64,000 nt of DNA from Bradyrhizobium sp. Ec3.3 (GTDB lineage: Bacteria; Pseudomonadota; Alphaproteobacteria; Rhizobiales; Xanthobacteraceae), in contig NZ_AXAS01000001.1 of NCBI RefSeq assembly GCF_000472925.1, positions 186,001-250,000 of the forward strand, in the 5' to 3' direction. A program made the position numbers and the translations under genes. This document shows positions 1 to 64,000 of the stretch, one piece after another. Numbering within the stretch: the first letter of the stretch is position 1; the number at the start of each line of letters is the position of its first letter. A model generated the notes under the pieces. That model was given only the letters and a program-made list of their open reading frames with translations. It searched no databases and had not been told where the DNA came from.

Positions 1-302
1 TGGTCTCGGGCTTCAACGTCTATCCGAACGAGATCGAGGAAGTGATCGCGAGCCATCCGGGCGTGCTCGAATGCGCCGTGATCGGCATTCCCGATGCGAA
101 GTCGGGCGAGGCGGTGAAGGCCTTCGTGGTGAAGAAGGACCCGAACCTGACGGCCGAGGACGTGATCAAGTTCTGCCACGAGCAGCTCACCGGCTACAAA
201 GTGCCCAAGCACATCGAGTTCAGGACCGAGCTGCCGAAAACCAATGTCGGCAAGATTTTGCGCCGGCAGCTCCGCGACGAGAAGAAGGCCGAGGCGGCGT
301 AA
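1..302 (+). CDS. Long-chain acyl-CoA ligase (AMP-forming), C-terminal end only
   Basis: The gene runs in from the left edge, so only about the last 99 residues are present. They form the mobile C-terminal lid of the ANL (acyl-CoA synthetase) superfamily: a [11 protein letters not shown] segment that opens the lid, an ECAVIGIPD stretch, and the ending [17 protein letters not shown]. The lysine of GKILRR is the residue that catalyses the adenylation half-reaction in this superfamily. The family activates fatty acids to acyl-CoA through an acyl-AMP. FadD is the closest type I recognise, but chain length cannot be judged without the N-terminal part. A DUF924 gene follows 12 bp downstream on the same strand. 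Confidence 0.88.
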
Positions 303-314
303 GCCGGCGCCTCG

Positions 315-869
315 GTGCCTGATGCCAACGACATTGCGCCGGCCGGCGTTCTCGCCTTCTGGCGCGAAGCCGGCGGCGAGCGCTGGTACAAGCGCGACGA
401 TGCCTTCGATGCCGAAATCCGCAGCCGCTTTCTCGAGCTGTGGCGGCGCGCGGCGAATGGAGACTTATCATCGTGGGAAACGGGCGATGACGGCGCGCTG
501 GCGCTCGTCATCGTGCTCGACCAGTTTCCCCGCAACATGTTCCGCGGCGACGCCATGACCTATGCGAGCGATGCGCTGGCCCGCGAAGTGGCCCGCCGGG
601 CGCTCGCCCGCGGCGCCGACGGGCGGGTCGATCCAGCCTTGCGCGAATTCTTCTACCTGCCGTTCATGCATTCGGAGCATCTGCCCGATCAGCTGCACTG
701 CGTCGCGCTGTTTCGGAAGATCGACGACTGCGAAAACCTGAAATACGCCGAGGAGCACGCCGACATCATCCGACGGTTCGGCCGCTTCCCACACCGCAAT
801 CGCATCCTCGGCCGCGAAACCAAGCCGGACGAGCAAGCGTTCCTGGATGAGGGCGGCTTTTCCGGCTGA
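315..869 (+). CDS. DUF924 family protein
   Basis: This 184-residue protein has the DUF924 hallmarks: an N-terminal VLAFWREAG stretch, a central VIVLDQFPRNMFRG motif and a FFYLPFMHSE motif followed by a C-terminal RFGRFPHRN segment. The family is all-helical and has been likened to TPR folds; its biochemical role is unknown. The start is a GTG only 12 bp after the acyl-CoA ligase stop, so the two are probably cotranscribed. No signal peptide or membrane segment is present, so a cytoplasmic location is likely. Family assignment is firm; function is not. Confidence 0.85.
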   Translation: MPDANDIAPAGVLAFWREAGGERWYKRDDAFDAEIRSRFLELWRRAANGDLSSWETGDDGALALVIVLDQFPRNMFRGDAMTYASDALAREVARRALARGADGRVDPALREFFYLPFMHSEHLPDQLHCVALFRKIDDCENLKYAEEHADIIRRFGRFPHRNRILGRETKPDEQAFLDEGGFSG

Positions 870-978
870 TGACATCACGGTGAAGGGCTACGAACCCCGC
901 GCGCTTTGCGCATCGGAAATATTGTGCGGCCCGGCCGCCCGGTCTACAAAGCGGAACCGATTTTCAGGGAGAATGACG

Positions 979-1464
979 ATGGCGATCCAGATTGGCGACA
1001 AGCTGCCCGAGGCGAAATTCCGCGTGATGACGGCGGAGGGGCCGCAGGTCAAATCGACCGACGACATTTTCAAGGGCAAGAAGGTGGCGTTGTTCGCGGT
1101 CCCCGGCGCCTACACCGGCACCTGCCACAAGATGCATCTGCCGAGCATCTTCCTCAACGCCTACGCCATCAAGGACAAGGGCGTCGACACCATCGCGATC
1201 GTCTCCGTCAACGACGCCTTCGTGATGAACGCCTGGAAGCGCGACACCGACCAGCGTGACGAAGCGACGTTCCTCGCCGACGGCAATGCCGACTTCACCA
1301 AGGCGATCGGCATGGAGCTCGACGCCTCCGCCAACGGTCTCGGCATCCGCTCCAAGCGCTACTCGATGCTGGTCGAGGACGGCGTGGTGAAGAAGCTGAA
1401 CCTCGAGGCGATGCCCGGCAAGGTCGAGGTGTCCGGCGGCGATACGCTGCTCGGGCAGCTGTAA
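979..1464 (+). CDS. Peroxiredoxin, Prx5/redoxin type
   Basis: A 161-residue thiol peroxidase that should reduce hydrogen peroxide and organic peroxides in the cytoplasm. The peroxidatic cysteine is about residue 49 in VPGAYTGTCH; most Prx5 proteins have PGAFTPTC, so the usual proline is glycine here. A downstream VNDAFVMNAW segment and a GMELDASANGLGIRSKRYS stretch are typical of the family. I chose the ATG at 979 because an AGGGAG at 966-971 lies about 7 bp upstream of it, whereas the in-frame ATG at 973 would sit almost on top of that site. The length fits a single-domain Prx5. Confidence 0.92.
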   Translation: MAIQIGDKLPEAKFRVMTAEGPQVKSTDDIFKGKKVALFAVPGAYTGTCHKMHLPSIFLNAYAIKDKGVDTIAIVSVNDAFVMNAWKRDTDQRDEATFLADGNADFTKAIGMELDASANGLGIRSKRYSMLVEDGVVKKLNLEAMPGKVEVSGGDTLLGQL

Positions 1465-1497
1465 GGGGGCCACCGCTTTCAGTCACCTCTGACGCTG

Positions 1498-1597
1498 TCA
1501 TGCCCCGCGAAGGCGGGGCATCCAGTATTCCAGAGGCAGCGAGATTCACAACGACCGCCGCGGCGTACTGGATCGCCCGGTCAAGCCGGGCGATGAC
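1498..1597. repeat. Intergenic palindromic repeat (GCCCCGCGAAGGCGGGGC type), copy 1
   Basis: The element opens with TCATGCCCCGCGAAGGCGGG, continues with a CATCCAGTATTCCAGAG core, and closes with GCGTACTGGATCGCCCGG and its own inverted arm ending ATGAC. The same architecture recurs near 7078 and 19463. It lies between the convergent peroxiredoxin and rnhA genes, where such hairpins could also act in transcription termination or mRNA stability (inference). Confidence 0.75.
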
Positions 1598-1657
1598 GGC
1601 GGAGAGTGTGGCGGCGTCTGCAGCGATGACTCCCGGAGCGCGCTGCGAGGCGTCCGC

Positions 1658-2122
1658 CTACTCCCCGACCCTCTGCTGCAACCTTGCCTTCGCGATCCCG
1701 TCGCGCGCCAACTGATCGGCGCGCTCGTTTTCGGGGTGGCCGGCGTGGCCCTTGACCCAGTGCCAGCGCACCTCATGCGCTTTCAGCGCAGCGTCGAGGC
1801 GCTGCCATAGCTCGACATTCTTCACCGGCTTCTTGTCGGCGGTGCGCCAGCCGTTGCGCTTCCAGCCATGGATCCAGCCGGTGATGCCCTGCCGGACATA
1901 TTGGCTGTCGGTGTAGAGATCGACGGTGCAGGGCTTCTTCAGCGCTTCGAGCGCCGAGATCGCCGCCATCAGCTCCATCTGATTGTTGGTGGTGTGGCGT
2001 TCGCCGCCGTTCAGCTCTTTCTCCTTGTCGCCGAACCTCAGAATCGCGCCCCAGCCGCCGGGCCCGGGATTTCCCGAGCACGCGCCGTCCGTGAAGATCG
2101 TGACATTGGGCAGCTCGCTCAC
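1658..2122 (-). CDS. rnhA: Ribonuclease HI
   Basis: RNase HI of 154 residues, the normal length, which cleaves the RNA strand of RNA-DNA hybrids. All four metal-binding carboxylates are visible: D12 in [18 protein letters not shown]50 in NQMELMAA, D72 in YTDSQYV and D136 in [11 protein letters not shown]. The catalytic-loop histidine is in [10 protein letters not shown]. The ATG overlaps the thrB stop codon by four bases, so the gene is translationally coupled to homoserine kinase in an ispH-thrB-rnhA group read leftward. Identification is essentially certain. Confidence 0.97.
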
Positions 2123-3102
2123 GCGACCAGTCCTGACGGCAAGAGGCCATAGTCGCGCACGCTCGAAACGCTCTGGTGGAAGCGGAGCTTGCGGACGTAT
2201 TCGACCGGGTCCTTGGGACGCACCAGCGCGCCGGGCGGCACGTTGAGCCAGTCGACCAGCCGCGTCAGCAGGAAGCGGATCGCCGCACCCCGCGCCAGCA
2301 GCGGCAGCGCGGCTTCCTCCGCCTCAGTCAACTTTCGCACGCGACCATAGGCATTGAGGAAGGCGCGCGCCTTGGTGACGTTGAAGGAATGATCCGGCTC
2401 GAAGCACCAGGCGTTGAGACAGATCGCAACGTCATAGGCGAACATGTCGTTGCAGGCGAAGGTGAAGTCGATGATCCCGGAGAGCTTGTCGCCGAGGAAG
2501 AAGACGTTGTCGTTGAACAGATCGGCGTGGATCACGCCCTCGGGCAGTTTGGTCGGCCAGACACCGCTCGAGAGATGGTCGAGCTCGGCTCCGAGGAACG
2601 CACGCAGGCCTGGCTGCACCTCGTCGGCGCGGGCGGCAGCCTGGTCGAACAGCGGCCGCCAGCCGGACACCGAGAGCGCGTTGGCGCGTTTGATCGCAAA
2701 ATTGGCGCCGGCCAGATGCATCTTCGCCAGCGCCTCGCCGACGCCGGCGCAATGCGCAGCGTTCGGCTTGCGCGGCCAGACGCCTTCGAGAAAGGTGATG
2801 ATCGCCGCCGGCCGTCCCGCAAGCTCGTGCAGCGCCTCGCCGTCCTTCGCCTTCACCGGCAGCGGACAATTGATGCCGTGCTCGGCCAGATGCGTCATCA
2901 GCGCGAGGAAGAACGGCAGGTCGTTCTTCGCCACGCGCTTCTCGTAGAGCGTGAGGATGAACGAGCCCTTGCTCGTGTGCAGCAGGAAGTTGGAGTTCTC
3001 GACGCCCTCGGCGATGCCCTTGTAGGAGAGCAACTCGCCGAGATCGTATTGGCTCAGGTAATCCGCAAGCTCGTCGGCGGCGACGTCGGTGTAGACCGCC
3101 AT
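2119..3102 (-). CDS. thrB: Homoserine kinase (aminoglycoside-phosphotransferase-fold type)
   Basis: A 327-residue kinase of the APH/choline-kinase fold that phosphorylates homoserine in threonine biosynthesis; this is the alphaproteobacterial ThrB, unrelated to the GHMP-type enzyme of E. coli. It begins [20 protein letters not shown], typical of this family. The Brenner-type catalytic loop is [10 protein letters not shown] (about residues 191-199), followed by the metal-binding IIDFTF (about 210-214). It lies 6 bp downstream of ispH and overlaps rnhA by 4 bp. Nothing unusual is seen. Confidence 0.95.
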
Positions 3103-3108
3103 ACAAGA

Positions 3109-4077
3109 CTACTCGGCAGCAGCTTCGGGGCGCAGCGAGCGCGGCAGCGGGAAGAACTCGTTCTCTTCCGCGGCCGATACCGTCTCCACATGCAGCGCGT
3201 AGCGCTCGGCAAAGGCGTCCATGATCTCCTCGACGATCACCTCCGGCGCCGAGGCACCCGCGGTGATGCCGAGGCTCGTGATGTCGCCGAACTTGTCCCA
3301 GTCGATGTCGCTCGCCCGCTGGGCCAACACGGCGATCTTGCAGCCCTCACGCTCGGCGACCTCGCGCAGGCGCTGCGAGTTCGACGAGTTCGGCGCGCCG
3401 ACCACGATCAGCGCATCGACCACAGGGGCCACCTTCTTCACCGCGAGCTGGCGGTTGGTGGTGGCGTAGCAGATGTCTTCCTTGTGCGGCCCGTTGATGT
3501 TCGGGAAGCGCTCCTTCAGGAGCGCCACGATCTCCGCGGTGTCGTCGATCGACAGCGTGGTCTGGGTCACGAAGGCGAGGTTGTTCGGATCCTTCGGGGC
3601 GATTGTCTTGGCGTCCTCGGCGGTCTCGATCAGGGTCACGGCACCGACCGGCAGCTGGCCGAGGGTGCCGACCACCTCGGGATGATGGGAATGACCGATC
3701 AGGAAGATCTCGCGGCCACGCTTGAAGTGAATCGCGGCCTCGCGGTGCACCTTGGTCACCAGCGGGCAGGTCGCATCCAGCGAGAACAGGTTGCGGGACT
3801 GCGCGTCGGCCGGAACGGACTTCGGCACGCCATGGGCCGAAAACACCACAGGAGCGGTTGTATTTTCCGGGATCTCAGCCAGCTCCTCGACGAAGATCGC
3901 GCCCTTCTTCTTCAACCCATCCACGACATATTTATTGTGCACAATCTCATGACGAACATAGACCGGGGCGCCATACATGGTGAGCGCCCGCTCCACGGTG
4001 TCGATGGCCCGCACCACCCCCGCGCAAAAGCCGCGGGGAGAACAAAGCACGATCTTGAGGTCTGGTTTGGCTGACAT
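3109..4077 (-). CDS. ispH: 4-hydroxy-3-methylbut-2-enyl diphosphate reductase
   Basis: The last enzyme of the MEP isoprenoid pathway, converting HMBPP to IPP and DMAPP with a [4Fe-4S] cluster. With the start at [10 protein letters not shown] it has 322 residues. The three cluster cysteines are C18 in PRGFCAGV, C104 in [11 protein letters not shown] and C203 in [10 protein letters not shown]; the catalytic glutamate is in HHPEVVG (about 134). A further 25 in-frame codons lie upstream, but that extension is arginine-rich and unlike the family, so I place the start at 4077. First gene of the leftward ispH-thrB-rnhA group. Confidence 0.96.
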
Positions 4078-4323
4078 GAAGCGATCTCGGGACCGAATCA
4101 CCCAACGGCCATTGGGCCGGGACCGGTCGATTGATGAAATAGGGCTTGGCACGGACTGCTAGGGACTTGGGCCCCCTTTCGGGCGCTGTCAAGGCACTAT
4201 CTATAGCAGAACCATTGCGTGAATGGCCCCTCACGGCTTATATAGGGGTTAATTCCCGTCATCGCTGATGACCCCCCGGTTTCGCCTCCAAAGAGGTGGG
4301 CGAAGCACAAAGGAGATTTGCCC

Positions 4324-5016
4324 ATGAGCAACGCACCTCTGATGCCCAAGGCGACCGCCGTCTGGCTGCTCGACAACACGGCGCTGACCTTCGATCAGGT
4401 CGCCGATTTCACCAAAATGCACCCCCTGGAGGTGCGCGCGATCGCCGACGGCGACGCCGCCCAGGGCATCAAGGGCATGGACCCCCTCTCCAACGGCCAG
4501 TTGACCCGCGAGGAGATTGAGAAGGGCGAGAGAAACCCCGACTACCGGCTCCGCCTCCAGGAGAGCAAGGTGGTGCTGCCGCCCCAGCCCAAGCGCAAGG
4601 GGCCGCGCTACACCCCGGTCTCGCGTCGCCACGAGCGCCCGAGCGCCATCCTCTGGCTGCTGCGTAACCATGCCGAGCTGAAGGACGCCCAGATCATGCG
4701 CCTGGTCGGCACGACCAAGAGCACGATCGCGAGCGTGCGTGACCGCACCCACTGGAACACCGCCGGGCTGACGCCGATCGACCCCGTCACCCTCGGCCTC
4801 TGCTCGCAGATCGAGCTCGATTTCGAGGTGGCGCGCGCAGCCAAGGAAAAGCCGATCGACGCAGCCTATGGCGGCGCCACCCTGCTGCCGGCCTCCGAGA
4901 CCACGAAGAAGGACGAATACGAGCCGGCGGAGAAGAGCAGCGACGACCTCAACGTCGACGCCGTGTTCGCCAAGCTGAAGACGCTCGGCGGCAAGAAGCA
5001 GGAGGAAGAGGAGTAG
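4324..5016 (+). CDS. DUF1013 protein, cell-cycle regulator TrcR-like
   Basis: The protein has 230 residues and starts MSNAPLMPKATAVWLLDNT. It belongs to the DUF1013 family, which is confined largely to alphaproteobacteria and annotated as the cell-cycle transcriptional regulator TrcR. Two helix-turn-helix-like segments are visible: AVWLLDNTALTFDQVADF near the N-terminus and AILWLLRNHAELKDAQIMRL near residue 110, the second followed by GTTKSTIASVRDR, which reads as a recognition helix. The C-terminus is acidic and charged. An AAAGGAGA at about 4310-4317 is well placed for the ATG at 4324. A strong intrinsic terminator follows at 5055. Confidence 0.85.
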   Translation: MSNAPLMPKATAVWLLDNTALTFDQVADFTKMHPLEVRAIADGDAAQGIKGMDPLSNGQLTREEIEKGERNPDYRLRLQESKVVLPPQPKRKGPRYTPVSRRHERPSAILWLLRNHAELKDAQIMRLVGTTKSTIASVRDRTHWNTAGLTPIDPVTLGLCSQIELDFEVARAAKEKPIDAAYGGATLLPASETTKKDEYEPAEKSSDDLNVDAVFAKLKTLGGKKQEEEE

Positions 5017-5054
5017 GTTGCAGCTCCTCGGCTGAACGTCGAAATCGATTCGGA

Positions 5055-5088
5055 CGCGGCGGGGCCATCCGCCGCGTTTTTGTTTTTT
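5055..5088 (+). terminator. Rho-independent terminator after the TrcR-like gene
   Basis: A perfect 8-bp GC stem (CGCGGCGG / CCGCCGCG) with a 6-base loop is followed by a T-rich run, TTTTTGTTTTTT. It lies 39 bp past the stop codon of the DUF1013 gene on the same strand. Confidence 0.9.
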
Positions 5089-5177
5089 GGGCACAGCGGA
5101 TCGCGCGGCCCCTCATTCTGAGGAGCACGGTACGGCCTTCCCGGCCATTGGCTTTCACCGGTTCAACGGCGAAAGCA

Positions 5178-5720
5178 TCACGATGTCTTCGCATCCGGAC
5201 GGCACAGCGCGTCGCCACCGCGGGCCATATTGGAAACGAACGGATACGAGCGGCGCATGACGCTGAAGTCGGCGCGACTATCACCCAGGATTTGCAGGCG
5301 CGGCGCGTCGTTGGTGCGGAAGACGCGAGCCCGGACAAAGTAGGGCTGCGCTCCAGGCGCCAGTTCGAGCTTGCCGCTCAGGCTGACAAATTCCGGTCCT
5401 TCCTTGGACTGCTTCACCCGCAAGACCGTGGCGCCGCACACCCCCTCCACCACGTTGACGCCGCACCAACCCTCTCCACAGGATGAGATGTCGAGAACGA
5501 GCTTGTCGCCGGGCATCTCGTCGACCCAGCGGCCCCCAAGCGCGAGGGCGGAAAGGTCGGACTCGGCAAGTGCCTTGCCGGCGAAGCAAACCGACGCGGC
5601 GTTTGCAACGACAAACGGTAGCGCGATCGCAGCAGCCCATCGCGCGAACATCGGCCTATGGCGACGTCCACCGCCCGCCAGGATGAAGTCGCGAAAGCGT
5701 GTCAGGAACGTGACGGTCAT
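5178..5720 (-). CDS. Exported protein of unknown function
   Basis: About 180 residues from the ATG at 5720. The N-terminus is long and basic, followed by a hydrophobic run (WAAAIALPFVVANAASVCFA) that looks like a signal sequence ending near AGKALAES. The mature part has GGRWVDEMPGDKLVLDIS and a cysteine-containing SCGEGWCGVNVVEGVCG stretch, resembling small beta-barrel periplasmic proteins of the DUF2147 type, though I cannot assign it firmly. It is transcribed leftward, divergent from the DUF2306 gene, and ends about 90 bp from the TrcR terminator. Function unknown. Confidence 0.6.
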   Translation of the reverse strand: MTVTFLTRFRDFILAGGGRRHRPMFARWAAAIALPFVVANAASVCFAGKALAESDLSALALGGRWVDEMPGDKLVLDISSCGEGWCGVNVVEGVCGATVLRVKQSKEGPEFVSLSGKLELAPGAQPYFVRARVFRTNDAPRLQILGDSRADFSVMRRSYPFVSNMARGGDALCRPDAKTS

Positions 5721-5820
5721 GGTGTATGCCTTCCAGAGTGATCCATTTGTGTCGTGCTCTCGACGAGGCGGGTTCACGCGCATGCGCCGCGACAAAGCCG
5801 CAGCGGTGAGCCACGATTCC

Positions 5821-6495
5821 ATGGAAGACTCCCCAGCAGGCTCAACCCGACCGATGAGGCGTCCCGGCATTGCAATCATGATTGCAATCGGCTTGCTGAC
5901 ATTGCCGATCGGGCTTGCGGCGGTGGCATCAGGCCTCGGCGTGCTGCGCCTGCCCTACCCGTTATTCGTCGTGCTTCAACGCCTCCCGATCATCTTTTCG
6001 CTGCACATGATCGCATCGGGCGCGGCGCTCATGATCGTTGCCCTCGTGATCCTGCTGCGGCGATATCCGGCGTGGCACCGTCCGCTCGGCCGTATCGCGG
6101 CAGGGTGCGTGCTGATCGGCGGCTTTACATCCCTTCCCGTCGCGATGGCGAGCGAGGCGAACGCGATGGCGCGCGCCGGTTTTATCGCCCAGGGGACGGT
6201 CTGGATTGCGCTGACGGTTGCCGGTCTTCTCGCGCTCAGGGCCAGGGATTTCCGGCGCCATGCGCGCTGCATGTTGGCCATGGCGGCCGTGACGTCGGGC
6301 GCAATCTGGCTGCGGCTGGCGACCACGGCAGCGGTGCAACTGATGTGGTCTTTCGCACCGGCTTACGCCTCTGCGGCCTGGCTATGCTGGCTCGTGCCGC
6401 TCTTGATTGCGATCGGCTCAACGCGTGGGCTGGCGGCCGGCCCCGGCGCGTCCCCCGATCTGGCGCGTCTTGCAAATGCCGTGAACAAAGCCTGA
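5821..6495 (+). CDS. DUF2306-type integral membrane protein
   Basis: A 224-residue polytopic membrane protein with about six to seven hydrophobic segments. The SLHMIASGAALMIVALVILL helix carries a histidine, and a PLGRIAAGCVLIGG segment follows, as in DUF2306 proteins, which resemble small heme-binding or cytochrome-like membrane domains. A second conserved-looking RRHARCMLAMAAV precedes the fourth helix. The start is uncertain: ATGs at 5782, 5821 and 5854 are all in frame. It is divergent from the exported protein at 5178-5720. No function can be assigned. Confidence 0.65.
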   Translation: MEDSPAGSTRPMRRPGIAIMIAIGLLTLPIGLAAVASGLGVLRLPYPLFVVLQRLPIIFSLHMIASGAALMIVALVILLRRYPAWHRPLGRIAAGCVLIGGFTSLPVAMASEANAMARAGFIAQGTVWIALTVAGLLALRARDFRRHARCMLAMAAVTSGAIWLRLATTAAVQLMWSFAPAYASAAWLCWLVPLLIAIGSTRGLAAGPGASPDLARLANAVNKA

Positions 6496-6504
6496 AATAC
6501 TTCG

Positions 6505-6711
6505 TCAACCCAGCTCGATCGTGTCGTCGACCTCGTGGACGAGTCCGACGCTGTCGATGGTCAGCACCATCTTCGCCTTCAGCTTCTCATGCCCCTTGAT
6601 CTTGCCGCCCGCGATCGCATCGCGCACGGCCTTCTCGATCTCGCGTTGCGAGGTGACGCCGACTTGCTTGAGGAATTTACGCAAGGACGTGTTGAACTGG
6701 TCCTCGTTCAT
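6505..6711 (-). CDS. DUF6494 family small protein
   Basis: A 68-residue cytoplasmic protein starting MNEDQFNTSLRKFLKQVG and containing VTSQREIEKAVRDAIAGGK and a C-terminal beta-rich VLTIDSVGLVHEVDDTIELG. These are the features of the DUF6494 family, whose function is unknown. A GGAGG lies 5 bp upstream of the ATG. It is the second of two small leftward genes, 25 bp after the lipoprotein gene. Confidence 0.8.
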   Translation of the reverse strand: MNEDQFNTSLRKFLKQVGVTSQREIEKAVRDAIAGGKIKGHEKLKAKMVLTIDSVGLVHEVDDTIELG

Positions 6712-6736
6712 GACGGCCTCCGTTGACCGGGCCGGC

Positions 6737-7006
6737 TTACGGCCGCTCCGGATGGTTGAGCATGTACTCGCCGAGATCGCGCTGGCGGCGATCGGCGCGG
6801 GCAGTCGCGGCGCTGCGCTGGACATCGCGGTCCTTGCGGCAAGCGACGTATTCGGGCGAGCCCTGCGCATAGCCGCGGCTCTGGCAGGCGGCGTCGTCAT
6901 CGTCGTTGCCCATCGCCACCGGCGCCTGGTTGCGCGCAGCGCAGGCGGACAGGGCCAGCGCAAGCAGAGCAGCAGTGAAAAAGCGCAACGCAGTCGTGAT
7001 GGGCAT
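6737..7006 (-). CDS. Small putative lipoprotein
   Basis: An 89-residue protein with a short signal sequence, MPITTALRFFTAALLALALSAC, in which LSAC is a lipobox, so the mature protein would be lipid-anchored at the cysteine. The mature part is short and charged (DDDDAACQSRGYAQGSPEYVACRKDRD) with two further cysteines, and ends in LGEYMLNHPERP. A GAGGA precedes the ATG. The QSRGY.QGSPEYVACR pattern occurs in other small alphaproteobacterial lipoproteins, but no function is known. Confidence 0.7.
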   Translation of the reverse strand: MPITTALRFFTAALLALALSACAARNQAPVAMGNDDDDAACQSRGYAQGSPEYVACRKDRDVQRSAATARADRRQRDLGEYMLNHPERP

Positions 7007-7077
7007 AAGGGGTCCTCGATTTGCCGGCACTCTGTAGCGCGGAATGAGGAAAATGTAAGTCCCGCAACGTGCTTTCG

Positions 7078-7176
7078 TCATGCCCCGCGAAGGCGGGGGC
7101 ATCCAGTATTCCAGAGGCCCCGAGAGACGCGGAGAGGGCGCGGCGTACAGGATTCCCCGCTTTCGCGGGGAATGAC
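7078..7176. repeat. Intergenic palindromic repeat (GCCCCGCGAAGGCGGGG type), copy 2
   Basis: The element starts TCATGCCCCGCGAAGGCGGG and has the same CATCCAGTATTCCAGAGG core as copies 1 and 3. It closes with GATTCCCCGCTTTCGCGGGG and AATGAC. It sits between the small lipoprotein gene and the 3' end of prpE. Confidence 0.75.
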
Positions 7177-7228
7177 AGCGGAGGCCGAAGCGATGGCGTC
7201 CCGTCACGCTCGCAGGATGCGTTTCGCC

Positions 7229-9151
<1,923 letters not shown>

Positions 9152-9337
9152 ACCCGGCTCCCGTTTCCTCTTATTCGCTGGCTTTGACCTGACGGCGAAA
9201 ACGCTGTTCCGCCATGATCAGGGTCAATTGCCCGCGCTGTTTGGGGGTATTTTCCCGGGAACGGGCTGCGGTTCAAGCTGAAAAGGATGGGCTTTCGGCG
9301 GACATTCCGCCTTGGGCGCGCCCCGGCGGTGCTGCAC

Positions 9338-9483
9338 TCCCTCTCCCCGTTCTTACGGGAAGAGGGTTGGGGCGAGGGACTGCGTCCGCAAAAACAGAGA
9401 TAGCTGAACTCGCGGAGGTTCCCCCTCACCCGGATTGCATCTGCGATGCGATCCGGCCTCTTCCCGCAGGCGGGGAGAGGTGG
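9338..9483. repeat. Intergenic repeat of CTCTCCC/GGGAGAG type, copy 1
   Basis: The region between prpE and the first TPR gene (9152-9492) has no credible gene. It holds CTCCCTCTCCCCGTTCTTAC / GGGAAGAGGG, a CCCCTCACCCGGATT unit, and a closing TCTTCCCGCAGGCGGGGAGA hairpin. Related CTCTCCCGC...GCGGGAGAG units recur at 10971-11099, 18254-18419 and 37377-37405. Confidence 0.65.
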
Positions 9484-9492
9484 AAAGGGGCC

Positions 9493-10890
9493 TCAGCTCT
9501 CCATCCCGCTCAGCCGCTGCAAACGCTCCTGCATGGCCTTCTTCAGGTCGTAGCCCGGCCGCCCGAAGCCAGTGTTGCGGGCACTCAGGAAATCGCGCTG
9601 GGTGCGGCGGAGGTCGGAGGCGGTGCGGCCGTTAGATGACTTCAGCACGCGCGCATAGGTGTCGGCGATCTGGCGGTCGAGCACGCCGAGCTGCGGATCG
9701 GCGCAGATCACCTTCTCGACCTCGCGCTTTGCGGTGGCGCAATCAAACGACGGGCCGCTATCGTCGGCGGACCGCGCATGCAGTGGGCGCGACGGTTGAG
9801 CACCGAACTTGGCGATCTCGGCAATCATGGTGCGGCGGCCATCGGCCGCATTCTCGTTGCCGGGATCGAGCCGCAGCGCCGTCTCGTAATCGGCCAGCGC
9901 CTTCTTCCGCTCGCCCATCTTGCCGTAGAGCACGGCGCGGTTGTTGTAGGTGAGGGCAAAGCTCGGATCGAGCTTGAGCGCGGCATCATAGTCGCCGAGC
10001 GCAGCACCGAGCTCGCCCTTGAACTGATAGGAGTCGCCGCGATTGGTGAAGAAGTTCGGCCGATGCTCCAGCTTGAGCGCCTGGTCGTAGTCGGCGATCG
10101 CCTTGTCGTACTCGCCCTTCTCCGCGTAGGACAGGCCACGATTATCGTAGAATTCCGCCTCCGTGGGATCGAGCCGGATCGCCTCGCTGTCGTCGGCAAT
10201 GGCCTTGTCGAGCTGGCCGAGCTTCTTGTAGGCGGCGCCGCGGTTGGTGTAGCTGCGCGCGTGGTTCGGATCGAGCCGCAGCGCCTCGCTGAGATCCCGG
10301 ATCGCCTTCTCATGGTCGCCGCGGAGATACCAGGTCGCGCCGCGGTCGGACCAGGCTTGCGCATAGTCCGGCTTCAGCTTGATCGCCTGGTCATAGTCCG
10401 CAAGCGCCCGGTCGAGCCGGCGCTGGTTGGTGTAGACGATGCCGCGCAGCTCGTAGGCTTCCGCATCCTGCGGATCGAGCTCGATTGCCTTGCCGAGGTC
10501 GGCCGCGGCGCGGCCGAGATCGCCGCCGGCCTCGCGCAGGAGATCGCCGCGCAGGCGAAAGGCGCGCGCGTTCCTGCCATCGAGCGCGATCGCGCGATCG
10601 AGATCCTTCAGGGCGTCCGCCGAGCCGCCGGAGGTTTTCGCGTTGGCATCGGCGCGCACCACCAGCGCCGCGGCGCGGTCGGTCGCCGCATTCGCGGTCT
10701 GGTCGATGATCGTGGTGCAGGCCGCAATGAGCCGCGGAATGGATTCCTTGCTGCCGAGCACGCAATCGACGGGCGTTCCGCCGGCCGCGGCGGGGCCTGC
10801 AGCAAGAGTGAGGCCGACCGCAAGGCTGGCGCCAAGCAGCGAGGTTCTGGCAAGGAACGAAAGTTGCGGGCAATGATGCGGACCGCACAT
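9493..10890 (-). CDS. Exported TPR-repeat protein with C-terminal DUF1311/LprI-like domain
   Basis: About 465 residues from the ATG at 10890. A signal sequence (LARTSLLGASLAVGLTLAAG) ends near AAAGG. Some eight or nine TPR units follow, recognisable by repeats of ALADYDQAIKLKPDYAQAW and AIRDLSEALRLDPNHARSY type. The C-terminus is a Cys-containing DUF1311-like domain: PSFDCATAKREVEKVICADP, LDRQIADTYARVL, then GRPGYDLKKAMQERLQRLSG. DUF1311/LprI domains are linked to lysozyme inhibition in other bacteria, so a periplasmic role is likely. The next leftward gene upstream is a shorter paralogue with the same C-terminal module. Confidence 0.8.
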   Translation of the reverse strand: MCGPHHCPQLSFLARTSLLGASLAVGLTLAAGPAAAGGTPVDCVLGSKESIPRLIAACTTIIDQTANAATDRAAALVVRADANAKTSGGSADALKDLDRAIALDGRNARAFRLRGDLLREAGGDLGRAAADLGKAIELDPQDAEAYELRGIVYTNQRRLDRALADYDQAIKLKPDYAQAWSDRGATWYLRGDHEKAIRDLSEALRLDPNHARSYTNRGAAYKKLGQLDKAIADDSEAIRLDPTEAEFYDNRGLSYAEKGEYDKAIADYDQALKLEHRPNFFTNRGDSYQFKGELGAALGDYDAALKLDPSFALTYNNRAVLYGKMGERKKALADYETALRLDPGNENAADGRRTMIAEIAKFGAQPSRPLHARSADDSGPSFDCATAKREVEKVICADPQLGVLDRQIADTYARVLKSSNGRTASDLRRTQRDFLSARNTGFGRPGYDLKKAMQERLQRLSGMES

Positions 10891-10970
10891 GGCGATGGCT
10901 CCGAGACGACGGCTTTCTCCGTTGTCGCAGTCGCGCGGAGACAGGTTCAAGACGGCGCCACACGCTCGGT

Positions 10971-11099
10971 GCACCTCTCCCGCTTGCGGGGGAGGTCGGC
11001 GCGAAGCGCCGGGTGGGGGCTCTCTCCCCTCAGGGAATCTCTCTCTGTGGAGACACCCTCACCCCAACCCTCTCCCGCATGCGGGAGAGGGAGCGCACC
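10971..11099. repeat. Intergenic repeat of CTCTCCCGC/GCGGGAGAG type, copy 2
   Basis: Two nested hairpins, CCTCTCCCGCTTGCGGGGGA near 10973 and CCCTCTCCCGCATGCGGGAG near 11070, flank a GGCGCGAAGCGCC palindrome and a CACCCTCACCCCAACC spacer. The element separates the two paralogous TPR-DUF1311 genes. Confidence 0.65.
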
Positions 11100-11116
11100 T
11101 CCCGCGCCGAAGCAGT

Positions 11117-11887
11117 TCAGTACCCATCCACGCCGTTCAGCCGCTGCAAGCGGTCCTTCATCGCCTTCTTCAAATCATACCCGGGCCGGCCAAATTCGGC
11201 GTTGCGGCCGGCGATGAAATCGTCCTGCTCGCGCTGGAGGGTCTTGGCTTCCGCGGGACTACCGGCCTCGCGCGTGACGCGCGCGCTGGCGGCAAAGATC
11301 TCGCGGTCGAGATCGGCAAGCTCGGGACTGCCGCAGATCGCCTTCTCCACGGCGCGGCGGGCGCGTGCGCAGTTGAAGCTCGGCTTGCCGGCGACCGCCA
11401 TCTGCGCGCCCAGACGCTCGAGCTCCTGCGCCATCGCCTTGTGGTTGGCCCTGGCCTTCTCGTGATTGGGATTGATCCGCAAGGCCGCGCCAAAATCCTG
11501 CACCGCCTTGGGCCGGTCGCCCTTCTTCAGCCAGAGCTCGCCGCGCGCGTTGAAGATGTCGGCGAGCGAAGGATCGAGCAATAGCGCGCGGCTGAAATCG
11601 GCGATGGCACGATCGATCTGGTCGTGCCGCGCAAGCAGCGCGCCGCGCGAGACCAGCGCCTTGACGAGATCGGGCTTGGCGGTCTTCTCGTTGTCGATCA
11701 CGTCACCGCAGGCGGACGTTGCCTTCTCGACATCATCCGCCGCCGTCGCGGCGAGGCACGGCGCGATGTCGATCTGCGCGACTGCGGCCGGCTCGCCACC
11801 GGTCGCGGCCCGGCCTTGATGGGCCGGCAGCACGCACAGGATCATGGCGGTGCAGAGGCTCGGAATCAGAATGGATCGGCGCATCAT
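11117..11887 (-). CDS. Exported short TPR protein with C-terminal DUF1311/LprI-like domain
   Basis: About 256 residues from the ATG at 11887. A signal sequence (MMRRSILIPSLCTAMILCVL) ends near GRAATGG. Only two or three TPR units are present (AIADFSRALLLDPSLADIF, AVQDFGAALRINPNHEKA). The C-terminus PSFNCARARRAVEKAICGSP, LADLDREIFAASARV and GRPGYDLKKAMKDRLQRLNG is closely paralogous to that of the neighbouring 465-residue protein. The pair probably arose by tandem duplication, with gain or loss of TPR units. A periplasmic scaffold or inhibitor role is inferred only. Confidence 0.78.
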   Translation of the reverse strand: MMRRSILIPSLCTAMILCVLPAHQGRAATGGEPAAVAQIDIAPCLAATAADDVEKATSACGDVIDNEKTAKPDLVKALVSRGALLARHDQIDRAIADFSRALLLDPSLADIFNARGELWLKKGDRPKAVQDFGAALRINPNHEKARANHKAMAQELERLGAQMAVAGKPSFNCARARRAVEKAICGSPELADLDREIFAASARVTREAGSPAEAKTLQREQDDFIAGRNAEFGRPGYDLKKAMKDRLQRLNGVDGY

Positions 11888-11982
11888 CGTTGCAGTCGGA
11901 AATTCTCGCGTCGTGGAGGCGCTCTCCACTATACAGCCGGATTGATGCTAGCATCGTACCGCTGACGGTTTGGGGATATCTC

Positions 11983-13527
11983 GTGTCGACCTTCGAATGG
12001 ATCATCGCACTTCTGCTCGGCGCCGTTGCCTTATCGGCGCTGGCGCGGCGGATCAAGGTCCCCTACCCGACCTTTCTCGCCATCGGTGGCGCGCTGCTCG
12101 CTTTCGTGCCCGCGAGCCCCTCCTGGACGCTCCAGCCCGATCTCGCCTTGGCGCTTTTTGTCGCACCGGTGCTACTGGATGCCGCCTATGACACCTCGTT
12201 GCGCGATCTCCGCAACAACTGGGTTCCGGTCTCGACGCTTGTGGTCGCCGCGGTCGGCTTGACCACGGCCGGTGTCGCACTGGTGACGCATCGGTTGGTC
12301 CCCGATATGCCCTGGGCCGCCGCGGTCGCGCTCGGCGCGATCGTCGCGCCGCCGGATGCGGCTGCCGCGGTCGCCATCCTGCGTCAGGTCCGCCTGCCTT
12401 ATCGCATGGTCAAGGTCCTCGAAGGCGAGAGTCTGCTGAATGATGCGAGCGCGCTGCTGATCTATCGCATCGCGGTCGGCGCGGTCGTGATGGAGCACCT
12501 GAAGTGGAGCGAGATCGCGCCGACAATCGCGCTCGCGCTCGGCGGCAGCGTCATCGCCGGCTATCTCGCGGCGCGCATCATGCCGCTGTTCATCACGCGG
12601 ATCACGGAAGCGCCGAGCGCGATCATCGTGCAATTCGCTACGACCTTCATGATCTGGATCGGCGCCGAGCATCTCGGCCTCTCCGGTATCCTGACCATCG
12701 TCGTCTACGCCATGGCCGTCGCGCGCATGGCGCCGGCGCGCATGCCGGCGCGGTTGCGGGTGCCGTCCTACGCGGTGTGGGAGACGACCGTGTTCGTGCT
12801 CAACGTGCTCGCCTTCATACTGATCGGATTGCAGGTTCAGCCGATCTGGTCGCGCCTCGCAGAGGATGTGCGCTGGGAGTATTGCGTGGCGGCAGCGTGG
12901 ATCCTGCTCACGGTGATCCTGGTGCGGCTCGCCTGGGTGATGACCTACCGCACGATCCTGCGCATCCTCGTCGCGTACGGCATCTATTGCCCGACGGACC
13001 CGAATGCAGTGACCTCGCCCAAGGGCGGCATCATCGTATCCTGGTGCGGCATGCGAGGGCTGGTGACGCTCGCCACCGCCTTTGCGCTGCCGGAGAATTT
13101 CCCCTATCGCGACTTCATCCTGTTCATAGCCTTCGCCGTCGTGCTGGGATCACTGGTGATCCAGGGCCTGACGCTACGGCCGCTGATCCTGGCATTCGAC
13201 CTCAAGGACGATGATCCCGTCGCGGGCGAGGTCGCTCGCGGACGCGCGCTCGCCTATCAGGCCGCGCTCGACGAGATCGATGCGGATCCGTCGGAAGAGG
13301 CCGAGATCCTGCGGCTGGAATACCGGGCGCTGCTGATGCAGGCCGAGAACGATCCCAATGGCGGCGTCGCCAGCGGCGAGCTGCCCGCCGATCCCCTGCG
13401 CCGCCGCGCCATCGACGCCGCCCGCAAGACCATCTTCGACCTGCGTGCCACAGAGGTCATCGGCGACGACGCGTTTCACAAGCTCGAGGAAGAGCTGGAT
13501 CGTGCCGAGCTGAGCGCGGGGGGATGA
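11983..13527 (+). CDS. Na+/H+ antiporter, CPA1 (NhaP-like) family
   Basis: A 514-residue membrane protein with about 12 hydrophobic segments and a charged cytoplasmic C-terminal tail of roughly 110 residues. CPA1 landmarks are GAIVAPPDAAAAVAILRQ (the ion-binding helix, normally P-x-D-P), GESLLNDASALLIYR, and GGIIVSWCGMRGLVTLATA. The start is a GTG at 11983 with GGGGA at about 11973-11977; the reading frame is open further upstream, but that extension is arginine-rich and overlaps the divergent gene. It should exchange Na+ or K+ for protons at the inner membrane. Stands alone, divergent from the TPR-DUF1311 genes. Confidence 0.87.
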   Translation: MSTFEWIIALLLGAVALSALARRIKVPYPTFLAIGGALLAFVPASPSWTLQPDLALALFVAPVLLDAAYDTSLRDLRNNWVPVSTLVVAAVGLTTAGVALVTHRLVPDMPWAAAVALGAIVAPPDAAAAVAILRQVRLPYRMVKVLEGESLLNDASALLIYRIAVGAVVMEHLKWSEIAPTIALALGGSVIAGYLAARIMPLFITRITEAPSAIIVQFATTFMIWIGAEHLGLSGILTIVVYAMAVARMAPARMPARLRVPSYAVWETTVFVLNVLAFILIGLQVQPIWSRLAEDVRWEYCVAAAWILLTVILVRLAWVMTYRTILRILVAYGIYCPTDPNAVTSPKGGIIVSWCGMRGLVTLATAFALPENFPYRDFILFIAFAVVLGSLVIQGLTLRPLILAFDLKDDDPVAGEVARGRALAYQAALDEIDADPSEEAEILRLEYRALLMQAENDPNGGVASGELPADPLRRRAIDAARKTIFDLRATEVIGDDAFHKLEEELDRAELSAGG

Positions 13528-13584
13528 TGCTCCCAGACAAGCGAAGCGCAGATCCGGGACGACAGAGGAGGGTGTGGCTGGCGA

Positions 13585-14391
13585 TCACGCCCCTGATTTA
13601 CACGTGATGCCGCCGTCGACGATGAGCTCGATACCCGTCACGTATTTCGACTCGTCGGAGGCCAAAAACAGCGCGGCGTTGGCGACGTCCCAGGCGTCGC
13701 CCATGTGGCCCATCGGCACCTGGGCGTCGCGGGCGCGCCACATCGCCTCCACGTCGCCCTTGGCGTAGCTGGCAGCGAGACCTGCGGAATGTTCGACCAT
13801 CGGCGTCTTCATCAGGCCGGGCAGGATCGCGTTGACGCGGACATGGTGGCGCGCGAACTCGACCGCCGTGGTGCGCGTCATCATGTTCATCGCAGCCTTC
13901 GAGGTGCCGTAGCTGACGTAGGAGAGGCCCATGTGGCGGATCGAGGCGATCGAGGAGATGTTGATGATCGAGCCGCCGCCCTGCTTTGTCATCACGGGGA
14001 TCACCTGCTTCATGGCGAGGTAGGCGCTCTTGAGGTTGACGGTGAAGACGCGATCCCAGCTCTCCTCGGTCACCTCGACCACGCTGCCCATCTCGGCGAT
14101 GCCGACATTGTTGTCGAGCACGTCGATGCGGCCATAGGCTTTCAGGCACGCTGCGACCATGACCTCAATGTCGCTCGCGCGCGACACATCGGCGGTGAAA
14201 GCGGCCGCCTTGCCGCCCTCGCTTGTGATGATCTTCGCGGTCTCCTCGGCCGCAGTGCCGCTGCGATCGACGCAAAACACCGACGCGCCCTCACGCGCAA
14301 AGGTCACCGCTGTCGCCTTGCCGTTGCCCCAGCCCGGTCCGATCGAGCCGGCGCCGACTACCATCGCGACCTTGCCCTTGAGCCGATCCAT
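13585..14391 (-). CDS. SDR-family NAD(P)-dependent oxidoreductase
   Basis: A 268-residue classical short-chain dehydrogenase/reductase. The cofactor-binding glycine motif is VVGAGSIGPGWGNGKA (about 11-26), longer than the usual TGxxxGxG because of a PGWGNG insertion. The catalytic tetrad is visible as N119 (FTVNLK), S147 (INISSIAS), Y161 and K165 (YGTSK). The C-terminus has GIELIVDGGITCKSG. It begins 12 bp after the DUF1850 stop, so it is probably the last gene of the TRAP transporter operon and may oxidise or reduce the imported compound (inference). Substrate unknown. Confidence 0.88.
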   Translation of the reverse strand: MDRLKGKVAMVVGAGSIGPGWGNGKATAVTFAREGASVFCVDRSGTAAEETAKIITSEGGKAAAFTADVSRASDIEVMVAACLKAYGRIDVLDNNVGIAEMGSVVEVTEESWDRVFTVNLKSAYLAMKQVIPVMTKQGGGSIINISSIASIRHMGLSYVSYGTSKAAMNMMTRTTAVEFARHHVRVNAILPGLMKTPMVEHSAGLAASYAKGDVEAMWRARDAQVPMGHMGDAWDVANAALFLASDESKYVTGIELIVDGGITCKSGA

Positions 14392-14403
14392 CGCGTTTCT
14401 CCC

Positions 14404-14787
14404 TTACTTCTGTTGTTCTTCGCAGACGCTCATGCGGGTGACATCAGTACCGACGGCGTGGCCGATGATCTCCGACAACGTCCGGCATTTTCCTTCGCTG
14501 CACAACCGCCACTCCCCGGCGACGCCGGAATTGCCGAGCATCACCTCACGCATGGGTGGGCGCGCGGGTCGCCACTGGAACCAGCCGTCAGTGAGGCGCG
14601 CCTCGGGCGGCGGCTCCATGCCGGCGCCGGAGCCTTTGACTCGCGCCTGCACGAGCTCGAGGCCCTCCGGCGTGACGCGCCAGTCTTCCTGCCAGTCGAT
14701 CTTCTCGATCGAATGCGTCCAGACAAGCGTGAAGGCTGCGAGCGCCAGCGCCTTCACGCTTCCGGCCGAGGCGAGGCAGAGGCTCAC
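14404..14787 (-). CDS. DUF1850 protein associated with a TRAP transporter
   Basis: A 127-residue protein. I place the start at a GTG whose first bases overlap the TGA of the permease gene (GTGA, 14784-14787), giving a short hydrophobic N-terminus and then VWTHSIEKIDWQEDWRV, a hallmark of DUF1850. A larger frame with ATG at 14823 exists but would overlap the permease by 40 bp. DUF1850 genes typically accompany TAXI-type TRAP transporters; the role is not established. The C-terminus has two cysteines (WRLCSEGKCRTL) and ends VCEEQQK. Confidence 0.82.
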   Translation of the reverse strand: MSLCLASAGSVKALALAAFTLVWTHSIEKIDWQEDWRVTPEGLELVQARVKGSGAGMEPPPEARLTDGWFQWRPARPPMREVMLGNSGVAGEWRLCSEGKCRTLSEIIGHAVGTDVTRMSVCEEQQK

Positions 14788-16892
14788 ACCGCCTGGACCG
14801 TTGCCGGCGGGCGCTGCCGCCATTGCCAGAGCACGATCGCGGCCGTCAGCACGAAGCCGATGGTGTCACTGAGCGGGAAGTCGCCAAGCAGGCAGAGCGC
14901 GGCGCCGAGCGCGAGCGCGCGTTCGAGCAAGCTGAGCCGCGTGAACAGGAAGCCGATCGCGACCATGCCGAACAGGCCGATCGCCGCCAGCGCCTTGAAG
15001 GTCGCGAGCGCCACCGCGCCATAGAAGCCGAGCTTTGCGGCCATCGGATCGCCCGCCTGCAGCATCAACGCCGGCGAATAGACGAAGATGAAGGGGATGA
15101 CGTAGCCGGCGAGCGCGATGCGCATCGCTTCCCAGCCGATCTTGTCCGGATTCTCCTTGGCGATCGGCGCCGCGGCGAGTGCGGCGAGCGCGACCGGCGG
15201 CGAGAGGTCGGCCATGATGCCGTAATAGAACGCGAACATGTGGCTCGCGATCAGGGGCACCCCTAACTTTGCCAGCGCGGGTGCGGCGAGCGCGGCGGTG
15301 ATGATGTAGGTCGGGATCGTGGGAATGCCGGTGCCGAGCAGGATCGACAGCAGCATGGTCATGATCAGCGCCAGGAATAGGCTCTTCTCGCCGAGCCCGA
15401 TCACCCAGCCGCCGAAGATTGTGCCGACGCCGGTCTGCGACATCATGCCGATGATGACGCCGACGATGGCGCAGGCCATGCCGACCGTGATGGCGGATTT
15501 CGCGCTTTCGGCCAGCGCATCGCGGCAGGCGCGCAAAGCGGCAAGCCCGCCGCGGACGAAGGCGGTGATCACGATCAACCCGGCGACGACACATGACACC
15601 GGCACGATCTGAAGGCCGTCGCGCGACAGTGCGGCGACGACGAGCGCAAGCCCGATCCAGAAGATGTAGCGGATCACCATGGCCGATGCCCCCGCCGTGA
15701 TGCTGGCCCCCAGGATCAGCGTCACCGTCAGCGCAAGGCCCATGCTGCCGGCATAGAGCGGCGTAAAGCCTTCGAACAGCATGTAGACGAGCGCCGCAAG
15801 CGGCAGCACGAGGTACCAGCGCGTCACCAGCGCTTTCCAGGCGCTCGGGATTTCCCCGCGTTTCATGCCGGTGAGCCCGTGCTTGCCGGCTTCCAGATGC
15901 ACCATCCAGAAGGCGGAAGCGAAATAGAGCACCGCAGGAATCGCAGCCGCCTTCACGATTTCCGAGTACTGGACCCCTAGCGTCTCCGCCATGATGAAGG
16001 CCACCGCGCCCATCACCGGCGGCATGATCTGCCCGCCCATCGAAGCGGTGGCCTCGACGCCGGCGGCAAAGGCGCGGCGGTAGCCGAACTTGATCATCAG
16101 GGGAATCGTGAACTGGCCGACTGTCACGACATTGGCAACGCCCGAGCCCGAGATCGTGCCCATCATGCCCGAGGCGAACACCGCGACCTTGGCAGGGCCG
16201 CCACGGGTGCGGCCGAACAGGCCGAGCGAGACGTCGGTGAAGAGCTGAATCATGCCGGCGCGCTCCAGGAACGAGCCGAACAGGATGAACAGGAAAATGT
16301 AGGTCGCCGAGACGTAGATCGGCACGCCGTAGAAACCTTCGGTGCCGAAGGACAGATGCGTGACGATCTGGTCGAAGTCATAACCGCGATGGTTGAGCGG
16401 CGACGGCAGGTACTGGCCGAAGAACCAGTAGACGAGGCACGCGCCGCACATCAAAGGCAGCGCCGCGCCCATCAGGCGCCGCGTGCCCTCGAAGATCAGC
16501 ACCGCGAGCAGCGTACCGACGGCGAGATCGACCTGCGTCGGATCGCCGTCGCGCGCGATCAGATCGGCGTAAAAGATCCATTGATAGAGGCCGCACAAAA
16601 ATCCGGCGCCGCCGATCAGCCATCCGATCGCGCGGCCGGCATCGCTTCGGGCCGTGAAGTTGCCGATCAGGCCGAAGGTGAGCAGCACGAGGAAGCCGAC
16701 ATGGACGCCGCGCACCACCTGGCTTGGCAGATAGTTGAAGGCGGCGACGTAGAGCTGGAAGGCCGCAAACGCGATGCCGATCCAGTAGGCGAGATGACCC
16801 CACCAGCCCGGTCCGAATCCTTCCGGAAAGCCATGCTCGAAATTGTCGAATTCGACCTTGATGGGCGCCTGTGCGCCCTCCGCCTGCAACAT
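14784..16892 (-). CDS. TRAP transporter fused permease (DctQ-DctM type), TAXI class
   Basis: A 702-residue polytopic protein in which the small four-helix domain (residues about 30-180) and the large 12-helix DctM-like domain are fused, as is usual for TAXI systems. Landmarks are RTRGGPAKVAVFASGMMG, GSGVANVVTVGQFTIPLM, ASMGGQIMPPVMGA and GTGIPTIPTYIITAA. It should import an organic acid using an ion gradient with the binding protein encoded just upstream. I use the ATG at 16892 (MLQAEGAQ); one at 16958 is also in frame. The gene overlaps DUF1850 by 4 bp. Confidence 0.9.
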   Translation of the reverse strand: MLQAEGAQAPIKVEFDNFEHGFPEGFGPGWWGHLAYWIGIAFAAFQLYVAAFNYLPSQVVRGVHVGFLVLLTFGLIGNFTARSDAGRAIGWLIGGAGFLCGLYQWIFYADLIARDGDPTQVDLAVGTLLAVLIFEGTRRLMGAALPLMCGACLVYWFFGQYLPSPLNHRGYDFDQIVTHLSFGTEGFYGVPIYVSATYIFLFILFGSFLERAGMIQLFTDVSLGLFGRTRGGPAKVAVFASGMMGTISGSGVANVVTVGQFTIPLMIKFGYRRAFAAGVEATASMGGQIMPPVMGAVAFIMAETLGVQYSEIVKAAAIPAVLYFASAFWMVHLEAGKHGLTGMKRGEIPSAWKALVTRWYLVLPLAALVYMLFEGFTPLYAGSMGLALTVTLILGASITAGASAMVIRYIFWIGLALVVAALSRDGLQIVPVSCVVAGLIVITAFVRGGLAALRACRDALAESAKSAITVGMACAIVGVIIGMMSQTGVGTIFGGWVIGLGEKSLFLALIMTMLLSILLGTGIPTIPTYIITAALAAPALAKLGVPLIASHMFAFYYGIMADLSPPVALAALAAAPIAKENPDKIGWEAMRIALAGYVIPFIFVYSPALMLQAGDPMAAKLGFYGAVALATFKALAAIGLFGMVAIGFLFTRLSLLERALALGAALCLLGDFPLSDTIGFVLTAAIVLWQWRQRPPATVQAV

Positions 16893-16970
16893 GCCCGTTT
16901 CCCCGCGCCCCGATGGGGGCGTTATTACAGCATTTGCGCTGCGTCCTGAATACGTCATGCGCTTTGCTCC

Positions 16971-17096
16971 GTCATTCCGGGGCGATGCGACGGGACCGCG
17001 CGAAGCGCGGCCCGGAGCATCGAGCCCGGAATCTCGAGATTCTCAGGTGCGCAACTGCGCACCATAGCTCGGCTCTTCGAGCCGCCCCGGAATGAC
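16971..17096. repeat. Intergenic palindromic repeat (GTCATTCCGGGGCG type)
   Basis: The element opens GTCATTCCGGGGCGATGCGA and closes with GAGCCGCCCCGGAATGAC, so its ends are inverted. Internal hairpins are CCGCGCGAAGCGCGG, TCTCGAGA and GGTGCGCAACTGCGCACC. It fills the gap between the TRAP binding-protein gene and the permease gene and could attenuate expression of the permease relative to the binding protein (inference). Confidence 0.75.
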
Positions 17097-17112
17097 TACG
17101 GAGAAAGTCGCG

Positions 17113-18072
17113 CTACTTGATCAGTCCCTTTTCCCTGTAATAGCGGATCGCGCCGGGGTGCAGTGGGACCGGGCTGCCGGTCGCCGCCGTCTCGAGCTTG
17201 ATCTCCTTGCCGGCGACATGCGCGTTCGCAAGCTCGGGCAGCGACTCGTAGATCAGCTTGGTCATCTGATAGGCGAGATCATCCGAGACCGCCGCGCTCG
17301 TCACGAGATAGTTCACGACCGCCGCCGTGGGCACGTCCTTGTCCTGACCGGTATAGGTGTTGGCGGGGATCACGGCCGAGATGAAGGGCGGGCCGATCTT
17401 GTCGACGGTCTCCTTCGGCACGGCGACGACCGTGATCGGGCTCGAGGTCGAGAGGTCCTTCAGCGAGGCAACGCCGAGGCCCGCCGATTGCAGCGTCGCG
17501 TTGAGCTGGCGGTTCTTCATGAGGTCGACGGATTCGGCGAACGGCAGATATTCCACCTTGCCGAGATCCTTGTAGCTCATACCGGCGGCGGCCAGGATCG
17601 CGCGCGAGTTGAGCTCGGTGCCGGATTTCGGCGCCCCGACCGAAAGGCTCTTCCCCTTGAGGTCGGCGAGGGTCTTGATGCCGCTCTCGGCGGTCGCGAC
17701 GATCTGGATGTAGTTCGGATAGATCGCGCCGATGGTGCGGAGCTTGTCGAGCTTGTTCTTGAAGCCCGCCTCCTCCTCGCCATCCCAGGCAGCCTTCAGG
17801 GAGTCGCCGAGCGTGAACGCCAGTTCACCGCGGCCCTGCTGCAGGAGGATGAGATTCTCAACCGACGCCTTGGTGGCCTGCACCTGCGTCTTCACGTTCG
17901 GAATCTTGTCGCTGTAGATTTTCCCGATCGCGACGCCGAGCGGATAGTAGACGCCGGAGGTGCCGCCCGTCAGCACGTTGATGAACGATTGTGCCTGCGC
18001 ACAAGAGGCTGACAAAGGCACCGACGCCGCCAGAGCAAGAGCCGAGGCTGCGCCGATCAACTTCAATTTCAT
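17113..18072 (-). CDS. TAXI-family TRAP transporter substrate-binding protein
   Basis: A 319-residue periplasmic binding protein. The signal sequence (MKLKLIGAASALALAASVPL) ends near CAQAQS, followed by the family opening FINVLTGGTSGVYYPLG. Other TAXI features are VQATKASVENLILLQQGRGE, GKSLSVGAPKSGTELNSR and a C-terminal HPGAIRYYREKGLIK. The start at 18072 is favoured because GGGGAG lies about 8 bp upstream; an ATG three codons earlier abuts that site. First gene of the operon with the fused permease, DUF1850 and SDR. Ligand cannot be read from sequence. Confidence 0.92.
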   Translation of the reverse strand: MKLKLIGAASALALAASVPLSASCAQAQSFINVLTGGTSGVYYPLGVAIGKIYSDKIPNVKTQVQATKASVENLILLQQGRGELAFTLGDSLKAAWDGEEEAGFKNKLDKLRTIGAIYPNYIQIVATAESGIKTLADLKGKSLSVGAPKSGTELNSRAILAAAGMSYKDLGKVEYLPFAESVDLMKNRQLNATLQSAGLGVASLKDLSTSSPITVVAVPKETVDKIGPPFISAVIPANTYTGQDKDVPTAAVVNYLVTSAAVSDDLAYQMTKLIYESLPELANAHVAGKEIKLETAATGSPVPLHPGAIRYYREKGLIK

Positions 18073-18253
18073 GATTTTCATCTCCCCAAACCGGCGGCGA
18101 AATTGGCCGGATGGGGGGTGCGGGTCAACCCATCCAAAAGGCAAAACAGGGCTGCACGAAACAGCCGTTATGCCTGATTTTCACGGAGCTCGGCGGGTGC
18201 GGCGACGTGGCGCACTTCAGCCTCGAGTCGGATCGACTGAGCCGCGGTCTCGG

Positions 18254-18419
18254 TCACCTCTCCCGCTTGCGGGAGAGCATAGGCCGCCTTCGGCGGCCGT
18301 CCTCTTAGAGACGCGGAGGCAAAGCGCCTCGGCTATGCCGAAGGCGCGGGTGAGGACTCTGTCCGCTCGGGGTTCTCAATTGCGGAGACACCCTCTCCTC
18401 AGCCCTCCCCCGGGAGCGC
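18254..18419. repeat. Intergenic repeat of CTCTCCCGC/GCGGGAGAG type, copy 3
   Basis: The segment has CACCTCTCCCGCTTGCGGGA, a GGCCGCCTTCGGCGGCC hairpin near 18283, a further GGCAAAGCGCC-type unit, and a closing CCCTCTCCTCAGCCCTCCCC. It lies between the TRAP binding protein (start side) and the next leftward gene. Confidence 0.6.
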
Positions 18420-18423
18420 CCCC

Positions 18424-18900
18424 TCACTGGAACGTCATGTCCAGGCATTTGGAAATGTCGGAGCCGAGGCCGGAGGAAATGATGATGCAGCCGCGCACCT
18501 TCTGCGTGGTCACGTCTGCGGCCCACACCGAATAGCCGCCGGGGCCGAAGAACGAATTGGTATTCGGCGGCTCGGTCTCGGTCGCATCGAAATCGTAGTG
18601 GCCGTCGGTCTCGAAGATGCGCGGCTTCTTGGTGCAGCCGCCGTCGGTCTGCACGTTGATGACTTCCTTGTTGTCGCGGGTCAGCGCCAGCGAGACCTGG
18701 CAACGGAAATATTCCGAGGTCTTGGTGTTGAAGAGATAGGTGTAGGACTTGCAGGTGGCGGTGTTCAGCTTGCCAGGGGCAAGGCCGCGGCTGCAGGAAA
18801 TCCGCTGATTGTGGCTGAGCTGGTAGTCATCGGCATGGGCGACGGGCGCGAGCGTCACCAGCAAGGCGGCGGACAAGCAAATTTTTATGACATGGTTCAT
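18424..18900 (-). CDS. Exported protein of unknown function
   Basis: A 158-residue protein from the ATG at 18900. The signal peptide is MNHVIKICLSAALLVTLA, with a cleavage site near AHADDYQ. The mature part has six cysteines (ISCSRG, TATCKSY, FRCQVS, GGCTKK, GCIIIS, KCLDMT), consistent with disulfides in the periplasm, and ends CLDMTFQ. I do not recognise the family. It is read leftward, between a repeat element and the divergent small gene at 19126. Confidence 0.7.
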   Translation of the reverse strand: MNHVIKICLSAALLVTLAPVAHADDYQLSHNQRISCSRGLAPGKLNTATCKSYTYLFNTKTSEYFRCQVSLALTRDNKEVINVQTDGGCTKKPRIFETDGHYDFDATETEPPNTNSFFGPGGYSVWAADVTTQKVRGCIIISSGLGSDISKCLDMTFQ

Positions 18901-19125
18901 TGGAATCATCCCTACCCAATCTCTTTGTCGAATTGCGTTCTAGACGGAAAGCGGAACATAGTCGCGAGAGGGCGAAGGGAAAATCACAAACTGCTGGTCG
19001 GGATGTGATTGGGCACGACGACCCGCCTGACGGGACGTGCGTTGCGACCGAGGCGCGTATTGACCGGCAAAGACCGTTCGTGATTTGTTCGGAACGGCAA
19101 CCAAGAAGTTACGGGGAGGATGAGG

Positions 19126-19431
19126 ATGACTGGATTTCCAACGAAGGCCTTGATGGCCGCGGCGATGCTCGGGGCGCTCGCCGCGCCGGCCGTCGCGCAG
19201 ACCGCCGCGACGCCGTGGGAGCTGAAGCCCGACATGGGCTATGCCTATGACAAGGAAGGCAAGACATTCTCCTACAAGATGGGCACCAGCAATGCCGGCG
19301 ACCTCCTGAAGGGCGCCAAGAAGGTACCGCGGGGCACGCTGTTCTTCATCGGCCAGAACGGCCAGCTCTACATGCGCACCGGCCCGTACCTCGAGGGCGA
19401 CGGGCGGTTCAAGTTCGGCCCGGATCAATAA
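19126..19431 (+). CDS. Small exported protein of unknown function
   Basis: A 101-residue protein: MTGFPTKALMAAAMLGALAA is a signal peptide with cleavage near AVAQTAA. The mature part is short and compact: WELKPDMGYAYDKEGKTFSY, then KKVPRGTLFFIGQNGQLYM and a C-terminal GRFKFGPDQ. The GGGGAGG upstream lies almost directly against an ATG at 19120 and about 6 bp from the ATG at 19126, so the latter is preferred. It resembles small periplasmic proteins common in this group, but the function is unknown. Confidence 0.7.
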   Translation: MTGFPTKALMAAAMLGALAAPAVAQTAATPWELKPDMGYAYDKEGKTFSYKMGTSNAGDLLKGAKKVPRGTLFFIGQNGQLYMRTGPYLEGDGRFKFGPDQ

Positions 19432-19462
19432 GGGGGCGGCGGAGCGGCGCCATTCAGTCGAT

Positions 19463-19567
19463 GTCATCACCCGCGAAAGCGGGTGATCCAGTATTCCAGA
19501 GACAGCGATGGGATACGGAGAGGCCGCGGCGTACTGGATGCCCCGCCTTCGCTTCGCGGGGCATGAC
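19463..19567. repeat. Intergenic palindromic repeat (GCGAAAGCGGGTGATCCAG type), copy 3
   Basis: It has the same architecture as copies at 1498 and 7078: GTCATCACCCGCGAAAGCGG, a TGATCCAGTATTCCAGAG core, then GCGTACTGGATGCCCCGCC and a closing GGGGCATGAC. It lies between two convergent genes and could serve as a bidirectional end. Confidence 0.75.
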
Positions 19568-19576
19568 GGCCACCTT

Positions 19577-20767
19577 CTAAAACGCCCCCGCCAGCTCCTT
19601 TGCCCCAGCATTGTTGCTGTTGCTGTCCATCCGCGCATCCGTCACCGCCAGCAGCTTCGCCACCGTGTTGTGACGAATCGCGACCGGGTTGCGTTCATAG
19701 CCGCTGCGCTGGAAGAAGTTCGAGGTCGGCACCTGCACGCGCATGGCTTGCGGCATCGTCACCATGTCGAGCCCGGTGCCGTCGCCGGTGAGATTCATCA
19801 TCTCGAGCTCGGCGGCGGTGAGCGGGCGGGTGTACCCCTTGGCGCGCGCGAACAGCACCGAGGTGAGCAGCTTGTGGGTCTGCAGCATCGGCCCGACGTC
19901 GATGTCGAGCACCATGGCGTGCATCGCCCAGCCCTGTGCGGTGTCGCCGATCTTCTCATGCTCCGACCAGGTGTCGGGCACCGACTTCGCCTGCGCCACC
20001 ATCTTCTTCAACACGGCGAGCTTGTGCTCGAGCGTTTTGCGCGCGGCGCCCGAGCTCTGTGCGGTCTTCTCGGAAAGCGCGCGGATCAACTCGTGGCCCT
20101 GCTCGGCGAGCAGCTCGACGCTGTTGGTGGTCAGCAACTGATTGTAGCCCATCGCAGTCGATATCGCGCGCTTGCCGCCATGTTCAATTCCCGCTTGCAC
20201 GTCGTGATTGCCGGTGCCGCCGGTCTCGAACGAATAGACCCGCACCGCCTGCTCGCGCGTCAGCCCGAAAGCGAGTGAATAGCGGGCGTAGGCGCGCTTG
20301 AACTCGACCTCGGTCGCCGGCCGCTGCGGCGTGAACTGGTAGAGATCCTGCGCCGCGCGCAAGAGATCGGCGACGACGGGGATCGGCTTGCGCGGGCGCG
20401 GCTCCGGCTCCTCGGTGGGCTCCGGATTCACCGGCCGCTTCGGCCCGGTATAGAGCGGCGGCTGCTCCAGCACGTAGTCGTCGAGCGTGATCTGCTGCCC
20501 GCCGCGCCGCTTGGCATTGCGGGTGCGGCGTTTCTCGGAGATCGCGCCCCAATAGGCGCCGGCCTCCGCGTCGAAAGCCGCGCGCGCCTCCTGATATTCC
20601 TGGAGGCGCCGGCGATATTCGATGATGGCCTGGGGCGACACCTGCGCCATCGCGTTGCTGACGGCGGGTGGCAGTGCAGACGAGTCGCGCGCAAGCGCGG
20701 GCGGCACGAGCAGGACGAGCGCGAGCGGTGCAAGCGTCAGGGCGCGCCGAATCGGTTGGTGATGCAT
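19577..20767 (-). CDS. Exported protein with lysozyme/transglycosylase-like region
   Basis: A 396-residue protein with a signal peptide (RALTLAPLALVLLVPPALA). A coiled, charged stretch follows (IIEYRRRLQEYQEARAAFDA), then a Pro/Glu-rich linker (NPEPTEEPEPRPRKPIP). The second half has AFGLTREQAVRVYSFETGG and KRAISTAMGYNQLL, which resemble the catalytic-glutamate and S-x-x-G-x-x-Q segments of SLT/lysozyme-fold enzymes. That similarity is my pattern reading, not a confirmed family match. If right, it would act on peptidoglycan in the periplasm. Single leftward gene downstream of the NUDIX gene. Confidence 0.55.
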   Translation of the reverse strand: MHHQPIRRALTLAPLALVLLVPPALARDSSALPPAVSNAMAQVSPQAIIEYRRRLQEYQEARAAFDAEAGAYWGAISEKRRTRNAKRRGGQQITLDDYVLEQPPLYTGPKRPVNPEPTEEPEPRPRKPIPVVADLLRAAQDLYQFTPQRPATEVEFKRAYARYSLAFGLTREQAVRVYSFETGGTGNHDVQAGIEHGGKRAISTAMGYNQLLTTNSVELLAEQGHELIRALSEKTAQSSGAARKTLEHKLAVLKKMVAQAKSVPDTWSEHEKIGDTAQGWAMHAMVLDIDVGPMLQTHKLLTSVLFARAKGYTRPLTAAELEMMNLTGDGTGLDMVTMPQAMRVQVPTSNFFQRSGYERNPVAIRHNTVAKLLAVTDARMDSNSNNAGAKELAGAF

Positions 20768-20825
20768 GGCACCGTTGTAGCAAGCATCGCGTGACTGTCA
20801 GGTTAAAACCCGTTTACGTCTAAGG

Positions 20826-21452
20826 TCATTTCCAGGCGAACACCGGCTGTTCCAGCTCGGCAACGCGGGTTGCGCGCCCCGCCAGCACCTCGCGGAACTG
20901 ATAGATCAGCGCCGCAGTCGGGGCATGGATCAGGCTCTCCTCGTGATGGAAGCGGATCACACGCCGCGCGCTTTCGGGGATGGCGACGAAGTCGAAGGCG
21001 TCCTCGCGCTCGATCGTAGCAAGTGCAATCGGGTGCACGGAGGCGACCTCCTGCGGGTTCGGCACCAGTGTCGTGCCGCTCGCGGCCCAGACCACGACGG
21101 GCGTGATCAGATAGCCGGAGCGGGTCGGGTAGTCGTCCAGGAGGCCGAGCACCGCGTCCGCGCTAAGCCTCAATCCAAGTTCCTCGTCGAGCTCGCGCAG
21201 CGCCGCCTCGACCGGCGTTTCACCTTCATCGCAGCGCCCGCCGGGCAAGGCCCATTGCCCGCGATGAGCGCGCAGGTGAGATGCACGCAAAGTCAGCAGC
21301 AGCGCCGTGTCGCGCCCCTCGCCTGCCGCGGCAAGCGCAATGGCAACCGCGGCGCGCTTCAGCGCCGGCGGCTCGCCATCATCGGGCAGGCGCGCAAACG
21401 CCGCGCAGGCGCCGGCGATATTCCGCCGTGTGGCATCGTCGAACGGTCTCAT
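20826..21452 (-). CDS. NUDIX hydrolase, CoA pyrophosphatase-like
   Basis: A 208-residue NUDIX enzyme. The full NUDIX box G72-x5-E78-x7-REL-x-EE-x-GL94 is present ([10 protein letters not shown] then RELDEELGL), so it should hydrolyse an X-linked nucleoside diphosphate with Mg2+. The [20 protein letters not shown] stretch before the box matches the NuCoA subgroup (YeaB/NUDT7-like), pointing to CoA or acyl-CoA as substrate. The ATG at 21452 is divergent from, and almost touches, the frameshifted thioesterase ORF on the other strand. Confidence 0.87.
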
Positions 21453-21525
21453 GATGCTTGACTACACCAGGAGCGCGCTTGATGAAATGAGGCGCAGATG
21501 CCCGCTTTCACAGACGGACTCGGAC

Positions 21526-21950
21526 ATGATCGACAAGGCCGCCGCGAGACTCAAGCACGACGGCTGGGCCGTTGTCGAAACCACCGGCTTCATGCACCTG
21601 ATCGGTCCCCTGTGGGAGCGCCAGGTCGACGGCCAGTATGAATACGCGCTGATCACGCAGGACAAGCATCACAACCGCCGCGGCATGGTGCAGGGCGGCC
21701 TGACGATGACCTTCGCCGATCGCACCTGCGGCATGACCGCGCGCTATGCCACCGGCAAGCAGTACATGGCGACGGTGCAGCTCGACACGCATTTCGTCGA
21801 GGCCGGCAAGATCGGCGACATCCTGATCTCGCGCCGCGCGTGGTGCGCTCGACCCGCAGCCTGATCTTCATGAGCACCGAAGTCACCGTCGACGACCGCT
21901 GCATCGTGATGGCGAATGGGGTGTTCAAGATCTTGAAGGGGCCGGAGTAG
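21526..21950 (+). pseudogene. PaaI/hotdog-fold thioesterase, frameshifted
   Basis: The first frame starts MIDKAAARLKHDGWAVVET and carries the hotdog motif HNRRGMVQGGLTMTFADR, then THFVEAGKIGDILISR, ending prematurely at 21864. The expected C-terminal strand and helix continue in another frame: VVRSTRSLIFMSTEVTV through NGVFKILKGPE with stop at 21948. One missing base near 21835-21842 (around CGCGCCGCGCG) would restore a normal thioesterase of about 141 residues. It is either a true pseudogene or a sequence error. Divergent from the NUDIX gene. Confidence 0.75.
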
Positions 21951-21954
21951 CCTC

Positions 21955-22176
21955 ATTGCAAGACGTCCTCCGACGTCGTCCTGGCGAAAGGCAGGACCCA
22001 TTACCCCATGGCGCAATTGTCGCGCGAGCTCGTAACCACGAGTCTCCACCAAACTACTTCCTGGGGTTATGGGTCCTGGATCAGCACTCGCTCCGCTCGC
22101 TTGTCCAGGACGACGATACTGAAAGAGCACGCGTATTGAAGCAATACTGGATTGCTTCGCTGCACTCGCAATGACG
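21955..22176. repeat. Intergenic composite repeat (GTCGTCCTGGCGAAAGGCAGGACCCAT type)
   Basis: The region opens GTCGTCCTGGCGAAAGGCAG with ACCCATTACCCC and closes with inverted GGGGTTATGGGTCCTGGATC and TTGTCCAGGACGAC. A second unit, CAATACTGGATTGCTTCGCT, ends CGCAATGACG at about 22176. No gene is seen in this roughly 270-bp gap before the aldo/keto reductase. Confidence 0.65.
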
Positions 22177-22224
22177 GAGTGAGATCGCTATGGTGGTACC
22201 CATAAACGCATCGAGGATTGACCC

Positions 22225-23235
22225 ATGCAATACCGCCAGCTCGGCCGCAGCGGCCTGAAAGTGTCGCCGATCTGCCTTGGCACGATGATGTTCGGTGGCC
22301 TCACCAATGAAGCCGATTCCGCAAAGATCATCGCGAAGGCGCGCGAGGCCGGCGTCAACTTCATCGACACCGCGGACGCCTATTCCAACGGCGGCTCGGA
22401 AGAGGTGGTCGGCCGCGCGATCGCCAACAACCGTCACGCCTGGGTGCTCGCCACAAAGCTCGCCAATCCCATGGGCGATGATCCCAATCGCAGCGGGCTG
22501 TCGCGGCGTTGGGTGTTGCAGGCGGCAGATGAAAGCCTGAAGCGCCTCGGCACCGATGTCATCGACATCTACTATCTGCACAAGGAAGACCATGCGACAC
22601 CCCTCGAGGAGACCGTGCGCGCGATGGGAGACCTGATCCGCGCCGGCAAGGTGCGCTATTTCGGCGTCTCGAACTATCGCGCCTGGCGCGTCGCCGAGAT
22701 CTGCAACATCTGCGACCGGCTCGGCATCGACCGGCCCGTGGTGAGCCAGCCTTATTACAACGCGATGAACCGCATGCCGGAGGTCGAGCATTTTCCGGCC
22801 TGCGGCTATTACGGCCTCGGCATCGTGCCCTATAGCCCGCTGGCGCGCGGCGTGCTGACAGGCAAGTACCGCCCCGATGCGCCGCCCGACAAGGAGACGC
22901 GTGCAGGCCGCAATGACACCCGCATGATGCAGACGGAATGGCGTCCCGAGTCCCTCAAGCTCGCGCAGGAGATCAAGCAACACGCGGAGAAGAAGGGCAT
23001 CACCGCCGGCCAGTTCGCCGTCGCCTGGGTGCTCAACTCCGCCTTCGTCACCTCGGTCATCGCCGGCCCGCGCACCGAGGAGCAGTGGGACGACTACATC
23101 CGCGCGCTCGACTATCGCTTCGGCGCAGAGGACGAAGCGCTGATCGACACCCTGGTGACGTCGGGCCATCCCTCGACGCCGGGCTACAATGACCCGGCCT
23201 ATCCGATCGAGGGCCGCCGCGCGCGAACGGCATGA
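22225..23235 (+). CDS. Aldo/keto reductase
   Basis: A 336-residue NADPH-dependent oxidoreductase with a TIM-barrel fold. It opens MQYRQLGRSGLKVSPICLGT, typical of the AKR11/12-like and YajO/Tas-type members. The catalytic tetrad is D48 (FIDTAD), Y53 (AYSNGGSEE), K78 (LATKLA) and H119 (YYLHKED). Later family motifs are YFGVSNYRAW and VPYSPLARGVLTGKY. It should reduce aldehydes or ketones; substrate is not evident. The TPR gene starts 10 bp downstream, so the two probably form an operon. Confidence 0.92.
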   Translation: MQYRQLGRSGLKVSPICLGTMMFGGLTNEADSAKIIAKAREAGVNFIDTADAYSNGGSEEVVGRAIANNRHAWVLATKLANPMGDDPNRSGLSRRWVLQAADESLKRLGTDVIDIYYLHKEDHATPLEETVRAMGDLIRAGKVRYFGVSNYRAWRVAEICNICDRLGIDRPVVSQPYYNAMNRMPEVEHFPACGYYGLGIVPYSPLARGVLTGKYRPDAPPDKETRAGRNDTRMMQTEWRPESLKLAQEIKQHAEKKGITAGQFAVAWVLNSAFVTSVIAGPRTEEQWDDYIRALDYRFGAEDEALIDTLVTSGHPSTPGYNDPAYPIEGRRARTA

Positions 23236-23245
23236 GGAAGTGAGC

Positions 23246-24559
23246 ATGGCGCATCAGGACCGCTACGGGCTTCCGCTCTCCACCACATCCGATGCGGCTG
23301 CGAGCTCCTATCGCGAGGGCGTCGACCTCCTGCTCGCGGGCTGGACGGGCACTGCGGAAGCGCTGGAGCGCGCGACCGAGGCTGATCCTGATTTCGCGCT
23401 GGCGCACATTGCGCGCGCACGCGTGCATTCGTTCTATCAGCAGGGCGAGCTCGCGCGGAAGAAAGCGGGCCTGGCGCGCGAGCTGGTGGCGAAGCGCGGC
23501 ACGGAGCGCGAACGTTCGCACGTCGAGGCGCTGGCGCTCGCGGTCGAAGGGCGGATGCCCGAAGCGCTGGCCGCGACCTTGAAGCATATCGAGGCCTGGC
23601 CGCGCGATGCGGTGGTGCTGGCGCTGCCGCTCGGCGCCTTCGGCCTGTTCGCCTTCTCCGGCATGGCCGATCACGACCGCGCGCGGCAGGATCTCTGCGC
23701 ACGCGTCGCGCATCACTATGGCGAGGACTGGTGGTTCCTGACGCTCTACGGCTGGGCGATCACCGAGAACGGCGATGTTACGCGCGGCCGCGCGATCACC
23801 GAGCGCGGCTTTGGCCTGAAGCGCAAAAATGCGCATGGCGCCCACGCAGTGCTGCATGCCATGTTCGAGGACGGCTCAATCGACGAGGCGGACCGCCTCG
23901 TCGACGAATGGATCGGCGGCTATGACCGTTCCGGAATCCTGCACGGCCATATCCGCTGGCACCAGGCGCTGGGTGCGCTCGAGCACGGCAATGCGGCGCG
24001 CGCGCTCGCGATCTATGCTGACGTGCTGCAACCGTCGATGACACAGGCGCCGCCGCTCAACGTGATCACCGACGGCGCCTCGCTGTTGTGGCGCCTGTCG
24101 GCCTATGGTCACGCTGTGCCGAAAGAGCTATGGATCGAGGCCGACGCCGCCGCGCAAAAGCTGTTTCCGAAATCGAGCATCCCCTTTGCCGACGTCCACA
24201 TGGCGCTGTTCGCGGCCGCCACACAGGATCGCGAAGCACTTGCCGCGCGTCTTGCCGTCATCGAGCAGCGGCTGGCCGACGGCAAGCTGCCTGCGGGCCC
24301 CGTCGTGCCCGCGATCTGCCGGGCGTTCACGGCCTTCGCCGACGAGGATTATGCCGCCTGCGTGCGCCAGCTTGCGCCGGTTCTCAGCCAGGTCGTGCGG
24401 ATCGGCGGCAGCCATGCCCAGCGCGAGCTTATAGAGGACACTTTTATCGTCGCATTGATGCGCAGCGGCGAACTCGCGCGGGCCCATGCCCTACTCGATG
24501 CCCGCCTGCATCGCCGCCCCTCGCTGCGCGATGCGCGCTGGCAGACTGCACTCCAGTGA
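23246..24559 (+). CDS. TPR-repeat protein, TTC38-like
   Basis: A 437-residue cytoplasmic, all-helical protein that resembles the tetratricopeptide repeat protein 38 family. It has the opening DRYGLPLSTTSDAAASSYREG, the family-like DPDFALAHIARARVHSFYQQG, and a GWAITENGDVTRGRAITERG unit near residue 170. A HAHAVLHAMFEDG-like segment (AHGAHAVLHAMFEDG) is typical of the group. The ATG at 23246 has GAGGAA 6 bp upstream. It is probably cotranscribed with the aldo/keto reductase. The function of this bacterial family is unknown. Confidence 0.8.
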   Translation: MAHQDRYGLPLSTTSDAAASSYREGVDLLLAGWTGTAEALERATEADPDFALAHIARARVHSFYQQGELARKKAGLARELVAKRGTERERSHVEALALAVEGRMPEALAATLKHIEAWPRDAVVLALPLGAFGLFAFSGMADHDRARQDLCARVAHHYGEDWWFLTLYGWAITENGDVTRGRAITERGFGLKRKNAHGAHAVLHAMFEDGSIDEADRLVDEWIGGYDRSGILHGHIRWHQALGALEHGNAARALAIYADVLQPSMTQAPPLNVITDGASLLWRLSAYGHAVPKELWIEADAAAQKLFPKSSIPFADVHMALFAAATQDREALAARLAVIEQRLADGKLPAGPVVPAICRAFTAFADEDYAACVRQLAPVLSQVVRIGGSHAQRELIEDTFIVALMRSGELARAHALLDARLHRRPSLRDARWQTALQ

Positions 24560-24569
24560 GAAGTTTCGA

Positions 24570-25043
24570 TCAGGCAGCGCCGAGCCGCTGCCGTGCGCTG
24601 TCGTTGGCGTCGGTGATGCCGCTGGAGGCGCCGGCCTTGCCGAGGCCGAACGGGGGCATGCCGCTGTAGATCGCCTCATAGTCGCCGGCGTGGACCCGGT
24701 AGGTCTCGTGCCAGATGCCGACGTCGCCGCGGCTGTCCTTCAGCCGCCGGTTGAAATCGACCCAGGCCGGCCAGTGTTGCGCGTCATGCGCCCTGGCGTA
24801 GCGCTCCAGATGATCAAAGCTCCGCCAATACTGCACCATGTTGAGAAGGCCGAGCTCGGTGTGGCCGAGGAAGCCCACCTCCCTTGAGGCCTTCTCCAGC
24901 TCCTTGATCATCCTCGGCATGGCGAGCGCGACCGGCAGCCATTTGTGGAGCGCCCACGGCTTGTTGACGCGCATGCCGATCAGAAACACGACGAAATCGC
25001 CTTCGATCCGGCCGGCGACGCGGCTCGGGATGACCTTGGTCAT
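24570..25043 (-). CDS. DUF4188 family protein (monooxygenase-like)
   Basis: A 157-residue protein from the ATG at 25043 ([20 protein letters not shown]). The DUF4188 features are [37 protein letters not shown] and a [20 protein letters not shown] stretch near the C-terminus. The family is related to dimeric ferredoxin-like folds such as phenylacetaldoxime dehydratase or Dabb/ABM-type proteins. The frame is open a further 100 codons upstream, but that part is unlike the family. It converges on the TPR gene 10 bp away. Confidence 0.8.
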
Positions 25044-25303
25044 GCGAAGCCTCCCCGTAGATTTCCGGAGACACTGCCGGAGGGCGGTGGCGGCGACAAG
25101 CTTTGCCACGAAAAAAACATGGCCCTGACGGCAAGTGCGCGCCGGGTCGAGGTTGAGGCGGTTTTCGTGAATCGCCGGCGGGTGGCGCGGTGGTATTCCA
25201 GACGGGCATGTGCTTCGCACAACAAACGGGATCGCAACCAATTGGTAGCTGGATGGTTGAGGCACGGAACTTTTCCGTTTCCGCCACGCGCCATGCGAGC
25301 CCC

Positions 25304-25888
25304 ATGATGCGCCGCCGCTTCCGACCGGTTCTGGCCGCGAGCCTGATTGCTCTCGCAACTCCTTGTTTTGCCGGGTCTTCCGCCCCCATAGGAGTCAACA
25401 ACCAGGCGGAGCCGCAAAACTCCTTCATCGACCTGCTGGCGCTGATGTCAGGCCAATGCAAGACCTTGCGGATCGCGGGGCGCGAGTTCGCCTGCAAGAC
25501 GGTGGCCTACGCCCATGGTGACAAGGGCCGCGTCAATTTCGCGGTCGCGATCGACGACCCCACTGATGACAGCCACGTCGTCTCGTTCTCCGGCGAGAAC
25601 GGCAAGCGCGCCGACGACAATTCCTATGAGCTGCCGATCGACCGCATGCTGCTCAATTCCAAGGACCGGCCCAGGGTCGACGGCCTGCCGGTGCCGGCCG
25701 AGCAGATCTCCACCGGCGTCTGCCGCCAGACCGGCAATTTCGCCGCCCGGCAGGTCTCGAACATCACCTGCACGGCGACCGACAACGAAGGCCGCAGGTA
25801 CGAGCTGCTGTTCGTCTCCGACGGCACGCCGGTGAGCGTGCGCCGCGTCCGGCAGTCCTCACCGTCGATCCAGGATCCGTTCAAGTAG
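25304..25888 (+). CDS. Exported protein of unknown function
   Basis: About 194 residues from the ATG at 25304. The signal sequence is [18 protein letters not shown] with a cleavage site near CFAGSS. The mature part has [39 protein letters not shown] and cysteines in TGVCRQTG and SNITCTATD, suggesting a beta-rich periplasmic domain with disulfides. I do not recognise the family. It is the last intact gene before the mobile-element scar at 26.0-27.0 kb. Confidence 0.65.
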
Positions 25889-25998
25889 CCGGCGGACGGC
25901 CGCTTACCTGCCAAGGAGCAGGATGAGGCCCGGGACGACGATCCGCAACGTTTCGTGCTTCATGACGCCCGGTCGCTAGTTTCGGGCTCTCAGCTTGG

Positions 25999-26044
25999 GC
26001 GATCTCCGAATATTTTGAGCTGTCGCGAGCGAAGGAGTCACGAT
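25999..26044 (+). repeat. Decayed second copy of the AraC-gene leader
   Basis: Forty-six bases match 28175-28220, the leader and start of the AraC regulator gene, with four mismatches (shared: CTATTTTG/ATATTTTG, GCTGTCG, GAGCGAAGGAGTCA). At the place where the intact copy has the ATG start codon, this copy reads ACG. The sequence that follows does not resemble the AraC gene, so only the leader survives here, next to the intron/IS scar. Confidence 0.7.
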
Positions 26045-26111
26045 AGCCAGCCGGTGACAGTGCACTTAACTAGCGATTTTGCGATCTATCAGGTCGAGCG
26101 TGCACTGAGTG

Positions 26112-26808
26112 GTCGCGGTAGGGACGCGAGTTGCCTCGCGCCCCCCGCACAGATCCGCACGTGCGGTTTTCCCGCATACGGCTCTTACCTCGGGTGTCTG
26201 ACGGCGAACCGCTGGTTGGGCCAAGGATGCAGGATTTCCGGTTTGGGGAGCCACACGTCCGCGAGCTGCCTCATTTGCTCCCATCCAAGCGAGCGCCTCT
26301 GGCTGCGACGCTTCAGCGTCCGCCACCAGCCTCGAACCACCTCGTCCCGGAAGTTTGCGACCGCCCGCCTGTTGGTCGGTACGGCGTGGTAGTTGAAGTA
26401 GCCACGGATGACTCGCCTCAGCCATTTACCCTGTTCGGGGACTGACTGATGCATACGCCGTCGCAGCTCCTGCTTCACGGCTTGCAACTTCATCCGCCAT
26501 ACGATCGCGGCGGGATTTCCGCTTGATCAGGAACTTGCCCTGCCGCGACTTGCCGCAAATGAAAGTGAAGCCGAGGAAGTTGAAGGTCTCCGGCTTGCCA
26601 AGCCCGCGCCGCTTGCGGTTGTTCGCCGCAAAGCGCCCGAACTCGATCAGTCGGGTCTTCTCAGGATGCAGTGACAGCGCGAGCTCCTTCAGCCGTTCGC
26701 GCAACGTGTCGAGGAAGTACCGGGCGTCATGTTCGCGTTCGAACCCAACGACGAAGTCGTCGGCGCAACGCACGATGATCATGTCGCCCGTGGCCTCGCG
26801 CCGTCGCC
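26112..26808 (-). mobile_element. Group II intron remnant: 3' half with RT/maturase fragment and domains V-VI
   Basis: Read leftward, the fragment begins inside the reverse transcriptase at GDMIIVRCADDFVVGFE, so the palm catalytic motif YADD is CADD here. It continues through LHPEKTRLIEFGRFA and ETFNFLGFTFICGKSRQGKF. It changes frame near 26490 and continues with the maturase domain X: QGKWLRRVIRGYFNYHAVP and LPKPEILHPWPNQRFAVRHP. Just past the stop, 26151-26184 forms a 34-nt domain V (GAGCCGTATGCGGG, AAAA, CCGCACGTGCGGATC). Domain VI follows, with GGGCGCGAGGCAACTCGCGTCC and the CTACCGCGAC end near 26112. The 5' half of the intron is missing. Confidence 0.82.
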
Positions 26809-26960
26809 CACATGCCCTTTACGGCCGGGCAGAACATCCTTGATCCTGTCCCATTGATCGTCCCGAAGGGCGTAGCGGCGCATCTGTCAGCTCAGAATCA
26901 GCTGACACCCCATGAATCACGCCGCTATCCTCTTGTGAATCGCCCAATTGAGGACAGGCC
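26805..26960 (-). mobile_element. IS5-family insertion sequence, left-end fragment with transposase N-terminus
   Basis: From 26883 leftward the frame encodes MRRYALRDDQWDRIKDVLPG and RKGHVGDGA, the N-terminus of an IS5-family (IS427-like) transposase. The reading frame stops at 26779 after it crosses into the group II RT sequence. Upstream are about 77 bases that would be the element's left end: GGGCCTGTCCTCAATTGGGC, a GTCAGCTGATTCTGAGCTGAC hairpin and the transposase ATG. The end abuts CTAG at 26961, the last bases of the porin gene; CTAG-like targets are common for this family. Truncated and inactive. Confidence 0.75.
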
Positions 26961-27779
26961 CTAGTACTTGGCGACGACAGGACCACCAAATTTGTAGCTG
27001 AGGCCGATCCGCACCGTGTTGATGTTGGTGCGATCCCAAGAGAAATTGTTGCCGAAGGTTGGAAACCCAGCCGAGAACACGGAGACGTTCGGGCCCTTGC
27101 CCAAGCTGGAGTAGAGGTATTCAGCCCTCACGATCCAGTTCGCGGCGGCCATCCATTCTGCGCCAGCGCCCACGACGTAGCCCGTGTTCGAGGAAGACGA
27201 TCCCCTGAACACCGCGTCGTAGCCAGTGGAATTGCTGCCCTCGCCGAAGTAGTCCCGCTTGCCCCAAGCGACGCCACCGGTCGCATACAGGAGGACGTTC
27301 GGTGCAACGAGCACGCCGGCTCTGCCGCGGACGGTCGCGAGCCAGGACAGATTCGTTGAAATTGTCGTGAAGCAACTCGCCGCAGGAATAAAAGTACACG
27401 ACGCCGCGCCCCCAGCCGTCCAGATTGTGGTGGCACTGCTGTTCGCCTTCAGGCCTGTCCAGTCGGCTTCGATACCCACGACCGCCTGCGGCGACACCTG
27501 CCAATTATATCCGGCATGAATTGAGCCCGTCACCGAAGAGGCGCTGTTGTTGAAGACCTCATTGTCGGCCCCAAACTTAGCGCCGTTCGGAAGGAAGTTG
27601 TTCGCAACCGACGTACGCGCCCACGCGCCTCCAACGTCGCCACCAATGTAGAATCCGGTCCAGCTCGCGACCGGCGCGGGCATCGGGGCCTTGACATAGG
27701 GCCGGGCCGCGAGGTCGGCCGCTGAGGCCGATCCGGCCATCGCCGCCACCGCTATCAGCGTCAGCAAAATCTTCTTCAT
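26961..27779 (-). CDS. Omp31-type outer-membrane beta-barrel protein
   Basis: A 272-residue outer-membrane protein of the Omp25/31 (OMP_b-brl) type common in Rhizobiales. The signal peptide is MKKILLTLIAVAAMAGSAS, followed by AADLAARPYVKAPMPAPVAS and WTGFYIGGDVGGAW. Alternating beta-strand segments run to the C-terminal IGLSYKFGGPVVAKY, whose final aromatic residue is typical of barrel proteins. The ATG at 27779 is used; eight codons upstream are also open. Its last codon directly touches the IS fragment, but the C-terminus looks complete. It probably forms a pore or structural barrel in the outer membrane. Confidence 0.9.
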   Translation of the reverse strand: MKKILLTLIAVAAMAGSASAADLAARPYVKAPMPAPVASWTGFYIGGDVGGAWARTSVANNFLPNGAKFGADNEVFNNSASSVTGSIHAGYNWQVSPQAVVGIEADWTGLKANSSATTIWTAGGAASCTFIPAASCFTTISTNLSWLATVRGRAGVLVAPNVLLYATGGVAWGKRDYFGEGSNSTGYDAVFRGSSSSNTGYVVGAGAEWMAAANWIVRAEYLYSSLGKGPNVSVFSAGFPTFGNNFSWDRTNINTVRIGLSYKFGGPVVAKY

Positions 27780-28215
27780 GTCAAACCCCAAACTTTTGCC
27801 CATGTGGACGGTGCGAGCACACCATCCGTTTCTGTGTTTCGTCTATAGCTGGATCCGTCGGCACGGCTGTATCCGACCGGCGCAGATTGAGGATAGTCCG
27901 ACGAGCCTGTCGCCGTCTTGGAACGCACCGCCAATCGTTTCACCATCAGCGCCCTGCGGGCGTGACGGCGGCGCCGTGATGCAGAACGGCCACGGGCAGA
28001 AGCGCCCCCAAAGTGGTTTCAAGCGCAACGGCAAACTGAATCTGTCCGCGTCGCTCGCGGCTTGATGGCGGCGCGATCAAAGCGCGGGGAGATACCGGGT
28101 TCGCCCCGATTGGACTCCAGCGCCAAACGTGTAGATTGAGGCGATCTCCGCTGGCGCTGGCCTTTCGCTTGCGCGCGATCTCCGACTATTTTGGGCTGTC
28201 GAGAGCGAAGGAGTC
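27780..28215. promoter_or_regulatory. Divergent promoter region between the porin and the AraC regulator
   Basis: No gene is seen in these 436 bases. The part near the AraC gene has GCGATCTCCG twice, at 28141-28150 and 28175-28184, a direct repeat that could be an operator (inference), and GAAGGAG a few bases before the AraC ATG. A 66-base stretch at 28023-28088 is about 77 % identical to 30013-30078. No clear -35/-10 pair could be chosen by eye. Confidence 0.4.
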
Positions 28216-29181
28216 ATGATGCAACAAGCGGGCGCGCCGAATTTCTTCATCAACAGTTACACGGGCGCGCCGCACGGGCGCGACTACGAACGATGGCGCG
28301 AGGAATTGTGCCGGTGCATGTGCCGGGCTGACATCAAGCCGAGCGAAGGCAACAGCATCGACTGCACACTGCAGGTCAGCCTGCTCGGCGGCATCCTGTT
28401 GGCCGCCTTGAGCGGGTCGTCGGCTGAACTCTTGCGCACCCGCGAAACACTGAAGGACGGTTTCGACGGCATGTGTCTCGTCCTCGCGACGTCCGGCCGC
28501 GTGCTGGTATCGCACGAGCGACAGTCGATCGAACTGTCGGATTCGCAGATGTGTCTCGCGGACATGAGCGTGCTCTGTGGCACGGGCATCAGCAACAACT
28601 GCGAGGTCAAGACCGTACGCATCCCGCGATCCATGCTGTTGACGGTCTGCCCCGAGGCCGAGGACCGGCTGGCGCTGGTTCTTGGCGATCAAGCTCCCAT
28701 CAGAGAAGCCATCGTTCGCTACCACGCGCTTGCCGCCAATCTTGGCCCGCACACCGACGTGGTCGGCCAGCACCTGATGGCGCAACACATGGTCGATCTC
28801 GTCGCCCTGTTGCTGCGGACAGACGCCGACCACACCGAACTGGCGAACAGAGGGTATTCTGCCGTGCGGCTCGACCTCATGCGCGCCGACGTCATCGCCA
28901 ATCTGAGCCGGGGTGATCTGACGATCTACTCGGTCGCGCAGAATGCGGGCGTTAGCCCGCGCCATGCCCAGCGCATGTTCGAACAGACGGGAACCACGTT
29001 CACCGAATTCCTCCTCGAGCAGCGCCTGCTGCTCGTGCGCAAGCTGCTCCTCGACCCTCTCAACCGTTGGCGCAAGGTCAGCGACCTCGCCCATTCAGCG
29101 GGATTTCCCGACATCTCCTATTTCAACCGCGTGTTCCGACGGCGGTTCGGCGTAACACCGTCCGACATGCGCGGCGTTTGA
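28216..29181 (+). CDS. AraC-family transcriptional regulator
   Basis: A 321-residue regulator with an N-terminal effector domain of the AraC-binding-like type (about residues 20-190) and a C-terminal double helix-turn-helix. The second domain begins MRADVIANLSRGDLTIYSVA, has the first recognition region AGVSPRHAQRMFEQTGTTF, and ends with the AraC signature SDLAHSAGFPDISYFNRVF and RRRFGVTPSDMRG. The effector is unknown. GAAGGAG stands just before the ATG. It is divergent from the porin gene, which is a plausible target, and a decayed copy of its leader lies beyond the porin and scar. Confidence 0.9.
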   Translation: MMQQAGAPNFFINSYTGAPHGRDYERWREELCRCMCRADIKPSEGNSIDCTLQVSLLGGILLAALSGSSAELLRTRETLKDGFDGMCLVLATSGRVLVSHERQSIELSDSQMCLADMSVLCGTGISNNCEVKTVRIPRSMLLTVCPEAEDRLALVLGDQAPIREAIVRYHALAANLGPHTDVVGQHLMAQHMVDLVALLLRTDADHTELANRGYSAVRLDLMRADVIANLSRGDLTIYSVAQNAGVSPRHAQRMFEQTGTTFTEFLLEQRLLLVRKLLLDPLNRWRKVSDLAHSAGFPDISYFNRVFRRRFGVTPSDMRGV

Positions 29182-29240
29182 GAGAAGCATCGATCAAAGC
29201 GGCAAAGGTCGGGTTCGGTTGGAAGTTCGGACGTCATCGA

Positions 29241-29684
29241 TCAGAAACTCCGCAACAACGGGGTCGCCATGCCGGTATCGGACACCATCTTGAAATCTGG
29301 AAACCGCGTCAGCAGCGCCTCTCTCAAAAAGCGGAAATGCTTGATGTTCTGCGACAGCTGCCCCAGCCGGAGCCGACCGTCTGAGATTTCCGTGTCGAGC
29401 AGATTTTGGTGATGAATATCGAGCGAATCACGGGTCACATACTCGTCGACGTCGTTGCCGCTCGTCACCGCGGCGCGCGCCAGGACATCATCAATTCGCA
29501 AACTGACCGTCGCCCGTTCGGCTTCGGCCACAGAGAGCGCGTCATCGATCGAGCGGACGATCGAGGCAACGCACAGAAAATCCGTCTCGACGTCGCACAT
29601 CATCAACCGCATCACCCTCTTGAAGCGAATCGCATCCAACCTTCTGGCCAGGCGTACGAGAACATCCAATATGCGAATTATCAT
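29241..29684 (-). CDS. Hypothetical protein
   Basis: A 147-residue, mostly helical, charged protein starting MIIRILDVLVRLARRLDAIR. It has stretches such as ADVETDFLCVASIVRSIDDAL-like helices and SLRIDDVLARAAVTSGNDV, and ends RFPDFKMVSDTGMATPLL. No signal peptide, membrane segment or family motif was recognised. It converges on the AraC gene 59 bp away. The reading frame is open further upstream to 30005, but that part lacks coding character. Confidence 0.5.
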   Translation of the reverse strand: MIIRILDVLVRLARRLDAIRFKRVMRLMMCDVETDFLCVASIVRSIDDALSVAEAERATVSLRIDDVLARAAVTSGNDVDEYVTRDSLDIHHQNLLDTEISDGRLRLGQLSQNIKHFRFLREALLTRFPDFKMVSDTGMATPLLRSF

Positions 29685-30066
29685 TGCGTCACACCATTGC
29701 GTCCGGTTGAGCAGCCGCGCTGAAGTGGGAGCGGAATCCCGCTCGCCAGCGCGACATCGCTGACTTCGTATTTGCAGCTGCGCGGTTCGCCAGGCAAATC
29801 CGCACCACAAGCCCGCGTCCTGCAACGGATCCGGGATATTCTGCATCGCGACCAGGCGATCCGCCGTAACCAGCCAAGCGGGGCTCAATCGTTCCGAGTT
29901 CCTACCGGGCTGGAGGCTCAATCGTCTAGGAACTGAACGGCAAACGTTCAGCCGGTCACGACAGGCAGTCATCTTGGTAAATAGATGATGCTGGCAACCG
30001 TGCAAATTGCACGCGCAACCACAGACTGAATCTGCTCATGTCGCTCGCCACCCGATAGCGGCACGA
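29685..30066. other. Gene-free stretch with partial repeat
   Basis: No credible coding region is seen. The right end (30013-30078) is the second member of a 66-base repeat also found at 28023-28088, and it runs into the stop codon of the acyl-CoA ligase at 30067. A TGCAAATTGCA palindrome lies at about 30001-30011. The rest shows nothing I can interpret. Confidence 0.4.
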
Positions 30067-31914
30067 TCAAAGTGCAGGAGGCGCCGGCCTCGGCGCCAGC
30101 GGCGGCTTCCTTGCATATACCTGCTCGATCTCCGCGGCGAAGCGATGCTCCAGCGCGGGGCGCTTGTTCTTCAGCGTTGGTGTCAACAACCCCGCCGCGA
30201 TCGTCCACGGCTCCAGCGACCACGACACCGCGCGCGGCGTCGCATAGGCCGGATAGTCCTTCACGGCCGCGGCGATCCGCGCGAGCAGAGCGGCACGCTC
30301 CCCGCCCTCGCCCTGCTTACCGAGCCCTGCGAGCCTCTGTTGCTCCTGCTCCCACGTCTTGGCATTGAGCACCACGAAGGCCGTGAGGAAAGGTCGCTGC
30401 TCGCCGATCACGAAGGCCTGCTCGAACAGGGGATCGGCAAGGATCGCGGTTTCGAGATCGACTGGCGCAATCTTCTCGCCGGTGGAGGTGACGAGGATGT
30501 CCTTGATGCGGCCGGTGATCGTGATGCGGCCGTGCTCGATGCGCGCCTGGTCGCCGGTGTGCAACCAGCCATCGGCCTCCTTGACGCGGCGCGTCTCCTC
30601 CTCCCGGTGCCAATAGCCGAGCATCACGCTCGGGCCGCGGACGAGCAGCTCATCCTTGTCGCCGAGCTTGACCTCGATGCCGTCGAGGACGTGGCCGACC
30701 GAGCGCGGGTCGTTGTCCTCGGCGGTGTTGACGGAGACGACCGGCGAGGTCTCGGTCATGCCGTAGCCTTGCAGGACGTCGAGCCCGAGCGAGAGAAACA
30801 GGCGGATGACCGGTTCTGCGATCGGCGCACCGCCCGAGACGGCGACGCGCAAGCGCCCGCCGAACTGTGCCAGCACCTTGCCGGCGACGCGGCGCTTCAG
30901 GATCGGCCAGGCCAGCTGGTCGAACAGCGAGAGCGAGCGCCTCCCCTGCCGCGCGTCAAAGCGCCGGCCGCCGACGGCAAGGGTGAAATCGAACAGCGCG
31001 CGCTCGGCGCGGCCGGCCGCTTCACGGTGCTGCATGATCAGCGCAAAAATGCGCTCATAGATCCGCGGTACTGAAATCAGTACCGTCGGCTGCACATGCT
31101 TCAAGTCCTGGGAGAGCTGCGGCACCGAACGCGCATAGGCGACACAGGCGCCCGCCGCGATCGGATAGTAATAGCCGCCAGTGCGCTCGAACGTGTGCGA
31201 GAGCGGCAGGAAGGAGAGGAAGACATCGTCCGGCTCGGCGGCGATGCGCCGCGCGATCGCCTTCACATTCGCAACGACGTTGCCATGCGACAGCATCACT
31301 CCCTTCGGCCGCCCGGTGGTGCCCGAGGTGTAGACAATGGCGGCGAGATCATCTGCACGGACAGCAACGTTGGCCATCGCGGGACCGCCGGCCACAGAGC
31401 CGAGCCAGCGATCGAGCGCGATGACGCGGGCGTCAGTCGGCGATGCCTCTGAAAAACTCGCGCAGACGACGCGCGCGAGACACGGGACCGGCTGCCCGGT
31501 CGCGACGATCGCCTGCCAGCGCTCCAGCGTATCCACGAACAGCAGGCGGGCGCCGGAATCGCCGAGGATGTAGGCGATGCTGTCGGGGTTGTCGACGGCG
31601 TGCATCGGCACCGGCACGAGACCGCGCGACAGTGCCGCCTGGTCCATCGCGACATGCGCGAGGCCGTTGGGCATCAGGATCGCGACCCGCTCACCGGCCG
31701 CCAAACCCTCAGCGGCGAGCGCCCGGCGCCAGCGGTCGAACTCGGCGTCAATCTGTCGCCAGGAATAGCTCGCCCAGCGTCCCGCCGTCGCATCGTATTG
31801 GCGATAGGCCTCCCTGCCCGGCGTCAAGGCCACGCGCCAGCGCAGCAGCTGCGGCAGCGTCATCACCTCCGCCAGCGTCGGCGGGACATCTTCCTCAGTG
31901 ACGTGCTCTGCCAT
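30067..31914 (-). CDS. Long-chain acyl-CoA synthetase (AMP-forming)
   Basis: A 615-residue ANL-superfamily ligase like mycobacterial FadD15 or eukaryotic long-chain synthetases. The ATP-binding loop is YTSGTTGRPKGVMLSHGNVV (about residue 200), followed by FLSFLPLSHTFERTGGYY, the GYGMTETSP motif, and GWLHTGDQARIEHGRITITG with the hinge GRIKDILVTSTGEKIAP. It should activate fatty acids to acyl-CoA at the membrane. The C-terminus is proline-rich (APRPAPPAL). Compared with PrpE in this window it lacks the WWQTETGW motif, which supports a long-chain substrate. Single leftward gene. Confidence 0.9.
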   Translation of the reverse strand: MAEHVTEEDVPPTLAEVMTLPQLLRWRVALTPGREAYRQYDATAGRWASYSWRQIDAEFDRWRRALAAEGLAAGERVAILMPNGLAHVAMDQAALSRGLVPVPMHAVDNPDSIAYILGDSGARLLFVDTLERWQAIVATGQPVPCLARVVCASFSEASPTDARVIALDRWLGSVAGGPAMANVAVRADDLAAIVYTSGTTGRPKGVMLSHGNVVANVKAIARRIAAEPDDVFLSFLPLSHTFERTGGYYYPIAAGACVAYARSVPQLSQDLKHVQPTVLISVPRIYERIFALIMQHREAAGRAERALFDFTLAVGGRRFDARQGRRSLSLFDQLAWPILKRRVAGKVLAQFGGRLRVAVSGGAPIAEPVIRLFLSLGLDVLQGYGMTETSPVVSVNTAEDNDPRSVGHVLDGIEVKLGDKDELLVRGPSVMLGYWHREEETRRVKEADGWLHTGDQARIEHGRITITGRIKDILVTSTGEKIAPVDLETAILADPLFEQAFVIGEQRPFLTAFVVLNAKTWEQEQQRLAGLGKQGEGGERAALLARIAAAVKDYPAYATPRAVSWSLEPWTIAAGLLTPTLKNKRPALEHRFAAEIEQVYARKPPLAPRPAPPAL

Positions 31915-32033
31915 GACGTCTTCCAGTGTACAGGCGAATCGCCGCTATTGGGAGAGCGATACATAGCGCGACCGGCGATGCCTCACATTGATCGTCAGCA
32001 AAAACGCCGGGCGCCCGACGCCGAACTTGAAAG

Positions 32034-33164
32034 TCAGCGCATCCGCTGCCTCGTCTTCTCCAGCCGCTCACGGATCTCGCGCGCCTGCGGCTTCAGTTTC
32101 AGGGCGCGGGCGTAGTCGGCGCTCGCATGGTCGAAGTCGCGGATTTCCTCGTAGGCCCGGCCGCGGGCGGTGAGCGCATCGACATCGTCCGGGTTGACGC
32201 GCAGCGCCTGCGAATAGTCGGCGATCGCGCTCGCATAGTCGCGCTTGAACGCATGGGCGCTGCCCCGGTTGAGATAGGCGGTACTGTCGTTCGGATCGAG
32301 CGCGATCGACTGGCTTGCTTCCGCGATCGCGGAATCGAAATCGCCGGTGCGGACGTAGGCGGCTGCGCGATTATGCAGGGCATAGACGTCCTTCGGATCG
32401 ATCGCGAGGACCGCGCTGTAATCAGCGATTGCCGCCCCGTAGTTGCCCATTTCCTGATAGGCGCGGCCGCGGCCGATCCGCGCCGCGGCATAATGCGCGT
32501 CGATTCGCAGCGCCTCGCTGTAATCCCTGATGGCGCGATCGAATTCGCCCTTGTCGTCGAAAGCGTCGGCGCGATTGGCGAGCCCGATGGCATTGTTCGG
32601 ATCGATCGCCAGCGCCGCGTTGAAGCCCGCGATCGCGGCGTCGAGCTCGCGGCGTGCATGGTGCACCATCGCGCGGCCATAGAGGGCGGTGAGCTGCTTG
32701 GGATCAAGCCTGAGTGCGCGGTCATAATCGGCCATCGCATGGTCGAGATCCCGCATCTCCTGCCAGGTCCGGCCGCGGTTGGCCGGGAAGATCGCATTGG
32801 CCGGGTCGAGCCGCATCGCCGCGTCGAAATCGGCCAGCGCCTTCTCATAGCGCTGCTGCCGGCGAAGCGCCACGCCGCGGCTGTTGAACGCCGCGGCAAA
32901 GGTCGGGTCGACCGCGATCGCGGCGTCGAGATCGGTTAACGCACCATCGAGATCATCCGCGCGCATCGTGTTGCGCCCGCGCTCCCAGAGCATGCTGGCG
33001 AGATCGCGCGGCGTTACCGCCCCGCTCGTCACGGCCGCGCGGCAACGGGCGATCGCCGCATCATCAGCGCTCTCATGGCAGGGCTTTTCGTCAGCCGCCA
33101 TGGCGACGCCCTGGAATGCAATCGACAGCATGACGACTGTTGCCAGGCGAAGGAGCGCGCTCAT
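32034..33164 (-). CDS. Exported TPR-repeat protein
   Basis: A 376-residue protein with a signal peptide (MSALLRLATVVMLSIAFQGV, cleavage near AMAADEK) and about nine TPR units, each like ALADFDAAMRLDPANAIFPA or AIADYSQALRVNPDDVDAL. A conserved N-terminal CHESADDAAIARCRAAV segment contains two cysteines. The C-terminus is basic (ARALKLKPQAREIRERLEKT). It is probably a periplasmic protein-interaction scaffold. It lies 12 bp after a small exported protein and upstream of the acyl-CoA synthetase. It lacks the DUF1311 tail seen in the two TPR proteins at 9.5-11.9 kb. Confidence 0.85.
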   Translation of the reverse strand: MSALLRLATVVMLSIAFQGVAMAADEKPCHESADDAAIARCRAAVTSGAVTPRDLASMLWERGRNTMRADDLDGALTDLDAAIAVDPTFAAAFNSRGVALRRQQRYEKALADFDAAMRLDPANAIFPANRGRTWQEMRDLDHAMADYDRALRLDPKQLTALYGRAMVHHARRELDAAIAGFNAALAIDPNNAIGLANRADAFDDKGEFDRAIRDYSEALRIDAHYAAARIGRGRAYQEMGNYGAAIADYSAVLAIDPKDVYALHNRAAAYVRTGDFDSAIAEASQSIALDPNDSTAYLNRGSAHAFKRDYASAIADYSQALRVNPDDVDALTARGRAYEEIRDFDHASADYARALKLKPQAREIRERLEKTRQRMR

Positions 33165-33176
33165 GCATCGGCTCGG

Positions 33177-33542
33177 TCAACCCTTCACCTTGCAGGTGAC
33201 GGGGCCATTATCGAGCATGAGCTGGTTACCGCCGAGATCGGTCACGATCTGCCCGGCGTAGATGCCCTTGGCCTTGTCGCGCTGCGCCGAGATCACGACC
33301 CGGACACGGCTCTTGTCCGACTCGTCCATGGCGACGACCAGGAGATTGTCGTCGCGGAAGCTGAACAGCGTGACCTTCGACGGATAATCGAAATCGATCG
33401 GCGGCAGGCCACCCTGCTTTTTCGGCACCTCGAACGTTAGCTCCTGGTCTTGCGGGTAGGAGCAGGTGATCGACTTCGCGGCCGCGGCACCCGCTTGTAG
33501 GGCGAACAACGAGGCGGTGCAGAGGATGGCGGCGCGCTTCAT
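33177..33542 (-). CDS. Small exported protein of unknown function
   Basis: A 121-residue protein from the ATG at 33542. The signal peptide is MKRAAILCTASLFALQAGAA with cleavage near AAAKSIT. The mature part is beta-rich: TCSYPQDQELTFEVPKKQGG, then a KVTLFSFRDDNLLVVAMDES strand pair and a final GNQLMLDNGPVTCKVKG, whose cysteine could pair with the first one. It is followed after 12 bp by the TPR gene and is likely in the same operon. Family not recognised. Confidence 0.68.
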   Translation of the reverse strand: MKRAAILCTASLFALQAGAAAAKSITCSYPQDQELTFEVPKKQGGLPPIDFDYPSKVTLFSFRDDNLLVVAMDESDKSRVRVVISAQRDKAKGIYAGQIVTDLGGNQLMLDNGPVTCKVKG

Positions 33543-33675
33543 GACAAAACTCTTGACGTGAATCTTGTGCATCTGTCGCGCCGGGCGGCCAACACGTTCA
33601 GGCGTCAACCGCGAATGTGTTGTATGGCTCCCTGCCATAGTATTGTGAGACCTCAGCAACAGGGGCTTGATTTCC

Positions 33676-34023
33676 ATGACCCGCGACCACCTGTTTCTTT
33701 TGCGCCCCGGCTTTGTCGATCCGGCCTATCCGGGCCAAAACTTCTACTGCTGGCACTGCGCACTGATCGAAGGAGTGCTCGCCTCGTTTCCCGACCTCGC
33801 CAACAAGATCGACGTCGAGCGCATCGCCTGGCCGCGGCCGCGACAGGCCGTCATCGACCTCGTGGGCGAAGAGAATCAATCGCTGCCGCTGCTCGTGCTC
33901 GCTGACGGCGTCACGTCGCCGCATCAGACCGGCAGCCATCGGGGGCGCGCGTTCATCGCCGACAAGGACAAGATCCTGGCCGCGCTCACCGAGCGGCACT
34001 GCTTTCCCGATCCGCATCCGTGA
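33676..34023 (+). CDS. DUF3088 family protein
   Basis: A 115-residue protein starting MTRDHLFLLRPGFVDPAYPG. The QNFYCWHCALIEGVLASFPD segment, with its CxxC, and SLPLLVLADGVTSPHQTGSH are typical of DUF3088, a small thioredoxin-fold-like family. The CWHC could be redox-active, but this is inference. A TTG nine bases upstream is in frame; the ATG is preferred. Divergent from the exported protein at 33177-33542. Function unknown. Confidence 0.8.
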   Translation: MTRDHLFLLRPGFVDPAYPGQNFYCWHCALIEGVLASFPDLANKIDVERIAWPRPRQAVIDLVGEENQSLPLLVLADGVTSPHQTGSHRGRAFIADKDKILAALTERHCFPDPHP

Positions 34024-34152
34024 TGCCGGCACGTCAAGCCTTGCGGCGATTCTGTGCCGGCAAAGCGCCGATCAAGGCGGCACTTTGTCGCCGGAACGTG
34101 CAGGCCGCTCATTCCGTTATTGCCTCGCACATCAATTGGAGTGAGTGACGGA

Positions 34153-34446
34153 ATGAAAAATCTCTTTGTGGCGATAGCTGTTGCTGCTGCAGCGCTCGCA
34201 ACCTCATCCGCGGCGAACGCCGCCGGCGAGGGCGCAGCCAAGACCGCGGCAAAGCCGCACATGCAGGCCAGCCCATCGACCGACATCAGCGCGCAAGGCC
34301 GGCATCATCACTGGCACGGCCCGCGACATCACCATTGGCGGCCTCACGCCTACTATCGCCCGCACTACCGGAGCTATGGCTACTATCCGCGGCCACATGT
34401 CTATCACGGCAGGCCCCACGGCTATTATGGCGGCCACCGCTGGTGA
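34153..34446 (+). CDS. Small exported His/Tyr-rich protein
   Basis: A 97-residue protein. The signal peptide MKNLFVAIAVAAAALATSSA is cleaved near ANAAGEG. The mature part ends in a dense His/Tyr/Arg/Pro tract of about 50 residues (GRHHHWHGPRHHHWRPHAYY, then repeated YYRPH / YGYYPRPH units). Such tracts can bind transition metals, but that is inference. A strong terminator follows 8 bp after the stop. The gene stands alone. Confidence 0.75.
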   Translation: MKNLFVAIAVAAAALATSSAANAAGEGAAKTAAKPHMQASPSTDISAQGRHHHWHGPRHHHWRPHAYYRPHYRSYGYYPRPHVYHGRPHGYYGGHRW

Positions 34447-34453
34447 GAAGAAG

Positions 34454-34477
34454 AGCCCGCAGCGATGCGGGCTTTTT
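34454..34477 (+). terminator. Rho-independent terminator
   Basis: A perfect 8-bp stem, AGCCCGCA / TGCGGGCT, with a GCGA loop, is followed by TTTTT. It ends the His/Tyr-rich gene and lies only 18 bp from the end of the convergent EVE-domain gene. Confidence 0.9.
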
Positions 34478-34495
34478 GCCTGGAAGTCTGCGTCG

Positions 34496-34929
34496 TCAGA
34501 CCAGCAGCAACGGCCGGCTCGATGACGCCACGTGGCGGATCAGCTCCATGTCTTCGCTTGAAATCTCGAACAGGCCGAGACGCAGCTTGTAGCCCCAGTT
34601 CGGATTGTCGCGCGTGAAGGCGAGACTTTCGAGCAGCGGCCGGATCGGCACCTCGGCAGCGTCACTCCATGCGACGTCGCGGCGGAACGGGTGGAAGCCG
34701 CCGCCCATGTCGGCCTGGTAGGGCACGCCCGGCTTGACCACGCCATCGCGGTGAAGGCCTGGAGCCGATCCTTGCCGCCAAAAGTTTCGGTCGGCGAGTA
34801 GTAGGCGACGCGATCGCCCGGCGAGATCCGCCGCAGCGGGCCGCCTTTGCCGTGGCAGACCTGCATGAAGCCATGCGCACGCCCGATCCGGACGTGCTTG
34901 GCCGAGGCGACGGCGATCCAGTGCTTCAT
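34496..34929 (-). pseudogene. EVE-domain protein, frameshifted
   Basis: Read leftward from the ATG at 34929, the first half MKHWIAVASAKHVRIGRAHG, RISPGDRVAYYSPTETFGGK and DRLQAFTA is a typical EVE domain N-terminus. The frame is then lost near 34742-34748, and the second half continues in another frame: VVKPGVPYQADMGGGFHPFR, RPLLESLAFTRDNPNWGYKL and RLGLFEISSEDMELI. One missing base (expected GCGATCGGCGTG, observed GCGATGGCGTG) explains the break. EVE domains bind modified bases in DNA or RNA and occur in restriction or RNA-binding contexts. Either a pseudogene or a sequence error. Confidence 0.8.
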
Positions 34930-35219
34930 GTGAGGTCCTCCGACAGATGCCCGCCCTTTAGCAGCAGGCCGTGTCAGATTCTGGCAGCAGCCATTCGGCG
35001 CACGGGTTCGGCCAAGCCGGACACGCCGAGAATCAGGATCCGTCAGCCGTCCCTCCGCGGCCGTTCGAGCTTGTGCCTGCCGCGATAAGCAGCATCGCGT
35101 CCAGGCCGGCCGCAAGCACACTTAACGTCTTAGTTGCAATTACTTAAGTAGACTAGTGGCGAGAGTCGGCCGCTGGCCGAGCCTATCGTGAAAACGCCCG
35201 GATAAGTTTGGTCCAACCG

Positions 35220-37352
35220 ATGTCAGAGCTTCCTTCGCCGTCTGAGCACTCATCCGCAAATCGCTCGAAGCGCGGGATCAGCCTGCGATGGAAAATCCTG
35301 GCTGGCAATCTGATTACGGGCCTCCTCGCCGTGGCCTTCGCCGTTTCGGTCGCCTGGGATGGATGGCGTGATCTGCGCAAGCGGGAAGCGGCCGCGCGCG
35401 CGCTCACCGCATTCGAACTGGTGATGAAGGCCAACAGCCTGATTCCGGCCGAGCGTACTGCTTGGTTTGCGGTTACGGGCCCGACAGCCGAAGCGGCCAC
35501 GTCCGAAAAATTGTCGGCCTTGGACAAAGTTGTCGCCGGCACCGATGCTGCCATCGGCGCGGCCAAGAAGGCCGTTGGCGCGGCGGACCTTCCGGTCGCA
35601 TCGATTGAGGCTGCCGAGCTTGCCTTGCAACAAACCCGCAGTGCCGGTCGTCAGGCGGCGGTCATGGCCAAGGCGCAACGCCCGCCCAACAGCCAGACCG
35701 CGATCGTGGCCGGACTTGCGCGCGCCGTCGACTCCCTCACCGCCGCGACCGGCGAAGTCCTGATCAACCTGTCGCGCACCGGCAGCGACATAGAAAACCT
35801 GTTGCCGTCGGCGCAACTCGCGCAAAGCGCACAAGCCATGCGCACCACCAATGGTGCACGCACGGCGATCCTCGGCCTCTTCGTCCGCAACCAGCCCTTG
35901 TCTGCCGCCCAGAACGTCGAGGTCACCGAATTGACCGGCCAGGTCGGCCTGCTCTGGCGCCAGATCGAGCAGGGCGTCAGCAATGCCGGCGGCGCGCCGG
36001 AGCTCGTTCGCTCGATCGACCAGGTGCGTTCCAAGCTCATGACCGAAGGCGAGCCGCGGTTTCACGAGGTCTCCGCGGCCGCGCGCGAGGGCCGCCCTTC
36101 TCCGGCCAGTGAAGCCGAGTGGCCCGCCTGGATCGCCGGTACCTTGAACAGCGTGCTGAGCCTGCGCGACGCTGCCCTCGACTTTGCCCACAAAGCCAAT
36201 GACGCCGCGATCGCTGAGGCCCAGATGCGGCTGAGCTGGGCTATCGCGGTGCTGTTCGTCGTGCTCGCCGCCTCGATCGCCGTAGTGTTCGTAGCGATGC
36301 GCCACGTGATCCGGCCGCTGGCGCGGCTGACCGGGGCGACGCTGCGGCTTGCCGACCGGGAGCTCGGCGTCGAGATCCCGGACGGACATCGCAAGGACGA
36401 GATCGGCACCATGGCCAACGCGCTGCAGATCTTCAAGGACGCGCTGATCGCGAAGAAGCTCGCGGATGAAGCGGCTGCACGCGAGGCCGAGGCGCAGATC
36501 GAGCGCGGCCGCCGGGCCGACGCCATCACCCGCGATTTCGAGGCCGTGATCGGTGAGATCGTCGGCACGGTGTCCTCCGCGGCGACGGAGCTCGAGGCTT
36601 CCGCCGGCACGCTGACGGCGACGGCCAACCGCTCGCAGAAGCTCACCACTGCGGTCGCAGCGGCCTCCGATGAAGCTTCCGTCAACGTGAACTCGGTGGC
36701 CACCGCCACCGAAGAGCTCACCTCGTCGGTGACCGAGATCAGCCGGCAGGTTCAGGAATCCGCGCGCAGGGCGAGCGAAGCGGTCGAGCAGGCCCACAAC
36801 ACCAACAAGCGCGTCGGAGAGCTGTCGCAGGCAGCAGACCGAATCGGCGACGTCGTCGAGTTGATCAACTCGATCGCGAGCCAGACCAATCTGCTGGCAC
36901 TGAACGCGACCATCGAAGCCGCGCGCGCCGGCGAAGCCGGCCGCGGCTTCGCCGTGGTCGCGGCGGAGGTGAAGGCGCTGGCGCAGCAAACCGCGAAAGC
37001 GACCGAGGAAATCCACCAGCAGATCATGGGCGTCCAGGCGGCGACGAAGGAGTCGGTCGGCGCCATCGGGGAGATCAGCGCCACCATCGCGCAACTTTCG
37101 GAAATCGCCTCGGCGATTGCCGCCGCCGTCGAAGAGCAAGGCGCGGCCACGCAGGAGATCGCCCGCAACGTCCAGCAGGCGGCGCTCGGCACCGAGCAGG
37201 TATCCGCAAATATCGCCGACGTGCGCGACGGCGCGAGCCAGACCGACTCGGCCTCATCGCAAGTGCTGTCAGCCGCCCAGCTCCTGGCCCGCGACTCCAG
37301 CCGCCTCAAGCTCGAGGTCGGGAATTTCCTGGAATCGGTGCGCGCGGCCTAG
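35220..37352 (+). CDS. Methyl-accepting chemotaxis protein
   Basis: A 710-residue transmembrane receptor. The first membrane helix is near the N-terminus (about 20-45) and the second near 335-360 ([20 protein letters not shown]), enclosing a helical periplasmic sensor domain of about 290 residues. A HAMP domain ([20 protein letters not shown]) follows. The signalling domain hairpin is [40 protein letters not shown]. It should send signals to CheA/CheW. No C-terminal CheR pentapeptide is seen. The ligand cannot be inferred. No chemotaxis genes are nearby, so it acts with a distant cluster. Confidence 0.93.
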
Positions 37353-37376
37353 TTTGAACAGCAACCGCGGACAGCA

Positions 37377-37405
37377 TTCACCTCTCCCCTGCGGGGAGAG
37401 GTGAA
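37377..37405. terminator. Symmetrical hairpin between convergent genes
   Basis: A perfect 13-bp inverted repeat, TTCACCTCTCCCC / GGGGAGAGGTGAA, with a TGC loop. It lies between the chemotaxis receptor gene and the convergent amine oxidase gene. It lacks a T-run, so it may be a bidirectional end or a minimal member of the CTCTCCC repeat family seen at 9.4, 11.0 and 18.3 kb. Confidence 0.6.
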
Positions 37406-37451
37406 CTGCACTTCGCACCAATCCAACCAAAGGTCATCATGTCCAAGCGAG

Positions 37452-38732
37452 CTAGGCACGCCCCTTCAGGATGATGCGCGCCGTCTCCTGCCCGCTCGCC
37501 AGCGCCGCCTCGACGGTGCCCATGTCGCTGCCGCGGTAGAGGGCTTCGCCGGAGAACAGCACCGTGGAGCCGTCCGCGCTGGCGAGGATCGATTGCGCAT
37601 CACGCGTCTGCGGCGTGGCCCAGGAATAGGCGCCGCGCGCGAAGGGATCGTGCGCCCAGTTGATCGCGCGGGCAGCGACGATCTTTTGCGCGAGATCATT
37701 CGGCGACAGTGCGAAGATGCCGGCAAGCGAGGCGAGCCCAGCCTCGATCAGCTCCGGCTCGCTGATGCCGGCAAGGCCTGCGGTCTGCGGGCCCCCGAAC
37801 CAGCCGGTGAGCACGGCATGCCCTGCCGGATGCTGCGTCCACCACACCGGGATTTGTTCATCCGAGAGCAGGAAGGTCAGGTCTGTGAAATCAGCCTGCC
37901 GGTCGAGCCACCAGCGGCTCTCGAAATGCAGCAGGATTTTGATGACGTCGCCGAAGCCGATATCCGCGGCCGCCGCAGCCTTCTCGCGCGCGACGGGCGG
38001 CAGCGCGATCTCCTTGAGCAGCGGCAGCGGCACGGTGAGCACCGCAGCGTCGCCATGATGCACCTCGCCATTGCCGCAGCGGACGGCGATGCGGCCTCCC
38101 ACCTCCTCGATCCCTGACACGGCGCAGCCGAGATGGATATCGACGCCAAGCGCACGGCCCTCCGCCTCCAGAAATGCAATGAGAGCGCCATAGCCGCCGA
38201 CGGGACGCGCCTGCATATGCCGCCCGCCAGCCATCCATTCATCGCGCAGCGCCAGCGTGCTGGCACGCGCGGGATCGGCGGCGTCGTAGCCTTCCACCAT
38301 CCGCTCGACGGACTGCCGCAACGACTCGTACTGGCTGCCCGGAAAATGCCGGCGCAGAAATTCGGCGACGGTCAGGTCGTCCTTCAAGTCCTTCACCACC
38401 TGATGAAGCTCGGCTTCGTGCGGATCGTGGCGCGCCTCGCGCGAGAATTTTCCGCCCTCGAAGTTCCATTGCGTCCCCTCGATCGTGGACAGCGAAAGCC
38501 CCGCCTCGGCGAGCAAAGCGCGCGTGACCGGCGCCTCGCCATGGACGAACTCGGCGCCGCCGGCCGCTTCATATCCGAACTCCGCGGCGGGAAGCGGAAG
38601 AATCCGTCCGCCGCACCTTGTGCGCGCTTCCAGGATCGTTACCCGCCGGCCGGCACGTGCGAGCTCGCGCGCCGCCATCAGGCCGGCCGCGCCGGCGCCG
38701 ACGATGAGGATGTGCTCTGACTTGTCCGCCAT
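37452..38732 (-). CDS. FAD-dependent flavin monoamine oxidase
   Basis: A 426-residue flavoprotein of the amine oxidase family. The Rossmann motif is ILIVGAGAAGLMAARELARA (about 8-27), then the glutamate and RCGGRI motif (ILEARTRCGGRI). The C-terminal FAD-binding motif is FSGEALYRGSDMGTVEAALA. It should oxidise amines, producing aldehyde, ammonia and H2O2, but family members also include plant-like and bacterial enzymes of varied substrates. It is the last of three closely spaced leftward genes after the RibD-like reductase (9 bp gap) and the heme-barrel protein. Confidence 0.88.
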   Translation of the reverse strand: MADKSEHILIVGAGAAGLMAARELARAGRRVTILEARTRCGGRILPLPAAEFGYEAAGGAEFVHGEAPVTRALLAEAGLSLSTIEGTQWNFEGGKFSREARHDPHEAELHQVVKDLKDDLTVAEFLRRHFPGSQYESLRQSVERMVEGYDAADPARASTLALRDEWMAGGRHMQARPVGGYGALIAFLEAEGRALGVDIHLGCAVSGIEEVGGRIAVRCGNGEVHHGDAAVLTVPLPLLKEIALPPVAREKAAAAADIGFGDVIKILLHFESRWWLDRQADFTDLTFLLSDEQIPVWWTQHPAGHAVLTGWFGGPQTAGLAGISEPELIEAGLASLAGIFALSPNDLAQKIVAARAINWAHDPFARGAYSWATPQTRDAQSILASADGSTVLFSGEALYRGSDMGTVEAALASGQETARIILKGRA

Positions 38733-38741
38733 GCCTGTACT

Positions 38742-39452
38742 TTACTGGCCCGCGGCTTTCGGATCGTTCTGCATCAGGTAGCGCAACAGCAGCACGCCGC
38801 CGCCGAGCGGCCGCGTGCTCTCGAGCGTCATCTCGGTGACGGGCGCACGCTGCTCGCTCTCGGCATCGCCCGAGTCGAACACGATCGGCGCGCCCCTGGC
38901 GCCGTCCACGGCCGGACAGAGGACCAGATTCAACTCGTCGATGAGGCCTGCGCGCAAAAATGCGCCGTTGGCAGCGCCGCCGCCCTCCAGCAGCAACCGC
39001 TTCACGCCGAGCTCGCGATTGAGGATTTGAAGCGTGAGCGGAAGGTCGATCTCCGACTTGCCCGCAAAGATGTAGGACACGCCCTCGCCGCGGAGCCCAG
39101 CAAGATGCGCATCCGGCACGCGCTCGGTCAGCACCACCACGATGGGATCGCCGCCGATGTCGCAGCGGCCCCAGCCGATCTTGCCCTGCGCATCGAGCAC
39201 CACGCCGTAGGCTTTCGCGTCGCGCCGCGCAAACCAGTTCTCGCGCGGGAAAGTCTCAGTCGTTGTGGTCGGATACGGCTTGCCCTTGGCGAACTCCGAG
39301 CCGGTGACGCGGCCGATCAGCCAGGCATCGCCGCCAAGCTCATCGTGTATCCGCTCGAACCACTCCGAACCGGCGCCCTTCGGACGCCAGCGGCTGTGAT
39401 GCACACGGCCGTCGACGCTCGAGGCCATCAGGCAGATAACGTGGGGCTTCAT
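38742..39452 (-). CDS. RibD C-terminal-domain reductase (dihydrofolate-reductase fold)
   Basis: A 236-residue protein containing only the RibD C-terminal reductase domain, without the deaminase domain. It begins MKPHVICLMASSVDGRVHHS, typical of stand-alone members, and has AWLIGRVTGSEFAKG, the cofactor-binding LNRELGVKRLLLEGGGAANG, and LNLVLCPAVDG. It probably reduces a pyrimidine or pterin-like substrate with NADPH; riboflavin synthesis is possible but not shown. Middle gene of the three-gene leftward group. Confidence 0.87.
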   Translation of the reverse strand: MKPHVICLMASSVDGRVHHSRWRPKGAGSEWFERIHDELGGDAWLIGRVTGSEFAKGKPYPTTTTETFPRENWFARRDAKAYGVVLDAQGKIGWGRCDIGGDPIVVVLTERVPDAHLAGLRGEGVSYIFAGKSEIDLPLTLQILNRELGVKRLLLEGGGAANGAFLRAGLIDELNLVLCPAVDGARGAPIVFDSGDAESEQRAPVTEMTLESTRPLGGGVLLLRYLMQNDPKAAGQ

Positions 39453-39473
39453 GCAATTCTCCGTAGCTGCTTC

Positions 39474-40160
39474 TCAGGCCGCTGGTCCGCCGCCCTTGAT
39501 GCGATCCTTGACGCGATTCTTGGCGCGATCGTTCACGATCACCGCCAGTGGATTGAGCTTTGGCGGCGCGACCAGCTTGAGCGTGTTGGTGTCGCGATGA
39601 TTGAACGGCGCGCCTCGCACGAAAAGCTCGGTCTGGATGAGATAGGTCCAGCTTCCATCATCGTTGAAAGTGATGTCGCAGCGGTAACTGTCGGTGCGGA
39701 AGGCTTGTTCCAAAAAGTCGGTCGAGCAGATCCCGTAAGCCGTCTCGCCGCGCTTCGCGGTAACGGAAATCTTCTTATCATCCGGCGTGGCATTGCCCGA
39801 CGCGAGCAGCACCTGCCCTCGCGGAATCGCCAGCGTCTGCATGATCAGCCCGGTTGCCGGCTCCCACAGCCAGTAGCCGACCTGGTCGTGGAAGGTGATG
39901 TCCTCCTCGGGCGTGTTGATGTGGATGTGATAGCGCAGCCCATAGAAGAGCTGCGGCCCGTTGGCCTGCGGATCGATCGGATCCATCCGGATATGCTCGA
40001 TGAATGTCCGCCGCTCCGGCCCGTCGGCCTTCGGGTTGATATCGACACCTTTGTCGGCCTGCCACACGCCGGCGAGATGGAGCAGCGGTCCGAGATTGGC
40101 GAGAGCGTCCGGGGAGACGTCGTCGGGCTCGGTGAAGATGTCGGCGGGGATGGGGAGCAT
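39474..40160 (-). CDS. Heme-binding beta-barrel (nitrobindin/FABP-like) protein
   Basis: A 228-residue protein from the ATG at 40160 (MLPIPADIFTEPDDVSPDAL). The domain is of the THAP4/nitrobindin type once grouped with fatty-acid-binding proteins: HLAGVWQADKGVDINPKADG, FYGLRYHIHINTPEEDITFHDQ in two strands, and WLWEPATGLIMQTLAIPRGQ. A GGGGAC... region precedes the ATG. A basic tail follows (NDRAKNRVKDRIKGGGPA). It would bind heme or a small hydrophobic ligand; it is the first gene of the group with the reductase and amine oxidase. Confidence 0.78.
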   Translation of the reverse strand: MLPIPADIFTEPDDVSPDALANLGPLLHLAGVWQADKGVDINPKADGPERRTFIEHIRMDPIDPQANGPQLFYGLRYHIHINTPEEDITFHDQVGYWLWEPATGLIMQTLAIPRGQVLLASGNATPDDKKISVTAKRGETAYGICSTDFLEQAFRTDSYRCDITFNDDGSWTYLIQTELFVRGAPFNHRDTNTLKLVAPPKLNPLAVIVNDRAKNRVKDRIKGGGPAA

Positions 40161-40256
40161 GGGGACCTCCGTGTGAGGGCGGGAGCAGCAATAGCACGAG
40201 TGTGGTGTGCGTGGCTCAGCACGTCCTTCACAAGCGCGAGTGGGCAAGGGCCCACT

Positions 40257-40385
40257 TAGGGCATGATCCGGAAAAGTGTGGAGCGGTTTTCCCTCGCGAC
40301 AAATGCGGAGCGCGTTTGCGCGGAGATCATGCTCAAACAACAACCTAAAGCGCGATGACGATTCATCCCGGTCTCATCGCGCTTT
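40257..40385. repeat. Intergenic palindromic repeat (GGGCATGATCCGGAAAAGTG type)
   Basis: The element starts GGCATGATCCGGAAAAGTGT, has GGAGCGGTTTTCCCTCGCG, and then the inverse end GAGATCATGCTCAAACAACA. A second hairpin follows: a 12-bp stem AAAGCGCGATGA / TCATCGCGCTTT at 40347-40358 and 40374-40385. It occupies most of the 335-bp gap between the heme-barrel gene and the thioesterase, the remainder of which shows no gene. Confidence 0.75.
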
Positions 40386-40495
40386 GGAGCCGAAAAAGCC
40401 AGCGCGGCCAGCGTGTCAGGTTTCGGGTGGCTCTCGCTGGCACCCTGCGGTTGGATGTCGTGAGCACAGTCATTGCCGAGAGAACCGAAGGTAAC

Positions 40496-40966
40496 ATGGC
40501 CAACAGGACCTACGGGACGGTCAGTCCCGAGCGACAAAGGGAAATGAGCGGGCTGGAGTTCGTCAAGGGCCTTGCCAGCGGGGCACTACCTCTTAACACG
40601 ATCGCGCAGACCTTGGGCTACGACGTGGTGGAGGCCGAAAGCGGTCGGGTCGCCATCACGCTCGATCCAACAGGCGCGCACCTCAATCCATGGGGTACGG
40701 TGCATGGTGGTCTCACGGCGACGCTTCTCGATAGCTGCATGGGCCTCGCTATCCAGTCGATGCTCGAAAGAGGCGTTGGCAGCACGACGCTCGAGTTCAA
40801 GATCTCGCTGGTCCGAGCCATCACGCTGGAGACTGGCCAGATCAGGGCCGAAGGCAGAGTCCTGAATTGCGGCCGTCGCGTCGGGACGGCAGAAGGCCGC
40901 GTAACCGATACCCGGGGCCGATTGCTCGCGCATGGCACGACGACCTGCCTGATTTTTCCGAGCTAG
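40496..40966 (+). CDS. PaaI-family (hotdog) thioesterase
   Basis: A 156-residue acyl-CoA thioesterase-like protein. It starts MANRTYGTVSPERQREMSGL with GAAGG 5 bp upstream. The hotdog motif NPWGTVHGGLTATLLDSCMG carries the usual HGG, and KISLVRAITLETGQIRAEGR and LAHGTTTCLIF complete the fold. The frame is open from 40355 through the repeat, but the ATG at 40496 is the natural start. It is full length, unlike the frameshifted paralogue near 21.5 kb. Substrate unknown. Confidence 0.87.
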   Translation: MANRTYGTVSPERQREMSGLEFVKGLASGALPLNTIAQTLGYDVVEAESGRVAITLDPTGAHLNPWGTVHGGLTATLLDSCMGLAIQSMLERGVGSTTLEFKISLVRAITLETGQIRAEGRVLNCGRRVGTAEGRVTDTRGRLLAHGTTTCLIFPS

Positions 40967-41044
40967 CGTTGTTGCACCCGGTTCAGGTTTTCAGATCGGA
41001 CGTTTCCTGCTAGTGCAGCAAGGGTATTCGACTGAGCAAGGCAG

Positions 41045-41434
41045 ATGCCATTCAACCGACTTCATGTTCCGCAGGCATTGGCAATTGAGACATGCCAGGC
41101 CATCAACGCGTGTCTCCATGCAAGCCTGGTCGCCACCTGCGGCGTGAACCCGGACGACGACTTTTGTCTGATCTCACGGTATCCCCCAGGCGACATGATC
41201 TGCCACCCGACCTTCTTGGGGCAACGCGATCCGAACTCGACTGTTGTCGTTGAAATTACGTTGCTCGCGGGCCGCTCCGACTCTCAAAAGGAAGCCTTGT
41301 ACAAGGATGTTCGCAGCCGACTGGCCGAGATCGGCTTTGATCCGGCAAACTCAATTATTTTCTTGACTGAGAACAAGCCCATTGATTGGTCTTTCAGCGA
41401 AGCTGGATCGGTTAAGTCAGTTCTCGGGCTATAG
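41045..41434 (+). CDS. Tautomerase-family protein
   Basis: A 129-residue protein that begins MPFNRLHVPQALA, so the N-terminal proline that acts as catalytic base in tautomerases would be exposed after removal of Met. It has SLVATCGVNPDDDFCLISRY and VVVEITLLAGRSDSQKEALY, typical of the tautomerase_2 family, and ends ENKPIDWSFSEAGSVKSVLG. It may isomerise an enol or dehalogenate a small acid; the substrate is unknown. It follows the thioesterase by 78 bp. Confidence 0.85.
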   Translation: MPFNRLHVPQALAIETCQAINACLHASLVATCGVNPDDDFCLISRYPPGDMICHPTFLGQRDPNSTVVVEITLLAGRSDSQKEALYKDVRSRLAEIGFDPANSIIFLTENKPIDWSFSEAGSVKSVLGL

Positions 41435-41490
41435 TCGACAAGCCTGGCGATGCGACGCATCCCCGATTATCAGCCCTCTGGAACGAGCGT

Positions 41491-41733
41491 CTAAAGATTT
41501 CGTCTCACACTTTCGAGAAATCGTTCTTTCTCACCGGGCGCGTAACCTTGGGAGGCGCCGAAATACGGTTCATTGTAATTATTGTACGGGGCGGCCCGGT
41601 AGGCAGGTGGCACGTAGGTCATGCCCTGGTTGGGTCGAACAATAGCGTGCCGCCGGTGTGCGGGATGCGCCGTAGCCGCGTTCGCAGAGCCACACAGGGT
41701 GACCAAAAGGCTTAAGGCCAAAATAGAACGCAT
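41491..41733 (-). CDS. Small exported protein of unknown function
   Basis: An 80-residue protein from the ATG at 41733. The signal peptide is MRSILALSLLVTLCGSANAA, followed by a short His/Arg/Pro/Tyr-rich mature part (HPAHRRHAIVRPNQGMTYVP, then YNNYNEPYFGASQGYAPGEK) and a basic end RFLESVRRNL. It converges on the tautomerase gene. Similar small exported proteins are frequent in this group; no function is known. Confidence 0.6.
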   Translation of the reverse strand: MRSILALSLLVTLCGSANAATAHPAHRRHAIVRPNQGMTYVPPAYRAAPYNNYNEPYFGASQGYAPGEKERFLESVRRNL

Positions 41734-41939
41734 CGCTTGTTCTCCAATCGGCCACGCCGTCCCAACAAACGGCGGCTTCACGATTGGTCACACCTCTTCA
41801 GCCGAAGGTGCGTCGAACAATGACTTAGACACTGGCTGCGGGGTGCGGCGGTTGATCCAAGTCAAGGCGCGCCGGGCTAATAGCACGCAGCCGGACAGGC
41901 GCCGCCTGCCGTCAGCACACCAACGATACTCCCAAGTTC

Positions 41940-44900
41940 CTACCCTCTTGATGGCATCTTCGGCGCGGAAGGGTCGGCCCGACCTGTTTCAGCGAACCAC
42001 GCGACATAAAGTGTGGGCAGGAAAACGAGCGTAAGGAGCGTCGCGACCAGCAAGCCACCCATGATCGCGAATGCCATCGGTCCCCAGAATACCGTGGGCG
42101 CGATCGGAATCATTCCAAGGACTGTCGACACGGCCGTCAACATGATCGGCCGAAAGCGCGAGCTGCTGGCATCCACCGCAGCGTCCCACGGCGTCTTGCC
42201 CTGGGCACGTTCGGCATCGATCTGGCCGATCAGGATCACCGCATTCTTGCTGATCATGCCGAGCAGCGCGAGTACGCCGAGGATGGCGACGAATCCGAGC
42301 GGCCTGCCGGAAAGCATCAACGCTGCAACGACCCCAATCAGACCGAGAGGCGCCACGCTCAGGACCATGAACAGCCGTGGGAAGCTTTGGAGCTTGATCA
42401 TGAGCACCGTGAACATGACGAACAGCATCACCGGCACCACGGCCAGGACCGATGCCTGCGACTTCCGGCTCTCTTCGACGGTCCCGCCCACGACCACGTG
42501 ATAGGACGACGGAAGGGCCTTTCTGAACTTATCGATCGCTGGAGACAGCGCCGTGACGACGCTCTCCGGCAGTGTGCCGCCAACAAGGGCAGCCTGAACC
42601 GTCAGGGTCGGAACGCGGTCGCGCCTCCAGATCAGCGGAAACTCCTGATCGTATTCAAAGGAGGCGAACTGGCTGAGCGGCACGGTCTGTCCGCCCGGCA
42701 GCGGGACCTGTAAACTGCGCAGGCTGTTCAGCGAGACCCTCTGCTCGTCGGTCGCGCGCGCCAGGACGTCGACCAGATAGATGTCGTCGCGAACCTGGGT
42801 GACGGGAGCGCCGGAGATCACGGCGTTCAGGACGGTCGAGATCGCCTGAGAACTGAGACCGAGCTGTCGCGCCTCGTTTTGGTCGACGCGAATGCGCACC
42901 TGGCGATCGGGCTCCATCCAGTCGAAGTTGACCTGCTGGGTTTGCGGATTTGACGCGACGATCTGTCCGATCTCAAGTGCGATCTCACGGACCCGCTCCA
43001 CGTCGGGTCCGCTGACCCGATACTGGATAGGCCAGCCAACCGGCGGTCCAAGCTCGAGCGGCGATACGAATGAAATTGCCTTTGGAAACGACTCCGCCAG
43101 CAGCTTTTCCAGCCGGGCATGCAAGCGTTCGCGCGCGGCGACGTCCTTTGCGATCACCACGGCCTGGGTGAAGAAATCGTTCGGGAGCTGGACGTTGAGG
43201 GGCAGGTAGAAGCGGATGGCGCCGCGCCCGACATAGGTGCTCCAGCGGGCCACATCGGGATCTGCCGCGAGGGCCGCCTCGAACCGCTTCGCAGCCGCCT
43301 CGCTTGCGAAGATCGACGCGTTTTGCGGCAGGCTGATGTCGACGAGCAGTTCTGGCCGATCCGACGACGGAAAGAACTGCCGCGGGATCAATGGCAGTGC
43401 AAGGATCGAGGCGACAAAGAGCGCTAACGAGACCGCAATCGTCAACCATTTCGCGCGCATCGCGAATGTCAGGAAGCTCCGGTAGATGCGGAAGACCGCG
43501 CCCGGCTTTGCCGGGTCCTGCTGCTTGGGCGGAACCAGAATGGCCGCTCCCATCAGCGGCGTGAAAATGACCGCAACGAACCAGGACACCAGCAGCGCGA
43601 TCGTCACTACGGCGAAAAGCGAGAAGGTGTACTCGCCGGCCGAGCTCGCAGCAAAACCCACCGGTATGAAGCCCGCGATCGTCACCAGCGTGCCCGCCAG
43701 CATCGCCATCGCATGGGTCCGATAAGCAAAAGTTGCCGCCTCGATCTTGCTGGCGCCCTCCGCCAGCTTGCTGAGCGTCGCGTCGGTCGTCGTCATCGCG
43801 TCATCAACCAAGAGCGCAAGGGCGATGATCAGCGCGCCAAGCGATATTCGCTGCATGTCTATGCTGGCGAGTTGCATGATCGGAAAGACGATTGCCAGCG
43901 TGAACGGGATGGCGAGCGCAATGATCAGACCGGGTCGTATCCCGAGACTGATGAAACTCACCACCATGATGATGGCGATGGCCTGCACCAGCGAAACCAT
44001 GAACTCACGGATGGCATGATCGACCACGACGGGCTGGTCCGCGACCAGGCTGGGCTCGATTCCGATCGGCAGCTCCGCCGTGATCTCCGCCATCGCCTTT
44101 CGGATGTTGGCACCAAGCGCGAGGATATCCCCGCCTTCCTGCATGGAGATTGCAAGACCTATTGCCGGCTTTCCGTTGACTCGAAACATCGGCTGGGGCG
44201 GGTCCGTGAACCCGCGCCGGACCCGCGCAATATCGCTCAGGCGGAGCATGCGCCCGCCGGCGGAAAAATTGATGTTGGCGATGTCCCGCTCCGATTGGAA
44301 GCCGCCCGACACCCGGATCGAGATGCTCTCAGTGCCGGTCTGTATCGTTCCCGCCGGACGCACGTTGTTCTGCGCCTGAAGCGCCGCGATAAGCGCGGAG
44401 CGATCGACTCCGAGGGTTGCCAACTCCTTGGTGGAGAACTCGACGAAGATCACCTCATCCTGTTCGCCCAGGAGTTCGATCTTCGAGACGTCAGGCACGA
44501 GAAGCAACTTCGAGCGGATGTCTTCGACCCGGTCCCGTAGCTCGCGCTGCGTGAATCCGTCACTGGTAAAGCCGTAGATGATCCCGAACGTGTCACCGAA
44601 TTCATCATTGAATCCGGGCCCGATCACACCGGCGGGCAGCGTATGACGCATGTCTCCGATCGTCTTGCGCACGTGGTACCAGGTGTCGGCGACCTGTTTC
44701 GCGGTAGCGCTTCCCTCCAAATTCACAAAGACGGTCGCGACACCTGCCCTTGTGAAGCTTCGCAGAAAGTCCAGGTGTGGCGTTTCCTGCAAGTGACGTT
44801 CGAGGCGCTCTGTCACCTGCTTCATGGTTTCTTCCACAGATGCGCCCGGCCACGCGGCCTGGACGACCATGGTTTTGATGATGAAGGCAGGATCTTCGTT

Positions 44901-45011
44901 GCGACCCAACCGAAAATAGGACAGTCCACCCGCGACCACCGCAATGATCATCATGTAGACGACCAGCGAGCGGTGCTTCAGCGCCCAATCGGAAAGATTG
45001 ATTCCGCTCAT
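41940..45011 (-). CDS. RND-family efflux transporter permease
   Basis: A 1023-residue inner-membrane pump with the RND layout of twelve membrane helices and two large periplasmic loops. The N-terminal helix is RSLVVYMMIIAVVAGGLSYF. The proton-relay aspartates of helix 4 are in ALALLVDDAMTTTDATLSKL (about residue 400). The C-terminal repeat has GLIGVVAALMLSGRPLGF and GMISKNAVILIGQIDAERAQ. It uses proton flow to expel drugs, solvents or metals; the exact substrate is unknown. It overlaps the adaptor gene by 4 bp (ATGA). No outer-membrane channel gene is in the operon, so TolC-like partners would be elsewhere. Confidence 0.93.
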   Translation of the reverse strand: MSGINLSDWALKHRSLVVYMMIIAVVAGGLSYFRLGRNEDPAFIIKTMVVQAAWPGASVEETMKQVTERLERHLQETPHLDFLRSFTRAGVATVFVNLEGSATAKQVADTWYHVRKTIGDMRHTLPAGVIGPGFNDEFGDTFGIIYGFTSDGFTQRELRDRVEDIRSKLLLVPDVSKIELLGEQDEVIFVEFSTKELATLGVDRSALIAALQAQNNVRPAGTIQTGTESISIRVSGGFQSERDIANINFSAGGRMLRLSDIARVRRGFTDPPQPMFRVNGKPAIGLAISMQEGGDILALGANIRKAMAEITAELPIGIEPSLVADQPVVVDHAIREFMVSLVQAIAIIMVVSFISLGIRPGLIIALAIPFTLAIVFPIMQLASIDMQRISLGALIIALALLVDDAMTTTDATLSKLAEGASKIEAATFAYRTHAMAMLAGTLVTIAGFIPVGFAASSAGEYTFSLFAVVTIALLVSWFVAVIFTPLMGAAILVPPKQQDPAKPGAVFRIYRSFLTFAMRAKWLTIAVSLALFVASILALPLIPRQFFPSSDRPELLVDISLPQNASIFASEAAAKRFEAALAADPDVARWSTYVGRGAIRFYLPLNVQLPNDFFTQAVVIAKDVAARERLHARLEKLLAESFPKAISFVSPLELGPPVGWPIQYRVSGPDVERVREIALEIGQIVASNPQTQQVNFDWMEPDRQVRIRVDQNEARQLGLSSQAISTVLNAVISGAPVTQVRDDIYLVDVLARATDEQRVSLNSLRSLQVPLPGGQTVPLSQFASFEYDQEFPLIWRRDRVPTLTVQAALVGGTLPESVVTALSPAIDKFRKALPSSYHVVVGGTVEESRKSQASVLAVVPVMLFVMFTVLMIKLQSFPRLFMVLSVAPLGLIGVVAALMLSGRPLGFVAILGVLALLGMISKNAVILIGQIDAERAQGKTPWDAAVDASSSRFRPIMLTAVSTVLGMIPIAPTVFWGPMAFAIMGGLLVATLLTLVFLPTLYVAWFAETGRADPSAPKMPSRG

Positions 45012-46120
45012 GGTTCTGACCCGAGAACGCGGACCTTCTGACCTGGATGAAGCGCCTGGACTCCGGCGGTGACAACGATTTCGCCGGTGTCGAGTCCCTG
45101 TGAAATGATTGCTTGCGCTTCGTCGAACCGCAACACATCCACATTGCGGACCGACACCGTGTTGGTGGCCGGATCAACGATCCATACGGCGGGCCGCTGA
45201 TTCATCCTGGTCAATGCGGAGGAGGGTATGTCTATCATAGGCCCTGCATCCGTGTTCACGCGCCCGACGACCGATGCGCCGAGGCGCATGGCTGGTGGCG
45301 GATCCGTCAGACCTACCCTGACCTCGAAGGTCCGGGTGACGGCGCTGGCCTGTGCGGCAACCTCGCGGACTCGTCCCTGCGCCCTTATTGACGAATCATC
45401 TGCCAGGCTGACGTTGATTTCGGTGTCAGCCGAGGCGGACCTGATCGATTGAGCGGGAACATCGAATACTGCATCGCGGCCGTCCTGCCGTGCGATCCTT
45501 GCGATCATCTGCCCGACCTGAACGACCTCGCCGGCTCCGGGACCGCTCGCGGTGATCACGCCGGGCGCATCGGCCTTCAGTTCGGTGAAGCCGACCAGGT
45601 CATGCGCGGAATTCAGCTGCGCTTCAGCCGCATCGACCTGCGATTGCGCCGTTTGCTGCGCCTGAGTTGCGGCATCGAAGTTGGCGCGCGTGGTCCACCC
45701 CTGCGCCAGGAGCGTCTCCTGACGATCGAAGTGATTGCGCGCCTGCGTCAATTGCCCTTGAGCGGCGGCAAGGGATGCCTGCGCCTGTCGCAACGTGTTC
45801 AGTTCATTCTGCGACTCCAATCGCGCCAAAACCTGACCGGCCTTGACCCGATCACCTATCTTGGCGTCATTGATCAGCAGGCGGCCCGAGATCCGGAATG
45901 CCGCATTGACTTCATCCTCGGCCTCGATCCGCCCGGAAAATGTCAGCGGCGTCGTGACCTTGCGCTTTTCTATGGTCGCTGTGCGAACGATCCGCGGCGC
46001 TGGTGCATCATTCGTTGCAGCTTCCCTTCCGCACGCCCCGAGCATCAAACCGCATATCGATGCCACAAGCGCCAATGTTGAGATCTGGCGAGGGGTTCTT
46101 CGAGCGCCGCACGTAGCCAT
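45008..46120 (-). CDS. RND efflux periplasmic adaptor (membrane fusion) lipoprotein
   Basis: A 370-residue adaptor that links the RND pump to an outer-membrane channel. The signal sequence LALVASICGLMLGAC ends in a lipobox cysteine (LGAC). The lipoyl/barrel-sandwich and hairpin region runs from VTTPLTFSGRIEAEDEVNAA to a coiled segment rich in AQASLAAAQGQLTQARNHFD, and the beta-barrel follows (RVREVAAQASAVTRTFEVRV). AAAGGG lies about 8 bp before the ATG. It is the first gene of the two-gene efflux operon, divergent from the Mrp/Mbh-like cluster. Confidence 0.92.
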   Translation of the reverse strand: MATCGARRTPRQISTLALVASICGLMLGACGREAATNDAPAPRIVRTATIEKRKVTTPLTFSGRIEAEDEVNAAFRISGRLLINDAKIGDRVKAGQVLARLESQNELNTLRQAQASLAAAQGQLTQARNHFDRQETLLAQGWTTRANFDAATQAQQTAQSQVDAAEAQLNSAHDLVGFTELKADAPGVITASGPGAGEVVQVGQMIARIARQDGRDAVFDVPAQSIRSASADTEINVSLADDSSIRAQGRVREVAAQASAVTRTFEVRVGLTDPPPAMRLGASVVGRVNTDAGPMIDIPSSALTRMNQRPAVWIVDPATNTVSVRNVDVLRFDEAQAIISQGLDTGEIVVTAGVQALHPGQKVRVLGSEP

Positions 46121-46439
46121 GGTGTGCCCTTTGCGTTCTAGAATCGTTGCCGGGCAGGCCAGCTATACCGGAGGCCCTGCCGCTTCCGGGTGTCGTCTCG
46201 GTAGTTTCCGGGCATTCTCGTGCGAGGAAGCGGCCGCGCACATCGGTAAATCTACCGAGGGCAATGGATGCAACCGTGGTCAGTTTCGGGCAGGCACCCG
46301 ACGGAGTCGAGCCCTCACGTCCTAGGGAATTCCCGAGATTTCAATCAGGCAATCACCCGATATCTGCGGTCGCAACCGTAGCGCATAGGCATTGATGCAA
46401 CGGTTCCCAAGGCGCCTCCAGAGCTGGAGCTGTAAAGGC
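46121..46439. promoter_or_regulatory. Divergent promoter region between efflux operon and Mrp/Mbh-like cluster
   Basis: About 320 bases between the two start codons contain no supported gene. A GAGGCCCTGCCGCTTCCGGG stretch lies near 46170. I could not choose promoter boxes by eye. The two operons start divergently here and so may share regulation. Confidence 0.35.
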
Positions 46440-46907
46440 ATGGCGTTAAAGGCGGCTTCGCGAGCGGCCTGGTTCTTATGCCTCTGGCTCGTGCTGGCTG
46501 GAGCGGATCCCGCCGACATTCCTGCCGCAGCAGCCGCCATCGCCGCAGCGACCTGGACGAGCTTGCGCTTGCTAGAGCCCAGCACCGCACGGCGCTCTGT
46601 TCGTGCCATCGGTCAACTGGTGTTGCTCTTTCTATACCACTCGGTCGTGGCCGGAACGGATGTCGCAAGGCGCGCGCTCGATCCGCGGTTGCCCCTGCGC
46701 CCTGGGTTCGTGGCTTATCCGACCCGTCTTTCATCCGGGATTCGTCGCAACGTATTCACAACGCTCACCAGCCTGCTGCCCGGCACGGTGCCGACCGGAG
46801 AGGAGAACGGTCAGCTCGTCTATCACTGTCTCGATGTCGAGCAGCCGGTGGTTGCTGAGCTTGCCGCAGAGGAAGCGGCCTTGGTTCGCGCGCTCTACAA
46901 TGACTGA
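46440..46907 (+). CDS. mnhE: Mrp/Mbh-type antiporter subunit E
   Basis: A 155-residue protein of the MnhE/MrpE family, equivalent to MbhA of archaeal membrane-bound hydrogenase. It starts MALKAASRAAWFLCLWLVLA with two N-terminal hydrophobic segments, then AIGQLVLLFLYHSVVAGTDV and RRALDPRLPLRPGFVAYPTR, the signature of the family, and a globular cytosolic end with TSLLPGTVPTGEENGQLVYH. An ATG at 46395 is in frame, but the one at 46440 is better placed. It is the first gene of a tightly packed six-gene set and overlaps mnhF by 8 bp. Confidence 0.88.
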   Translation: MALKAASRAAWFLCLWLVLAGADPADIPAAAAAIAAATWTSLRLLEPSTARRSVRAIGQLVLLFLYHSVVAGTDVARRALDPRLPLRPGFVAYPTRLSSGIRRNVFTTLTSLLPGTVPTGEENGQLVYHCLDVEQPVVAELAAEEAALVRALYND

Positions 46908-47190
46908 GTTCCTGACAGCCGCAGTCGGCTTCATTCTCGCGATGCTGGCGCTGGGGCTGGTGTCGATCCTGCGTGGTCCGGGAGACGCCGACCGTATGAT
47001 GGCGATGCAGTTGATCGGAACCGGCGGTATCGCAACACTGCTGCTGCTCGGCACGGTAGCGAGCCTGCCGGCGGCAATCGACGTGGCGTTGACTTTGGCG
47101 CTTCTCGCCACGTTCGCGTCTATCGCCTTTGTCAAGAAAGGACTTTCCAGCCTCGATGCCGATGGTACCGCACCAACGGAGCCCAAATGA
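46900..47190 (+). CDS. mnhF: Mrp/Mbh-type antiporter subunit F
   Basis: A 96-residue three-helix protein: MTEFLTAAVGFILAMLALGL, then the family motif SILRGPGDADRMMAMQLIGT, and DVALTLALLATFASIAFVKK. It corresponds to MrpF and to MbhB, a small subunit of the sodium/proton translocating module. It overlaps mnhE by 8 bp and mnhG by 4 bp (ATGA), so translation is coupled. Confidence 0.9.
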   Translation: MTEFLTAAVGFILAMLALGLVSILRGPGDADRMMAMQLIGTGGIATLLLLGTVASLPAAIDVALTLALLATFASIAFVKKGLSSLDADGTAPTEPK

Positions 47191-47480
47191 GCTTGCTAGG
47201 CGACATTATTACGATTGTGGCGGTGTCGGCGGGCGCGTTCTTCTTTCTGGCTGGCACAGTGGGTCTTCTTCGCTTTCCCGATACGCTGACACGCCTGCAC
47301 GCACTCACGAAGGCAGACAATCTTGGCCTCGGTCTCGTCGTGCTTGGATTGCTCCCGCAAGCAGCAAGCCTCCGCGACGGGTTCAAGCTGGTCAGCATCT
47401 GGCTGCTCGGACTGCTCGCGGGTGCGACTGTTTCGCAACTGATCGCGCGCGCAGCGCGCCAAGGCGAATCGGCCAGATGA
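47187..47480 (+). CDS. mnhG: Mrp/Mbh-type antiporter subunit G
   Basis: A 97-residue three-helix protein starting MSLLGDIITIVAVSAGAFFF. The family motif is GTVGLLRFPDTLTRLHALTK, followed by ADNLGLGLVVLGLL. It is equivalent to MrpG and MbhC. It overlaps both neighbours by ATGA (4 bp). Confidence 0.92.
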   Translation: MSLLGDIITIVAVSAGAFFFLAGTVGLLRFPDTLTRLHALTKADNLGLGLVVLGLLPQAASLRDGFKLVSIWLLGLLAGATVSQLIARAARQGESAR

Positions 47481-48421
47481 GCATCGCGACGATCTTCGAA
47501 ATCGTGCTTGCGGCCGTCGTGCTGGGCCTCGGCATCTGGACGATCGTCGTGCGCGAGACCTATTCGGCGACGGTCGGCTTCGTTGCTTACGGACTGCTGG
47601 TTGCACTGATCTGGGTGCGCCTCGACGCTATCGACGTTGCGCTGACCGAGGCGGCAATCGGCGGAGGGCTGGGCGGCGTATTGTTGCTGGGCGCGGCTGC
47701 CCAACTGCGGGATTCCGAGCCGGCGGTAACGGATGCGGCGGGTAACGCGGTGCGCGTGTGCGCGGCAATACTCTCGGCGCTGACCGCCGCGACGCTGGCC
47801 GGCGCGGTACTGGTCCTGCCCGATCCTGCGCCAACGCTTGCGCCCGCGGCCGTTTCAAATGCCTGGGCGACAAGCCTTGCGAACCCCGTCACCAACGTGC
47901 TCATGGCGTTCCGCGCCATGGATACCATGCTCGAGAAAGTCGTGCTCTTACTCGCCATCATCGGCGTTTGGTCGCTCGCACCTGACAGTGCCTGGGGTGG
48001 CCACCCAGGGCCCCGCCATCAAGCCGATCCGCATGGCGTTCTCGTCTTTCTTGCACGCTTGTTGCCGCCGATCGGCATCGTCGTCGGGATCTATGTCCTT
48101 TGGACTGGAGCCAACCACCCCGGCGGAGCCTTTCAGGGCGGCGCGATTCTCGCGGCGATGTGGCTGCTGGCAATCATGGCCGGGTTGGCGGACACGCCAC
48201 CCGTGAGCAGTCGACGGCTACGGCTCATCCTCGTTGCCGGGCCCGGCCTGTTTCTTGTCGTCGGCATTGCAGGACTTCTGTTTGGCTCCGCGTTCCTCTC
48301 TTATCCGCCAGCCCAAGCCAAGCCGCTGATCCTCGCTATCGAGGTCGCCATGATCCTCACGATTGCGGCAACCCTCGGCCTTCTGCTTGCAGGCGCACCG
48401 GAACGGAGAACGGGGCAATGA
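47477..48421 (+). CDS. DUF4040-MnhB fusion subunit (MbhD/E/F-like)
   Basis: A 314-residue membrane protein. The N-terminal part (MSIATIFEIVLAAVVLGLGI, ALIWVRLDAIDVALTEAAIG, GGGLGGVLLLGAAAQL) is a DUF4040 domain, the piece equivalent to archaeal MbhD and to the C-terminus of bacterial MrpA. A middle segment (ANPVTNVLMAFRAMDTMLEK) resembles MbhE. The C-terminal half is MnhB/MbhF with VGIYVLWTGANHPGGAFQGG and its four helices. So three Mbh subunits appear fused, while a separate NuoL-like MrpA is missing. It overlaps mnhG and mnhC by 4 bp each. Confidence 0.82.
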   Translation: MSIATIFEIVLAAVVLGLGIWTIVVRETYSATVGFVAYGLLVALIWVRLDAIDVALTEAAIGGGLGGVLLLGAAAQLRDSEPAVTDAAGNAVRVCAAILSALTAATLAGAVLVLPDPAPTLAPAAVSNAWATSLANPVTNVLMAFRAMDTMLEKVVLLLAIIGVWSLAPDSAWGGHPGPRHQADPHGVLVFLARLLPPIGIVVGIYVLWTGANHPGGAFQGGAILAAMWLLAIMAGLADTPPVSSRRLRLILVAGPGLFLVVGIAGLLFGSAFLSYPPAQAKPLILAIEVAMILTIAATLGLLLAGAPERRTGQ

Positions 48422-48759
48422 GCGGCGTGACTGTGTTTGGATTGTGTGCCGCTGCGGCGGTCGGACTTGGCCTCTACGGCCTGATCACCAATCCGCAGCC
48501 CCTTCGCAAGATCATCGCCTTCAATTTGCTGGGCAGCGGGGTGTTCCTCCTGTTCGGCGTCATCGGACGGCGGGGCGCGGCGGCGGGCATGGGCAATGAC
48601 CCGGTGCCGCAGGCCCTGGTGATTACCGGTGTCGTCGTCGCATTTTCCGCAACGGCACTGGCAATCGCACTCGTGTTGCGGCTGTTTCAGACGACCGGCT
48701 CCACAACATTGAGCAATGCCGCTCCATCGGGCACTGGCTCAAATCCGTCTGGTGACTGA
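48418..48759 (+). CDS. mnhC: Mrp/Mbh-type antiporter subunit C (NuoK-like)
   Basis: A 113-residue three-helix protein of the NuoK/MnhC family, equivalent to MbhG. Key segments are FGLCAAAAVGLGLYGLITNP, QPLRKIIAFNLLGSGVFLLF and DPVPQALVITGVVVAFSATA; the VPQALVITGIVV motif defines the family. It starts within an ATGA overlap and its stop shares a base with the ATG of the D subunit. Confidence 0.92.
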   Translation: MSGVTVFGLCAAAAVGLGLYGLITNPQPLRKIIAFNLLGSGVFLLFGVIGRRGAAAGMGNDPVPQALVITGVVVAFSATALAIALVLRLFQTTGSTTLSNAAPSGTGSNPSGD

Positions 48760-50537
48760 TGCTGCCCCCCGCCCCGGCGCCGGATGCAGCAACGACCACG
48801 AGCGGCTTCCTGCTGGTCTTGTCGATTGTCGTGCCGATCGCAGGTGTCTTGCTGGCCTTCGTTCTGGGCGGCCGGTACGTCAGGCTGGTCGCACACACGA
48901 TCATTCCTTTCGGGGTGGCGATTGCCGGAGCGATTCTCCTGGCGCTGCCGCAGAATGAAGGCCCACTGGTTTACCTGCTCGGCGGCTGGCCACCACCGCT
49001 GGGAGTAGCACTCCGCGCCGACGGGCCGTCGGCCGTCATGCTGGCAACGACTGCAATCGTGATCTGCGCGGTCGCCATCTACGCCGCGGCTGATTTCTCC
49101 GTCCCTGCGGCCGAGACCCGCGCGCCGTTCGCTTTCTGGATATTGCTATTGGCGGTCTGGGGGGCGCTGAACACGATCTTCCTGGGTGGGGATCTGTTCA
49201 CCCTCTACGTTGCCCTGGAATTGCTGACATTCGCCGCAGTTCCAATGGTCTCGCTCGACGGCCGCGCGGAGACGCTGCGATCGGCGCTGCGATATCTGCT
49301 GTTCGCCTTGCTCGGCTCGGTCTTCTATCTGGTGGGCACGGCACTGCTCTATGGTCTCCACGGCACGCTCGACATCGTGTTGCTGTCGCGTCGCGTTGGC
49401 GCGGAGCCCGCCGCACTTGTTGCGGCCGCATTGATGACAACGGGCCTTCTGGCGAAGTCCGCGCTCTTCCCGTTGCACCTGTGGCTGCCGCCCGCCCACG
49501 CAGGAGCACCGGCTGCGGCCAGTGCGATTCTGTCCGGCCTAGTCGTGAAGGGATCTTTCTTCATTGTCGTGCGGCTCTGGTTCAACGTCCTGCCCGGCCT
49601 GCCCGGCTTTGCGGCAACGCAATTGCTCGGTGCGCTCGGCGCGGCGGCGATCGTGGTCGGAAGCATGGTGGCCCTGCGCCAGGAGCGTCTCAAGCTCCTG
49701 ATTGCTTATTCCACCCTGGCCCAGATCGGCTATCTCTTCCTGATGTTTCCGTTGGCGTACGATGCCTCGGGCCGTCTCGCGAGTGGTGACGCCTTGGCGG
49801 GCGGCCTACTCCAGGCCGTTTCTCACGCTACCGCGAAGGCCGCAATGTTCATGGCCGTGGGGTCGATCTATGCGATGCTTGGCCACGATCGCATCACGGG
49901 GCTGGGCGGTGTTGCACGGGCCTCGCCCCTGAACGTCCTGGCCTTTGCGCTCGGCGGAATCGCGTTGATGGGCGTTCCCCTCAGTGGCGCGTACCTTGCG
50001 AAGGATCTGCTGCTCCGGTCGGCGAACGAGAATGGGCAGTGGTGGTGGGAGATTGTGCTCCAGGCCGGAGGGATGTTCACGGCCGCCTATGTCGTGCTCG
50101 TCCTGGCTCATGCGCTTGCGGCTTCAGACAAGCCGATCGCCCTGGCCGGCCCTACATCGCGCATTCGGGACGCGGCGCCACTCGTCCTGTCACTCTGCTC
50201 GCTATTGCTTGGCCTCGTGCCGTTGGGACTGTATCTGCCAATTCCGTCCGACATGACATCCTCCCTCTTCGGACCTGGGATACTTTCCAAATTGCTCTTA
50301 CCCGTGCTGGGCGGCGTGGTTATTGCGATCCTGCTCAGCCCTTGGCCGCATCCGCTGGCGTCTTCGACCTCCGGGAAGGCAATCATGACAGGGGCCACCC
50401 GCGTCCGACGCGGCAGCCTCGCCCTCGGCTACCTCGTCGAAAGGACAGATGAGGCTCTTTCCCAATGGCCTGCGGCAAGCATGTGCCTTCTTTTGCTGGC
50501 ACTGCTGCTTGGCGCGCTGATGTGCGTGGCTACCTGA
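48759..50537 (+). CDS. mnhD: Mrp/Mbh-type antiporter subunit D (NuoN/M-like)
   Basis: A 592-residue proton-translocating subunit homologous to NuoM/NuoN and to MbhH. It has about 14-15 helices. Characteristic segments are TIFLGGDLFTLYVALELLTF (with the conserved helix-5 glutamate), GLLAKSALFPLHLWLPPAHA with the family lysine, and LLIAYSTLAQIGYLFLMFPL. The C-terminal extension with a last helix (MCLLLLALLLGALMCVA) makes it longer than a typical 500-residue MrpD. Last gene of the cluster; no terminator was recognised directly after it. Confidence 0.9.
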   Translation: MLPPAPAPDAATTTSGFLLVLSIVVPIAGVLLAFVLGGRYVRLVAHTIIPFGVAIAGAILLALPQNEGPLVYLLGGWPPPLGVALRADGPSAVMLATTAIVICAVAIYAAADFSVPAAETRAPFAFWILLLAVWGALNTIFLGGDLFTLYVALELLTFAAVPMVSLDGRAETLRSALRYLLFALLGSVFYLVGTALLYGLHGTLDIVLLSRRVGAEPAALVAAALMTTGLLAKSALFPLHLWLPPAHAGAPAAASAILSGLVVKGSFFIVVRLWFNVLPGLPGFAATQLLGALGAAAIVVGSMVALRQERLKLLIAYSTLAQIGYLFLMFPLAYDASGRLASGDALAGGLLQAVSHATAKAAMFMAVGSIYAMLGHDRITGLGGVARASPLNVLAFALGGIALMGVPLSGAYLAKDLLLRSANENGQWWWEIVLQAGGMFTAAYVVLVLAHALAASDKPIALAGPTSRIRDAAPLVLSLCSLLLGLVPLGLYLPIPSDMTSSLFGPGILSKLLLPVLGGVVIAILLSPWPHPLASSTSGKAIMTGATRVRRGSLALGYLVERTDEALSQWPAASMCLLLLALLLGALMCVAT

Positions 50538-50698
50538 ACGAACCGGCATCCGATCAGATGGCTCGCCACGCCCGACCTGCGCAGCGGGCTGAGGATGGTG
50601 CGCCATTCAGAACAGAACTGAGAACTCATATATGATTGAAATACCTATATATTATCTGCAAGCGCTTGCGCCGCATCGCGCCTGGACGGCGGTTCTCC

Positions 50699-50827
50699 TT
50701 ATCGTCCAAGCAGCAGCACTATTGAGGCCATTAACCCCGTGACGCCGATGGCGGGTACAACGATCCAGAAGGCCTCATTCCACTTATCGGGAAAGCGACA
50801 GGCGAGCTGCCAATTCGACAGCACCAC
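50699..50827 (-). CDS. Possible very small membrane protein
   Basis: A 42-codon frame from a GTG reads VVLSNWQLACRFPDKWNEAF and ends in a hydrophobic helix, WIVVPAIGVTGLMASIVLL. This looks like a single-pass membrane peptide, but it has no ATG, no clear ribosome-binding site and no family match. A hairpin at 50894-50918 lies just upstream, which argues against a longer version. The remainder of the 530-bp gap after mnhD (50538-51069) shows nothing else. Confidence 0.25.
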   Translation of the reverse strand: MVLSNWQLACRFPDKWNEAFWIVVPAIGVTGLMASIVLLLGR

Positions 50828-50885
50828 GCCCAGATATCGGGAAATTGACTTATGCCGCCGACGCAGCCGCGCCCAAAGCGTCAGC

Positions 50886-50918
50886 GCAAACAAAGCCCGC
50901 GCTTGCGAAGTGCGGGCT
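50886..50918 (-). terminator. Terminator of the leftward ABC transporter/SGNH operon
   Basis: Read leftward: an 11-bp stem, AGCCCGCACTT / AAGCGCGGGCT with one G-T pair and a CGC loop, followed by TTTGTTTG. It lies about 150 bp after the SGNH hydrolase stop codon and before the end of mnhD, so it would isolate the two operons. Confidence 0.7.
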
Positions 50919-51069
50919 CCGGTCATGGGAGTCCATGACCGGTTCGCGAGGAGCGTCCCATGTCGCCCCCCGGAGCGCACGCGGCGAGGCCGCGGCGCAA
51001 TTCGCACAGTCGGCTGATTGCAACCGATCCCATCGGGCAAGGCACCATCTTTTATTTCGGGAGTACGGA

Positions 51070-51753
51070 TTACGTTAGCACCGTCTCGCGCTTCGTAGTG
51101 GCGGCAAAGATATTCGCTACCTTTCCGGCAATCGCTGCCCCCAAATCGGCGTTGTTCTTGGCCGTGAAATGAATTCCATCAACTCCATCGGTCGAAATCA
51201 CGCTTCCCGCGTCGAAGAAATCGACCTTAAGGAAAGCAGCGAGCGATCTGTACTGGCTGGCGAGTTCGATGGTCTTCTCGCGCCCGCCCTCAAACATTCC
51301 CTGAAACCACGGGTCCGGCAAATCGGCGAGTGGCGGCGGCGAAACGATGAGCACTTTGGGCGCGGGATACACTGTTCCTACTCCGCCGCCAGAAGTGAGC
51401 ACTTGTCCCGCCAACTTGGACATACCGACCGCGATCTCGTAAGGCGTGCGACGGAAATAGCTCTTCGTATCGTTGGTCCCGAGCATGATGATGACGAGAT
51501 CCAGCGGAAGATGACTTGCAAGGGCGGATGGAAGGTAGGCGGACCCGTTCAGTCGTGGATCCACTGGATCATCGAGCGACGTCGTGCGTGCACTCAACCC
51601 CTCCTCGATGACCTCGTAGTCGGGCCCGAGCTTTGCTGCCATGGCTCCCGTCCACCGCTCCGCATAGGGAAACCGCGTCGTCGGCGAGCCCTCCGGGACG
51701 GCAACCCAGCCCCAGGTAAGTGAATCTCCAAAGCACAGGATACGTTTCGTCAT
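51070..51753 (-). CDS. SGNH/GDSL-family hydrolase (MsAcT-like arylesterase/acyltransferase)
   Basis: A 227-residue serine hydrolase. The catalytic serine is in CFGDSLTWGW (S11), block III is LDLVIIMLGTNDTKSYFRRT, and the Asp-His pair is in DGVDGIHFTAKN. From memory it closely resembles the Mycobacterium smegmatis arylesterase/acyltransferase MsAcT, for example in VIEEGLSARTTSLDDPVDPR and LNGSAYLPSALASHLPLDL. It would remove acyl groups such as acetate from an alcohol or sugar. It starts 7 bp after the second permease gene, making it the last gene of the ABC operon. No signal peptide, hence cytoplasmic. Confidence 0.88.
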   Translation of the reverse strand: MTKRILCFGDSLTWGWVAVPEGSPTTRFPYAERWTGAMAAKLGPDYEVIEEGLSARTTSLDDPVDPRLNGSAYLPSALASHLPLDLVIIMLGTNDTKSYFRRTPYEIAVGMSKLAGQVLTSGGGVGTVYPAPKVLIVSPPPLADLPDPWFQGMFEGGREKTIELASQYRSLAAFLKVDFFDAGSVISTDGVDGIHFTAKNNADLGAAIAGKVANIFAATTKRETVLT

Positions 51754-51760
51754 CGGTCCC

Positions 51761-52708
51761 TCACGAGTTTGATTTAGAGCGAACGCCGTAGAAGATCGCG
51801 GCGAGGAGAATGATCAGCCCTTGGGCGATGAGCTTGCCTGGCTCCTGCACCCCCATAGTCGTCATGACTACGAACAGAAGGGCGAAGCAGAGGACGCCGA
51901 CAAATGGACCCCAGACTTGGGCGGGTCGGCCGAAGACCACGCCGCCTAGAATAGTTGCCGCGATCGAATTCATGACGAGTTCAGGTCCGAACCGCACGCT
52001 TCCGACCGCTATCGAGGATGTTTGGACCAGTGCAGCCACGGCAGACATGAGTCCCGAGATCGTGTGCGCAAGCACGACGGTGCGTTCGACCGGCACGCCC
52101 GAAAAATGTGCGGAGATTGGATTGCTGCCGATCGACCACACGAATCTGCCGAACACGGTTCTTCCGAGAAAGCCGCTCATCACGCCGGCAAGCACGAACC
52201 AAAAGATGACTGGGGCCGGGAGTGTCCCGAACCGTAAATTATAGAGTTGGCGGAACTGGTCCGGGACATCTCCCGGCGGCTTCCCATTCGCGAGATATTC
52301 AACCAACCCGATCAGAATGATATTCACCGCAAGCGTCACGATGACGGCGGATGCTCGGCGCTTGCCGACAAGAAGCCCGTTCAAAAGACCGACCGAAAGC
52401 CCGACACTTAGGCACAGAAGAACAACGAAAAGAATCGGCCATTCGTAAAGGAGGCCAGAAGAAATCAGGTAGTTGACGAACAGAATAACTCCACCAGCGG
52501 ACAGGTCGATGGAGCGCGAGGAGATTACGAGCAGTTGACCGAGAACGACGATACCGAGCGGCACGACCTGTCGCGCGAATGTACCCAGGATCGCGACGTT
52601 CATCAGGTTGGGCCGCATCATCCACAAGGTGACAAGGAGCACCAGGAGAACGATGTAGGAAGGCGGTATTCGCAACGCGGCGCGAGACAGGTCGTCAAGT
52701 CGCTTCAT
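51761..52708 (-). CDS. Sugar-type ABC transporter permease (RbsC-like)
   Basis: A 315-residue inner-membrane permease of the ribose/xylose/branched-chain type with about nine to ten helices. Family landmarks are PLGIVVLGQLLVISSRSIDL and SAGGVILFVNYLISSGLL, then GSNPISAHFSGVPVERTVVL, where the EAA-like loop lies, and MNSIAATILGGVVFGRP. It follows the first permease by 3 bp and is followed by the SGNH gene after 7 bp. The two permeases probably form a heterodimer. Confidence 0.92.
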   Translation of the reverse strand: MKRLDDLSRAALRIPPSYIVLLVLLVTLWMMRPNLMNVAILGTFARQVVPLGIVVLGQLLVISSRSIDLSAGGVILFVNYLISSGLLYEWPILFVVLLCLSVGLSVGLLNGLLVGKRRASAVIVTLAVNIILIGLVEYLANGKPPGDVPDQFRQLYNLRFGTLPAPVIFWFVLAGVMSGFLGRTVFGRFVWSIGSNPISAHFSGVPVERTVVLAHTISGLMSAVAALVQTSSIAVGSVRFGPELVMNSIAATILGGVVFGRPAQVWGPFVGVLCFALLFVVMTTMGVQEPGKLIAQGLIILLAAIFYGVRSKSNS

Positions 52709-52711
52709 GAC

Positions 52712-53653
52712 TTACAGTCCAATCGTCTTGCGCGGCTGAAGCGATATGACTGCGAGTAGTATCAGCCCCTTCACGATGGTCTGGATGAAGGCCGAGACAT
52801 TGAGAAGATTCATGCCATTTGCGATAACTGCGAGAAGCGCGCAGCCGATGACAGTGCCGTGGAGGCTGCCGACTCCTCCGGCGAGTTGGGTGCCGCCAAG
52901 CGCAACGGCGGTGATCGAATCAACCGCATATTGCGTCCCGATGTTTGGGTCACCCGAGACGATGCGGCCCGCCAAGAAGATGCCGGCCGCAGCAGCGAAA
53001 CAGGAACTCAGGACGTAGGCTGCGAGGACGTTGCGCCGCTCTGCGATGCCAAAGGTAGCCGCTGTTTCACCTCCGCCGATCGCAAAGAGGTGCAAGCCGA
53101 AGCGGGAGCCGTGCACGACCTTCCAAGCCACCAATATTGCGGCGATGACCCATATGACAGGCATGTAGATGCCAAATAGCTTGCCGCTCACGAGAAAGAG
53201 GATCTCAGATGGGACGGAGCCGCCAGCAGAGGGCCGGACAAACATCGTTATGCCCTGCACGATGCCCATCATGGACAACGTTGCGATGATCGGATGCACT
53301 CTAAAAGTGGTTACCGTAATCCCGTTTAGGAGCCCAATCACGACGGCCGCGAGCATGACCCCCGGCACCGCAACATAGACGGGAGCGTTGAGCGACAGGA
53401 TTCCGGTCGTGAGGCTGACGACGGAGCCGACCGACAGATCAAGACCTCTCACAAGGATCACGATCATCTGCCCGATGCTCACGAGGATGAGCGGCGCCGC
53501 CTGAGCAACTAGATTGAGAATGTTTTGCGAACTCACGAACTCATTGGTCGAAAATGCCAAGGCCAAGGAACAGGCCAGGGCGACGAGCAACGGAACCGTC
53601 CACAACCCGTGCCGTGAGTTTGCTCCAACAAATAAGCGACCAAGCTGGCTCAT
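52712..53653 (-). CDS. Sugar-type ABC transporter permease (RbsC-like)
   Basis: A 313-residue permease from the ATG at 53653 (MSQLGRLFVGANSRHGLWTV). It has the family motifs APLILVSIGQMIVILVRGLD, LSVGSVVSLTTGILSL, and YAVDSITAVALGGTQLAGGV with the GSLHGTVIG stretch after it. It is homologous to the adjacent permease but clearly diverged. The ATP-binding gene ends 16 bp upstream. Some in-frame codons upstream of 53653 overlap that gene and are not needed. Confidence 0.92.
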   Translation of the reverse strand: MSQLGRLFVGANSRHGLWTVPLLVALACSLALAFSTNEFVSSQNILNLVAQAAPLILVSIGQMIVILVRGLDLSVGSVVSLTTGILSLNAPVYVAVPGVMLAAVVIGLLNGITVTTFRVHPIIATLSMMGIVQGITMFVRPSAGGSVPSEILFLVSGKLFGIYMPVIWVIAAILVAWKVVHGSRFGLHLFAIGGGETAATFGIAERRNVLAAYVLSSCFAAAAGIFLAGRIVSGDPNIGTQYAVDSITAVALGGTQLAGGVGSLHGTVIGCALLAVIANGMNLLNVSAFIQTIVKGLILLAVISLQPRKTIGL

Positions 53654-53669
53654 CTCGGTTGTTTTCACC

Positions 53670-55172
53670 TCAACTATGTAGGGCCGCTTCAAGAATGGCG
53701 TGCTCGGTAGCCGATTCGGCGGGCATCTCGGTAACGACATGCTTGTCGTGGATGACATACAGCCGATCGCAAAGACCGATCAGCTCCAGAGTTTCTCTCG
53801 AAAGGACGACGACCGAACCGCCGGCGTTCGCGTAGTCGCGAAGGAGCTTGTAGATCTCTGCCTTTGCGCCCACGTCGACGCCTCGGGTCGGCTCTTCAAT
53901 GATCAGTATGTCGGCCCCCAATGCGAGATATCGTCCAAGAAGAACCTTTTGCTGATTTCCGCCAGACAGAGCGTTCACCGGCAGCGACGGTCTAGAGGCC
54001 TTTATCGAAAGGCTTTTCATGGAGTTCGCGATCACCTCGCGATGAGCCGATGCCGGTTTTAGTTCGAAATGCCGGCTGTGCAGTCCAATGGTGAGATTGT
54101 GGGCAAGAGAAAGGTCGAGAAACAAGCCTTCGAGCTTCCTGTCCTCGGGCACAAAGCCGAGGCCCAGCGCCTGCATCTCGCGAATGCCGAGCTCTCCTGA
54201 GAGCGGGAAGGCGAACTCCCGTCCTCTAACGGCAACCTTGCCGCCGTGGGGCGTGTATTGTCCGACGAGCGACCTTACAAGCTCCCGCTGCCCCTGGCCC
54301 TCGAGGCCTGCGAGCGCCACGATCTCGCCGCGCCGGAGCATGATCGACGACGGCGTAGCGTCCGGAGTCAGCCGAAGACCCTCAATCGAGAGAACGACTT
54401 CGCCCTCGGTTCGGTTCGACCTGGGCGGAAACAACTCGCTCAGCTCCCGGCCGACCATCATGGCGATCAACTGCTTGGGGCGGATCGCTGAAACCGGCAC
54501 GCAATCTACGTTGCGACCATCCTTCAACACGGTGATGGTGTCGCAAATCTTGAAAATTTCTTCCATGCGGTGAGAGATGTAGACGACCGCCTTCTGCTGC
54601 TTCGTGAGGGCCAGAATCTGAGCGTTGAGAACCTCGACATCAGCGGCATTGAGCGCAGCCGTTGGTTCATCGAGAATAACGACGTCGGCGCGTGCTGATA
54701 TGCCGCGGGCGATTTCTACAAATTGCCTCTCCGCGATCGAAAGGTTTCCAACGAGGGTTGCTGGATCGAGCTTCAGGCCAAGCTCGGATAAAATCTCTTT
54801 CGCCTTCCTCTCCATCCAAGCCGTGTCGGTTACGCCGAACTTTGTAACCGGCTCTTTGCCGAGGTACATGTTCTCGGCGATCGACAGATTAGGAAGTAGC
54901 GAATGTTCCTGGAACACCGTCGATACTCCGGCATCGAGCGCCTCACGAGGTGAGACGAATCGGACGATTTGTCCGTTCTTCCGAATCATGCCGCCGTCTG
55001 GCTGAATGACGCCTGCCAAGATCTTCATGAGGGTCGATTTGCCGGCCCCGTTCTCGCCCATGAGCGCATGGACTGATCCGGGAAGCAGTTGAAAATCGAC
55101 GTTTTCGAGCGCGGCAATGCCCCCGAACGTCTTCGAGATTGATGTCATCTGGACAAGCGGCTGTACGGTCAT
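53670..55172 (-). CDS. Sugar-type ABC transporter ATP-binding protein (RbsA-like, two domains)
   Basis: A 500-residue protein with two nucleotide-binding domains, as in RbsA/XylG. The first has Walker A GENGAGKSTLMKIL, signature LSIAERQFVEIARG and Walker B DVVILDEPTAAL. The second has the usual degenerate Walker A (LEGQGQRELVRSLVG) and signature LSGGNQQKVLLGRYLALGAD with LIIEEPTRGVDVG. The ATG at 55172 (MTVQPLVQMTSISKTFGG) fits the family. It energises import with the two permeases and the binding protein encoded just upstream (72 bp gap). Confidence 0.93.
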   Translation of the reverse strand: MTVQPLVQMTSISKTFGGIAALENVDFQLLPGSVHALMGENGAGKSTLMKILAGVIQPDGGMIRKNGQIVRFVSPREALDAGVSTVFQEHSLLPNLSIAENMYLGKEPVTKFGVTDTAWMERKAKEILSELGLKLDPATLVGNLSIAERQFVEIARGISARADVVILDEPTAALNAADVEVLNAQILALTKQQKAVVYISHRMEEIFKICDTITVLKDGRNVDCVPVSAIRPKQLIAMMVGRELSELFPPRSNRTEGEVVLSIEGLRLTPDATPSSIMLRRGEIVALAGLEGQGQRELVRSLVGQYTPHGGKVAVRGREFAFPLSGELGIREMQALGLGFVPEDRKLEGLFLDLSLAHNLTIGLHSRHFELKPASAHREVIANSMKSLSIKASRPSLPVNALSGGNQQKVLLGRYLALGADILIIEEPTRGVDVGAKAEIYKLLRDYANAGGSVVVLSRETLELIGLCDRLYVIHDKHVVTEMPAESATEHAILEAALHS

Positions 55173-55244
55173 CGCTTCGATCCAAAGCTTGCATAGGGGG
55201 ACGGTGGTGCCGGCGCTTAAAAAGAGCGCCGGCACCAGCAAAGA

Positions 55245-56321
55245 TCAGTGCTTGCCGTAGTACTTCTGCAGGTCCTGCTCGGTCAGGCTGGTCGGAAACC
55301 AGGCATTGGCGCTGAGATCCTTGCGATAGTACTTCTTGGCTTTCTCCAGGTCCCAGCCTTCGGGCTCATAGATGTACCGCTTGTGGAGTTGCTTGCCCTC
55401 GAGCAGAGCGACCGCGGCGCGCACGCCGGCTGCCCCCTGCTCCGGACCGTACTCCGGCGAGATGGAGGGGAAGCCGAGTTCGATCCACCGGGCGAAGAAG
55501 CCATTGTTGCCTTCGCCAGTAATCGGCGGGATCTTGGCACCATATTGCTGGAACACATCGACGCAGGCGCGGGTCATATCGGCACCCGATGACCAGATAC
55601 CATCGACCTTCGGGTTGTTCAGATAGAGGGTCTCGCAGACCTGCTTGCCGACATCATATTGCCACTTGCCGGCATCTTCCGCGATGATCTTGACGTCTGT
55701 ACCTTTGATCGCTTCCAAGAGGCCCTTGTAGCGGTTGATGTCCTCGGGGTGCGCCGGAAGTCCACGCAAGACCCAAATATTTCCCTTGCCGCCAAGCTGC
55801 TTGACAAGGAAATCTCCCATCACCTTTCCGAAGTGGACGCCTCCGCCCTGGATGTCGACGGTGTATTTGTCGGTCTCGGTCAGACCGGTATGGACGATGA
55901 CGGGAATGCCCGCCGCGACTGCCTTTTCGATGCCGGCGTCGGCAGAGGTCGGCGTCAGCGGCGTCACGATGATCGCATCGACCTTCTGCGCGATAAGATC
56001 TTCGATGTCGGCGACCTGCTTGGCCTGGCTGATGTTGGCATCGAGCAGGATGAATTGACCGACTCTCTTGTCGAGCTTCGCAGCCGCTTCCGCGTCATGC
56101 GCCATCTGGACCGTCCAGGTGTTGGCGTTCACGCCAAAATGGCTCATCCCGATCTTCCACGGAGCGTTCTTCTTGAACTTGTCCGCAGCCGTCGTGCGTT
56201 CATCGCCGGGCCGTGGCGTGACGCCGTCCATCAGCTTGACTTCCTGCGCGCGAGCTTCCGTCCAGGCAGCCAACGTCGCAGCGACTAGCCCAACTCCGAG
56301 TAATTTTAGTCCTTGGTGCAT
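55245..56321 (-). CDS. Sugar-type ABC transporter substrate-binding protein (RbsB-like)
   Basis: A 358-residue periplasmic protein. The signal peptide is MHQGLKLLGVGLVAATLAAW with cleavage near EARAQE. It belongs to peripla_BP_4: WKIGMSHFGVNANTWTVQMA, then IEDLIAQKVDAIIVTPLTPT and VAAGIPVIVHTGLTETD. The hinge and second lobe include GGKGNIWVLRGLPAHPEDIN. It defines the ligand specificity of the importer; several aromatic residues (W, Y) suggest a carbohydrate ligand. First gene of the leftward operon, divergent from the second SGNH gene. Confidence 0.92.
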   Translation of the reverse strand: MHQGLKLLGVGLVAATLAAWTEARAQEVKLMDGVTPRPGDERTTAADKFKKNAPWKIGMSHFGVNANTWTVQMAHDAEAAAKLDKRVGQFILLDANISQAKQVADIEDLIAQKVDAIIVTPLTPTSADAGIEKAVAAGIPVIVHTGLTETDKYTVDIQGGGVHFGKVMGDFLVKQLGGKGNIWVLRGLPAHPEDINRYKGLLEAIKGTDVKIIAEDAGKWQYDVGKQVCETLYLNNPKVDGIWSSGADMTRACVDVFQQYGAKIPPITGEGNNGFFARWIELGFPSISPEYGPEQGAAGVRAAVALLEGKQLHKRYIYEPEGWDLEKAKKYYRKDLSANAWFPTSLTEQDLQKYYGKH

Positions 56322-56644
56322 GAATCCCTCTCTCCGCGTGCGATGCGCAATTCTTTTCACTAGCGGGAAGCAGAGCGCAGGTCGGCGCGCGCCCTCCCGC
56401 GACATCGCAGGGCGGACGTTGTCAGATCCATTCGAGTTGATGGATCGGCTCCTCGCGACGAAGAGCTGCCTCTTGGCGTTCTACTCCCAATGCTGACGGG
56501 CTTTTCAGTCCGCCGCGAGCTTACGAGTGCACGGCGACACAGCACCTGTCAATAGTTATTCAGATTGAATGAGCAATTGATTTGTTGCACACTCTCGACT
56601 GCGGAGACAATGTACGAGCCGAAAAAGCACGGAGATTCAGAACC
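56322..56644. promoter_or_regulatory. Shared divergent promoter region of the ABC operon and SGNH-ROK operon
   Basis: About 320 bases with no supported gene. The segment 56550-56600 is relatively AT-rich (AATAGTTATTCAGATTGAAT, then GAGCAATTGATTTGTTGC) and includes a CAATTG palindrome. It is a likely site for the operon promoters and for binding of the ROK regulator, but no operator could be fixed by eye. Confidence 0.4.
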
Positions 56645-57310
56645 ATGCCGGTGCGTTCGGTTCTATGTTTCGGCGATTCCAATACTCACGGCCAAATTCC
56701 TGGCCGCGGACCTCTCGAACGCTACGATCGTCCGACCCGATGGCCGGGCGTGCTTCAGGCCGAGCTTGGATCGAAATGGTACGTGATCGAAGAGGGGCTG
56801 AGCGGGAGAACGACCGTCCACGACGATCCGATTGAGGGAGCGCACAAGAACGGCCGCACCTATCTGCGCCCGTGCATCCAGAGCCACACGGTTCTGGATC
56901 TCGTGATCATCATGCTGGGCACAAATGACCTCAAGGTGCGCTTCAACAAGCCCGCTTCCGAGGTCGCGATGGGAATGGGATGCCTGATCTACGACATACG
57001 GGAGCTGGCGCCTGGCCCAGGTGGAAGTGTACCGGAAATCATGATCGTGGCCCCTCCTCCAATGCTGGACGACATCAAGGAATGGAAATCGATCTTTGCC
57101 GGCGGACCAGAGAAGTCACGGCAACTCGCTCTGGAATTCGAAATCATGGCGGATTCCCTCGGCGTGCATTTCTTCAACGCCGGAGCGGTTTGCCAATGCG
57201 ACGAAGCAGACGGATTTCATCTGAACGCCGATGCACATCGGACGCTGGGTATCGCGCTGGCACAAGAGATCGAAGCGATCGGGTGGTCCGTTGCTGAGCA
57301 TCAGCGTTGA
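56645..57310 (+). CDS. SGNH/GDSL-family hydrolase, second paralogue
   Basis: A 221-residue serine hydrolase related to the one at 51070-51753. The catalytic serine is in CFGDSNTHGQ (S12), the oxyanion-hole block is LDLVIIMLGTNDLKVRFNKP, and the Asp/His pair is in DEADGFHLNADAH. It shares VIEEGLSGRTTVHDDPIEG with its partner. It has no signal peptide and so should be cytoplasmic. It lies divergently from the binding-protein gene and 48 bp before the ROK regulator, so it is likely cotranscribed with it. Presumed to remove acyl groups from the imported compound. Confidence 0.87.
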   Translation: MPVRSVLCFGDSNTHGQIPGRGPLERYDRPTRWPGVLQAELGSKWYVIEEGLSGRTTVHDDPIEGAHKNGRTYLRPCIQSHTVLDLVIIMLGTNDLKVRFNKPASEVAMGMGCLIYDIRELAPGPGGSVPEIMIVAPPPMLDDIKEWKSIFAGGPEKSRQLALEFEIMADSLGVHFFNAGAVCQCDEADGFHLNADAHRTLGIALAQEIEAIGWSVAEHQR

Positions 57311-57358
57311 GCGAACCTCTGCTTGAGGTCTTCCGAGAGGAGCAGTTCCTTGCCTGAC

Positions 57359-58438
57359 ATGCGATTTGCGCCACCGAACCCGCTGCGGATCGCAGACCGG
57401 GCGAGCGGCCTGAATGCGCCAAGCGTGAGAAGCTACAATGAACGCCTTGTGCTTTCATTGCTCTTGCAGAGCGCCGGAATTTCGCGCCTCGAAATCGGCG
57501 AAAAAACCGGTCTTTCCGCGCAAACAGTATCTGTCATCGTGCGTTCATTGGAGCAGGAAGGCCTGGTCTCGAAGGGTGAGGCGCAGCGAGGTCGGGTCGG
57601 CCCGCCGGCAATTCCCCTGTCGCTCAATCCCAAAGGGGCCTTCTCGATCGGCGTAAGCTTCGGCGAGAACGCGGCCGATATTGCCGTCATCGACTTTGTC
57701 GGCGACGTGCAGCACCACGCCGCGCATCCATACTCCACGTTGCATGGATCCGGCGCGCTCGCCGCGAAAATCCAGGAAACTCTGGCGGCGCTTCCACCCT
57801 CGAGCCGAACCCGCATTGCCGGTATCGGACTGGCGGCCCCCAACGAGACAGGCTCGCATCGTGTGAGAGACCTTTTAGGCAGCGATCTAATCGATCTCCA
57901 GGCCAGCATTGAGAGCGCGCTCAATCTGTCCGTTTACATCCAGGATGACATAACGGCGGCTGCAGGCGGGGAAAGCCTGTTCGGAGTGGCGCGCTCTTTG
58001 CCCGATTTCCTCTTCTTCTATCTGGGCTCACACCTGCACAGTCGTCTCGTTCTGAACTATCAAATCCACAGCGGCAGGTTCGGCATGAGTCATGACGTCG
58101 GGCTGCTGCGCTTGCGAGAGGAATTCAAGCGGCTTGGGCTGGTGCTGGAAGACGTCGGATCCGAAACCCTGCCGAGGGCTGCTGCCGAATACTACGCCGA
58201 ATGGCGTCGCATGTGCTGCCGCCAGCTCGTCGGATCAATTCGTTCCCTCCTGAGCTTTGTCAGTTTCAAGTCCGTGGTCATATCGAGCTACGCACCACCG
58301 AAACTAGGGCAGACCCTATGCTCCGAGCTTCATGAGGAAGTACCTGAGGTGCAGTTCCTCTATGGCGCCAACTCCATCGCGCCCAAGGCGGTGGGCGCAG
58401 CCAACCTGCCGTATCACTCGCGGTTTATGGTGCAGTAG
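57359..58438 (+). CDS. ROK-family transcriptional regulator
   Basis: A 359-residue protein. A winged helix-turn-helix is at the N-terminus: NERLVLSLLLQSAGISRLEI and GEKTGLSAQTVSVIVRSLEQ, then EGLVSKGEAQRGRVGPPAIP. The C-terminal domain is ROK-like (FSIGVSFGENAADIAVIDFV, GIGLAAPNETG, VYIQDDITAAAGGESLFG), but the zinc-binding CxCGxxGCxE motif of typical ROK proteins is absent and the region reads GMSHDVGLLRLREE instead. It is probably a sugar-responsive repressor of the flanking ABC and SGNH genes. Confidence 0.87.
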   Translation: MRFAPPNPLRIADRASGLNAPSVRSYNERLVLSLLLQSAGISRLEIGEKTGLSAQTVSVIVRSLEQEGLVSKGEAQRGRVGPPAIPLSLNPKGAFSIGVSFGENAADIAVIDFVGDVQHHAAHPYSTLHGSGALAAKIQETLAALPPSSRTRIAGIGLAAPNETGSHRVRDLLGSDLIDLQASIESALNLSVYIQDDITAAAGGESLFGVARSLPDFLFFYLGSHLHSRLVLNYQIHSGRFGMSHDVGLLRLREEFKRLGLVLEDVGSETLPRAAAEYYAEWRRMCCRQLVGSIRSLLSFVSFKSVVISSYAPPKLGQTLCSELHEEVPEVQFLYGANSIAPKAVGAANLPYHSRFMVQ

Positions 58439-58480
58439 ACAGGCCGGCACCGAAACCCGAATTGCTGCACCCGTTCGCCG

Positions 58481-58941
58481 GTGAACAATGCCGAATGGGG
58501 CACCGACTATCTCAATCGAACCGGCACCGCCAAGTCGAACATGTACGACAATCGGCCCGAGGAAACGAAGTACATCTACACCGACGATGACAGCCAAGGA
58601 AAACAATTGAGCGGTCAGAACACCTATTCCATCACTTTCGCAAAGGGCGAAGTGCCACCTGTAAATGGGTTCTCGTCACTCACTCTGTACGACGCGGAAC
58701 ATTTCTTCAATCCGAACGGGCTGAACCGATATTCGCTCGGCACCAAGAACAAGACCCTGAAGTTCAACGCGGACGGCTCGCTGACGCTCAATGCGAGCGC
58801 CAAATCGCCCGGCACGACAAGGAAAGCAACTGGCTGCCGGCACCCGAGGGAGCTTTCTCGCTCTATATCCGCGCCTACCGGGCAGAGAAATCCGTGATCG
58901 ATGGGCAGTGGAAGCCCCCGATTGTTGCTCGCGTGCAGTAG
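58481..58941 (+). pseudogene. DUF1254/DUF1214 protein remnant, C-terminal part, frameshifted
   Basis: Only the C-terminal DUF1214 domain survives: [60 protein letters not shown] and [18 protein letters not shown] single missing base near 58812 shifts the frame; the expected end, [20 protein letters not shown] and [13 protein letters not shown], follows in another frame. The N-terminal DUF1254 domain is absent. It lies 42 bp after the ROK gene and is a gene fossil rather than part of that operon. Confidence 0.75.
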
Positions 58942-59205
58942 ACGCAGCTAAACGCACGACGGCAGTAGCCGACGGCTGTGATTTTGTCGAGGCAGAGCCG
59001 CAGCGGCTACCGGATTGCCCGCAGCGCCATTTGGATTGCCTTTTGTGTCGGCGCCACCGCTTTGGCGTCCAGCCGGACAGTCGATCAGCCATCCGCGGCT
59101 AACGAAGAAACGTGTCAGTAACGGGTAGCAGTACCTGACCGCACTCAATCCCGGCTTACCGGGGGCGGGATTGCGCGCTGCAGACGGGTTATCGCTTTCG
59201 GCGAA
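58942..59205. other. Gene-free stretch after the DUF1214 remnant
   Basis: No supported coding region. Reading frames here are short, arginine-rich and without recognisable domains. It continues the degraded character of the surrounding 58.4-60.1 kb segment. Confidence 0.4.
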
Positions 59206-59411
59206 ATGCGCGAGAGGGGCGCGCGCTGCCTGATCGTATTCTGCGCCGACAAGTGCAGCCATAGCGTCAAGCCAGAACGAGCGATGGTCGAGCAATGGTC
59301 GGATGATCTGCGGCTCTCCGACCTCGAACCTCGGTTTGGAAGGCCTGCGGCAAGCGCGGCGCGATCTTCACAAGCGATAGCTCGCCGACGATGATGGCCG
59401 TCCGTCGCTAG
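59206..59411 (+). pseudogene. Small zinc-ribbon-like protein, frameshifted
   Basis: The first frame reads MRERGARCLIVFCADKCSHS, VKPERAMVEQWSDDLRLSDL and EPRF. The expected continuation, KACGKRGAIF, lies in another frame from 59340 and stops at 59409. Small proteins of the pattern CxxxCxH...W.DDLRLSDLEPRF.C..CG.RGAD are familiar to me from this bacterial group as likely zinc ribbons. One base is missing near 59337-59340. Function unknown. Confidence 0.5.
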
Positions 59412-60113
59412 CGCACTGGCTTGATGCTGAGGGCAATCACAAAGACGTCGCACACCAGCATGAACGTTTCCATTCCATCGCAGGGCAGAATGTTCGCACG
59501 GCCGGCGCGGTTTGATCCACAACCTTGATCAAGGGGAGTGGCCTTCATCCGGGTCGAGCGGCACAGCATTCGGACTGTTCGGCCTCGGCGCGGACGAGCA
59601 GCGGGCGCGCTTGCGGGGGCGGTTAAGCCCACAGAGCAGCCTCGGCGCTGGAGCCAGACGCCGAGGCCGCGCTCTCTGCCGATTCTTTGCTGGGGTGATG
59701 ACAGAGTCGGCAGCGCGATTGTGTGTCTACTCATTTCATGAGGGATGCGTCACGGCTAGCTTTTGATCTCGATCAAGAGTGTCGCTTTGAAGGCGGTAGG
59801 TGTAGTTCCCTGAGTGGACGGTGGCCGTCGAACGAGCAGCGTAGCCTAGCTAGATGCCGGGACATACCGCAGGAGGCACACTGCACCACTGACCCCGTCG
59901 CACCCATCAAAAAATCGGGCTGGGAAAGCTTCGTGACACGGTGTGGCCGCTGTGATCTTCATCGTGGTGAGCCGATGCGGAAGCGGCAGTGCGTCAGTGC
60001 CGCTGGCCTTATCAAAGAGGCAATCCGATGAACTTCCTTTGATCTAGCGCAACGCTCGCGCTGGTAATAAGAGCAGCGCTCCAAGCGGGCAGGTCATAGT
60101 GGAGGCCAAATCC
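59412..60113. other. Gene-free stretch
   Basis: About 700 bases without a supported gene. Frames on both strands are short and show no family features. A GTGGAGG at about 60099-60105 is the ribosome-binding site of the next gene. Confidence 0.4.
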
Positions 60114-60740
60114 ATGAAGCAGATGAGGCTGAGAAATCTAGCAATTGCCTCGACCTTCGCGTGTGCGGCACTGCTCTCCTTCCACTGGTCTGAGCAAAGC
60201 GGTGTTTCGCTGTCGATCGCAGGTGCGCAGGCGCAAGACGGGCGGGCCGGGTACGCGCGCGGGCATGGGCACAGGTACGGCGCAGGCCCGTACCGGTACG
60301 ACGCGGCCGGCATTGCAGGCCCGATGGCGGTTAACTACGCCGGCCTTGCAAGCGCGGCTGGCACGCCAGTCGCCGCTGGTCCCGGTTACGGCGGTACTGG
60401 GCCCTACGGCGGCACGTACGTCACACCACGTGGCACACGCCAGTACGGCGCAGGCCCGTACCGGTACGACGCGGCCGGCATTGCAGGCCCGATGGCGGCT
60501 AACTACGCCGGCCTTGCAAGCGCGGCTGGCACGCCAGTCGCCGCTGGTCCCGGTTACGGAGGTACTGGGCCCTACGGTGGCATCGAAACCAAGCCATTCT
60601 ACCTGCAAAGGGCTTACTACGGGAATGGCCCTTGGTACGGCGTTAACGGGTGGGCTGCCTACAAGGCCCGTTACGGGATCGTCTGCGACCCCGGTACCGT
60701 GACGAAGGGCGACGACGGCCATATGCACGTCTGCCAGTAG
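60114..60740 (+). CDS. Exported Gly/Ala/Tyr-rich protein with tandem internal duplication
   Basis: A 208-residue protein from the ATG at 60114, which has GGAGG 8 bp upstream. The signal region is MKQMRLRNLAIASTFACAAL, with cleavage near AGAQAQD. The mature part contains two nearly identical units of about 46 residues: YGAGPYRYDAAGIAGPMA, NYAGLASAAGTPVAAGPGYG, then GTGPYGG, separated by TYVTPRGTRQ. A non-repeated C-terminus follows (YYGNGPWYGVNGWAAYKARY, then VCDPGTVTKGDDGHMHVCQ with two cysteines). The composition suggests a flexible surface or cell-wall-associated protein. Function unknown. Confidence 0.75.
   Translation: MKQMRLRNLAIASTFACAALLSFHWSEQSGVSLSIAGAQAQDGRAGYARGHGHRYGAGPYRYDAAGIAGPMAVNYAGLASAAGTPVAAGPGYGGTGPYGGTYVTPRGTRQYGAGPYRYDAAGIAGPMAANYAGLASAAGTPVAAGPGYGGTGPYGGIETKPFYLQRAYYGNGPWYGVNGWAAYKARYGIVCDPGTVTKGDDGHMHVCQ
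60276..60583 (+). repeat. 168-bp tandem repeat inside the Gly/Tyr-rich gene
   Basis: The unit begins TACGGCGCAGGCCCGTACCG at 60276 and again at 60444, a period of 168 bp or 56 codons. Over the first 140 bases the copies differ at only three positions (GTT/GCT, GGC/GGA, GGC/GGT), so the duplication is recent or kept uniform. The last 28 bases of the period are not repeated after copy 2. Confidence 0.85.
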
Positions 60741-61648
60741 AACTTCAGAGTGAAAGTTCACAAGAGGCTGCTCAAACAGGAGCGGCCGAATCGTCGTGTT
60801 ATTGCGGACTCTGCAAGAACTCGACGAGTTGCATTAGAACCGCCAATCGTGCGGAGTCCATTCCAGCAGGCGCTCCTCGCACCCACGGGGCGCGCTCGCT
60901 GTGATAACGCCATTCGAGGCGCTGGTGATTCCAGCAGACGATCCCGCCAACCGCTGGTGGATGCCTGCCGGCTGTCACTCCTGGGAGGGCTAATCCGCGC
61001 GCGACGGAACGAACCCGATCTGATTGCGAGATCGAGCGGGACGCGCGGCTTACGGTTTCCGATCCGCCGCGAGGCAAGCTCGGGTTCGCCAAGTTCCACG
61101 ATTGATCGCACCGTGCGTGACGAGGACAACTCCATTCCCAAGCGGAACGCATCCGCCACGCCGGGACGGCCGCGCCAGATCGTCCTGCAAATCACCATGC
61201 TTGACCACGCTCCTCAGACTGGAGGATTCGTCGCTAGAGACCGCCGCAGGCCCATGCATATAGCGTGACCCTCACCAGCATGCGGGCAATCGCCTCCGCC
61301 GCGGAATGCGGAAGTGCACTTCCGTTTTCTGTATTGGGGGTTGTGCGAGCCAAGTTGATCCACTCACCCGCTCGCTGATGCTGAAATTGCGCTAACGCGG
61401 CCGCAGGCTGGGGCGGATTTCAGCCACGACTGGCGGTGGACGCGCGACGATCCGATCCACGAGCTATTGATAATTTGCCAGCAGGGTCGTGCGCAGCTTT
61501 GATCGCGGCATGCCCGCTCTCACCCGCCGCCGCAGCAAGGACGATCCCCACCGCGAGACATGGCTGATATTCTTCGGCGACATCCGTGTCGGCGTTATCG
61601 GTCGCCGCGCCGGTTGCAGGCGCCCGCAGCCCATGCCACCTATCGCGC
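60741..61648. other. Gene-free stretch
   Basis: About 900 bases with no supported gene. A GGAAGTGCACTTCC palindrome at about 61310-61323 is followed by TTTTCT, but it has too short a loop to be a good terminator. Reading frames on both strands lack coding character or recognisable domains. Confidence 0.4.
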
Positions 61649-61888
61649 ATGACCGATGAAGCACATGCCGCGCCAGGCCGCGTCGTTCGGATAACCCCGA
61701 AGGACACAAGTGGGGTCTTCCGTACGCGGCGGTTGTTCGCCGTAGCGGTTGGTGACGACCAACAAGCCCTCGCCCACTTCAAGCGGGTGTATCCCGAGCT
61801 TGACGCGGTTGTGGAGATTGTCGGAGATCTTTGCCAGGAGTCTTTGCAGGATTTGGGCCTCAAGCCCGGTCTGCTGGTTCCCCTGTGA
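61649..61888 (+). CDS. Possible small cytoplasmic protein
   Basis: A 79-residue frame starting MTDEAHAAPGRVVRITPKDT with RRLFAVAVGDDQQALAHFKR and VYPELDAVVEIVGDLCQESL. Its regular alternation of hydrophobic residues and its clear ending LGLKPGLLVPL suggest a real small domain, and similar small hypotheticals seem familiar from this group. There is no strong ribosome-binding site. No function. Confidence 0.45.
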   Translation: MTDEAHAAPGRVVRITPKDTSGVFRTRRLFAVAVGDDQQALAHFKRVYPELDAVVEIVGDLCQESLQDLGLKPGLLVPL

Positions 61889-61943
61889 TGAATGCGTTGA
61901 AGATCTCGGCCTAGCGTACGGGCGGTCGAGAGGCCGCCCTTTT

Positions 61944-62306
61944 TCATTTCAAGAGTTCCGGGTTCTCGTAGATGTTGCCGATGACTTCGTAGTTGTCGCG
62001 GGGCAAATCACAGAATGCACGCCAGAGATATGATGGGGGCGGAAACTCAATTCCGAAACTTCCGTTTGAGAAACGTACGTCATATCGGAATCTCTTGTCG
62101 CCCTGCTTCTTCTCGATCACATCCCCCTCATAAATTTCACGGCCATTCTTGTCTCGTAGGCCGGTGAATTGCATGAGTGTCACCGGCTCTGGATAGTGAT
62201 CGTTCTCGTCAATGACGATGAGCGACTTGCTGCTTTCGTTTGTGAGGCAGCCCCATCCAAAACGCATTCGCTCTCCTGTCCATCCTCTAAACTTTATATC
62301 TCTCAT
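61944..62306 (-). CDS. YopX-family (phage-type) protein
   Basis: A 120-residue protein starting MRDIKFRGWTGERMRFGWGC. The YopX hallmarks are KFRGW, the central LMQFTGLRDKNGREIYEGDV with IEKKQG, and a C-terminal YEVIGNIYENPELL. The family is found almost only in phages and prophages; its role is unknown. Codon use is noticeably more AT-rich than in neighbouring genes, which supports horizontal origin. It lies between degraded DNA and the tRNA-Phe gene and may be the last piece of an integrated element. Confidence 0.88.
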   Translation of the reverse strand: MRDIKFRGWTGERMRFGWGCLTNESSKSLIVIDENDHYPEPVTLMQFTGLRDKNGREIYEGDVIEKKQGDKRFRYDVRFSNGSFGIEFPPPSYLWRAFCDLPRDNYEVIGNIYENPELLK

Positions 62307-62427
62307 TGTAATTGCGCTCGTACGTGCCCGCGCTAGTCACGACGGGCACACACGAACGGACTAGCTAATATACGTTATTGAACCATATGCGGGAGCGTGC
62401 GCAACAGCACCCGTGTTGATAGAAACC

Positions 62428-62629
62428 GGGATTCGAACCACAGACAAATTTCCTGGGTAGCGCGAACGGCACCGTATCCCAGCTACCCAGATTCCTACCC
62501 ATGTGAGAGTTGGTCGCGGTCGCTCACCGCGTTCCATAGCGCTTCATGTGGCGTCAGATCGGGAATCGAACCACCGACATTTGGTGGGTAGAAGTTCTGG
62601 TGCCCAGGGGCGGAATCGAACCACCGACA
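62428..62629 (-). repeat. Three copies of a tRNA T-arm-like sequence next to tRNA-Phe
   Basis: The tRNA-Phe gene contains GGAATCGAACCACCGACA (plus strand, 62612-62629). The identical 18 bases occur again at 62562-62579, and a diverged form, GGATTCGAACCACAGACA, at 62429-62446. Repeated T-arm/3'-end pieces beside a tRNA gene are typical of attachment sites left by integrative elements. The phage-type YopX gene lies just beyond. Confidence 0.65.
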
Positions 62630-62673
62630 CTGCGATTTTCAGTCGCATGCTCTACCAACTGAGCTACCTGGGC
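62598..62673 (-). tRNA. tRNA-Phe (GAA)
   Basis: Read leftward the 76 bases fold as a standard cloverleaf. The acceptor stem is GCCCAGG / CCTGGGC, the D-arm contains AGCTCAGTTGGTAGAGC, the anticodon loop is CTGAAAA with anticodon GAA, and the T-arm is CGGTGGTTCGATTCCG. The discriminator A and CCA end are encoded. It is in the same orientation as yacG and maf upstream. Confidence 0.96.
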
Positions 62674-62848
62674 GTGCTCCAAGAGAGGGGCCAAGGCCCA
62701 TCGAGCGGGCGGTTTATAGTGGGCTGGAGGCGGCCTGTCCACCCGGCTTCGCCTGAAGGCTTAGCCGGGCGCAGCCCGGCTGTGTACAAGATCGGCGCGG
62801 GCGTGCGGCGGGGCTCTCGCGAGCAGCTAATCCATTGATAATAAAATA

Positions 62849-63031
62849 TTATTCCACATCATCCACCTCGTCGTCGCGGCCGGGGATGACGTAGGAGCCC
62901 TTGAGCCAGCGGTTGAGGTCGACGTCGCGGCAGCGCGAGGAGCAGAACGGGCGGGTGGCCTCGGACTGCGGTTTGCCGCAGATCGGGCAGGTCTTGAGCG
63001 GGGGAAGCGGCTTTTTGACTTGGTCGTCCAT
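62849..63031 (-). CDS. yacG: DNA gyrase inhibitor YacG
   Basis: A 60-residue zinc-binding protein. The four cysteines are C15 and C18 (KTCPICGK) and C30 and C34 ([16 protein letters not shown]). YacG binds the GyrB subunit and protects against gyrase poisons in E. coli. The C-terminus is acidic ([11 protein letters not shown]). It follows maf after about 200 bp, in the usual alphaproteobacterial maf-yacG-tRNA order. Confidence 0.93.
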
Positions 63032-63240
63032 GAGGTGAGCCTACACGAAGTCGGGGGACAAGAGGCTGTGGGGCGGTGGGGTTCCGAGGCGGCAGCGGGG
63101 CTCGCGGCTCCCCCCTCTCCAAGGAACAGAGCGCACCGCCGATGTGGCGAGACGCCCAATTCGGGCGTCGCGGCAAGGGCCGACTGGCGGCCCTCCTACT
63201 TTGCATGGGGTTGTTTTCGAGATTTTGGTGGGAGGGCGCT
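63032..63240. other. Gap between maf and yacG
   Basis: Roughly 210 bases with no supported gene. It is rich in G and C and has an imperfect GGGCGTCGCGGCAAGGGCCG stretch, but no clear terminator or promoter. Confidence 0.35.
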
Positions 63241-63870
63241 TCAGACGCCGACGGCGTTGAGCCAGCCGAAGCGGATGGGGAAGCCCTCGCCGCCGAGCAG
63301 CGTGGTGGTCTCGTAAAGCGGCAGGCCGACGACGTTGCTGTAGGAGCCGACCATCTTGACCACGAAGGAGCCGGCGATGCCTTGCACGGCGTAGCCGCCG
63401 GCCTTGCCGCGCCATTCGCCGGAGCCGATGTAGGCCTGGATGTCGTCCTCGGAGAGGCGCTTGAAGCGGACGCGGGTCTCGACCAGGCGCTGGCGGAAGG
63501 CCTCGCGCGGCGTGACCAGGGTGATCGCGGTATAGACGCGGTGGTTGCGGCCCGACAAGAGCCGCAGGCACTGCGCGGCCTCGTCCACCAGGTTGGCCTT
63601 GGGCAGGATGCGGCGGCCGACCGCGACCACGGTGTCGGCGGAGAGGATGAAGGCGCCGCGCAGCTCATCGTCGAGCTGCACTGATTTCAGCGCCGCATCG
63701 GCTTTTGCCCGGGCGAGACGATTGGCGCAGGCGCGCGGCAGCTCGCCCCGCTTCGGCGTCTCATCGACATCGGCCGGCCGCAAGGCATCGGGCTCGATGC
63801 CAGCCTGATTGAGCAGCGACAGGCGCCGTGGCGAACCGGAGGCAAGAACGAATTTGGGGCGGCCGAGCAT
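63241..63870 (-). CDS. maf: Maf family nucleotide pyrophosphatase
   Basis: A 209-residue house-cleaning enzyme that hydrolyses non-canonical or modified nucleoside triphosphates. It starts [20 protein letters not shown], the family signature, then [20 protein letters not shown], and has the catalytic-region [19 protein letters not shown] and [20 protein letters not shown]. Together with yacG it forms a leftward core-gene group ahead of tRNA-Phe. In related genomes infA is often just upstream; that position lies at the right edge of the window. Confidence 0.93.
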
Positions 63871-64000
63871 CAGGTGTTTTTGGGGGACGAAGCAGGGGGT
63901 GAATTGCGCGCGGAACCTATCGGAAGGGGGCCGGTTTCACAACCCGGGAACCGGAAATCGAGCGATTCGAGGTGACTTCAGATGCGTGTGCCTGCGGTCT
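63871..64000. other. Right-edge upstream region of maf
   Basis: The last 130 bases contain no complete gene. A CCCGGGAACCGGAAATCG stretch lies near 63945. Any upstream gene begins beyond the window. Confidence 0.35.

Follow-up and report, generated by a model that had tools for sequence, protein, structure and literature searches.

In Sinorhizobium meliloti, the group II intron RmInt1 sits in an element of the IS630 family, according to the available excerpts of PMC4496777 and PMC5894124, and the excerpt of the latter also describes FRE652, a rhizobial intron remnant that keeps DI-DIII and part of DIV. Here we describe a scar of about 850 bases behind an outer-membrane protein gene of Bradyrhizobium sp. 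Ec3.3, within a stretch of 64,000 nucleotides (hereafter the window; positions 186001-250000 of contig C1 of a 10.03-Mb draft genome), that resembles FRE652, as presented in that excerpt, in being a decayed intron piece in a rhizobial genome. In contrast to FRE652, it keeps the 3' part of the intron and has lost the 5' part, and its broken end is fused to an insertion sequence (IS); a remnant with a surviving 3' end is thus the opposite of the decay published in the excerpt (PMC5894124). Rhizobial intron remnants have already been described, and the scar is a new instance, real but ordinary genome debris, that leaves the general view unchanged. It is a clear example, in a rhizobial-type genome, of neighbouring mobile elements lost through what was probably a deletion destroying both. 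The minus strand was read over 28500-25000, and the features discussed below are as follows.

26037 to 26107, minus strand: host DNA forming the 3' flank of the intron, 92% identical to congener G017
26112 to 26186, minus strand: group II intron domains V and VI with an intact 3' end (Rfam RF00029, Intron_gpII)
26185 to 26806, minus strand: remnant of the reverse transcriptase (RT)/maturase gene, with CADD for YADD, a 1-base frameshift at about 26500-26493 and a stop at 26187-26185
26779 to 26883, minus strand: cut transposase reading frame of 34 codons, with its TGA (26781-26779) inside intron sequence
26805 to 26808, minus strand: join between IS and intron, placed by ungapped alignments and BLAST end points
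26806 to 26961, minus strand: left end (156 bp) of an IS5-family element, with terminal repeat GGGCCTGTCC and the start of the transposase gene
26961 to 27803, minus strand: outer-membrane beta-barrel protein gene (open reading frame; OMP_b-brl, E 1.6e-15), ending ...GGPVVAKY

The IS part shares with IS5-family elements of the NF033580 type (transpos_IS5_3) the terminal repeat GGGCCTGTCC, the flanking TA and the transposase N-terminus, but only the first ~156 bp are kept, without the right end and without the DDE domain. The left repeat is exact (26961-26952, minus strand), while GGGCCTGTCC, with up to one mismatch allowed, does not occur on the plus strand of 26000-26961; of the two terminal inverted repeats that mark an IS5 element, the scar has only the left one. 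The identification of this part in the original prediction as an IS5-family left end is nevertheless supported by similarity to IS5-family elements, the three best relatives being 89-90% identical. The 34-residue reading MRRYALRDDQWDRIKDVLPGRKGHVGDGARPRAT matched DUF4096 (IS4/5 transposase, E 0.0047) and NF033580 (IS5 family transposase, E 0.0059), both under curated cut-offs, whereas in L006, a relative, the complete first frame scores above the cut-offs of both models. A query of the IS end (window 26795-26975, minus strand) matched nine of 195 genomes, own genome counted, at 75-90% identity in the others (best other match 90%, E 1.7e-56). Seven plasmid records were found with the IS end, the best about 72% identical over 92% of the query, and no join was present among the matches listed. 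L006 has a complete element of 846 bp: GGGCCTGTCC stands at either end, TA precedes each copy on its own strand, and there are two overlapping frames, the second containing the DDE transposase domain. Both IS ends are also present in L007; in L008 the bases before the IS end compared are TAG rather than TA. Separately, the plus strand of 26902-26931, within the IS end, carries a sigma-70 promoter-like site (9 of 12 positions); 25800-28300 holds two such sites, compared with a shuffle mean of 0.5.

The intron part occupies the minus strand from about 26805 to 26112 and comprises half of the RT, the maturase region, domains V and VI and an intact 3' end. It thereby shares its RT and maturase parts, domains V and VI and 3' end with bacterial group II introns encoding an RT/maturase (TIGR04416; RF00029), but lacks domains I-III and the RT front, and its RT frame is broken. 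The RT part matches RVT_1 (E 2e-7), the maturase domain GIIM scores 20.1 bits, under the cut-off of 23, and RF00029 is matched at 26186-26112 with 48.9 bits against a gathering score of 40, so that domains V and VI are recognized together with the 3' end and the earlier assignment to the 3' half of a group II intron stands. Domain V, put at 26151-26184 in the original prediction, was confirmed, although the fold gives 26185-26151, and domain VI folds at 26149-26114; a 79-nt piece containing both has a predicted energy of -45.5 kcal/mol (z -5.0), equalled by none of 200 shuffles. In the predicted domain VI fold U26120 and A26119 are unpaired, and the latter presumably occupies the position expected for the branch-point A.

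The coding part of the remnant is decayed. When it was compared with the full-length frame of L039, the RT homology was found to begin mid-protein at RRREATG, a few residues ahead of GDMII; the original start of the RT at GDMIIVRCADD was therefore right about CADD and slightly late about where homology begins. An intact RT/maturase frame with YADD is absent, the front being gone, YADD replaced by CADD and the frame shifted. The TAA at 26187-26185 need not be nonsense damage and may be natural: of the 17 relatives that were readable out of 19 loci tried, three have a stop at this codon, too, and the other 14 read W. Domain I with the 5' end (GTGCG) is likewise missing from contig C1, in which the 5' part of L039 has no match; we therefore rejected the idea that the intron is split or circularly permuted and that its 5' half lies close by. 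In the whole own genome, the 5' part of L039 matches only contigs C38 and C109 and 47 bases of C146. Judged from its sequence, the remnant would be unable to splice alone, and neither splicing nor mobility would be expected of it.

Over the whole remnant, the best relative is L039 in genome G194 (79%), a complete intron of 1908 bp running from GTGCG to CCGCGAC and sitting in an apparent palindromic repeat of short length. It encodes an RT of the group II RT/maturase type (TIGR04416, E 6e-113) whose closest solved relative by sequence is the GsI-IIC RT (E 8e-42). Other copies of the intron part in the own genome are 69-73% similar, except for 90 bases at 92%. These 90 bases, around domains V and VI, belong to a 641-base group II intron on contig C109 (L025 2718-3358) that has the 5' GTGCG and the 3' end, has lost most of its RT frame, and has a 3' exon (CACTC) similar to that of the window remnant. 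On contig C38 there is a longer related intron, whose RT frame stays open through YADD. Of the 12 intron 3' ends compared, six (L042, L043, L044, L045, L046 and L047; a 13th row, L049, was a chance pattern match and is left out) have similar 3' exons, as if these introns sat in a repeated target.

Neither element is thus complete, as had been predicted: the IS lacks its right end and the intron its 5' part, and the intact elements sought in relatives were found as the complete IS in L006 and the complete intron in L039. The two remnants meet without unassigned DNA between them. IS copies at 86-90% identity have BLAST end points at 26807-26805 (those of one 80-81% genome stop at 26800), and alignments to other introns start at 26811-26806, mostly at 26808, and run to about 26113-26108. 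A gapped running-identity profile placed the join at 26809-26800, which was too permissive, and we used ungapped comparison instead. In the ungapped alignments the IS relatives follow the window sequence down to about 26805 and diverge beyond, while intron relatives diverge before 26808-26806 and agree after. The join therefore falls inside both coding sequences, as originally proposed, with the earlier interval of 26800-26808 narrowed to 26808-26805. The four bases there, GGCG, also occur in L006 among the IS relatives and in L042, L044 and L046 among those of the intron; intron relative L039 has only two of the four, and IS relatives L007, L008 and L014 are without GGCG at the join. A chimeric in-frame protein was ruled out, transposase and RT being in different frames.

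We found this join in no genome but its own. A 301-base query across it matched 21 of 100 genomes (own included), and all matches listed except the own one were one-sided; a 2.8-kb query matched 262 of 265 congeners (own included), and among the matches listed, which were the best by E-value, only the own genome spans the scar. A degenerate join-spanning pattern had no matches in a contig collection that may omit the own and near-identical genomes, and a 1-kb scar query against plasmids returned 4315 records, none over 80% of the query and none with the join among the matches listed. A conserved composite element, which would have contradicted the original prediction, was rejected, as none of these searches showed the join in another genome.

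Congener G017 has a syntenic site with neither element. The 71 bp beyond the intron 3' end are 92% identical to G017 (among 265 genomes, eight other congeners match only 22-41 bases), where the counterpart (L080 7463-7535) has an outer-membrane beta-barrel gene (end 7689) on one side and an autotransporter gene (3862-7095) on the other, the latter followed by an NYN-domain gene and then a second outer-membrane gene. The two sides of this G017 segment match window 23703-25998 and 27915-30828, the second including an AraC-family gene (28216-29181). Neither IS nor intron is present at the G017 site, window 26112-26961 having no match in L080. Since the 3' flank is syntenic host DNA that in G017 is free of both, the likeliest target of the intron was host DNA close to the IS rather than the IS itself. 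On the other side, the TAG stop (26963-26961) of the window's outer-membrane protein gene consists of the target TA and the first G of the IS, and TA adjoins the IS ends in relatives too.

The scar was, in our judgement, probably formed by two separate insertions followed by one illegitimate deletion, the fewest steps that account for all parts. The outer-membrane protein gene would have received an IS5-family element at a TA at its stop codon; a short distance downstream, and in the same orientation, a group II intron would have inserted as a separate event. One later deletion, joined at up to four shared bases, would then have taken the back of the IS, the intervening DNA and the front of the intron, killing both elements; the RT carries further damage. 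The loss would come to roughly 2 kb, namely about 690 of 846 bp of an L006-like IS, about 1.2 of 1.9 kb of an L039-like intron, and the spacer, to which about 150 bases correspond in G017. The order of events, the single deletion and the joining by microhomology are our reconstruction. The original prediction had allowed deletion or recombination between two mobile elements, and a 3' flank of host DNA, not IS DNA, favours deletion between neighbouring insertions. Deletions made by an IS into adjacent DNA begin at an IS end; here the deletion starts inside the IS, so that the IS itself is unlikely to have made it.

Several observations count against this reading. We found no relative that carries the two elements intact at this place, so that we infer the ancestral state; bases 26107-26111, at the start of the 3' flank, align uncleanly to G017; and identity between the window's outer-membrane protein and the two of G017 is no more than 32-35%. 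The TAG before the L008 end and the further breakpoints nearby, described below, belong here as well. The outer-membrane gene query matched 257 of 265 congeners, among the matches listed mainly over its first 150-190 bases, and these matches included no copy of the 3' end of the gene that is free of the IS.

Among the alternatives, the intron may have arrived already truncated at its 5' side, through reverse splicing, incomplete reverse transcription and joining of the cDNA end into the IS. Incomplete target-primed reverse transcription leaves a precise 3' end and loses the 5' side, which is the form of the remnant. However, the IS is cut at the same join, so that IS and intervening DNA would have been lost anyway, and a single deletion explains both losses; we regard a truncated arrival as unlikely. 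It is very unlikely that the intron was nested in the IS, like RmInt1 in ISRm2011-2, with an internal deletion joining the two. The precedent of RmInt1 in an IS630-family element (excerpts of PMC4496777 and PMC5894124) and the similar exons at half of the 3' ends compared, suggesting a repeated target, speak for nesting, but the 3' flank matches IS-free host DNA of G017, and no IS right end follows the intron in the search for GGGCCTGTCC described above.

A highly improbable reading is that the outer-membrane protein gene now uses the scar as its 3' untranslated region, with the IS providing the last base of the stop codon and the strong domain V/VI hairpins ending or protecting the messenger in place of a lost terminator. 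A scan of 25800-28300 found no intrinsic terminator in the scar, the sole terminator-like site (shuffle mean 1.9) falling within the outer-membrane gene. Finally, an assembly chimera of two repeats is scarcely credible, for although this is a draft genome of 154 contigs and repeats are the usual place of assembly errors, neither part at the join, IS end included, has a second close copy in the own genome, and the site lies inside a 484-kb contig, flanked left and right by G017-like DNA.

Relatives differ from one another in this region beyond the scar as well. In G247, window 25892-30100 has no counterpart, and about 26 bases separate the two aligned sides. Further breakpoints lie at 25998/25999 and at about 26037-26044, joining pieces from two places of the G017 layout, and so point to more than one rearrangement in the neighbourhood. 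Positions 25999-26044 and 28175-28220 form a 46-base direct repeat (91%), the second copy of which covers the start of the AraC-family gene at 28216, and the first copy matches G017 only at the start region of that gene. In addition, a leader of about 100-200 bases is repeated (window 27910-28126; L080 7220-7435, 3177-3273 and from 8554 on) upstream of genes for outer-membrane proteins and autotransporters that neighbour the AraC-family gene, as though they were under shared control.
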